Below, one piece after another: positions 1 to 27,515 of a DNA stretch of 27,515 nt. The position numbers were made by a program, and so were the translations under genes. Location of the stretch: positions 1-27,515 of IMG/VR virus record IMGVR_UViG_3300021197_000984; one strand, given 5' to 3'. The stretch is from a virus. Within the stretch, counting starts at the first letter, position 1. The number at the start of each line of letters is the position of its first letter. The notes under the pieces are model-generated. The model was not told the DNA's origin, made no database searches, and was given only the letters and a program-made list of their open reading frames with translations.

Positions 1-790
1 TTTCTGATGACTTGTCCATCTTGGTTCCACCTACATTCTTCATTCCGTAAGCCCAGCTGGCTTCACGAATTTCATAATTGTCATATAGGTCTCGTATTTC
101 GGGACAGTCGTTGTACGACAATACCCAACTGGTTCGTTCGCTGAGGATGTCATACAGGGCTCTGTGATCAAAGCCTGCGTGCGTGTTGCCCCTATCACCA
201 TATAGCTTGTCCTTATCTTCTCCAAGCAGGTATGGTGGGTCGCAGTATAGAAATGCGTCAGGGTGTCTGTTAATTGAAGTCTTAAAGTTTTCACAGCTTA
301 CTGCTAGGTTTGGCTCTCGGAAGTTGTATATCCGGTCAATGGAACTATCAGTGAAGCGTTCATAAGATGCCCGTTTTGACCAGCCTCCAGAGAATGTTGC
401 CCCTGAAAAGCTGCTCCGATTGATTGCGTAGAACTTGGCTGCATTGGTGAAAGAGAAGCGGTCGCCCTCTCTCAGCTCATTCCGAAGACACACAAAATCT
501 TCCTTTAGAAGTCCTCGCTTTCCTTCAAAGTCGGGATGCTCTTTTCGGTAAGAGTCTGCACAGATTGCCAATAAGCGAGGGTCTGCTAATAGGGCGTTCC
601 AGAACCACACAAGGGGTTCAAAGACATCGTAAGCATGGACCGGTATGCCTCTGCCAGCAACGGCAAGCTCCACCGACCCACCCCCAAGGAACGGGGAGCA
701 AAGCTCCTCGCAGTCCTCGGGGATGAGTGGCAGAATGTGCTTTACAGCACGAGATTTACCACCCGGATACCGGAGTGGAGTCTTAGGCAT
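1..790 (-). CDS. dam: DNA adenine methyltransferase (D12/Dam class), 3' end cut by window edge
   Basis: The protein is predicted to transfer a methyl group from S-adenosylmethionine to adenine N6 in DNA. It opens MPKTPLRYPGGKSRAV, the N-terminal motif of D12-class (Dam-like) enzymes. FLGGGSVEL (about residues 34-42) is the SAM-binding motif, NRSSFSG (124-130) is a conserved D12 segment, and the catalytic DPPY lies at 184-187. About 263 residues are visible, close to the full length of T4 Dam, so only a short C-terminus is probably missing. The ATG lies inside the last codons of gp32 (8-base overlap), which suggests translational coupling to it. Phage Dam enzymes usually protect against host restriction or mark DNA for replication or packaging; which applies here is inference. 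Target sequence (possibly GATC) cannot be read from the sequence. Confidence 0.9.
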   Translation of the reverse strand, partial: MPKTPLRYPGGKSRAVKHILPLIPEDCEELCSPFLGGGSVELAVAGRGIPVHAYDVFEPLVWFWNALLADPRLLAICADSYRKEHPDFEGKRGLLKEDFVCLRNELREGDRFSFTNAAKFYAINRSSFSGATFSGGWSKRASYERFTDSSIDRIYNFREPNLAVSCENFKTSINRHPDAFLYCDPPYLLGEDKDKLYGDRGNTHAGFDHRALYDILSERTSWVLSYNDCPEIRDLYDNYEIREASWAYGMKNVGGTKMDKSSE

Positions 791-1538
791 TCATCAACTC
801 GTTGAATGCGCTATCAACTGAATCTCCTTTGTTGGTGTTATACTGTACGGTCTCCGTAGAGTTGCCCTCAGCATTTACACCTCCAGACATAAACTCATCC
901 AGAAGCGCCTGAACTTCGCTTGAGGACTTACGCTCAAACAGTTCCATAATCTCTTGAATTGAGTTTAGGTATGTCGTAGTTGCATCCGCATCCTCAGAGA
1001 GGGGGGACGGACGACGACGGGGCTGCAGCTTGGTCTGCGGGAACGACGCGCCTGGCGGCTTGCCGTAATTCAGAACCAAGTCGGTTCCCTCTTCGGTATC
1101 AGTAATATCTCCATAGTCTGGGTTTAGCACTAGATTGAGCAGACTCTCGTAAGCAGTCTTACCATAGCCCCACCAGCGAACACCGTCAGCCTCCTCACCA
1201 CGGACGAGAACCGGGCTAAAGAAACGCTGTCGTACGAAGAGGCTCTTTGCCATCTTCTTGGAGGACTCATCATTCGTATCTGCACCTTCTCGCCATAGAT
1301 TGGACGCAAAGTCACAAATAGGGCACGAGTCGCCGAAGTTACGCTTAGGGCATAGAATACCACCCTTGCTTACATTATAGTGAAAGAACACCTCCTTGAA
1401 GGGGTCGCCGTCTGCGGTAGGCACCACACGAATAGTCTGGTTGCCGTCGTTCGGGCGCCAAAAGGCTCCCTTAGAAGAGTCCCCATTGTTCTGCACTGCA
1501 GCGAGCTTTGCTCGCATCTTGTCTAGATTGATTCCCAT
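783..1538 (-). CDS. 32: Single-stranded DNA-binding protein, T4 gp32 family
   Basis: This 251-aa protein should coat single-stranded DNA at the replication fork and during recombination. The diagnostic feature is a zinc site of T4 gp32 type: His53, Cys63, Cys72 and Cys75 in the order H-X9-C-X8-C-X2-C, with CPKRNFGDSCPICDF around the last three. T4 gp32 has His64, Cys77, Cys87 and Cys90. The N-terminus (MGINLDKMRAKLAAVQ) fits the basic cooperative-binding segment, and the end (DSVDSAFNELMNA) is acidic, as expected for the tail that contacts other replication proteins. It is shorter than T4 gp32 (301 aa). A good SD (AAAGGA) precedes the ATG. It has its own perfect sigma-70-type promoter and a leader hairpin, and is followed by an overlapping dam gene. 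Confidence 0.93.
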   Translation of the reverse strand: MGINLDKMRAKLAAVQNNGDSSKGAFWRPNDGNQTIRVVPTADGDPFKEVFFHYNVSKGGILCPKRNFGDSCPICDFASNLWREGADTNDESSKKMAKSLFVRQRFFSPVLVRGEEADGVRWWGYGKTAYESLLNLVLNPDYGDITDTEEGTDLVLNYGKPPGASFPQTKLQPRRRPSPLSEDADATTTYLNSIQEIMELFERKSSSEVQALLDEFMSGGVNAEGNSTETVQYNTNKGDSVDSAFNELMNA

Positions 1539-1566
1539 ATTATTTCTTTCCTTTATTGGTTATAGT

Positions 1567-1590
1567 AAATCGGGCAAATCTTCCCGACTT
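1567..1590 (-). promoter_or_regulatory. Hairpin in the gp32 mRNA leader
   Basis: Between the promoter and the gp32 start, the minus-strand RNA can fold AAGUCGGG against CCCGAUUU: eight pairs including one G-U, with an 8-base loop. It sits about 28 bases upstream of the ATG, ahead of the SD. T4 gp32 represses its own translation by binding a structured leader (a pseudoknot plus unstructured sequence), so this is a candidate operator by analogy. I see only weak possibilities for a pseudoknot here. Confidence 0.4.
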
Positions 1591-1599
1591 CTGCCATTG

Positions 1600-1628
1600 A
1601 TTATATCAAATTTAAGGGTAAGTGTCAA
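1600..1628 (-). promoter_or_regulatory. Perfect-consensus sigma-70-type promoter for gp32
   Basis: On the minus strand TTGACA (1623-1628) is followed by a 17-base spacer and TATAAT (1600-1605), a 12/12 match at optimal spacing. It lies in the 93-base gap between the tubulin-like gene and gp32 and points at gp32, giving a leader of roughly 55 bases. A promoter this strong implies expression by the unmodified host RNA polymerase, probably early in infection. Confidence 0.85.
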
Positions 1629-1631
1629 GAA

Positions 1632-2462
1632 CTATTTTTCTTGAATATTTGAGCTGTAGGCTACGCAATAAACATAGTCTTCGTCATACTGAGTAGGGTA
1701 TATCCCATAAGTGGTCTTAGTGTTTTTGGCGTTTTGCTTTACCTGCGCTATGACCTTCTTATGGATTCCCCCCTGCTCTCTCAACTTTTTCTCATTGATA
1801 GCATAATAATATACTTTTTCTCGGACGTTGTCAAGGTCAAAAAACATTTTTTCTTCCCCCGTATCAAAGTCAACGAGCCCATAAGACATTATGCGGCTAA
1901 CATCATGAGGGGGCGAGATATTATCCATTATGCTATCACTATGGGAGAGCACATTGACCATATGCATAGTAGGGACAAGCAACTCATTCAGCTTGTCATA
2001 AAAACCGATTATGGGCAAATCGCCAAGAATTTCCTCTAGACGAGTATTGTCAGCCAAAACGACCTTTTTAAACACCCCAGAGCGGGAATACTCTTGAAAA
2101 ACGTTAAAAGTGACCCTTTGCTGCATCCGAGCTGTCTCACCAAGCAACTCAGGGTCAGAAAAGATGTATAGTATATGAATATTGCATTTTTTTATCTGTT
2201 CTAAAATGCGCAGAGATGCTCCACTAATAGCGCCACATCCAGACACCGCAAATAAGACATCGCCGTCAATATTCTTAAGAAATCTTTTTAGACTACCAAC
2301 GGAGTCTTCATACTCCTCTGGTGTCGGAGCTGTCTTAAGTCCGTAAGTCCGGGGAGTTCTCTTGAGCCCCTGGTCCATCTTGTAAACCTCATATTGAGGA
2401 TATTGAGCAAACCTATCGGCGATGGCGCAACCTGCCTGCCCAAGTCCAATTATTGTTTCCAT
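1632..2462 (-). CDS. Tubulin/FtsZ-like GTPase-fold protein (predicted)
   Basis: I assign this 276-aa protein to the tubulin/FtsZ superfamily from motif order, not from a database match. Residues 4-15 (IIGLGQAGCAIA) fit the first strand and glycine loop (FtsZ GVGGAGGNA). Residues 71-82 (FAVSGCGAISGA) occupy the place of the signature GGGTGTG loop but are degenerate, keeping Gly75, Gly77 and Gly81. Then come a strand, an E-x-x-x-R segment (109-115), VVLADNTRL (134-142) like the FtsZ IPNxxL strand, and YDKLNELLVP (155-164) like the following helix. HDVSRIM (186-192) matches the T7-loop segment with its catalytic Asp (FtsZ FADVxxxM). About 75 residues of C-terminal domain follow. Phage relatives (PhuZ of jumbo phages, TubZ of Bacillus prophages) build filaments that position or segregate DNA. 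It overlaps the polymerase gene by 13 bases and precedes gp32, so a role in DNA organisation is plausible. GTP binding is uncertain given the altered signature loop. Confidence 0.6.
   Translation of the reverse strand: METIIGLGQAGCAIADRFAQYPQYEVYKMDQGLKRTPRTYGLKTAPTPEEYEDSVGSLKRFLKNIDGDVLFAVSGCGAISGASLRILEQIKKCNIHILYIFSDPELLGETARMQQRVTFNVFQEYSRSGVFKKVVLADNTRLEEILGDLPIIGFYDKLNELLVPTMHMVNVLSHSDSIMDNISPPHDVSRIMSYGLVDFDTGEEKMFFDLDNVREKVYYYAINEKKLREQGGIHKKVIAQVKQNAKNTKTTYGIYPTQYDEDYVYCVAYSSNIQEK
1806..1834 (-). promoter_or_regulatory. Possible internal sigma-70-type promoter in the tubulin-like gene
   Basis: TTGACA (1829-1834), 17-base spacer, TATTAT (1806-1811) on the minus strand, 11 of 12 consensus bases. 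It lies within the coding sequence about 270 bases upstream of gp32 and could add to gp32 expression. A chance match is possible, although the same spacing recurs at three other sites in this block. Confidence 0.4.
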
Positions 2463-3640
2463 GATCTCATATCCCCATAGCTCTTGCCATATTGTACATT
2501 AACACCGAACTTTCCTAAAGCAGTATTTGAGAAATGTTCAACTAGAGAGTTGATCATGGATGGCATTTCAACGTTTGTTACGTCTAGTACAACCTCATCA
2601 TGCACGCAGAATGCGACAAATGACTCCTTGCCCTGAAGATACTTGTCCAGCTTGATCATTTGGCGCAGCACAATATCAGAACAAGTGCTCTGAATAAGGT
2701 AGCTCATAGCATGGTGAGCGTCCGCAGGAATAGTTCTACCAAATGGGTTGCTGACGGCGCCGTCATACCAATACTTCTCCATCACGGCACCCTTATCATA
2801 GACGCCCTCGGGCAAACGATCTTGTGATTTAGGATTGTATAGCCAAGCAAAGAACCTTTCTTTAACTTCCTCGCGAGTGCCATCACCTTTATATACATTT
2901 TGCCGGTTCCACTCGTGAACATCAAAATCAGGCTGGTCCATATCAGACAGGGCTAGAAAAGTTCGCAATTCAGCACCGTTAAAATCAAGTGATACGAGCC
3001 AATCATTAGTCGGGGTGACAACTTTTCGGAACTTCTTGTCCATCGTGAGGATTGGAAAGCTGTTTTTCTTAGTCGTAAGGCGCCCAGTCTTTGTTCCAAA
3101 GATGTTATAATCGCACGACAGTGAAATCTGACTTAACTTTTGCGTAAAGTTGCGTGCTCGCTTCTCATGCATAATATCTCGGAGTGCCCAAGGGTCAATC
3201 TGAATCTTGCGGTGCTTTATATCGTGCAAAACTTTCGTCAAATCCACCAAAAAGTCGTAATTTTCGGGTTTCTCGTGGGTTTTCAAGACGTGCTCTGTAA
3301 TCTTATTTCTCATCTCGCAATATTCTCGCAAGAACCGTTCATTTACGAGGTCAAAAAAGCAGTTTTCAGTAAGGTCCACTTTAGCCGCCGTAAAGGCACG
3401 TAGGAACGCCTTCATTCTTCCGTTAATGGTTTCCCACTCCTGAGCGAGATGGACCGGACAGGCGTCTTCTAGAGCCTTCTGGGCGTATAGGAATGCATAC
3501 TCCACATTCGTCCTGTCTCGGAGGAACGCAGAGTAGTTCCAAGTGCGAGTTAGGTCGTCAGGAATGGTGTCAAAGTGCAATTCATTGTTGCAATAGACCC
3601 CGACACACTCTTGTTTGTCGTCAAGTGTTTGAAATATCAT
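2450..3640 (-). CDS. Family A DNA polymerase, polymerase domain only
   Basis: This replicative-type polymerase of the PolA/T7 gp5 family has all three catalytic motifs. Motif A is LDFNGAELR with metal-binding Asp219 and the ribose-excluding Glu224. Motif B starts at Arg256 (REEVKERFFAWLYN), aligning to T7 RDNAKTFIYGFLYG, with Lys260 as general acid and Phe264 where T7 has Tyr526. Motif C is CVHDEV with His347, Asp348 and Glu349. KTGRLTT (184-190) is the primer-template segment that normally precedes motif A. At 396 aa it corresponds to the thumb-palm-fingers part; no 3'-5' exonuclease motifs are visible in the roughly 130-residue N-terminal part. A Phe at the Tyr526 position normally favours dNTP over ddNTP. 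The ATG overlaps the stop of the preceding virion gene by one base (TAATG). T4 itself uses a family B polymerase (gp43), so this is a replacement or a second polymerase. Confidence 0.9.
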   Translation of the reverse strand: MIFQTLDDKQECVGVYCNNELHFDTIPDDLTRTWNYSAFLRDRTNVEYAFLYAQKALEDACPVHLAQEWETINGRMKAFLRAFTAAKVDLTENCFFDLVNERFLREYCEMRNKITEHVLKTHEKPENYDFLVDLTKVLHDIKHRKIQIDPWALRDIMHEKRARNFTQKLSQISLSCDYNIFGTKTGRLTTKKNSFPILTMDKKFRKVVTPTNDWLVSLDFNGAELRTFLALSDMDQPDFDVHEWNRQNVYKGDGTREEVKERFFAWLYNPKSQDRLPEGVYDKGAVMEKYWYDGAVSNPFGRTIPADAHHAMSYLIQSTCSDIVLRQMIKLDKYLQGKESFVAFCVHDEVVLDVTNVEMPSMINSLVEHFSNTALGKFGVNVQYGKSYGDMRSWKQ

Positions 3641-4860
3641 TAATATGTGGGCTGAAAGTCTGTTTTATCGCGGTTGTTACCTTGTGCCAAGGCGGTCTTT
3701 GCGAAAGACCCCTCAAAATTATCAAAACCCTTGAAGGCTCCGTTGATAATTGTGATGATGTAGTTTATGCCAGTGTGCGGCAAAAGCTGTTTACAATTTT
3801 TCTTAAGCTCTACCACTTTGCCGTGACTCCCTGGCTTTCTCTGTTCAATATACCTTAGATCAATGTATTTGTCAAGCCAAAAAGTTGTGGAACCTGCATT
3901 TACAATAGAGTCTACCGTAGCAAATGGTCGGCAAACAATAGTTATTTTAGTCTCCTTACGAACTCTAATATTCCTCTCCTGCTTAACTAATGAGTTATAG
4001 AACTCTAGCGCGAGGCGCTGCAGGTCTAGTAGGTCGTCTCCGCCTACTTTCTGAAAGAAGCGAGAGATGATAAGCTCGCTGCTAGACGCCCCAGAAGCTG
4101 TAGAGTAACGAAGCATCGCAGGGCTACCTACATCCGCAGTCAAGCGCCATGGAACAAACTGGTCAATGCTGAATCCATACTTTTTGGCAGCAGCCAAGAA
4201 ATATGGAAAGTTTGGGCTATTCAAAAACTTCTGCTTATGTGAGTCATCTGATGGGTCCAGGTCGGTGACGTTGATACTCAAGCCAGATATCATAGGGCTA
4301 CATAGGTTGGACGCAACGAATGCTGGTTTAGACACGGAGGAGTTCTCAGCTACAGTGGTCAAGAATTCAAAGAAGGTAGGAAGAAAAGTCTTGAAGTTAA
4401 TTATATCTTGTCTACGCTCTCGTGTCAAGAAAGTACCAAGGAATGCTTTCCTTAAAAGCTCTAGATAATTCAAATACATCACTTTGCTGCTAACGAAGGA
4501 GCTATGACTCTTGACATCAAAAAGATATGGGTCCTCTTGGTTTAGTCTTCCGGCGCGAGCTTGGGCGCTCATCTCCTTTACTAAGTCTTCAAAGGCGTTC
4601 ACCACGAAAGACAGCGCCTGCACTTGGCTTTTTGGATTTGCCCGAGAAGGAATCGCCTTAAGGAAAGCCTCATTGACCGTAATCACGTCATGGTTGTTGT
4701 TTATTCTTCCGTAAAGCATCCTCTCAGCAAACAAGAAGTTTCGCACAGGCTTGACGTATAATGACCCTGCCTCCTGCGGAAAAGCATTGGACGCATAGTT
4801 GGTCCTCTCAAAAAAAGAGTTTATAGAGTTGAGCTTATTATTTCCTTTAAAATTAGTCAT
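3640..4860 (-). CDS. Predicted virion protein of unknown role, 406 aa
   Basis: I do not recognise a domain. It opens MTNFKGNNKLNSINSF and is mixed alpha/beta with no signal peptide or membrane segment. The first half is helical and aromatic-rich. The second half has short strands (KITIVCRPFATVDSIV) and a run INYIITIINGAFKGFDN near residues 365-381. Its ATG follows the stop of the 1264-aa gene with no gap (TAAATG), and its own stop overlaps the polymerase start, so it is translated with both. The position suggests a baseplate or tail protein; that is inference from neighbours. It carries a perfect consensus promoter and a near-perfect one within its coding sequence, both reading toward the polymerase. 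Confidence 0.55.
   Translation of the reverse strand: MTNFKGNNKLNSINSFFERTNYASNAFPQEAGSLYVKPVRNFLFAERMLYGRINNNHDVITVNEAFLKAIPSRANPKSQVQALSFVVNAFEDLVKEMSAQARAGRLNQEDPYLFDVKSHSSFVSSKVMYLNYLELLRKAFLGTFLTRERRQDIINFKTFLPTFFEFLTTVAENSSVSKPAFVASNLCSPMISGLSINVTDLDPSDDSHKQKFLNSPNFPYFLAAAKKYGFSIDQFVPWRLTADVGSPAMLRYSTASGASSSELIISRFFQKVGGDDLLDLQRLALEFYNSLVKQERNIRVRKETKITIVCRPFATVDSIVNAGSTTFWLDKYIDLRYIEQRKPGSHGKVVELKKNCKQLLPHTGINYIITIINGAFKGFDNFEGSFAKTALAQGNNRDKTDFQPTY
3847..3875 (-). promoter_or_regulatory. Probable sigma-70-type promoter upstream of the DNA polymerase
   Basis: TTGACA (3870-3875), 17-base spacer, TATATT (3847-3852) on the minus strand, 11 of 12 consensus bases. It lies inside the 3' end of the 406-aa gene, about 210 bases upstream of the polymerase start, and would let polymerase and tubulin-like genes be expressed separately from the baseplate genes. 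Confidence 0.55.
4400..4428 (-). promoter_or_regulatory. Perfect-consensus sigma-70-type promoter inside a virion gene
   Basis: TTGACA (4423-4428), 17-base spacer, TATAAT (4400-4405) on the minus strand: a 12/12 match at optimal spacing, embedded in codons for LTRERRQDII of the 406-aa protein. It reads toward the polymerase, whose start is about 760 bases downstream. It shares the bases just outside the hexamers (C after TTGACA, GA before TATAAT) with the gp32 promoter. Confidence 0.7.
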
Positions 4861-7800
4861 TTAAAACTCCGTGGTTCCTCGGGGTCTTCCGAATAAAAGA
4901 TCAATGGCACGGGTGGCTTCCGAACATTGATCAGAGTCTGGCTCGCCGACAGAAGAGGGTCCGTTTCCAGCTGAATCATCTGTCTCAACCTCTACAGTTT
5001 CGTTCGGGGAGTTGAAGCCAAGAGCCGCTGGACCACCGACACCTTCAAATATCGCATGTAGTTTAGTCTCAAACTTGCCAGACTCTATGTAAGACTCTAC
5101 ACGGTATATAGTGTGGTAGCCTCCAATGCCTAGCTTAAATGCAGGGTCGCCTCTCTTGGTGGGGCTTCCAATCTCTCCTCCCAAGCCAGCTGGGTCTAGA
5201 TACATCTTCATGCCTGGATAGAAAGCAGTGTTGCCGATCATGTTTACTTTAATGTCATACACATTCGCCAAGATAGACAAACCAGTCGCACTTCCAACCA
5301 AATCTGTCTCAAAACGTGCTTCTCGCAAGCCTTCAAAGTTTGCTTTGGTAAAGTCAACCCTCTTAAGGATGCCTCTGTCTTGTGCGATAGCTAGGTGGTA
5401 AATACCTCTTTCTTCGTCTTCTATCTGGTCGCCGCTTAGATTCTGGGCTGCCTCTGTGGTTATGGCGTACATAAGCATATAGTGGAAGGAGTCGTCCCCG
5501 CGGTCGGGACGAATCAACAGAGGGGCGCCTCCTCGTCTGTTGCGATTTTGATTGAATGCCTCATCTAAATCAATTCGTGTATAGGTGCCCTCACCAGATG
5601 GTCCACAACACTGTTCTCCAGGTAACGTTGGTAACACGTTGAGGTATTCTTCAAGTAGGTCCCTGGGCATTCCGTCGCTTTCCCGACCAGCCTTTCCAGA
5701 AAAGAAGAGTGTTCTCAATTGCAAGTTCTGGCGTGCGATGTTCTGGAAGCTCTGCCCCTGTTCAGACATCACAGAATGTAATAGTTTGCTCGCCAAGTCT
5801 CTTACAAAAGCCAAGAAAGGATAGAATGACTTCTCCTGGCTGAGCGCCTGGTTGATGAACCATTCCACGAAATAGTTTACGGATATAGGTATGTCTGCTA
5901 TATTGATGTTATAAACAATGGAACTATATGAGGTAGGTTGAGGAAGAGCTTCTTGTCCTGCCCGAAGCCTCTCAATCTGCTGCCCTGTTGATGGTATAGG
6001 CTCGTCAGCATTGGATTCTAACTTCTTGAAGCTTATAGGTCCCATGATGAAGCGCATTTGTTTATCCAGCTTGCCCTTCACATCAGTCCCGGGTGGCGCA
6101 TTGTCTAGAGTCTCGGAGATATTGTTCAGCGCTATCTCCATCAAATCGCCGAAATAGAAGAATTGAACAGCCGTCTCACCTGATGAGTCATCGTATGTGA
6201 GCCCAGCAAGTCTCTTAAGGACTGTATCCTCCTCTTGTGCGGCAGTCGGGGCGGACACGCCAATGTGCGCTTCTAAATCCGCCTGACCAGATCGGCTTGC
6301 CAAGTCTAGGTTGTTAATCGCAAGAGGGTCGGATGATCTTCGCAAAAGCCCCTGAATTCCTCTGAAGTTTGTCCTTCCAAAGTTTATGTAACTTTGAAGA
6401 GTGGTTGTATTTACTGGAGCATAGAAAATTCTATCATTCTGATACAACTCTTTCATAATGCGCTGCCAGCTATTATATTTTTCATCTCTAATCTTGAGTT
6501 GATATTCCCGCTTCAGGGCGGCGATATAATCCTCGTTGCAAGTAGAGGCGGCATCTAGCAAGCTCTTTCTACGCAGTAGCCTCGCCGTTAATGCGTTTCT
6601 GTCGGCGAGGACATCGGAATCAGCATCAAAGTAGGAACCCTCTTGCCAAGCGATATACTCTATAGTTAGGTTTACGTTTCCAAACTCGTTAATCTCAATA
6701 TTGTGGTCAATGGCGGTTAGGTACATGGACATTCGTGATGCGTTCACCGCAGATTGTTTAGCGGCTTTCTCTTCGTCAGTCCCAAGAAAAGCTTCAAGAC
6801 CGGGCGGGAACCAACCGCACTCCACCTTAAGCTTGAAGTAGTCTGGATTCCACGCCAAGGCGGTAGTCCTCTCAACGAGTCCTATATTCACCAAATCTAT
6901 ATAACTGAATGGTCGGCTATCACCCCTAATTGTCATAAGCGGCACGCGACGAATAAAGTCCTCCATACTCTGGAAGTATAGCTTAAGCTCTGCGTATATA
7001 TCTCTACGAGCCGTAAAAGGGTTTTGTCCTTCTAGTTTCCAGTCAAAACTGGTAATACCAGCACCGCGCCCGCGCTGAATACCGGGCGTTGTCATATTGC
7101 GTATGCCTTCGGTCCCGGCGTCTATAGTCCTAGGGTCTACGTGTGCCTCAAAGGGAACCTCCTGCTCATAGGTTTCTCCACGTTGTCCATTCTCTTGGAT
7201 ATCGTAGAAGACTTTGTATAGGCGGATCTGAGGAACAAGGGCAGATACCTCAGCGGGTAGGAGCTTCTCTAGGTCTTGCACAGAGCCATTATAAAGTAAC
7301 TTGTTTACAATTGTATCTGTATGTCCGTGGACCATTGTAAAATATCGGCGACCGGAGTTTTTCTCAGCGTAAAGAGGTGTTCTCTCATCTTGATTCAGTT
7401 TAGCGAACTCTGGTAGGTAGTCTATGAGGAATGCCTGCTCTGCTAGGCGCTTAAGTTGTGCGAGCTGCTCAGGCGTGATATCACTATCATCGTCACCTGT
7501 TGCAAGCTGAAGCAGCCTGTCTTCCGCGTAAGCTACAGCCTGGTTGTTGTAGGCTGCTCGCTCCACGCCATCACTTTCCACAATGCCGGGATTATCAGAT
7601 CTTATTGACTGCTCAATTAACTCATTGTCAAGCTTAAGGGCTAGCTCTCTTCCTTTGATCATCGCGTAAAGGGCAAGAAAGTCCTCCAAGTTGAGTCCGG
7701 GGCCACCAAATATATCAAATGTCTCGCCGGTTTGTCGGGGGTATGGTCCAACTTGGGCTGGAGCATCTAAATTAATTGGCTGGGCGTACCGGCGGTTTTG

Positions 7801-8655
7801 ATAGATATTGTAATAAAACCAATAAAAGTTTCTCACTAAAAGATCGGCGGTTCGTCCAGATGACAACCCAACTGTCTGCACAGTGGACCCAAAAAAGAAT
7901 TCCGTCATTGTTAGAGTGTCATTCCTTATGGTGTCACCAAAACGCGCTTCTGCGACCGGACCCATGTTAAGATCAGCACGATTTAGTATAGTCTCCATCT
8001 TACGTATAAGTCCCTGTCTAATCGTGCTTGGCTCTGGAACATTGTTCTGGGCAGCCGGTATTGCGAGCCTGAGCTTTTCGCCCACGTCCACCGGCGAAGT
8101 GCCCGGACGGGGAGGCAGCCCTTCGTTCTCAAGGGTAATATTTGTGCGCTCTTCTTGGCTGAAGCCATTCCACCAAATGTGACAGTTTAGCGCCTTATTT
8201 CTTAATTCTTCTGGGCTAACTTCATCTATTCGTGCCAATGCGACTTGAAGCCCTGTGAGGGCAGTCCCAACAGTGGGCACAATGGGCAGCGCGACACGGC
8301 GGGAGCTGGGTGAGGTGGTGGGCATGTTTCTAGATCCCAATCTCTCCGAGTCCCGTGCTGAAATGTTTGGGTTTAAGATCTCCTCTGCATACGCTCGCCG
8401 GTTAGCATCTAGGACAGTAAACAAATCATTTTGGTATTCTTGAATGGATTCTAAGGTAAACTGAGGTCCGAATTCGCTAGCTATTCGGTCTTCTTGGTTG
8501 TCCAGAAACTGTCGGCGCAATTCGTTTCGTTGCTGAGCCGCTGTGTCTATACGCACATACTGGCCAAGGCGGATTTCTTCGTCCTCTTCGCCATAGCGAG
8601 CTTGAGCCTCTAGGGTGCCGGCGTGGTAGTTATTTGTGTTGGATGCGTTGGTCAT
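4861..8655 (-). CDS. Large baseplate/tail-associated virion protein, 1264 aa
   Basis: The longest protein in the window is predicted to be structural from size, lack of enzymatic motifs and position after the LysM baseplate gene. Residues roughly 1-230 are helical and charged. A middle part contains WKLEGQNPFTARRDIYAELK around residue 530, followed by an aromatic, strand-rich region. Roughly residues 1125-1200 hold YDIKVNMIGNTAFYPGMKMY and, later, YRVESYIESGKFETKL, which looks like a beta-barrel domain of hub or baseplate proteins (inference from pattern). The last 50 residues are acidic and low in complexity. There is no visible peptidase or lysozyme motif. The start follows the gp53-like stop by one base (TAAGATG), and the 406-aa gene begins directly at its stop. 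A baseplate hub or wedge component is the likeliest role. Confidence 0.6.
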   Translation of the reverse strand: MTNASNTNNYHAGTLEAQARYGEEDEEIRLGQYVRIDTAAQQRNELRRQFLDNQEDRIASEFGPQFTLESIQEYQNDLFTVLDANRRAYAEEILNPNISARDSERLGSRNMPTTSPSSRRVALPIVPTVGTALTGLQVALARIDEVSPEELRNKALNCHIWWNGFSQEERTNITLENEGLPPRPGTSPVDVGEKLRLAIPAAQNNVPEPSTIRQGLIRKMETILNRADLNMGPVAEARFGDTIRNDTLTMTEFFFGSTVQTVGLSSGRTADLLVRNFYWFYYNIYQNRRYAQPINLDAPAQVGPYPRQTGETFDIFGGPGLNLEDFLALYAMIKGRELALKLDNELIEQSIRSDNPGIVESDGVERAAYNNQAVAYAEDRLLQLATGDDDSDITPEQLAQLKRLAEQAFLIDYLPEFAKLNQDERTPLYAEKNSGRRYFTMVHGHTDTIVNKLLYNGSVQDLEKLLPAEVSALVPQIRLYKVFYDIQENGQRGETYEQEVPFEAHVDPRTIDAGTEGIRNMTTPGIQRGRGAGITSFDWKLEGQNPFTARRDIYAELKLYFQSMEDFIRRVPLMTIRGDSRPFSYIDLVNIGLVERTTALAWNPDYFKLKVECGWFPPGLEAFLGTDEEKAAKQSAVNASRMSMYLTAIDHNIEINEFGNVNLTIEYIAWQEGSYFDADSDVLADRNALTARLLRRKSLLDAASTCNEDYIAALKREYQLKIRDEKYNSWQRIMKELYQNDRIFYAPVNTTTLQSYINFGRTNFRGIQGLLRRSSDPLAINNLDLASRSGQADLEAHIGVSAPTAAQEEDTVLKRLAGLTYDDSSGETAVQFFYFGDLMEIALNNISETLDNAPPGTDVKGKLDKQMRFIMGPISFKKLESNADEPIPSTGQQIERLRAGQEALPQPTSYSSIVYNINIADIPISVNYFVEWFINQALSQEKSFYPFLAFVRDLASKLLHSVMSEQGQSFQNIARQNLQLRTLFFSGKAGRESDGMPRDLLEEYLNVLPTLPGEQCCGPSGEGTYTRIDLDEAFNQNRNRRGGAPLLIRPDRGDDSFHYMLMYAITTEAAQNLSGDQIEDEERGIYHLAIAQDRGILKRVDFTKANFEGLREARFETDLVGSATGLSILANVYDIKVNMIGNTAFYPGMKMYLDPAGLGGEIGSPTKRGDPAFKLGIGGYHTIYRVESYIESGKFETKLHAIFEGVGGPAALGFNSPNETVEVETDDSAGNGPSSVGEPDSDQCSEATRAIDLLFGRPRGTTEF

Positions 8656-8656
8656 C

Positions 8657-8998
8657 TTACTCCCTCTGCAGCAGCGCGAGCACTTCGTTTAGGGGCAGAG
8701 GGATGTAGACTATCTCGCCCGCTTTGAAGTGTGCTTCTGTGGGCTTTAGGTTGTACCAAGCAACGACCCACCATAGTTTAGGGTCATTATAATACTTTGC
8801 GGCGAGTTTGTAAAGGCGATCTCCAACTGTCCACACATGGCGTACCATCTCTAGGCGAGAGCGCTCCTGCTGAGTGGGCTGACGTAATCTTCCCGTTCTA
8901 TACTGGCGAACATAGTTTATGTCTCGCTCTTCCAAGACAGCCTCATAAAGCTTCTCTCGGTTAATAAAAGGTCTTGCGTTGTTATATCTGCTCGCCAT
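8657..8998 (-). CDS. 53: LysM baseplate protein, gp53-like
   Basis: This 113-aa protein has an N-terminal helical part (1-50) and one LysM fold at about 53-101. The LysM begins HVWTVGDRLYKLAAKYYND, then has WWVVAWYN, and ends in GEIVYIPLP, the typical LysM close. Small LysM proteins attach the tail tube or wedge in the baseplate of contractile tails (T4 gp53, P2 gpX). In virions this domain binds protein partners rather than acting as an enzyme. The gene starts within the stop of the 333-aa gene (TAATG) and ends one base before the 1264-aa gene. The order tape measure, adaptor, LysM protein supports the assignment. The gp53 name is by family resemblance; P2 gpX-type is the alternative. Confidence 0.75.
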   Translation of the reverse strand: MASRYNNARPFINREKLYEAVLEERDINYVRQYRTGRLRQPTQQERSRLEMVRHVWTVGDRLYKLAAKYYNDPKLWWVVAWYNLKPTEAHFKAGEIVYIPLPLNEVLALLQRE

Positions 8999-9999
8999 TA
9001 GAATCCACTCATCTCTTCTTCTTCGTCATAAATGTCTTCAGAGTACATGCTTGCCTGAGCAAAATAACTGTATGCTTCTCCTCTTAGTCCAGACATGGGC
9101 TGCCTTGCCAAGGGATTAAACTGCTGATTCGCTGCGGCGCCACCATTCAACTCATCTCCATCTGTGGGCGGAAGTTGGTCAGCTGTGCCGTTAGCAGGCT
9201 GCTGCGGGGCTACCTGCCCTGCAGGAGGTGCAGTAAGAGTAGCAACCTGATCGCCAGCAGGCGGGGCGCCGGGTGGAACTGGCTGCAGCCCTGTTCTACC
9301 GAAGGGGTATCTTTTATTCTCGTCGTCGTTGAAGCCAATCTCTTCACCCCAGCCGATCTGATGTTCGTGAAGGACGGTGATGTCAGACATATCTATTGTG
9401 ATTAGCTTAGGATACAATGCACCGCTGCCAGGGTCAAAGAATCCTGCGCCGTCTGCTCCGAAATCTGGACTTATCGTGAGACCACCTACTGCAACCAGCA
9501 ATCCGCCATCCGTGGCAGCATTGCGAATTAGATTAGCGAATTTAAGCCTCATGAGGGGCGGCTTGGATAGCGTGTTGGCTCGGTTGCCCTGTTCATACGC
9601 TGGATACATGAACTGAGCCAGGCGGTTACACTTTGTAAGGTTGTCTATAGCCTCCACCAAATCATAAGCAGGAATGACCCACTGTACCGAAAAAGACCTA
9701 TTGGTGTTTTGGAACGTCATAATTGGATCAAAACGACCAAAGACCTGCTCGGACTGATACCTGGATTGGAAATTCTCGGTGTAAGACGTCACAAATGCCT
9801 TAAATGTAACGTCTTTTCCGCTAGCAACTTGGCTAATGTATAGCTTTAGATCCTTCTGGTTCGCATACATATCAGAACCGTCAGAAGCCCTAGGGCGTGC
9901 TGATGGTCCTGTTCTCGTCTGTAGTTCTTGACCCTCTGCATTTGCAACGGCAGTCATTGCCGTAACGCCAGCTGTCAATCCTGGGAATGTTGTGGACAT
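8998..9999 (-). CDS. Baseplate/tube-adaptor protein, 333 aa
   Basis: Predicted to sit where the tail tube meets the baseplate. Residues roughly 50-160 form a strand-rich domain with FGRFDPIMTFQNTNRSFSV, then a helix-rich stretch ending in MYPAYE and PPLMRLKFANL. This layout (R-x-DP, then an R-containing strand, then LYPxY, then PP-L-KF) is common in tube-like adaptor proteins of contractile systems. Residues about 235-305 are a Pro/Ala/Gln-rich linker, and the last ten or so residues are acidic (DIYDEEEEMSGF). A SD-like GGAG precedes the ATG in the 26-base gap after the tape measure gene. The next gene, a LysM protein, overlaps its stop. T4 gp48/gp54 or P2 gpU-type function is possible, but I cannot choose. 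Confidence 0.55.
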   Translation of the reverse strand: MSTTFPGLTAGVTAMTAVANAEGQELQTRTGPSARPRASDGSDMYANQKDLKLYISQVASGKDVTFKAFVTSYTENFQSRYQSEQVFGRFDPIMTFQNTNRSFSVQWVIPAYDLVEAIDNLTKCNRLAQFMYPAYEQGNRANTLSKPPLMRLKFANLIRNAATDGGLLVAVGGLTISPDFGADGAGFFDPGSGALYPKLITIDMSDITVLHEHQIGWGEEIGFNDDENKRYPFGRTGLQPVPPGAPPAGDQVATLTAPPAGQVAPQQPANGTADQLPPTDGDELNGGAAANQQFNPLARQPMSGLRGEAYSYFAQASMYSEDIYDEEEEMSGF

Positions 10000-10025
10000 A
10001 CTATAACTATCTCCGTCTTAGAAAT

Positions 10026-11675
10026 TTAGGTGGTTCCTAGAACTCTTCGGTCAATGTGAGGTATAATAGCCTCACCAAGTTGGCGGTTGTCAAGCATTAC
10101 CTGAACAACAAGCTTTCTGTCGCCGCCGCCAGCACCACCACCAGCCATCGCTTGCATAATCGGTCCGCCAGGCTTGGCGGCAACAATATCGTCGGCACTG
10201 TTAATGGGTGTTACTTTGCCGTTAGAGATTACGCCATCATTTATGCCCTGTGTGACTGCAGCGCCAACACCCAATGCGGAAACTGCCAAAGAGGCGCCCC
10301 CTGTAGGGATTGCGGCGACGACTCCTCCAATTGCGAGCAAAGTACCTATGCCGCCTGGCACCATATCAATGAACTTAACAAACATATCAATTACAAAGCC
10401 AAATAAATCCGCTAATGGCTTGACTGCAACCGCCAACTGTAGGAATACAAACCTCAACTGAGTGAAGGAGTCCGTTGCCTTCATCGCCATTTCTTCCATT
10501 TGTTCAACGCTAATTCCAGTATCACCAATCATCTCGGCAACCTGACCCTGTTCGGTTCCGAAGAGCTTGGCTGCCGTCGCAAGGTCGCTAATGCCAGCAG
10601 CGTTGGCGACTGCGATTCTTTGGAATCGTGTCATACTCTCAAAGTCTTGTCCAGAAAGGGCAAGTCGTTCTCGCAGAATCTCAACTCGCTCTGCCTCGCT
10701 AGCCATGAGAAGTTCTGTACCACTGACCAAATCAGTTCCTAGGACGGCGTTCAGTCTACCTGCGACCTCAGCTGAGCCTCGGAAAGTATCTAGCTGGCTT
10801 CCGAAAGCGGCTGTCAGTTCCTCAATGGAGGTGCCGGTCTCGCGAGCTGTGATCTGAAGGTTCCTGAATACATCCACCGCTTCATCACCGAACTTGGCTA
10901 GTTGCGGAAGTGCCCTATTGAACTCCTGTATCATTTCTTGTGGTGGACGCCCAAGTGCCACGGCAAGACCCACCATTTCTCTTTGAGTTGTCATAGCCTC
11001 AGCTGTTGTCATACCGAAAGCCATTGTAAGCGTGTTAAGAGATTCGGCAGTGGTGCCGGCGTTTACACCGACTTTCCCCATGGTGGCAGCCTGCACCGTC
11101 AGGGTATCGCGAAGATCTTGAGAGACAAACGCAAACTGTGAGAATCCGGCTCGTAATGCGGTCGTGGTGTCCAACATCTCTTTCATACCAATTGCCAACT
11201 CAGTGTTGGTAAGCGCAAGGTTTGTGAACGCTTTGCCGGCATCACTAACATCGCCTGTAAGCGCCACATAGGATGCACGAAGTTTATCTGTCTCTATCGC
11301 AGCTGCGCCGGTGATCTTTACGATGTCTCTGAATACGTCTGCTACGTTTCGTCCACTTTGCGTGATATTCTTGAGCAGCCCATCAACTGCGCCCATGGCT
11401 GTAGAGTTTGCGTTGAGACCTGATACGACTTCGGAGAGGGCGCTAGCTAGGTCGCGGACACCTGTAGCCTGCTCCTTTTGAAGATTGTTTATCTGCTGTT
11501 GGACTCTGAGGCGCTGGTCTTCGTCCTCCGTCATCTTTTCAAGCACTTGTAGCTCGGCGACACGAAGTGCCCTTCTAGCCTCCATAGCCTCTCTTGACTT
11601 GTCTGCTGCATCAAGCAGCTTTACTTCTATTTCAAGAAGTTGTTCCGCCCTCTGTAGCTCTTCCAAGGTTGCCAT
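10026..11675 (-). CDS. 29: Tail tape measure protein (T4 gp29 role)
   Basis: This protein sets tail length and occupies the tube lumen. It starts with a long charged coiled coil (about 1-75: EELQRAEQLLEIEVKLLD and on). Then comes an Ala/Thr-rich helical body with tape-measure-like segments (LRASYVALTGDVSDAGKAF, MTTAEAMTTQREMVGLAV). A hydrophobic stretch follows at about 400-480, including IGTLLAIGGVVAAIPTGGAS, and the tail has a Gly-rich loop (MAGGGAGGGDRK) before a final beta segment. At 549 aa it is a little shorter than T4 gp29 (590 aa). At about 1.5 angstrom per residue this predicts a tail near 80 nm (inference). It lies directly after the gp26/gp51 chaperone pair and a terminator, the normal position for tape measure genes. 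The start has a clear SD (CAGGAG). Confidence 0.88.
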   Translation of the reverse strand: MATLEELQRAEQLLEIEVKLLDAADKSREAMEARRALRVAELQVLEKMTEDEDQRLRVQQQINNLQKEQATGVRDLASALSEVVSGLNANSTAMGAVDGLLKNITQSGRNVADVFRDIVKITGAAAIETDKLRASYVALTGDVSDAGKAFTNLALTNTELAIGMKEMLDTTTALRAGFSQFAFVSQDLRDTLTVQAATMGKVGVNAGTTAESLNTLTMAFGMTTAEAMTTQREMVGLAVALGRPPQEMIQEFNRALPQLAKFGDEAVDVFRNLQITARETGTSIEELTAAFGSQLDTFRGSAEVAGRLNAVLGTDLVSGTELLMASEAERVEILRERLALSGQDFESMTRFQRIAVANAAGISDLATAAKLFGTEQGQVAEMIGDTGISVEQMEEMAMKATDSFTQLRFVFLQLAVAVKPLADLFGFVIDMFVKFIDMVPGGIGTLLAIGGVVAAIPTGGASLAVSALGVGAAVTQGINDGVISNGKVTPINSADDIVAAKPGGPIMQAMAGGGAGGGDRKLVVQVMLDNRQLGEAIIPHIDRRVLGTT

Positions 11676-11710
11676 TTAAAGTAAACTCCTGTTAGATAAT
11701 TAGTTTTAGA

Positions 11711-11742
11711 ATAAAAATAAGCCGGAATCACTTCCGGCTTAT
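11711..11742 (-). terminator. Rho-independent terminator after gp51
   Basis: An 11-base perfect stem (AUAAGCCGGAA with UUCCGGCUUAU), 4-base loop GUGA, then UUUUAU on the minus strand. It lies three bases past the gp51 stop and before the tape measure SD, so it separates chaperone from tape measure expression. I see no strong promoter after it, so the tape measure may depend on read-through. Confidence 0.85.
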
Positions 11743-11744
11743 CG

Positions 11745-11954
11745 TTAGGAGAGTCTAGGGGGCATTCCCCCCTTTGGCTTGGAAGCTTTTTCCATAGCTT
11801 CGTTTTCTTTTTCTTTTTGCTTGATCAGCCGCTCAAGGAACCAATTCCTGAGACCAACCGGAAGATTATAGGCTTGCTGGAAATCCCATCTGCCGTGATA
11901 CATAAGCCCAAAGAACTGCTCATATATCTGCTCTATATAGTCATCGGTTAGGCC
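11745..11954 (-). CDS. 51: gp51-like tail assembly segment, expressed by frameshift from gp26
   Basis: This 69-residue segment begins GLTDDYIEQIYEQFFGLMYH and ends in a basic, Gly/Pro-rich tail. It resembles the small helical T4 gp51 baseplate-hub assembly factor and the T part of lambda G-T. It is open in the frame reached by +1 (or -2) slippage at a run of seven T in the last codons of gp26. Between the slip and its first internal Met there is no ATG, GTG or TTG start with an SD. Upstream in this frame the translation (to 12053) is only an out-of-frame shadow of gp26. It is therefore best read as the C-terminal part of a gp26-gp51 fusion of about 348 aa. In lambda, P2 and Mu the same arrangement gives two tail-assembly chaperones. 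A free gp51 from an atypical start is the alternative. Confidence 0.65.
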   Translation of the reverse strand, partial: GLTDDYIEQIYEQFFGLMYHGRWDFQQAYNLPVGLRNWFLERLIKQKEKENEAMEKASKPKGGMPPRLS

Positions 11955-12792
11955 AAAAAAAGTTTGCCGTAATCGGCACCTCCATGTCCTGCGTATGACC
12001 GCATGAGGAGCACTCGTAGTGCTGAGTAAGATCAAACGTGGGGTTAAGGGCACGATAAGCCTTACGCAAATGATAAGAATCAGCTGCGGGCATCATATCC
12101 ACGAACCTATAAATGATATCCCTGTTCTCGTCATCATTAAGCGAGACGATAAACTTTGAGATCTGGGAGGTAAGGGTCTTCTCCAGCAAGGAGTTTCTCT
12201 TATTCTTCTGGACAGCTGAAGTAATGGTGTTCTCATCAGCCCCTGTGAGGAGACGAATCTCAGCTGTAACCTTGGTAACGGGGAGCGTGACCAAGAAAGT
12301 TGTATTGTTTGTCTCGGTAATATCTAAGTTACCCCAATCATTGCCATGATTGACTGTCCCTTCACGAAGATTAAAGCCGTAATCAGCCTTTACAGAGCAC
12401 GCAGGGCACGCGACCTCTGTCTCATATACCTCTCCATAGGCGGTTGCGCGAGCAGCCACCAGGATGGCACTACGGTCGCCTGAGAGCAATTCACTAGGCT
12501 TGATAGTCTTGTCAACGAGAAGGTTCTGGAGCAGCTTCTCAAGGGCAACACCCTTACGGAGCAACGTCTGGCTAGTGAGGATATCCTCATCCTTAGCCGT
12601 CATGAAGCGGATCTCAACCGTGTCTTGTCCGTGCAGTGGATGATCCGCTGCATAGAAGCGACCTTGGCTGGGAAGTTCAACAAATTCTGTTGGGGACACA
12701 AAGTCCAGTACGGACTTAGTGGGAGCTGGCGTTGTCTTCGCCTTTGTTTTCTTAGGCGCGCTCGCCGTGCGCCCTTGAGTATTTCTCGGCAA
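11941..12792 (-). CDS. 26: T4 gp26-like baseplate/tail assembly protein
   Basis: This 283-aa protein matches the T4 gp26 baseplate family in layout: a basic N-terminus (1-27), then VLDFVSPTEFVELPSQGRFY, helical regions, and two Cys pairs. The pairs are Cys129/Cys132 (ACPAC) and Cys261/Cys264 (ECSSCGH), which should bind one zinc ion. It ends in the short conserved-looking ITANFFWPNR. The start is TTG at 12792: an in-frame TGA lies just upstream, a strong SD (GAGGTGA) stands at the right distance, and no in-frame ATG occurs before residue 64. Seven T run through FF-W five codons before the stop, where part of the ribosomes probably shift to gp51. Position between tube and tape measure is that of lambda gpG and P2 gpE, so a tape-measure chaperone role is inferred. 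A near-consensus promoter lies directly upstream. Confidence 0.82.
   Translation of the reverse strand: MPRNTQGRTASAPKKTKAKTTPAPTKSVLDFVSPTEFVELPSQGRFYAADHPLHGQDTVEIRFMTAKDEDILTSQTLLRKGVALEKLLQNLLVDKTIKPSELLSGDRSAILVAARATAYGEVYETEVACPACSVKADYGFNLREGTVNHGNDWGNLDITETNNTTFLVTLPVTKVTAEIRLLTGADENTITSAVQKNKRNSLLEKTLTSQISKFIVSLNDDENRDIIYRFVDMMPAADSYHLRKAYRALNPTFDLTQHYECSSCGHTQDMEVPITANFFWPNR
11954..11967 (-). promoter_or_regulatory. Probable programmed ribosomal frameshift site (gp26 to gp51)
   Basis: The minus-strand sequence reads GCA AAC TTT TTT TGG in the gp26 frame, with seven T at 11955-11961. The gp51 frame continues GGC CTA ACC after the T run. A +1 shift (skip one T) or a -2 slip of the Phe tRNA on the T run both lead into it; a -1 slip does not. 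The gp26 stop TGA lies at 11941-11943, 13 bases past the run. Confidence 0.6.
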
Positions 12793-12814
12793 TTTTCACC
12801 TCTTGTATGCGAGT

Positions 12815-12843
12815 ATTATACCTTATTGGTTCTTATATGTTAA
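12815..12843 (-). promoter_or_regulatory. Near-consensus sigma-70-type promoter for gp26
   Basis: TTAACA (12838-12843), 17-base spacer, TATAAT (12815-12820) on the minus strand, 11 of 12 bases. The -35 overlaps the gp19 stop codon. The predicted start is close to the gp26 SD, giving a short leader of roughly 15 bases. Confidence 0.65.
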
Positions 12844-13409
12844 CTAGTAAATAGACGACGCTCAACTAGCTCACCGGGATCACGACCGGGGATCTCAGGA
12901 ATCTCATAGGCAGCCCAGTCATAGCGGAACTTGACTGTGATATCTGAAAGATCTTCGCTTCCATAGCTATATTCGTTGAACTGAACATCGGTGATGAACG
13001 GGTTGTTGAGTGTCCACTGCTCTAGGATATTTCCGTCCTCATCAATACCTCTGATGATGACGCTGCCTAGTTGGGCTGTAGCGTTGCCCTTGCCAATTGT
13101 GGTTGTGGCATCAGGCTCGTTCAAGTTGCCGGGGACGTTGTACCCAGCGCGACGAAGGATGGACAAAAGGTTGCCTGTAGCGTCTGGGTTAACAGGGTCT
13201 ACAAGAGCAACAGTAACCTCGCTCCAATTCACTTTCCCGGGGTAGTAGAAAGTGTGGTTCAAGAAGGCATGCTGGGTTGCCCCGATTGTCACACCTGGCT
13301 TGGTGGCACTCTTGGCATACCATGTGGCGCCCTGCTCCATGCCGGCGAGGGTGACCAAAAATCTAAACTGCCTCTTAGGCTCAACTTTTCCAGAACTCCA
13401 GAATGGCAT
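12840..13409 (-). CDS. 19: Tail tube protein gp19
   Basis: This is the subunit of the inner tail tube, stacked as hexamers inside the sheath. The 189-aa sequence begins MPFWSSGKVEPKRQFRFLVT and continues through YAKSATKPGV and FYYPGKVNWSEVTVALVDP, a pattern shared by gp19-type tubes of T4-like phages and by Hcp-like tubes (tube beta-barrel with a K-P-G and P-G-x-x-W-x-x-V strand). The late part (ITDVQFNEYSYGSEDLSDI) fits the outer strands. Length is similar to T4 gp19 (163 aa) with a slightly longer C-terminus. It directly follows the sheath gene with a 48-base gap and has a strong SD (AAGGAG). Confidence 0.9.
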   Translation of the reverse strand: MPFWSSGKVEPKRQFRFLVTLAGMEQGATWYAKSATKPGVTIGATQHAFLNHTFYYPGKVNWSEVTVALVDPVNPDATGNLLSILRRAGYNVPGNLNEPDATTTIGKGNATAQLGSVIIRGIDEDGNILEQWTLNNPFITDVQFNEYSYGSEDLSDITVKFRYDWAAYEIPEIPGRDPGELVERRLFTS

Positions 13410-13457
13410 CTTTTATTTTCTCCTTACAATTTAAATAGTGTTAACTATTATTTTTCC

Positions 13458-16412
13458 TTAGTCGTCAAATGAAGCGCCAGTCCTTGTAACAATAAAGTCT
13501 AGTGCAATAAACTCAATGGCACGAGCTGGCTTGAGGTAGATCTTCGCGTATAGGATATTCCTATCAATCAGATCATCTGTGGTCGTTGTGCTGTCAAGGA
13601 TGACGCGGAAGTCGGTAAGACCAAAGCGTGCCTTGACATCAGCCAAGAAGGGGTTCACGGCAGACGTGAAGCGGTCCCAGGTTGTCTGAACGTTGGGATC
13701 AAACAAGATTGTGTTTGCAATCGTAGAGATTTCCTTCTTGATGAAGATGAGCAAGCGACGAACGTTGATACGGTCTAGCGCAGAGCGTGTGACCTGAAGC
13801 GTCTTTTGCCCGAAGATTACGATTCCCTCGTTGGGGAACGTAGCAATGGGGTTGATGTTCATGCTGTAAAGCGTGTCGCGGTCCTTAGAGGTTAGTCGCA
13901 TCTTGACACCCGTTACAGGAACTCCTGCAGCGCCGTTGGATAGTCCACCTCGGACGAAGCCAGCGGGGGCAAACCACAGCTCGCTTCTAGCCTGGGAAGA
14001 GCCGAAGGTACCGATGGCGGCAACTGACGGCGGTACATCAACCACACGGTTAGTGTTCGCGTCTCGGATCTGGACCCAGGGGAAGAAGGTGCAGCCGTAA
14101 CTTGAGTTGATAGAGCGAGCACGAAGCGTCGTGGCAGCTTGTGTCACATCGGGGCGACGTGCTACAGCACTCGCGGTATCCTCAGTTCCGGCAGGCGTGT
14201 AGGCGTACTGGATATCAACCACTGCTAGAGCGTCTGCACGCTCCTCACAAGTTGTGATAAGCTTGTCAGTAACCGCAGGGGTCCAGATGCCGGGGATGGA
14301 CATTAGGTTTGTCTCAACGAACTCTGGGTCTGCGACAGTATCAATGGACCTACGGAGTGTGTTAATGCCGTAGTTGTTTAGCTCAGTCTGGCTAGATTGG
14401 TTCAAGTAACTGTTTCTGAATGGCTCTTTCTCAACAATGTTGAGTCCGTCAAATCCACCGAACATTGGAGCGGTGAACTTGTTGTATCCGTTATCAAGCA
14501 GTGAGCGTGAACCGGAAGCAGCTGTCCAAGAACCGCCATCCTTACGAGAGCCAGAGAGGTAATATGCCTCTTCTCGGTTGCCATTTCTGAAGCGAATGTT
14601 GTCCAAGGTAAAACTAAAGCTGTTCTCCGTGTTTCCACCGGGAACAAATGTCTGGGTCGCGATAGGAGCGGGGAGCGGTCTCACCATGTCAATATAGCTT
14701 GGATCAAAGATGATACTGTTGGCTGCTTTGGTTGTCTGAATTCCGAAGTAAGCGTCGGTAGGGTTGATGCCACCATCACTTGCGCTAAGTCGGTTACGAA
14801 TAGCGGGGAAGTTGTAAGATGCCGTGAAGCTCGTTCCGGGGGCTGGAGCGCAAACGGCACGGTGCGTAAAGGCGAACAGGTTGTTACCCTTTGTCTGCTT
14901 GACGCCGCCAGGGTGAGCAATAGAGCCAGATCCCAGAACTGGAATTTGAGCAAGGGAGGCGGCACCGACAACTGTATTACCAACGGCGTTCGGTGCTGGG
15001 AATGTGGATCCGGAAAGAACTGTGAAGCCCTTGAGGCGCGGTGGTCCAAAGTATCCGAATGGAACGGCAGAAGCATCAGCGCCACCGTTGGCGACTGCGG
15101 CGTCTACTACCACACGCACATAGGCTGATTGGTTGTCGTAATCACCGTACTGCCTCAAGCGGCGTTCGGTAGCAGACCACTCCACGAACTTGTCGCCAAT
15201 CTTCTTTGCAACATAGTCCGGTGAGTTCGGGTTAAGGTTACAGAGGTCATAGCGCTCAATGACTATTGGGGCGTTATCTGTATCGCGCACAGAGCGAAGA
15301 ACAACTGAGAAGGTTCCGTAAGGGTTGATCTCGGGATAATCAGCTGCACGAATCTCTTCAATGGAGATCTTAACGTTACGCTGAATCCAACTACCGTGCT
15401 CTAGAGATACAAGCTTGAACAATCTTACTGTGTTATCAAGGAAGAAGTTGGTGTTGATTCCAAGGTCCTGCGACCGGAAGTACGGGGTCTCAGCATTCTG
15501 GAAGCCCTGGTTGTGGTCGTCAAAATCAAGAAGGCTAGTGGAGCCAGAGGCTAGAGCCAAGATAACTCCAAAGACGTTTCCACTCTCGCCAGTGTTGGTC
15601 ACAGTGCGACGAACCATCTGGTCGTATGACTCACCGAGCCAGTAGCGCTTGTAGGCATTGGTACTTGAATCAACAATGGTGCTATTTGTCTGGGAAGCAT
15701 TGGTGTTGAAGACCTTGCGGATGTACTTGTCGCTGTTCTCGTCAAAGTTGAAGCAGACTTTCTCGGAGGTTGCCTCGCCAGTGTTAAAGATTACAGCCGC
15801 AAACTCCTGGCTGGCACCACGGGACTGAAAGTAAGTTCCGGCAGATGCGGTGCCGAAGCCAGAGGGGGCACCAACAAAGTTTCCACTGAGGACGACTGAA
15901 GCACTTTTTTGAAGATACCAGACAGCTGCAAGCGTTCCACTATCTGTGGGACTCGGGCTGGCCGCAAGAGAAGCTGAGTTAACGAGGAACAGTCCATAGG
16001 CGCCGCCGTTCTCTGAAAGGTCTCTGTCCGGGGCGCCGGTGGTGTCCCAGCCTGCCAGACCGGTAGCCGCTTCGGCGTTCGTATGCTGCGTTCCAAGAAG
16101 GCGCATCATCGTAAGGGGGGCTTGACCAGAGTTTAGCCATGCCTTAGCAGCGTATGCTCCATAGGTGGGACCGTCAAAGTCGCCTGAGCGCCAGTTGTCT
16201 CCACCCTCGGCTCCGGGGTCAGGTGACCCGAAGACATTTACGAACTCTTCGTATGATCTCACCAAGACGGGACGCATACCAGGACCCTTGCGCGCACGAC
16301 CAAAAATAGTAGGTCCGATGATACGGGGATCGGCTGGTAGCTGAGATTGGTCAATCTCTCTTGTGAACACGCCAGGTGAAATGAACTTAAATTTTCTAGC
16401 TCCACTTGCCAT
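13458..16412 (-). CDS. 18: Contractile tail sheath protein gp18 (long form)
   Basis: This is the subunit of the contractile sheath around the tail tube. The N-terminus (FISPGVFTREIDQSQLPADP) is the classic sheath opening that donates a strand to the neighbouring subunit. It continues IIGPTIFGRARKGPG and YEEFVNVFG. The C-terminal region from about residue 690 is also typical: TVADPEFVETNLMSIPGI, then ADALAVVDI, GIVIFGQKTLQ, RINVRRLLIFIKKEI and the end VTRTGASFDD. It is 984 aa against 659 in T4, and the extra length lies in the middle (roughly 100-600), a Ser/Gly/Asn-rich strand region that likely forms surface domains. It has a strong SD (AAGGAG) and a T4-late-promoter-like motif about 40 bases upstream. 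Confidence 0.93.
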   Translation of the reverse strand: MASGARKFKFISPGVFTREIDQSQLPADPRIIGPTIFGRARKGPGMRPVLVRSYEEFVNVFGSPDPGAEGGDNWRSGDFDGPTYGAYAAKAWLNSGQAPLTMMRLLGTQHTNAEAATGLAGWDTTGAPDRDLSENGGAYGLFLVNSASLAASPSPTDSGTLAAVWYLQKSASVVLSGNFVGAPSGFGTASAGTYFQSRGASQEFAAVIFNTGEATSEKVCFNFDENSDKYIRKVFNTNASQTNSTIVDSSTNAYKRYWLGESYDQMVRRTVTNTGESGNVFGVILALASGSTSLLDFDDHNQGFQNAETPYFRSQDLGINTNFFLDNTVRLFKLVSLEHGSWIQRNVKISIEEIRAADYPEINPYGTFSVVLRSVRDTDNAPIVIERYDLCNLNPNSPDYVAKKIGDKFVEWSATERRLRQYGDYDNQSAYVRVVVDAAVANGGADASAVPFGYFGPPRLKGFTVLSGSTFPAPNAVGNTVVGAASLAQIPVLGSGSIAHPGGVKQTKGNNLFAFTHRAVCAPAPGTSFTASYNFPAIRNRLSASDGGINPTDAYFGIQTTKAANSIIFDPSYIDMVRPLPAPIATQTFVPGGNTENSFSFTLDNIRFRNGNREEAYYLSGSRKDGGSWTAASGSRSLLDNGYNKFTAPMFGGFDGLNIVEKEPFRNSYLNQSSQTELNNYGINTLRRSIDTVADPEFVETNLMSIPGIWTPAVTDKLITTCEERADALAVVDIQYAYTPAGTEDTASAVARRPDVTQAATTLRARSINSSYGCTFFPWVQIRDANTNRVVDVPPSVAAIGTFGSSQARSELWFAPAGFVRGGLSNGAAGVPVTGVKMRLTSKDRDTLYSMNINPIATFPNEGIVIFGQKTLQVTRSALDRINVRRLLIFIKKEISTIANTILFDPNVQTTWDRFTSAVNPFLADVKARFGLTDFRVILDSTTTTDDLIDRNILYAKIYLKPARAIEFIALDFIVTRTGASFDD

Positions 16413-16450
16413 TATTAAATGTCTCCTTGCTAATTTTCTTCAGGCACCAC

Positions 16451-16460
16451 AGTATTTATT
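16451..16460 (-). promoter_or_regulatory. T4-late-promoter-like motif upstream of the sheath gene
   Basis: The minus strand reads AATAAATACT, one base from the T4 late core TATAAATA and continuing with the CT common in T4 late promoters. It lies in the 97-base gap between gp15-like and gp18, about 40 bases before the sheath ATG. The core is AT-rich, so chance cannot be excluded. Confidence 0.4.
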
Positions 16461-16509
16461 ACCTAGGACTTCTCGTAGTAAATAGTAGAATGAAAGTCTA
16501 AAGTCATAT

Positions 16510-17397
16510 TTAGGGACGATAAAAGGCGCCCGATACTGTGGTCGGAATATCACCCAAAATAACATGCTCTCGGGGCAGCTTAATATCCACCGCATTTTCC
16601 CGTACTGTAATCTTGGGGCGCTCTTCATTTTTGCCTGCGCCGATGAGATATCCAAGTATGCGAATACTGATTGAGGTCTCAAAAGTTCGCTCATCGTCGC
16701 CTAGATTTGCGACATTGTTGTTCTGCGCAAAATCTTGTGGCAAGAATCCTTCAAACTTGTGACCATCGGCATTGATAAAGAAGTTGTTGATTTGCCCTGT
16801 CTTGACCAAGAAGGGCGTTAGCATTTCATTGATCTGTTGGAAGTATGAACCTCGCAGAATAACGTTATAAGATATGTTCACATAGGTGGGGACAGGCATT
16901 GTTAATGTCTCGTAAACCACCTTGTTATTCTTAAATGGAAAGTTTAGCTGCCCGACCAACGGACCTTGCACGCCGAAGTTAGGCTTTGTTTTAAAAGAGT
17001 CAGCGTTAGCAAAGTCGCCCGTCTTAGTCTGGTTCATTCTCTTAGAGATCACAATCGCACCACCCTTAGCATCATTCTGCGGGGGGATATGGGCTTGGTA
17101 GATGCCTTTCCTTGACGGGTCCTTTTCTATCCCTGTTCTCTCAATCGTAACAAGCGGTAACTTTAGGACGCCGTTAGAATCTCTTAGATCCTTATCGTGC
17201 TTAACTTGGAATGCTCTTTCGGCAGACACCCACAGGAGCGGAACCTTGTTCCAACCTCTGTTGCTTGTCGCGAAGATATCAAGTGTCTCATCAAGCCAAT
17301 TGTAAAAAGCCCGATCAATAGTCTCCAGGTTGGAGGGCATGATTTCATATTCTCTATCAACTGGTCCTCGGACCACTGTGGCTGTTCTAGCTGGCAT
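16510..17397 (-). CDS. 15: gp15-like tail completion / sheath-terminator protein
   Basis: I assign this 295-aa protein to the proximal tail completion role (T4 gp15) from position and pattern. A central part has LPLVTIERTGIEKD, then a segment about 100 residues on, YVNISYNVILRGSYFQQINE followed by MLTPFLVKTG. This parallels T4 gp15, where a strand-rich domain is followed by an S-I-x-T-R-Y segment and a helix ending in ILPYF. The C-terminus has ISIRILGYLIGAG. I choose ATG at 17397 because GGGAG stands 6 bases upstream. The frame can be extended to a TTG at 17442, but that lacks an SD. The start overlaps the end of the gp14-like gene by 11 bases. It precedes the sheath, as in T4, where 13, 14 and 15 are also consecutive. 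Confidence 0.65.
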   Translation of the reverse strand: MPARTATVVRGPVDREYEIMPSNLETIDRAFYNWLDETLDIFATSNRGWNKVPLLWVSAERAFQVKHDKDLRDSNGVLKLPLVTIERTGIEKDPSRKGIYQAHIPPQNDAKGGAIVISKRMNQTKTGDFANADSFKTKPNFGVQGPLVGQLNFPFKNNKVVYETLTMPVPTYVNISYNVILRGSYFQQINEMLTPFLVKTGQINNFFINADGHKFEGFLPQDFAQNNNVANLGDDERTFETSISIRILGYLIGAGKNEERPKITVRENAVDIKLPREHVILGDIPTTVSGAFYRP

Positions 17398-17878
17398 CAA
17401 AAACTCCCGAGCGTGCTCTAATGCACTTTGCTGAAACCTCAATACTGTGGTCTACTTGTCCGTATATCTTTCTTGGCTCTGCCCAGCTTACTATCTCGTA
17501 GTAGGCGTTGCCATATGAAACAAAGTCTCCGGTTCTAACGAAGAGGTCTTGATCCTCCGTTAGCCTTCGCTTGTGGAAGTGTACGGTAATTTCAAGGTTT
17601 CTCTCTACACCTATTGGTCCTGTAACCTCTGTGCCATACTTGTTCCACTCAATCAAGGCATAAACTCTAAGGGGAGGTAGAAATGTTTTTTCTATAGCCT
17701 CGCCATAAAGATCATGGTAATTGGTTGTAGCCTCGTCTATCGCGTAGTAGAGTATCTGTTGCCCTACAACGCGCTCAATTAGCTCGTCATTGACTTGCTT
17801 GATCAGGTCGCGCTCTTTTTCTCCGATAAATAAAGGCGGAGGAGGTTGCGCTGGCTGCTTCCATTTGTTATCTGCCAT
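17387..17878 (-). CDS. 14: gp14-like neck protein
   Basis: This 163-aa protein lies between gp13 and the gp15-like gene, the place of T4 gp14, which with gp13 forms the neck that seals the filled head and joins the tail. It begins with a Pro-rich stretch (KQPAQPPPPLFIGEKERDL), then a helix, then DLYGEAIEKTFLPPLRVYAL, and ends with YYEIVSWAEPRKIYGQ and a final strand. The LYGE and E-x-x-x-IYGQ elements look like those of neck gp14 proteins of T4-type phages. It is shorter than T4 gp14 (256 aa), so it may be a reduced core or a different head-closure protein. It has an SD-like AGGGGGT before the ATG, ten bases past the gp13 stop. Confidence 0.55.
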   Translation of the reverse strand: MADNKWKQPAQPPPPLFIGEKERDLIKQVNDELIERVVGQQILYYAIDEATTNYHDLYGEAIEKTFLPPLRVYALIEWNKYGTEVTGPIGVERNLEITVHFHKRRLTEDQDLFVRTGDFVSYGNAYYEIVSWAEPRKIYGQVDHSIEVSAKCIRARSGVFDAS

Positions 17879-17887
17879 CTAGACCCC

Positions 17888-19159
17888 CTAACCCTGGAAA
17901 ATTGGCAACGGTGCGTGCTGCTTGATTGTGTTGATGTTCCCTGCTATGGCTGCGTCCTTTTCCGCTAGGGCTGAATATGCCATCTCATCTAGGACGGTCT
18001 TCAGCTCATCACGAAGTGTAGTTTGTTCCTCTTTTGCCTGACCTAATAGCTCGTTAGCGTTAAGCGTGAGGTTCTCGCCAGGAATTGGGATGGTACCGAA
18101 CTTACCTCTAATCTGCCCCAAAGTTTCTTTTGAGAGCGCCAGAGCAAAGCGGCGGATCCACTGCTTGCCTACAGAGTTAATGTTTTGGTAAGGGATGTTG
18201 GTGAACGGGATTGTATTCAAGTTGTTGATGCCGTCCACGCCGTCCTTCATGGTGGCGTCTTCGGTCCAGGCATTGTCAAGGACTGAGAATGTGAACCACA
18301 TCTTTTCTACCTCACCAAGTGAAGGTTGTGGAAAGATTCTCAACCTGTTATTAAGTAACTCGTATGAGAAGTGAGATGTGCGTGTGTAGAGCATATCCTC
18401 AAAGTTCATTGCCTGCAGTTTGTTCTGCCAGACGGGAACCATCTCAAAAGTAGAATCATCTGCATATTGTCCGTATGTAGCCAAGTTGCCAATCACGTTC
18501 AATCCGCCGTAGTAGCCATAGAACCTCCACATAGAGCGTGGAGACTTATAAAAGACACGATTAACAATAATCCTTTGATCACGATCTATGGAGGCATAAT
18601 CAACACCACCGGCTGCTGCGGATGAAGACACGATAGCCTGAAGGTCATAATCTTGCACGCTTTCTTTAATGTCAATGGACGCAGAATACTGCCGCACGGT
18701 GCCAGCGATGCCCGCGTCAAATGCAAAAGCGTTTCCAACACGACGGGCATACTCAAATCTAATCTGAGGATATTTAAGTTCTATGCCAGTGCCGCCTAAA
18801 CTAGAAGATAGCGAGCCCGACTTAAGCTCACCTCTGTGATCAAAAGTTCCGGTGGCGTTGCCGAGAATGGCTGAGAGAATATTCTTTGCCTGGTGAGTGT
18901 TGACCAAATAAGAATATTCTAGGCAAGCCTCTTCGTAGTTTGCGTATACATTTGAGGAGCTAAGTTCAATGTCAAGGACATCTCCACCCAACTTTTTATA
19001 GGTATAGGCAACCTGGGCTGCAGCACCCGTCAGGAAGTCCACGGAGCCCGTGTACATACCCAAGGGTAGGACAGCAGCTACGTCGTCCGCAGATCCCGTG
19101 GGAGGAAGCCTTACAGCGCTTACCTGACTTTTAGGTGATAGAACGGGTGGTGCAACCAT
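17888..19159 (-). CDS. 13: Neck protein gp13
   Basis: This is a head-completion/neck protein that closes the portal vertex after DNA packaging and forms part of the tail attachment site. The clearest region is about residues 330-405: RRFALALSKETLGQIR, then GTIPIPGENLTLNANELL, then a long charged helix with E-x-x-x-LRDELKTVLDEM. This block (a transmembrane-like helix that is really buried, followed by IPIPG and LN) is characteristic of T4-type gp13. The N-terminal part has YANYEEACLEYSYLVNTHQA, the conserved early helix. At 423 aa it is longer than T4 gp13 (309 aa), with an Ala/Ser-rich middle. It has a strong SD (AGAGGAG). The following gp14-like gene starts 10 bases after its stop. Confidence 0.8.
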   Translation of the reverse strand: MVAPPVLSPKSQVSAVRLPPTGSADDVAAVLPLGMYTGSVDFLTGAAAQVAYTYKKLGGDVLDIELSSSNVYANYEEACLEYSYLVNTHQAKNILSAILGNATGTFDHRGELKSGSLSSSLGGTGIELKYPQIRFEYARRVGNAFAFDAGIAGTVRQYSASIDIKESVQDYDLQAIVSSSAAAGGVDYASIDRDQRIIVNRVFYKSPRSMWRFYGYYGGLNVIGNLATYGQYADDSTFEMVPVWQNKLQAMNFEDMLYTRTSHFSYELLNNRLRIFPQPSLGEVEKMWFTFSVLDNAWTEDATMKDGVDGINNLNTIPFTNIPYQNINSVGKQWIRRFALALSKETLGQIRGKFGTIPIPGENLTLNANELLGQAKEEQTTLRDELKTVLDEMAYSALAEKDAAIAGNINTIKQHAPLPIFQG

Positions 19160-19208
19160 GCTTAGAATTCTCCTCTAGATAATTAGTTGAGAGAATTAGA
19201 AAGCACGA

Positions 19209-19580
19209 CTACGTTGTTGTTTTTGCCCGTGTGGTTCTTTTTCTCGTTGTCTTACGAGTAGTTGTGGTGGTACTCTTTGTCTCAGCCTTTATTTTAGTGG
19301 CTGCCTTTGCCCTCTTCTTAGGGGCAGCTTTCCTCTTTGGTGCCACTTCTAGAGCCTCTACAATCGGATCAGCAGTCGCCGTAATGGTGGCTGGCTCTGG
19401 TGCTGCCACAACAACTGGCTCTTTCACAACTGGCTCAGGAGCAGTCATAATCACTGGCTCTGGTGTGGTGTCTGCCACCTCGGCTGACGTCTCAGGGCTT
19501 TTTTTATTAAACCCATACTTGGCAGCATACTTTCTACCAAACTTATGTGGAAACTTTCTATATCTTCTCTTCTTGCCCAT
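19209..19580 (-). CDS. Small basic, histone H1-like low-complexity protein
   Basis: The 123-aa protein has three parts. Residues 1-27 are very basic and aromatic (MGKKRRYRKFPHKFGRKYAA). Residues about 28-80 are a Pro/Glu/Val/Ala spacer with PEPV repeats. Residues about 80-123 are Lys/Ala then Thr/Arg-rich (KRKAAPKKRAKAATK and a run of Thr with Arg/Lys), like the tail of eukaryotic H1 and bacterial H1-like or AlgP proteins. A DNA- or RNA-binding role, perhaps in genome condensation or as an internal head protein, is inference from composition. It has an SD (GGAGGA) 5 bases before the ATG and lies between a coiled-coil gene and gp13, within the head/neck module. No enzymatic motif is present. 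Confidence 0.75.
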   Translation of the reverse strand: MGKKRRYRKFPHKFGRKYAAKYGFNKKSPETSAEVADTTPEPVIMTAPEPVVKEPVVVAAPEPATITATADPIVEALEVAPKRKAAPKKRAKAATKIKAETKSTTTTTRKTTRKRTTRAKTTT

Positions 19581-19644
19581 TGGGTCCTCCGTAATATAAT
19601 AAGTAGTCGTTTATAAAAGAAAATGGCACCTTGACACCACGGAG

Positions 19645-19827
19645 CTACTCGTCCGCCAACGAGCCTACAACCTCATCAAGCACCTCTACTATTTCAGAAA
19701 ATCTCTCTACTATGATCTTTTGTTGTTGAAAGAGCTTTATCACATTTTCTTCTAGTGCAGCAATCCTATCCTCAGCACTCTTCTCAGCCTGCGTAATATG
19801 CTCTTCTAAATCAAATACTTCTGACAT
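19645..19827 (-). CDS. 60-aa coiled-coil protein, unknown role
   Basis: The whole protein is predicted helical with heptad spacing (LEEHITQAEKSAEDRIAALE, then VIKLFQQQKIIVERFSEIVE), and ends in an acidic DEVVGSLADE. It has a clear SD (AAAGGGAG) and is the first gene after a terminator and a near-consensus promoter. It could be a small virion or assembly cofactor for the head/neck module. I recognise no family. Confidence 0.7.
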   Translation of the reverse strand: MSEVFDLEEHITQAEKSAEDRIAALEENVIKLFQQQKIIVERFSEIVEVLDEVVGSLADE

Positions 19828-19854
19828 TTTTGTTTGTCTCCCTTTTTAGATTTA

Positions 19855-19883
19855 ATCATATCATGGTGGCGCCTAAGTGTTAA
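19855..19883 (-). promoter_or_regulatory. Near-consensus sigma-70-type promoter for the neck/tail module
   Basis: TTAACA (19878-19883), 17-base spacer, TATGAT (19855-19860) on the minus strand, 10 of 12 consensus bases. It starts within ten bases after the terminator at 19889-19923, so it restarts transcription into the 60-aa, 123-aa and neck genes. Confidence 0.6.
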
Positions 19884-19888
19884 GGCAT

Positions 19889-19923
19889 ACAAAAAGCCCT
19901 GCCTTCCGAGGAGGGCAGGGCTT
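19889..19923 (-). terminator. Rho-independent terminator after the 215-aa gene
   Basis: On the minus strand a 10-base stem (AAGCCCUGCC with GGCAGGGCUU) closes a 10-base loop and is followed by UUUUG (the first U's pair in the stem). It lies about 30 bases past the stop of the 215-aa gene. Confidence 0.85.
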
Positions 19924-19951
19924 AATGTCGTAACTAACTATGGGTTAATTA

Positions 19952-20599
19952 TTAGAGACCAGTGCCACTAAAAGCAGCGGTATCAACCTCAGGCGTGTTG
20001 TCGGAGGTAAGTCCCTCAACCTCGCAGAAGATCTTGTTCGTTCCCTGGTAAGTGAATGTGCAGACAGTCCCGGCTCGTCCACCACACTCATCAGCAGCAT
20101 CGGAATCAAAGTTGAGAACCTTGGCTGATGCCTGGATGGAGGAGACTGATACAGCATCCGTTACATTCTTTGTGTCGTCTGATGAAAGACGGACGAGTCC
20201 ATCAATGACAGTGGAGCCACTGTTGGCAACACCAATTTTCATCCCGGCAGTGGCGCAATCAGCAGCGAATAGAACACGAATTACCAATCCGTGGCGTGCA
20301 GCCGTAGCAAGCGGTAGCTTTAGATCTGAGGCAAAGGCGCCAGTTAGAACCACTGTGTGGTTAAAGTTCTTGGAGGAAATATCAATAGCTGAGCTAGTGT
20401 TGTTTTTTTCCTCAATGCTCTTTTCAATAACACCGGTGATTTTTGCACCACCGCTAGCAACAAGCTCAGATGAAAAAGTGCATGACTGATCAGTCGTAAT
20501 TGTGCAGTTTGTTAGTGTTGTGTCTACTAGATTCAAATCTCTTTTTAGCGCCTGTAATAGCGCTTGGGTCCTCGCGAGACCTACTCTTTTATTTCCCAT
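19952..20599 (-). CDS. 215-aa predicted capsid-associated or fibre-tip-like protein
   Basis: Recognised only by internal similarity. The segment SKNFNHTVVLTGAFASDLKL, followed by LP and then G-L-V-I-R-V, TAGMKIGV and STVIDG, follows the same pattern as the C-terminal domains of the 649-aa and 141-aa proteins (hydrophobic strand, L-LP, G-K/L-V-I, then an IDG/IDN turn). It ends YQGTNKIFCEVEG, where the 649-aa protein ends FDGSNYLIW. It contains five Cys, unusual for its neighbours. I choose ATG at 20599, with GGGAGGG upstream; the frame extends to a GTG at 20653 without SD. It directly follows the major capsid gene and a terminator, so a head decoration or head fibre role is possible (inference). 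It has a long structured leader. Confidence 0.6.
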   Translation of the reverse strand: MGNKRVGLARTQALLQALKRDLNLVDTTLTNCTITTDQSCTFSSELVASGGAKITGVIEKSIEEKNNTSSAIDISSKNFNHTVVLTGAFASDLKLPLATAARHGLVIRVLFAADCATAGMKIGVANSGSTVIDGLVRLSSDDTKNVTDAVSVSSIQASAKVLNFDSDAADECGGRAGTVCTFTYQGTNKIFCEVEGLTSDNTPEVDTAAFSGTGL

Positions 20600-20627
20600 A
20601 GTTAAAAACCCTCCCTTGGCTTTTCGC

Positions 20628-20635
20628 CATTTATA
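20628..20635 (-). promoter_or_regulatory. Possible T4-late-like promoter for the 215-aa gene
   Basis: The minus strand reads TATAAATG, seven of eight bases of the T4 late core, about 28 bases before the ATG at 20599. No -35 element of sigma-70 type is visible at 16-18 bases. It could be chance. Confidence 0.3.
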
Positions 20636-20647
20636 ATCATGTCCACA

Positions 20648-20686
20648 CCCCACTTTGGTGAGGTGGGGATGGGTCGCTGCCCATCC
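20648..20686 (-). other. Two overlapping hairpins in the leader of the 215-aa gene
   Basis: One perfect 7-base stem is formed by 20667-20673 and 20680-20686 (GGATGGG with CCCATCC, 6-base loop). A second 6-base stem pairs 20648-20653 with 20663-20668 (CCCCAC with GTGGGG). They share bases 20667-20668, so they cannot both be complete. They fill the space between the gp23 terminator and the gene. Confidence 0.5.
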
Positions 20687-20715
20687 AGTAACTAGGTACT
20701 CATAAGTAGCTCCCC

Positions 20716-20757
20716 CAAAGACAAAACCCTCGGCTCTCCGAAAAGAACCGAGGGTTT
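20716..20757 (-). terminator. Strong rho-independent terminator after gp23
   Basis: A 14-base stem with one G-U pair (20724-20737 with 20744-20757) encloses a 6-base loop and is followed on the minus strand by UUUUGUCUUU. It lies about 25 bases past the capsid stop. The plus strand also carries a T run just beyond the stem (20763-20768), so it may stop transcription from both sides. Confidence 0.85.
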
Positions 20758-20781
20758 GACTATTTTTTAACTAATCAGCGA

Positions 20782-22623
20782 TTAGCTGGTTGCGCCAGCC
20801 TCACCGAGGAGTCCACGCACGATGACGAGACCGTACATGTCAGGACGGACCATCTTCTTCGCGTAACGGGTCATGACACCCTTACGCGGCACGAAGTCCT
20901 CGGGACCAAAGATGGTCGGAGTGACTTGTAGCGGGACGTAAGGAGCGTAAACAAATCCGCTCTCTAGGAAGCTTCCACCGCGGCGACCAACGAGGATCAC
21001 GTTACGGGGGAAGTACGGGTCAACGTAGACATCCAACTTCTTGGAAAGCTGTCCAGTCTTCACAGCACCTGCGGTGCCACGGTCGCCGTCAACAGTGACG
21101 GAGGCGCGGAAGCCAGCAGTGAACTCAAGGATGTTGGCAACTTCAGGTCCGCAGACGATGAAGTTAGCGCCACCACGTAGAGTCTTGCGGTGAATACGAG
21201 CAGACACGTCGTTGACTCGCTCTAGGCAAGTCTCGTACCACTCGGACACGGTACCGGTGAAGTCGGGAGCAGCAGAGCTGGCACCGATCTCAAGTCCGGT
21301 CTCAATGTCAAGGAAGAGACCCGGTGAGCGTGACCAGTATAGTGTACCAGCGGTAGCACCACGGATGAGATCAACGAGGATCTCCTGATCAATCTCTAGA
21401 GCAACCTGCTCAGAGAGGATGCTCGTAAGCTCAACCTCGGCGTCAAGGTTGTGGTAGGCGTTGAGGTCTTGACCCAACTCCGGTGTCCACTTAGCCTTGA
21501 GCTTCTTGGTCACTGCGGTCACGGCGACACTATCCACCTTGATGTTAATCTCAGGGATATTGCCGTTGTTCTCTAGTGCCCAAGCAGTTGCACCGACGAC
21601 AGCGCCAACGGCACCGCCCACAGCGTCAAACTGATCCTTACGTGCCCAGCTTAGGGTGTTGTTGGTACCAGGACCGCCGTCGCCATCAATGTTAAGTCCG
21701 GCGCGGACTGAGGCACTAAGAGCAGCTGCACTTGGGTAGCTACCGTTAGAACCCGTACCGATGAAGGTCAAGAGTAGGTTGCTCTGGCTAGAACCGCTGA
21801 GACGGGTTAGACGACGGACCAAACGTGAGCCATCGCAGTCATCACGGTTGGCAAGGGCACGAACGGCAGAACCGGACATGATGCCATTACCAGGGTTGTT
21901 AAGCAGTGAGCCAGCTGAGGAAGAAATCTGAATGGCAATAAAGTCATTACGATTAACACCTGAGAGGTAAGTCTCAAAGTTAGGCAAGCTAACAACACAA
22001 ACGACGGTTGAACCTGAAACAAAGTCAGCGTCAAACTCGCAAGCCTTGTCAAGGGTATCGCTCTCACCAAAGATGCCAGACTCAACGATCTGAGCCGTAC
22101 CTAGATCACCGAGGTCAGCTAGAGCCGTTGTTGAACCGGTCGGGGAAGCATAGCCGTTGTTAAGGGCGTAAGGTCCAGCCTCGGGACCATCAGCGGTGCT
22201 GAGATCAACACCACCGGTTAGCTGGCTACCAACGACCTGACCACCATAGATTGACTCGTTGGCGTTATAGCCAAGACGGTCAGTAGCTGTGGTGAAGTCT
22301 AGGAAGAAGATTAGACCAGAGGGTAGGCTCATGGGCTGAACGGACACGAGGTCGTTAGCGATGAGTCCACCGAATACACGGCGAACGATGGGGAACGCTA
22401 CAGCGGCAAAGCCCTGAACGTCTCCACCTGCCATGGTGGAAGCAGCCTCACGTAGAAGCTCCTTGGCTTGGTTCTCCAATAGGCGAGCCATACCATTCTT
22501 TGCGTTATCGTCATTGAGACCTTCTAGAAGACCAGTCTTCTCCCACTTGGAGAGAAGGGCAGCGCCTTCCTTCTTCATATCTCGGTTGACGATACCTTCA
22601 GTTAATTTATTTAATACAGACAT
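20782..22623 (-). CDS. 23: Major capsid protein gp23
   Basis: This is the main shell protein of the head, HK97 fold. The segment FPIVRRVFGGLIANDLVSVQ followed by PMSLPSGLIFFLDF (about 77-111) is diagnostic of T4-type gp23. Further markers are KLKAKWTPELGQDLNAYHNL, then L-x-x-E-x-x-x-EIDQEIL (P-domain helix), and FIVCGPEVANILE. The protein is 613 aa against 521 in T4. Residues 1 to about 59 look like a removable N-terminal arm: LRE-A at 57-60 fits the T4 prohead protease rule (cleavage after Glu in L/I-x-E), near T4's own site at Glu65. It follows the scaffold gene by 20 bases with a full-length SD and is closed by a strong terminator, which fits very high expression. Confidence 0.95.
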   Translation of the reverse strand: MSVLNKLTEGIVNRDMKKEGAALLSKWEKTGLLEGLNDDNAKNGMARLLENQAKELLREAASTMAGGDVQGFAAVAFPIVRRVFGGLIANDLVSVQPMSLPSGLIFFLDFTTATDRLGYNANESIYGGQVVGSQLTGGVDLSTADGPEAGPYALNNGYASPTGSTTALADLGDLGTAQIVESGIFGESDTLDKACEFDADFVSGSTVVCVVSLPNFETYLSGVNRNDFIAIQISSSAGSLLNNPGNGIMSGSAVRALANRDDCDGSRLVRRLTRLSGSSQSNLLLTFIGTGSNGSYPSAAALSASVRAGLNIDGDGGPGTNNTLSWARKDQFDAVGGAVGAVVGATAWALENNGNIPEINIKVDSVAVTAVTKKLKAKWTPELGQDLNAYHNLDAEVELTSILSEQVALEIDQEILVDLIRGATAGTLYWSRSPGLFLDIETGLEIGASSAAPDFTGTVSEWYETCLERVNDVSARIHRKTLRGGANFIVCGPEVANILEFTAGFRASVTVDGDRGTAGAVKTGQLSKKLDVYVDPYFPRNVILVGRRGGSFLESGFVYAPYVPLQVTPTIFGPEDFVPRKGVMTRYAKKMVRPDMYGLVIVRGLLGEAGATS

Positions 22624-22629
22624 AAAAGT

Positions 22630-22641
22630 ATCACCTCCTTT
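22630..22641 (-). promoter_or_regulatory. Full-length Shine-Dalgarno of gp23
   Basis: The minus strand reads AAAGGAGGTGAT, complementary over 12 bases to the usual 16S rRNA 3' end, 6 bases before the ATG. It is the strongest ribosome site in the window and fits the copy number of the capsid protein. Confidence 0.9.
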
Positions 22642-22643
22642 AA

Positions 22644-23684
22644 TTATTTGTTATGTTTAATACCTGCAAGAATTTGCAATCTGTCTATAGCAGTATCGGT
22701 TGTTCGCGCAGACTGACGTCTGGGCAGAACAGTAGTTGAAGATTTTTGAATAGCTTCGCTTAGGGATTTTGGCATTTGCTTTCGTCGGGCAGTGCCCCCT
22801 GTGCTTTGAAGGGTTTCAAATATAACCTTCGCTTCATCAACCGAACCGGCTTTAGAAATAGCTTCAACAATATTTTCTTTTTGTCGCTCATTCAAGGAGG
22901 GGCTACTCAAAATACGATTCGTATATAATAGTTTTGCGTTTGAAGTGCTCATATCGTCAAATGCGCTCTTCATCTTCAAAACAGTTTCTTTTAGAGTCTT
23001 GTTAGACTTTTTAAGATTCGTGTTAGACTCAGAAAGCTCTTCAATGGCTTTCTTGAGTGCCTTGTTGTCTTCTTTAACCTCAGTGGCAGCGCGGTGAGCT
23101 AGTTCTAGCTCCAGGTTGTGCTGCATGATGGGTTCCGGTGTTCCCGCCCATCCGCTCTTCTGGGGTGTAATATCAACAACGAGTTCTTCTACTAATGCGG
23201 CGATGGCAGACTCATCAAGGACAAATTCTTCCTCTACTATCTCGGAGTCCCCATCCTCTGCCTCTTCGGCAGCCTTCTTCATGGGCTCGTCCTTGTCGCC
23301 GTCTTTGTCTAGATCTAGGAAGTCAGGCTTTGTCTCTTCGTTGATCATTAGCGTTTCTGCCATCTTCTCAAGAGATTCTAGTGTCAACTCTAGCTCCACG
23401 GGCTCGCCGTGGTCAGGGCATGGGCAGACGTCTTCCCCACCTAATCCGGCGGGGGGAGCATCTACTTCCGCTCCGGGTGCTGGGGCGGCTGCCTCGGGTG
23501 CGCCAAGTGCAGCTCCCATCTCTTCGGCTGCTGCATCTAAATCGTCTTCCTGCTCTAGCAGTGTGCTAACCGCAGTTTTAATCTCTGGTGCATATTTCTC
23601 AATAATCGCAGCCTCGGCATTCTTTAGCGCAGCCTCGCGGAGGGCTGTGGCATCTACGATTGCTTGCTCTAGCAATGATGACAT
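22644..23684 (-). CDS. 22: Prohead scaffold core protein gp22
   Basis: The internal core around which the prohead is built, later degraded by the prohead protease. The 346-aa protein is acidic and helical, with an Ala/Pro/Glu-rich early part and a long coiled coil at about 195-250 (EDNKALKKAIEELSESNTNL). The C-terminal segment LLYTNRILSSPSLNERQKEN (252-271) and following VEAISKAGSVDEAKVIFETL is typical of T4-type scaffolds. Many Glu residues offer L-x-E cleavage sites. Unusual elements are CPCPDHGE (87-94), a possible metal site, and DFLDLDKDGDKDEP (121-134), which resembles a calcium-binding D-x-D-x-DG loop. It precedes gp23 directly as in T4, with a good SD (TAGGAG). Confidence 0.88.
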   Translation of the reverse strand: MSSLLEQAIVDATALREAALKNAEAAIIEKYAPEIKTAVSTLLEQEDDLDAAAEEMGAALGAPEAAAPAPGAEVDAPPAGLGGEDVCPCPDHGEPVELELTLESLEKMAETLMINEETKPDFLDLDKDGDKDEPMKKAAEEAEDGDSEIVEEEFVLDESAIAALVEELVVDITPQKSGWAGTPEPIMQHNLELELAHRAATEVKEDNKALKKAIEELSESNTNLKKSNKTLKETVLKMKSAFDDMSTSNAKLLYTNRILSSPSLNERQKENIVEAISKAGSVDEAKVIFETLQSTGGTARRKQMPKSLSEAIQKSSTTVLPRRQSARTTDTAIDRLQILAGIKHNK

Positions 23685-23760
23685 TTAATTTCTCCTATTA
23701 TATCTCTAAAGACACAGATATCTCGCATCATTGATAAATAGTATTGGGTGACACAAACAC

Positions 23761-23792
23761 CCAAAAAAAGAAGGGCGCCCGAATGGGCGCCC
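23761..23792 (-). terminator. Rho-independent terminator after the 649-aa fibre gene
   Basis: On the minus strand the GC-rich stem GGGCGCCC / GGGCGCCC with loop AUUC is followed by UUCUUUUUUU. It lies about 25 bases past the fibre stop and isolates the fibre block from scaffold and capsid. A weaker 5-base hairpin (GGGTG/CACCC) follows it. Confidence 0.9.
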
Positions 23793-23816
23793 CTCCAAGC
23801 TAAGTGATAGCTTAAA

Positions 23817-25766
23817 TTACCAGATTAGGTAGTTGCTGCCGTCAAACATAAGGTTAGCAGCACCATAGGCGGAACCTAGTGAAATACTAGCAGCTCCATC
23901 AATGGTCTCAGAACCTGCAGTCGCGATAGTAACAGCGTTACTGGCGTGACCACCTTGCTTGATGACGAAGACCTTACCAGTAGGCATGCTGCTGGGTAGG
24001 GTCACGGTGACGGCACCACCAGAGGTGTCAACCTTCACGAGGAAGTGACCCTGGGTAAGGGTAGCGTCGGCGCTGATGGAGTGTAGACGACCGGAAAGAC
24101 CGGCAGCCGCATAGAGATCAGCATCAAATTTGAATGCCTGGTCTCCGTGGCTCCAAGTCATGGACTTGTCAGCACCATCAATCTTTAGACCAGCACCATC
24201 AGAAGCTGAAGAGTTGGCAGAGCCACTCGCAACCTGAATGGTTAGGTCCTCAACCTTTAGCTCAGTGGCGCTAACGGTGTCAACACTACCGACAACCTCA
24301 AGGCTACCAGCAATTCTGACGTGGGAAGCGGCGCCACCAATTGTTAGAGTGTTTGCACCGAGGCTAGCAGCGACAGAGGCGTTAGCAGCGGTGAAGTCAA
24401 GACCGGTTAGACCGGAGAAAGCAGTTGCGCTACCACCGAGGGAAACGCTTGTGCTACCAACAGTAAGAGCACTGTTCACAAGCTTGGCGTTCGCGATGGA
24501 ACCGGCGAGCATTGCGTTGGTGATACCAGCAGCCTTGACGCGGACGGCGTCAGAGCTAAGCTCAATGGAGCTGTCATCAACACCAACAGCGAGGACGCCA
24601 CTAGAAGCAGCGAGACCGTTACCAGCGAGACCAGTAGCAACATCGTCGTTCATCATTGCGTCGGTAATACCAGCAGCCTTCACGCGCACGGCGTCAGAGT
24701 CAATCTCAAGAGAGCTATCGTCAACCTTGACGCTAAGCTTACCAGAGGAAGCCTCAATTCCGTCACCGTCAGCGAAAGCTGCGGCGAGATCGGCAATGGA
24801 CTCTTTCTTGGTGCTGTTGTCGGTTGCGTCAATCATGACAAAAGAGTCGGCGGCGCGGTCAACAGCAGCGGCGCTTAGCTCGTTGGCATCAAGAGCTAGA
24901 ACACCTGAAGCGGCAGAAAGACCAACACCAGCGAGACCGGTGGCAACGTCGTCGTTCATCATTGCGTCAGTAACCTTGGTGGCACCGATTGAGGCAACAC
25001 CAGCGGCGAGGGTGACATCACCACTCATTGAGACCCAAGCGAGGTCAGTGCCGTCAGCTTGGAGGAACTGGTGAGCAGAACCAAGAGCTAGAGCTGCGGG
25101 GTCACCAGAAGCGTCACCATAGATGAACTTGCCTCGTGCGAGACCAGCCATCTTGGCTAGGGTAACACCATTGTCCTTGAGACGCACAGTGTCAGAGTTA
25201 ATTTCAATACCAGTGTCGTCAACCTTGACGCTGAGCTTACCGGAGGAAGCCTCAATGCCATCGCCATCGGCGAAAGCAGCAGCTAGATCAGCAATGCTTT
25301 CTTTCTTGGTGCTTCCGTCAGTCGCGTCAATAAGAACGAATGAATCGTTCGCGCGGTCAACGGCAGCGGCACTTAGCTCGTTGGCGTCAAGAGCAAGAAC
25401 GCCAGAGGCAGCGGAAAGACCGTTGCCAGCAGCGGCAGCCATAAGGTCAGCGATGCTTTCCTTCTTGGAACCGTTGTCTGTAGCGTCAATTAAGGCAATG
25501 CTATCGTTCGCGACGTCAACAGCAGCTGCGCTTAGCTCGTTGAGGTCAAGAGCAACAGAGACGGCAGCACCGAGGTCAACCTCGCCACCACCTGAAAGAC
25601 CGTTACCAGCGGTAACTGTAACGGAGTCGTTAACCAACTTAGCGTTGGCAATAGAGCCAGCGAGGTCTGCGTTGTCAACAGAGCCTGCTGCGAGATCAAT
25701 ATCACCAGCGGAGATATCAAGAGTACCGGCAGTCTTCATCGTACCGATAATTGTTTTATAAGCCAT
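23817..25766 (-). CDS. Repeat-containing phage fibre protein, 649 aa
   Basis: A long, thin appendage, probably trimeric, for host contact or head decoration. It has an N-terminal segment (1-50, with DNADLAGSIANAKLVNDSVT), a repeat region (about 55-430) and a C-terminal tip (about 565-649). The repeat unit of about 86 residues runs NGLSAASGVLALDANELSAA, then ND-x-FVLIDATD, KKESIADL, DGDGIEASSGKLSVKVDD, and SDxVR. Two nearly full copies (115-200 and 281-366) and partial ones (55-113, 382-416) are present, with a GITDAMMNDDVATGLAG spacer (twice). The region KVEDLTIQVASGSANSSASD (504-523) is a fold seen in many marine phage fibres. The tip (FLVKVDTSGGAVTVTLPSSM, then IKQGG and SETIDG) matches the 141-aa protein. 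Composition is Ala/Asp/Ser-rich and nearly Cys-free. Tail versus head fibre cannot be decided. Confidence 0.75.
   Translation of the reverse strand: MAYKTIIGTMKTAGTLDISAGDIDLAAGSVDNADLAGSIANAKLVNDSVTVTAGNGLSGGGEVDLGAAVSVALDLNELSAAAVDVANDSIALIDATDNGSKKESIADLMAAAAGNGLSAASGVLALDANELSAAAVDRANDSFVLIDATDGSTKKESIADLAAAFADGDGIEASSGKLSVKVDDTGIEINSDTVRLKDNGVTLAKMAGLARGKFIYGDASGDPAALALGSAHQFLQADGTDLAWVSMSGDVTLAAGVASIGATKVTDAMMNDDVATGLAGVGLSAASGVLALDANELSAAAVDRAADSFVMIDATDNSTKKESIADLAAAFADGDGIEASSGKLSVKVDDSSLEIDSDAVRVKAAGITDAMMNDDVATGLAGNGLAASSGVLAVGVDDSSIELSSDAVRVKAAGITNAMLAGSIANAKLVNSALTVGSTSVSLGGSATAFSGLTGLDFTAANASVAASLGANTLTIGGAASHVRIAGSLEVVGSVDTVSATELKVEDLTIQVASGSANSSASDGAGLKIDGADKSMTWSHGDQAFKFDADLYAAAGLSGRLHSISADATLTQGHFLVKVDTSGGAVTVTLPSSMPTGKVFVIKQGGHASNAVTIATAGSETIDGAASISLGSAYGAANLMFDGSNYLIW
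24519..24623 (-). repeat. Partial fibre repeat, copy 4
   Basis: Codes for residues about 382-416 of the 649-aa fibre (NGLAASSGVLAVGVDDSS, then SDAVRVKAAGIT), a shortened unit lacking the DATD/KKESIADL half. Confidence 0.6.
24669..24926 (-). repeat. Fibre protein repeat, copy 3
   Basis: Codes for residues 281-366 of the 649-aa fibre (about 258 bases). It matches the copy at 25167-25424, about 500 bases away, almost residue for residue, with many silent differences. Confidence 0.75.
25167..25424 (-). repeat. Fibre protein repeat, copy 2
   Basis: Codes for residues 115-200 of the 649-aa fibre. A shorter related copy at 25428-25604 (residues 55-113) shares LNELSAAAVD, NDSIALIDATD and KKESIADL. 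Confidence 0.75.
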
Positions 25767-25813
25767 TTGTAAAAAACCCTCCTAAAGGTAAAAGTCCAGA
25801 ACTAGCGTTCCAG

Positions 25814-25874
25814 ACCTATATATGGTCCGAGCAAAACCCGGACCTGGCACTCCTATATAGGTTAGGTTTTTTTT
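25814..25874. other. Nested hairpin with T8 run between two fibre genes
   Basis: A 9-base outer stem (25814-25822 with 25854-25862) contains a 6-base inner stem (25824-25829 with 25839-25844). Eight T follow on the plus strand (25867-25874). Read on the plus strand it resembles a terminator; on the minus strand it is leader structure of the 649-aa fibre mRNA, ahead of its strong SD (AGGAGGG). The rest of the 139-base gap holds small inverted repeats and no gene. Confidence 0.5.
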
Positions 25875-25905
25875 AAAAGGGTCTTAAAAGAGTGTTAAAT
25901 CTATG

Positions 25906-26331
25906 TTAATAGATATGCCAATCGGTGGCATTGAAATAAATGCTTATAGCGCCGTAGTTTGAAACGAGAGCCACAGAATTAAGGTTGTCAATCTTTGCGC
26001 TATCTGCGGTCTGAATAATAATACTATTAGTGGCAGCCCAGCCACCCTCGTCCTTTATAATGTAGATCTTTCCTTCAGAAGTGGCAGCTCTGGTGGGTAG
26101 CGTCAGTGTAACAGAGCCTCCGGTCGTGTCCACTCCCACAAAATGGTCGTCGGTTCCAACACTATAATTGGCAGTTATGGACAAGCGTTTCTTCGCCTTG
26201 TCAACATCTATGGTAGCAGCAGGATCTACGATTACAGGCTTTGCCCATTCCATATGACCGTTTGCCGGCTTTACAAACGTCGCAGGCGGCGCTGTTGGAA
26301 TAAAAGCTTTATATCCGTTTCTTCTTCCCAT
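25906..26331 (-). CDS. 141-aa fibre-tip-like protein
   Basis: A short protein whose last 80 residues match the tip of the 649-aa fibre: DDHFVGVDTTGGSVTLTLPT, then GKIYIIKDEGG, AKIDN and FNATDWHIY, against FLVKVDTSGGAVTVTLPSSM, GKVFVIKQGG, ETIDG and FDGSNYLIW. The first 50 residues (MGRRNGYKAFIPTAPPATF and on) are Pro-rich, perhaps an attachment segment. It likely is a minor appendage protein or a separate tip. The start lies 6 bases after the stop of the 60-aa gene, with only a poor SD, so it may depend on translational coupling. No enzyme motif is seen. Confidence 0.65.
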   Translation of the reverse strand: MGRRNGYKAFIPTAPPATFVKPANGHMEWAKPVIVDPAATIDVDKAKKRLSITANYSVGTDDHFVGVDTTGGSVTLTLPTRAATSEGKIYIIKDEGGWAATNSIIIQTADSAKIDNLNSVALVSNYGAISIYFNATDWHIY

Positions 26332-26337
26332 AATATA

Positions 26338-26520
26338 CTAACTACTGCGGGCAGCAGCAATTGCATCAGAAATTTGCTCCCAGAGGGAAAGTTTCTGCTC
26401 GTCAGTGGTTATGTTATCCAGTTCTTCAAGAGAAATTTCTATTTCTTGCTGGGCTGTCTCAACAGGCGTAGCGGTCATGCTTTCACATAGATTTATTATG
26501 TCTGTTGTTTTAATATCCAT
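26338..26520 (-). CDS. Small acidic protein (60 aa), paralogue of the partial gene at the window end
   Basis: An acidic helical protein, MDIKTTDIINLCESM, then QEIEISLEELDNITTDEQKL and a closing helix SLWEQISDAIAAARSS. The C-terminal half matches the truncated gene at 27406-27515 (VSLQEFDEISTDAERIGMID) in order and spacing. Start is the ATG at 26520, which overlaps the stop of the 294-aa gene by one base (TAATG); upstream extension has no support. Possible roles are fibre chaperone or small structural connector, inferred only from repeated placement next to fibre-like genes. Confidence 0.7.
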   Translation of the reverse strand: MDIKTTDIINLCESMTATPVETAQQEIEISLEELDNITTDEQKLSLWEQISDAIAAARSS

Positions 26521-27404
26521 TATTTTACATTTCCATATCTCAGGACTGCCAACCTGGTGAGGGATCCTGTCACTTGTCCGCCAGAGTAGCCAGACCACCA
26601 GGTAGCGTTTGCAAGAACAGACCCGGTAAAGGGGCTATCATCCGACCCAATTGCAATCGCGCCTGCAGCCTCCAAGCGAGCACGACCGAACGTCGTTAGA
26701 CCAGATGGAGTTGGCAAGCCAGTGCTATAAGGAGGCAATTCACTACTACCGGTTTTGTAGCGTGTCCAGCCGGAACCCTCAAAATTATCAGTCTCCATAA
26801 CAATCCAAGTGTGGTCAGCCGTCACTGCTCTCTCAACGCCAGCAGTGTAGTCTGCACTAGCGGCTGCTGCACCCGCACTATCATACCATATTCGTGGTGT
26901 AAGTTTGTTGCTGTTATCTCCATCAACGTGGATCGCACAAACATTATAAACAGTTTTTACCGGGGTGCCAGCAAAGACACCAGAACCGACGCCACCCTCA
27001 AATCCGTTGTATAAGCCCATGAACATACCGGGTCCGTTTGTTGCAGCGCCGACAAAACCTGAACCGCTGAACTCTGCTATAACTCTAATTCTGTCTCTAG
27101 CATTATATAGACCCGGTGATGCTGCAGGTTTGCCAGCGTTGACAGCGCCGGTCACATTGAAGTATATTCTCACAACATCACCTGCGCCTACACACCTTAC
27201 AGTCAACCCTTCACCATTTACGATTTGGTGTTGTGGGGGGCTGTCACTAAGCTCTACCCAGCAAGCCGTGCCATCACTTAGAGTGTTAACACCGGCACTA
27301 AGGGTCTGGTTTGTCATCTCTTTAAAATTTAAATCAAGTACAACCTCAGATGCTCCTCTGTCATCCTGCAAAACCCAACTACTACCAGTAAGCGCTAGAC
27401 TCAT
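26520..27404 (-). CDS. Beta-rich predicted appendage protein, 294 aa
   Basis: I recognise no named family. The sequence is rich in Gly, Ser, Thr, Val and Trp, nearly all short strands, without signal or membrane segments. Markers include MSLALTGSSWVLQDDRGASE, then LDLNFKEMTNQTLSAGVN, RIRVIAEFSGSGFVGAA, HTWIVMETDNFEGSGWTRYK and the closing TGSLTRLAVLRYGNVK. The alternation and the aromatic-rich strands are consistent with a lectin-like beta sandwich (low confidence). It starts one base after the stop of the upstream small protein, with a GAGGTGAGG SD, and is coupled to the 60-aa gene behind it. Its location with fibre genes suggests a receptor-binding or decoration role. Confidence 0.6.
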   Translation of the reverse strand: MSLALTGSSWVLQDDRGASEVVLDLNFKEMTNQTLSAGVNTLSDGTACWVELSDSPPQHQIVNGEGLTVRCVGAGDVVRIYFNVTGAVNAGKPAASPGLYNARDRIRVIAEFSGSGFVGAATNGPGMFMGLYNGFEGGVGSGVFAGTPVKTVYNVCAIHVDGDNSNKLTPRIWYDSAGAAAASADYTAGVERAVTADHTWIVMETDNFEGSGWTRYKTGSSELPPYSTGLPTPSGLTTFGRARLEAAGAIAIGSDDSPFTGSVLANATWWSGYSGGQVTGSLTRLAVLRYGNVK

Positions 27405-27405
27405 A

Positions 27406-27515
27406 TTATTCCCTCACCTCGTTTATGGCAGCAATAATCTGGTCAATCATTCCAATTCTCTCCGCATCTGTAGAGATCTCATCAAATTCTTGCAATGAAA
27501 CTAAAATCTGAAAAA
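27406..27515 (-). CDS. Small acidic protein, 5' end cut by window edge
   Basis: The last 35 residues of a gene that enters from outside the window. They read QILVSLQEFDEISTDAERIG and end in a helix IIAAINEVRE. They match the C-terminal half of the 60-aa protein at 26338-26520. The stop lies one base before the start of the 294-aa gene, and its last codons carry that gene's SD. Confidence 0.7.
   Translation of the reverse strand, partial: FQILVSLQEFDEISTDAERIGMIDQIIAAINEVRE

Follow-up and report, generated by a model that had tools for sequence, protein, structure and literature searches.

Introduction

Among the described systems closest to the protein reported here are PhuZ and the phiKZ TubZ of Chimalliviridae jumbo phages, in which a tubulin fold is encoded by the phage. 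Tubulin homologs detected with profile HMMs are reported in PMC11835377 as a distinguishing trait of the nucleus-forming Chimalliviridae among large phages, with a handful found elsewhere, and the tubulins of marine jumbo phages are linked to a phiKZ-like group in PMC9123017. As to function, PMC4244570 describes the PhuZ D190A variant as catalytically inactive, GTP still being needed for polymerisation, and the extended C-terminus of PhuZ as required for its three-stranded filament. The same fold is found in the TubZ proteins of plasmids and plasmid-like prophages (TubZRC systems) and in FtsZ and CetZ.

The protein studied here is encoded in a 27.5-kb virus record (27,515 nucleotides), the whole of which is called the window below. 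It is a known fold in a new family, in a new setting and with altered chemistry. Its likeness to PhuZ includes two loops in addition to the fold: the T4 loop GGSGxIS of some family members resembles PhuZ GGSGSVL, and HD187V of the window protein stands at T7 where PhuZ has HD190V. However, the window protein is 39 aa shorter than the PhuZ of phage 201phi2-1 and has no comparable C-terminal tail, the sequence match between the two is not significant, the gene sits between polA and gp32, and the contigs of the lineage measure 147–204 kb, compared with genomes of 280–317 kb. The position between polA and gp32 also sets the gene apart from TubZRC. No TubR-like neighbour was seen (the adjacent polA, gp32 and 406-aa ORF had no HTH family matches; ORFs of at least 60 aa), and no centromere-like iterons were seen within positions 600–5200.

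The tubulin-fold gene and its neighbours

The genes of the locus were as follows:

3640..4860, minus strand: conserved neighbour of 406 aa with a weak VanY/LdcB-like (M15 peptidase) fold match, context only
2450..3640, minus strand: family A DNA polymerase (polA), 396 aa (PF00476, E 7.6e-15; phrog_17, 4e-16)
1632..2462, minus strand: tubulin-fold protein, 276-aa ORF with an ATG start
783..1538, minus strand: gp32-like single-strand DNA-binding protein (PF08804, 2e-17; phrog_1192, 4e-26)

An ORF at 1632–2462 had been pointed out, with no strand given, in a preliminary description of the window. The ORF is real and its gene lies on the minus strand, the plus strand being interrupted by several stops across the same positions. 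The overlap with the DNA polymerase gene and the place of gp32 as the next gene, both claimed in that description, were also found: 13 nt (2450–2462) are shared with the upstream polA ORF, and the gene that follows is the PF08804 match. At least 583 of the 600 pattern-matched stretches listed encode relatives, and within the close clade the tubulin-fold gene had a dN/dS of about 0.06, estimated from the 23 usable pairs among 36, with dS close to saturation; polA and gp32 gave similar values. The ORF is therefore a constrained gene and not a chance reading frame.

The surroundings had been called those of a T4-type phage. The virion genes of the window agree with this, including the major head protein (phrog_138, 2.8e-69), sheath (phrog_23, 1.9e-68), tube (phrog_4542, 1.8e-19), baseplate hub (phrog_150, 7.2e-18) and a baseplate wedge protein (phrog_7145, 3.2e-10). 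The polymerase does not, as it belongs to family A, unlike the T4 enzyme, which is of family B. Positions D219, R256, K260, H347 and D348 of the polymerase were invariant among 30 sequences and are, we presume from the family A motifs, the catalytic ones. No exonuclease domain was recognised in its 396 aa.

Fold prediction and structure searches

A first scan of viral contigs yielded 32 relatives, 28 of which were aligned with the window protein (alignment A1, 29 sequences); L025, with a stop inside the frame, and L017, L018 and L019, identical to L016 over the matched part, were left out. AlphaFold2 run on A1 gave a mean pLDDT of 94.4 and a pTM of 0.92, with all five models at 93 or above. 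The predicted chain consists of a GTPase-type Rossmann domain, a central H7 and a C-terminal alpha/beta domain, which over its whole length are features of the tubulin/FtsZ superfamily.

Foldseek returned 597 PDB matches at E ≤ 0.001, and the 50 listed were FtsZ, TubZ or tubulin (best E 2.1e-12). With VIA-align, Z was at least 8 for all 724 chains compared, and the best 50 of the 724 were titled FtsZ, TubZ, CetZ or tubulin/microtubule. The top match among those listed was CetZ 3zid_B (Z 24.6, rmsd 2.9, 254 residues, model range 1..276), followed in the same list by TubZ 2xka_F (Z 23.4, 270 residues) and FtsZ 2r6r (Z 22.5, 265 residues). A PhuZ entry was absent among the 50 VIA matches listed, which is not evidence of absence. 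The best viral structural match was A0A6J5RW92 in BFVD, named "FtsZ Cell division GTPase" and originating from an uncultured Caudovirales phage (E 4.3e-13, TMq 0.80); it has 452 aa compared with 276 and is 14% identical.

The last strand of the model ends at residue 270 of 276 and the chain stops six residues later, leaving no H8, C-terminal helix or tail in the model, and the relatives reach at most 14 residues past the end of the window protein (152 proteins). The C-terminal linker and conserved C-terminal peptide of FtsZ are likewise missing from the window protein, which, as modelled, is a reduced tubulin. The tubulin/FtsZ fold had been proposed from motif order, and structure prediction had been suggested as a check; the fold was recovered over the whole chain, with a tubulin core and no other fold among the matches listed. 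Both this predicted fold and the link to the polymerase in the genome are regarded as secure.

Sequence searches

The Pfam profile PF00091 (Tubulin) scored the window protein at 14.9 bits (E 0.032), below the curated cut-off of 33 bits, and the best E among the 29 members was 0.0055. In six-frame searches with the same profile, phiKZ reached 31.8 bits (2.6e-8) and 201phi2-1 27.8 bits (4.4e-7). Both of these tubulins also fall under the Pfam cut-off, so missing it does not by itself set the family apart. Nine large contigs of the lineage gave no PF00091 match at E ≤ 0.001, and one of them showed its own tubulin-fold gene at 0.0085. Comparison of the family by hhalign was not significant with either a 39-sequence FtsZ set (E 0.23) or PhuZ (E 0.26), whereas a single PhuZ sequence reached E 0.0011 against the same FtsZ profile. 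The FtsZ set came from one bacterial phylum and included two genomes twice. No tubulin was found by phmmer and hmmsearch among PDB chains, and PHROGs held no informative family for the protein. Homology thus rests on the predicted fold and not on sequence statistics. A forced global hhalign alignment placed N170, across gaps, opposite the T7 Asn of FtsZ; this assignment was rejected, N170 lying inside H7 in the model.

Searches for the family outside the lineage were negative within their scope. Three members matched none of 50,697 phage records in tblastn. A search of Immutovirus, Mel-JY01, RM378, LR756508 and 201phi2-1 with the family profile gave no match; that search lacked a positive control, and on known contigs the profile succeeded in 14 of 14 cases. 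Among bacterial and archaeal genome contigs, none of 225 pattern matches was a confirmed relative, and an E. coli FtsZ query found nothing in viral contigs (exact peptide patterns only). In Immutovirus, two short genes lie between polA and a single-strand DNA-binding gene, and neither is tubulin-like by eye. No cultured representative was found among the phage records and the genomes named above, and no publication pointing to the family was found among the open-access papers searched.

Conservation of the neighbourhood

The neighbourhood was compared across 96 distinct tubulin-gene DNAs, which were derived from 109 loci and the window. polA lay directly upstream in 72 of the 96 loci, with an overlap of 13 or 4 nt in 46 of these 72 adjacent pairs, and gp32 lay downstream in 89. 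Where polA was not adjacent (24 loci), it was present further upstream in 14, mostly past a small gene, and was not seen in 10; nine of these 10 have less than 0.9 kb of upstream contig, and the tenth (L090) has about 1.9 kb with no recognised polA. Five of the seven loci with no nearby gp32 are on contigs that end within 0.4 kb, one (L029) has gp32 further on, and in one (L031) about 6 kb after the tubulin-fold gene contained no recognised gp32.

A second set was selected by the polymerase only, not conditioned on the tubulin gene, and comprised the best 80 of 579 confirmed stretches, so that more distant polymerases are outside the sample. The tubulin-fold gene was found downstream of polA on the same strand in 79 of the 80 loci (within 60 nt in 55), and the contig of the single exception ends 466 bp after polA. 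gp32 followed in 75 of the 79, the other four contigs ending within 0.3 kb. Of the 79 proteins from this set, 18 were already among the 94 of the first protein set and 58 were distinct and new, which gave 152 proteins; L025 was left out of the 94, and identical proteins were dropped from both sets.

One copy of the gene per record was present in 14 of 14 records tested, including five contigs of 161–191 kb, and the largest contig of the lineage seen was 204 kb. The tubulin-fold gene is a core gene of a T4-like phage lineage with a family A replicase, not a single oddity.

Promoter-like sites

Two sigma-70 promoter-like sites precede genes of the locus:

3847..3875, minus strand: TTGACA-17-TATATT (11/12), within the 3′-terminal part of the 406-aa ORF and some 210 nt upstream of polA
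1600..1628, minus strand: perfect site TTGACA-17-TATAAT, upstream of gp32

Of 75 loci, 35 had a site scoring at least 11/12 within the 350 nt preceding polA, and of 69 loci, 42 had one before gp32; in shuffled sequences the rates were 0.5% and 0.6%, respectively. As controls, the bodies of polA contained such sites in 0 of 79 cases, and a score of 11 was reached in 7 of 95 tubulin bodies, compared with 0.8% of shuffles, so the scores are not perfectly specific. Because sigma-70-like sites are conserved before polA, this gene and the tubulin-fold gene are probably transcribed together by the host RNA polymerase. The window has two further sites, both within coding sequence on the minus strand: a perfect one (12/12) at 4400–4428 in the 406-aa ORF and one of 11/12 at 1806–1834 in the tubulin-fold gene.

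The predicted nucleotide pocket and the T7 region

The following elements of the tubulin-fold protein were located:

2418..2453, minus strand: T1 glycine loop, residues 4–15 (IIGLGQAGCAIA); G8 and G11 in 152/152
2217..2252, minus strand: T4 loop, residues 71–82 (FAVSGCGAISGA), non-canonical signature; GGG[TS]G[TS]G in 0/152
2079..2096, minus strand: residues 123–128, C-terminal end of H5 (QEYSRS in the window); Q123 and R127 in 152/152, S128 in 151/152
2046..2048, minus strand: N139, in 144/152; alpha-tubulin N206 by position, at the S6/H6 junction (DSSP)
1986..1988, minus strand: N159, in 145/152; alpha-tubulin N228, near the start of H7
1893..1943, minus strand: T7 region, residues 174–190, including D187 in HDV; H8 not predicted

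The four motifs of the preliminary description, IIGLGQAGCAIA (4–15), FAVSGCGAISGA (71–82), VVLADNTRL (134–142) and HDVSRIM (186–192), are all present. G8, G11, L84, Q123 and R127 were invariant in the 152 distinct proteins. N139 and N159 looked invariant in the first 94 proteins, and the addition of 58 more reduced them to the counts given above.

In alpha-tubulin, N206, Y224 and N228 take part in guanine binding. By motif order and secondary structure (DN, then Y-x-x-L-N in H7) they correspond to N139, Y155 and N159 of the window protein, the alpha-tubulin numbering having been verified on PDB chains. Position 155 was less conserved (Y in 100, H in 21 and F in 18 of 152). The T1 glycine loop and the guanine-contact Asn of T6 and of H7, all superfamily features, are thus present in the window protein.

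The two motifs associated with hydrolysis differ from those of FtsZ. Both the T4 signature GGG[TS]G[TS]G and the T7 motif NxDxx[DE] were found in 39 of 39 FtsZ control sequences, compared with none of the 94 and none of the 152 proteins here. The signature loop had been reported as degenerate in the window, and this proved to be a property of the whole family. NxDxx[DE] is a strict motif, since PhuZ itself has LDVHD at T7. Of the 152 proteins, 91, the window protein included, have an acid at position 187, a further 36 have one only at 184, and the other 25 have none at these two positions; residue 187 varied (D, Q, S, E) between relatives more than 80% identical. As these acids vary even among near relatives, canonical hydrolysis is not a conserved property of the family, and canonical GTP-driven dynamics are doubtful because none of the 152 proteins has either the signature or the T7 motif. 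GTP hydrolysis looks weakened or dispensable, judged from these residues. Earlier doubt about the use of GTP was well placed in so far as the T7 motif is missing throughout; it is tempered by the guanine-contact Asn, which are mostly kept, the first being lost in 8 of 152.

Correlated loss of pocket residues

Seven of the eight proteins that lack N139 also lack N159. At position 77 in the T4 loop, E or D is found in each of these eight proteins and in 2 of the 144 others; at position 10 in T1, Ala is replaced in each of the eight and in 14 of the 144. The co-occurrence of these changes supports a single nucleotide pocket built from residues 10, 77, 139 and 159, as the fold predicts. When the loss was mapped on a quick maximum-likelihood tree, five changes were counted, at least three of them forced by well-supported branches; the tree has long branches and its details are unsure. 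Nucleotide binding is probably not universal in the family, because the first pocket Asn is missing from eight members and both from seven.

Q123, R127 and S128 were kept in all eight proteins lacking N139. Judged from this pattern, a member can apparently dispense with nucleotide binding and still retain a further conserved surface. The invariant Q123 and R127 fit a conserved contact face; the topology of the fold would place the end of H5 on the T7 side, where one protofilament subunit contacts the next.

Over 68 loci, pairwise distances of the tubulin-fold protein correlated with those of polA at r 0.906, a value reached in none of 999 permutations; the correlation with the distances of gp32 was 0.762. 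Such correlation is expected of linked genes and so indicates vertical inheritance, and is not proof of contact.

Proposed role and alternatives

The gene, its predicted fold, its neighbourhood, its conservation and the loss of motifs are shown above; the transcription unit, nucleotide binding, assembly and role, including the positioning of DNA suggested in the preliminary description, are inferred. The tubulin-fold protein probably helps to organise or assist viral DNA replication. In the reading we favour, with a probability of about one half, it is a nucleotide-binding and probably head-to-tail assembling tubulin that is made with the replicase and acts on replicating DNA, hydrolysis being reduced or optional. 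A host-type (sigma-70) promoter would provide for its synthesis together with the DNA polymerase, often from overlapping frames. In most members, including that of the window, a guanine nucleotide would probably be bound in the T1-T4-T6-H7 pocket, the subunits would associate head to tail so that the T7 face of a neighbour contacts the bound nucleotide, and such assemblies would, within the infected cell, hold or position both the replicase and the replicating DNA with its gp32 coat. The loss of the canonical T7 and T4 motifs, and in some members of the entire pocket, makes slow or optional hydrolysis probable.

The chief rival also places the protein at the replisome and dispenses with filaments: the tubulin fold would serve the 396-aa polymerase as a scaffold or accessory subunit and might be a pseudo-GTPase. 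Such a role would suit a gene found beside polA in 79 of 80 polA-selected loci and overlapping it in 46 of 72 pairs, a pocket lost recurrently while Q123, R127 and S128 stay, the absence of the canonical T7 and T4 motifs, and a chain with no long C-terminal extension past the fold. However, the guanine-contact Asn and the glycine loop kept in most members are hard to explain for a pure scaffold, and adjacency alone is no proof of physical contact; this explanation is possible, if rather unlikely. A spindle like that of the nucleus-forming jumbo phages, in which a dynamic GTP-hydrolysing filament centres phage DNA or delivers capsids, is improbable. The fold class is the same, and HD187V, with an acid at 187 in 91 of 152 proteins, recalls PhuZ HD190V, whose Asp is needed for hydrolysis; that acid is, however, replaced even between near relatives, the sequence relation is not significant, and no PhuZ-like tail exists (at most 14 residues past the end of the window protein among 152). 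In addition, a chimallin query from 201phi2-1 matched none of nine contigs of 147–204 kb, which may be incomplete and in which a distant chimallin would escape the search, while phiKZ as the positive control was matched at E 5e-138.

The protein could also act on the host by capping or poisoning FtsZ, blocking division during infection. It has its fold in common with FtsZ and ends where the fold ends, lacking an FtsZ-type C-terminal tail, which in FtsZ serves membrane-anchor partners. This possibility appears quite improbable given that the gene stands beside polA in the same 79 of 80 loci and not among host-takeover genes, that no significant sequence resemblance to FtsZ was detected, and that the phage FtsZ inhibitors known to us are small unrelated peptides. 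Finally, the chain might have another nucleotide-binding Rossmann fold, the sequence profiles being below significance and the fold a prediction; with all five models at pLDDT 93 or above, 724 of 724 chains at Z ≥ 8 with the best rows covering residues 1–276, and pocket residues that co-vary as a tubulin fold predicts, an error of this kind is highly improbable.

Beside the favoured reading of an assembling, nucleotide-binding tubulin, we tentatively suggest, at less than even odds, that the replicase has an obligate tubulin-fold partner that was recruited into the replication machinery, with GTP control mostly kept and lost several times independently. If true, this would be a tubulin serving as a scaffold of the replisome or replication compartment, not as a spindle, and hidden from sequence searches in a widespread T4-like group. 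The Pfam tubulin profile barely detects this family, yet its gene is a core one in a broad group near or below the jumbo size limit, which suggests that cytoskeletal-fold proteins in phage replication may be commoner than sequence annotation shows. Natural members with and without the nucleotide pocket offer a chance to ask what GTP does in a viral tubulin.

Other genes of the window and the lineage

The 396-aa polymerase is unusually short for family A and is poorly matched by phage records (13 records; 24–32% identity in the 10 matches listed). The 406-aa neighbour had no family matches; its AlphaFold2 model (pLDDT 87.1) best matched M15 peptidases of the LdcB/VanY/VanX type, weakly (Z 8.0), and the protein could be a peptidoglycan peptidase associated with the tail, or an inactive relative of such an enzyme. 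After gp32, the window encodes a DNA adenine methyltransferase (2–790, minus strand; PF02086, 1.7e-28), which was recognised in 9 of 96 loci, many loci ending before that place. Near the head genes, a 649-aa protein (23817–25766, minus strand) has internal NELSAAAVD / IDATD repeats and had no PHROG match at E 0.01.

Small additional genes were observed within the conserved block. In L056, L057, L071, L073 and L091, and also in L094, L095, L102 and L029, a small gene whose product starts with KLVRDx(I/V)P lies between polA and the tubulin-fold gene; we take it to be a MazG-like nucleotide pyrophosphohydrolase. One subgroup (L052, L062, L064, L068, L070, L080 and others) has a small gene, encoding about 90 aa, that separates the tubulin-fold gene from gp32; its product, with an N-terminal hydrophobic stretch, is possibly a membrane protein. 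In L084, polA is split from the tubulin-fold gene, in an otherwise tight operon, by a Cys-rich ORF of more than 600 aa with DNDCDG-type repeats and a MIDAS-like DWSGSM.

What the first reader, a model, noticed from the sequence alone, without database searches (positions are those of the whole stretch)
11745..12792. Likely programmed +1/-2 frameshift joining gp26 to gp51
gp51 has no usable start codon: its frame opens into gp26 out of frame, and its recognisable sequence begins exactly at a run of seven T located five codons before the gp26 stop. Ribosomes that skip one T or slip back two would make a 348-aa fusion. Lambda G-GT, P2 E-E' and Mu make the same kind of tail chaperone pair, mostly by -1 (Mu by -2). 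In T4, 26 and 51 are separate genes, so this would tie the T4 pair to the universal frameshifted chaperones.
Basis: partly seen in the sequence, partly recalled or inferred. Interest (0 to 1): 0.78.

Follow-up and report, generated by a model that had tools for sequence, protein, structure and literature searches.

The report
Plus-one frameshift in phage tail chaperone
In a large group of mostly marine T4-type viruses, ribosomes very probably skip one letter at a conserved TTT-T-GG site to make the long form of a tail-building chaperone; the trick is known from other phages, but here it runs forward instead of backward and carries its own conserved signal.

Summary
On the minus strand the gp26-like ORF (12792-11941) is followed, in the +1 frame, by a gp51-type domain with no start codon of its own before its conserved core. 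The frames meet at AAC TTT TTT TGG CCT. This layout recurs in 252 loci (123 dereplicated), and codon-position variability switches frame exactly at the site. Variants without a T run (TTC TTT TGG, TTT CTT TGG) exclude sequencing indels and transcript slippage; the TTC form argues against -2. I read it as a programmed +1 ribosomal frameshift on UUU-U / CUU-U giving a 348-aa long chaperone beside the 283-aa short one. T4 gp51 aligns full length with the cyanophage fusion: T4 encodes ready-made what these phages make by shifting. That link is already published (Vladimirov et al. 2022, read only through citing papers). Apparently new: a large +1 clade beside homologues shifting -1 at T_TTT_TTC (55/55), avoidance of the -1 heptamer in the +1 clade (102/102), and a conserved Shine-Dalgarno-like GGAGGTG 20 nt upstream, a spacing fitting neither published rule. 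No experiment was possible.

The parts
11941..12792 (-). gp26-like tail assembly chaperone, short form (TAC-N), 283 aa (TTG start, TGA stop)
   Evidence: PF12322 E=1.8e-14 and phrog_150 E=7.2e-18; AlphaFold model pLDDT 92; structural matches to viral baseplate hub (gp26) proteins, E down to 5e-18; top PDB match HK97 tail assembly chaperone 2OB9, not significant
11745..11954 (-). TAC-C domain read in the +1 frame after the slip (GLTDDYIEQIYEQFFG..., 69 aa plus stop; the skipped T is at 11955)
   Evidence: Conserved in all relatives; profile match to the cyanophage C-domain, prob 95.7, E=1e-8; two relatives hit phrog_634 'baseplate hub assembly catalyst'; predicted three-helix domain, pLDDT 83
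11952..11961 (-). Frameshift site TTT_TTT_T_GGC: P-site codon TTT at 11958-11956, skipped T at 11955, +1 codon GGC at 11954-11952
   Evidence: P-site TTT then TGG in 81/81 first-round loci; CTT TGG or TTC TTT TGG variants elsewhere
11977..11983 (-). Shine-Dalgarno-like GGAGGTG, its GGAGG ending 20 nt 5' of the slip codon
   Evidence: GAG 76:0 over GAA at Glu-8, against 25-52% GAG at other Glu columns; GTG 44/85 at Val-7
10026..11675 (-). Tape measure protein, directly downstream
   Evidence: phrog_167 E=7.4e-5; PF10145 weak, below its cut-off
12840..13409 (-). Tail tube protein, directly upstream
   Evidence: phrog_4542 E=1.8e-19
13458..16412 (-). Tail sheath
   Evidence: phrog_23 E=1.9e-68

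Best explanation
The locus encodes the tail assembly chaperone of a T4-type contractile-tailed phage. Most ribosomes read gp26 to its TGA and make the short form (TAC-N). A minority, with peptidyl-tRNA-Phe on UUU in the P site and UGG waiting in the A site, slip forward one base so that the tRNA re-pairs with UUU and GGC is read next. They then make a 348-aa long form (TAC-NC) with a helical C-terminal domain. By analogy with lambda G/GT, the short form would coat the tape measure protein and the long form would recruit the tail tube protein encoded just upstream. Shown here: the frame relation, its conservation, the site, its synonymous constraint, and the homology. Inferred: that it happens in cells, its efficiency, and the roles of the two products.
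For: 81/81 and then 252 loci keep the +1 register. The codon-position entropy pattern flips from the gp26 phase to the +1 phase exactly at the site: upstream [0.62, 0.45, 1.28], downstream in the +1 frame [0.80, 0.49, 1.39]. Gly-Leu follows the slip in 122 of 123. P-site Phe is TTT 111:0, against about 77% TTT in other Phe columns. Alternative sites are known +1 types: CTT_T, as in prfB, in immuto-like phages; TTT_C in SP-15 and GXN1. 24 of 123 loci have no ATG/GTG/TTG in the +1 frame before the conserved core. Gene order is sheath, tube, gp26, gp51, tape measure. T4 gp51 aligns full length with the cyanophage fusion, prob 97, E=1e-10.
Against: No proteomic or reporter data. No conserved downstream RNA structure was found. 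The upstream SD-like element lies 20 nt away, not the 3 nt known to stimulate +1. In the 7-T form a -2 slip also re-pairs perfectly. 39 of 123 relatives have an ATG six codons after the slip that could in principle start a separate product.
Confidence: 0.88

Rival explanations
1. A programmed -2 frameshift (as in phage Mu) on the seven-T run gives the same second frame with one extra Phe.
For: Same frame; in TTTTTTT, -2 re-pairing of tRNA-Phe is perfect, and an SD-like element far upstream would be expected to pull backwards. CTT TGG could also re-pair at TTC.
Against: TTC TTT TGG variants (9 of 123) keep the frame, but -2 would put tRNA-Phe on UCU with a middle-base mismatch. The commonest substitute for the slip codon TTT is CTT, the classic +1 codon.
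Confidence: 0.07
2. gp51 is translated on its own, from a non-canonical start or by termination-reinitiation at the gp26 stop.
For: 39 of 123 relatives have an ATG six codons after the slip. Two relatives (L260, L265) do have a separate ATG ORF for this domain.
Against: No conserved start position; 24 of 123 have none. Conservation of the +1 reading begins at the slip site, before the gp26 stop.
Confidence: 0.03
3. Slippage by RNA polymerase on the T run, or a sequencing indel, rather than ribosomal shifting.
For: Seven T in most loci.
Against: The run is exactly 7 in 102 of 123 and only 3-4 T in the other 21, with the same frame relation; hundreds of contigs agree.
Confidence: 0.02

Closest known systems
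T4-like tail assembly chaperone genes (Vladimirov, Gautam & Davidson 2022, Virology 566:9-15)
   Same: Same gene pair (PF12322 gp26 and the C-terminal domain of gp51), short and long forms; poly-T sites in TAC-N genes of T4-like phages cited as -1 signals (PMC12846349), and a short gene plus a longer fused gene in some T4-like phages (PMC10885494)
   Different: The window clade shifts +1, not -1, at YTT_TGG. The paper itself is not held, so whether it mentions +1 members could not be checked
Lambda G/GT, P2 E/E' and Mu tail chaperone frameshifts
   Same: Position between tube and tape measure genes; short and frameshift-extended products
   Different: Lambda and P2 shift -1, Mu -2; no sequence relation tested; HK97 gp13 (2OB9) is only a weak, non-significant fold match
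HSTV-2 myovirus tail frameshift (predicted +1; PMC5009743)
   Same: +1 direction in a myovirus tail chaperone
   Different: Archaeal virus; single case stated as very likely +1; homology not tested here
prfB (RF2) autoregulatory +1 frameshift
   Same: CUU_U / UUU_U slip site and an upstream SD-like element
   Different: A-site is a sense codon (UGG) here, not UGA; SD spacing 20 nt instead of 3 nt; no regulatory loop implied

Membership tests
T4-type gp26/gp51 tail assembly chaperone pair | TAC-N belongs to the PF12322 / gp26 family | tested here: met
   PF12322 54.4 bits over cut-off 24.5; phrog_150
T4-type gp26/gp51 tail assembly chaperone pair | Second frame encodes the gp51 C-terminal domain | tested here: met
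   hhalign with the cyanophage gp51 C-domain prob 95.7, E=1e-8; T4 gp51 family against the cyanophage fusion prob 97, E=1e-10. The link to T4 runs through the cyanophages: T4 gp51 directly against the window fusion is weaker (prob 60), and against the window C-domain alone nothing was found
dsDNA phage frameshifted tail chaperones (lambda G/GT type) | Location between tail tube and tape measure genes | tested here: met
   tube 12840-13409, tape measure 10026-11675
[quoted passage not shown]
dsDNA phage frameshifted tail chaperones (lambda G/GT type) | Shared TAC-N fold | tested here: inconclusive
   Best PDB match of 350,542 chains is HK97 TAC 2OB9, but E=2.2, prob 0.33
dsDNA phage frameshifted tail chaperones (lambda G/GT type) | Fusion product made in infected cells at a low fixed ratio | not testable with these tools
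   needs proteomics or a reporter
prfB-type +1 frameshift | SD-like element 3 nt 5' of the slip codon and a stop codon in the A site | tested here: not met
   GGAGG is 20 nt upstream; A-site codon is TGG
-1 slippery heptamer X_XXY_YYZ | T_TTT_TTN at the junction and second ORF in the -1 frame | tested here: not met
   Base before TTTTTT never T (102/102) and second frame +1; the cyanophage homologues do meet it, 55/55

The most novel reading that the evidence does not exclude
The +1 clade uses a class of bacterial recoding signal not yet described: an SD-like GGAGGUGCCG element fixed about 20 nt upstream of a UUU_U slip codon, outside the published 3-nt (+1) and 9-14-nt (-1) windows, together with active avoidance of the -1 heptamer; the chaperone gene switched shift direction during evolution while keeping the fused product.
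Probability: 0.3. Interest if true: 0.68.

Novelty: new variant of a known kind. Interest (0 to 1): 0.5.

Why it matters
It gives a deep natural data set in which one homologous gene is decoded by -1 shifting in some phages, by +1 shifting in others, by a ready-made long gene in T4, and apparently by a separate ORF in two contigs. That makes the rules setting shift direction testable by simple swaps, and it corrects annotations that drop or truncate gp51 in many phage genomes. The upstream SD-like element at a non-standard distance questions the accepted spacing rule.

Tried and rejected
Downstream stem-loop or pseudoknot: RNAalifold on 97 aligned sequences found no structure, and individual folding z-scores averaged -0.3. 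An upstream hairpin around the GGAGGTGCCG...CGGAC region was also not predicted. Independent start codon, transcript slippage and sequencing error: rejected as above. Sequence search of solved structures found nothing. The key 2022 paper is not held. A lead that ten C-domain relatives match PF20546 (DUF6760) was not followed up in genomes that hold that family.

Full report
What is there. The window is a 27.5-kb virus contig whose late genes run on the minus strand. In transcription order these include tail sheath (16412-13458, phrog_23), tail tube (13409-12840, phrog_4542), a gp26-like protein (12792-11941, PF12322), the second frame (to 11745), and the tape measure protein (11675-10026, phrog_167). 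Tube, chaperone pair, tape measure is the classical order for tail assembly chaperones. The junction reads ATG GAG GTG CCG ATT ACG GCA AAC TTT TTT TGG CCT AAC CGA TGA. The second frame, read from GGC, gives GLTDDYIEQIYEQFFGLMYHGRWDFQQAYNLPVGLRNWFLERL... and is +1 to gp26. The only candidate start codons in that frame are deep inside gp26 or after the conserved core.

Is it more than chance. Relatives were fetched from IMG/VR. In the first 81 junctions every one has the +1 frame open across the gp26 stop, P-site TTT, next codon TGG, and Gly-Leu after the slip; the -1 frame closes within 2-38 codons. Extending to immuto-like and LR756508-like relatives gave 252 loci, 123 after dereplication: TTT TTT TGG 102, TTT CTT TGG 11, TTC TTT TGG 9, TTT CTT TAC 1, and GL in 122 of 123. 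Column entropy by codon position has its maximum in the third position of gp26 codons upstream and in the third position of the +1 codons downstream; the switch falls on the slip site. Amino-acid needs alone do not explain the DNA: Phe TTT is 111:0, the Asp codon two before is GAC 76:4 where other Asp columns run about 32% GAC, Glu-8 is GAG 76:0 where others run 25-52%, Val-7 GTG is 44/85 against about 15%, and Pro-6 CCG is 74/121 (the Fisher values, 6e-12 to 3e-31, ignore relatedness and so overstate the evidence).

Direction. The +1 frame can be reached by +1 or -2. In the TTC TTT TGG form a -2 slip would place tRNA-Phe on UCU, while +1 gives a perfect UUU. The commonest substitute for TTT is CTT, the prfB codon, and distant members use TTT followed by C (SP-15, GXN1, LR756508), also plausible +1 sites. 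I put +1 at roughly ten to one over -2. A T run of only 3-4 in 21 of 123 loci removes polymerase slippage and indel errors.

The other direction in homologues. Cyanophage-type relatives from IMG/VR (79 of 80; 55 of 55 dereplicated) carry T TTT TTC and a -1 second frame, as do Vibrio Va3, PA5oct and Atu_ph07; pf16, Melnitz and XacN1 have T TTT TTT. Those cyanophage genes have GAGGN or GAAGGN ending about 9-10 nt before the heptamer, inside the 9-14 nt range that the review PMC5009743 gives for -1 stimulation. In the +1 clade a T before TTTTTT never occurs (0 of 102), and when the preceding base is T the next Phe codon is always TTC (5 of 5), so the -1 heptamer is avoided. On a gp26 tree of 68 proteins the two directions cluster strongly: 3 and 2 label changes against about 20 in shuffles. 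T4 gp26 and one more row are long branches, so the number and order of switches are not settled. Two contigs, L260 and L265, carry the C-domain as a separate ATG-initiated ORF.

T4. Profile comparison shows T4 gp51 aligned over residues 6-245 of 249 with the cyanophage -1 fusion (prob 97, E 1e-10), and the cyanophage C-domain with the window C-domain (prob 95.7, E 1e-8); T4 gp51 directly against the window fusion is weaker (prob 60). So T4 gp26 is the short form and T4 gp51 the ready-made long form. This agrees with Vladimirov, Gautam and Davidson 2022, known here from citing papers: some T4-like phages carry a short gene and a longer fused gene instead of frameshifting (PMC10885494), and poly-T -1 signals exist in TAC-N genes of T4-like phages (PMC12846349). 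My recollection of that abstract, that frameshifting is conserved in several T4-like groups and that T4 uses genes 26 and 51, is memory and not a tool result. The 2016 review had excepted T4 and stated that -1, -2 or +1 are used in different tailed phages, naming HSTV-2 as very likely +1.

Structure. The gp26 model is confident (pLDDT 92). It matches viral baseplate-hub proteins down to E 5e-18. Its first-ranked PDB match is the HK97 tail assembly chaperone 2OB9, but at E 2.2, so this is only suggestive. The C-domain is predicted as three helices.

Open point. GGAGGTG(CCG) lies with the GGAGG ending 20 nt before the slip codon (17 nt before the T run) and is under strong synonymous constraint in the window clade. 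The accepted spacing is 3 nt for +1 and 9-14 nt for -1. It is not a start site for the second frame. I cannot say how it acts. It is absent in immuto-like relatives, so it is not essential to every +1 member.

Verdict. A real and very well conserved programmed +1 frameshift in a T4-type tail chaperone gene; a new variant of a known kind. The evolutionary tie to T4 26/51 is prior art; the clade-wide reversal of direction and the odd upstream element are the parts worth testing.

Noticed in passing
L260:2718-3050; L265:2715-3011: In two immuto-like contigs the TAC-C domain sits in a separate ORF with its own ATG just after the gp26 stop and about 25 extra N-terminal residues; the frameshift seems to have been lost.
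   Followed up: partly
L081:1582-1725 (Synechococcus phage syn9), L375:2022-2195 (S-PM2), L370:2064-2207 (Melnitz): Public gp51 annotations start after the gp26 stop, which misses the upstream part of the -1 frame and hides the fusion.
   Followed up: partly
window 11748-11957 (-) relatives: 10 of 33 C-domain relatives match PF20546 (DUF6760), E down to 6e-5; whether DUF6760 genes elsewhere pair with gp26-like genes by frameshift was not tested.
   Followed up: no
window 2450-3640 (-): 396-aa protein matching the DNA polymerase A palm region, near a gp32-like single-strand binding protein (783-1538); looks short for a complete polymerase.
   Followed up: no
window 23817-25766 (-): 649-aa protein with repeated sequence blocks (DGDGIEASSGKLSVKVDD...) and no Pfam match.
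   Followed up: no
L376-L385: Contigs binned as bacterial or archaeal MAGs (Actinomycetes, WOR-3, Woesearchaeota, Flavobacteriales) carry the same chaperone pair in the +1 register, so they are probably phage or prophage contigs, and some may be mis-binned.
   Followed up: partly
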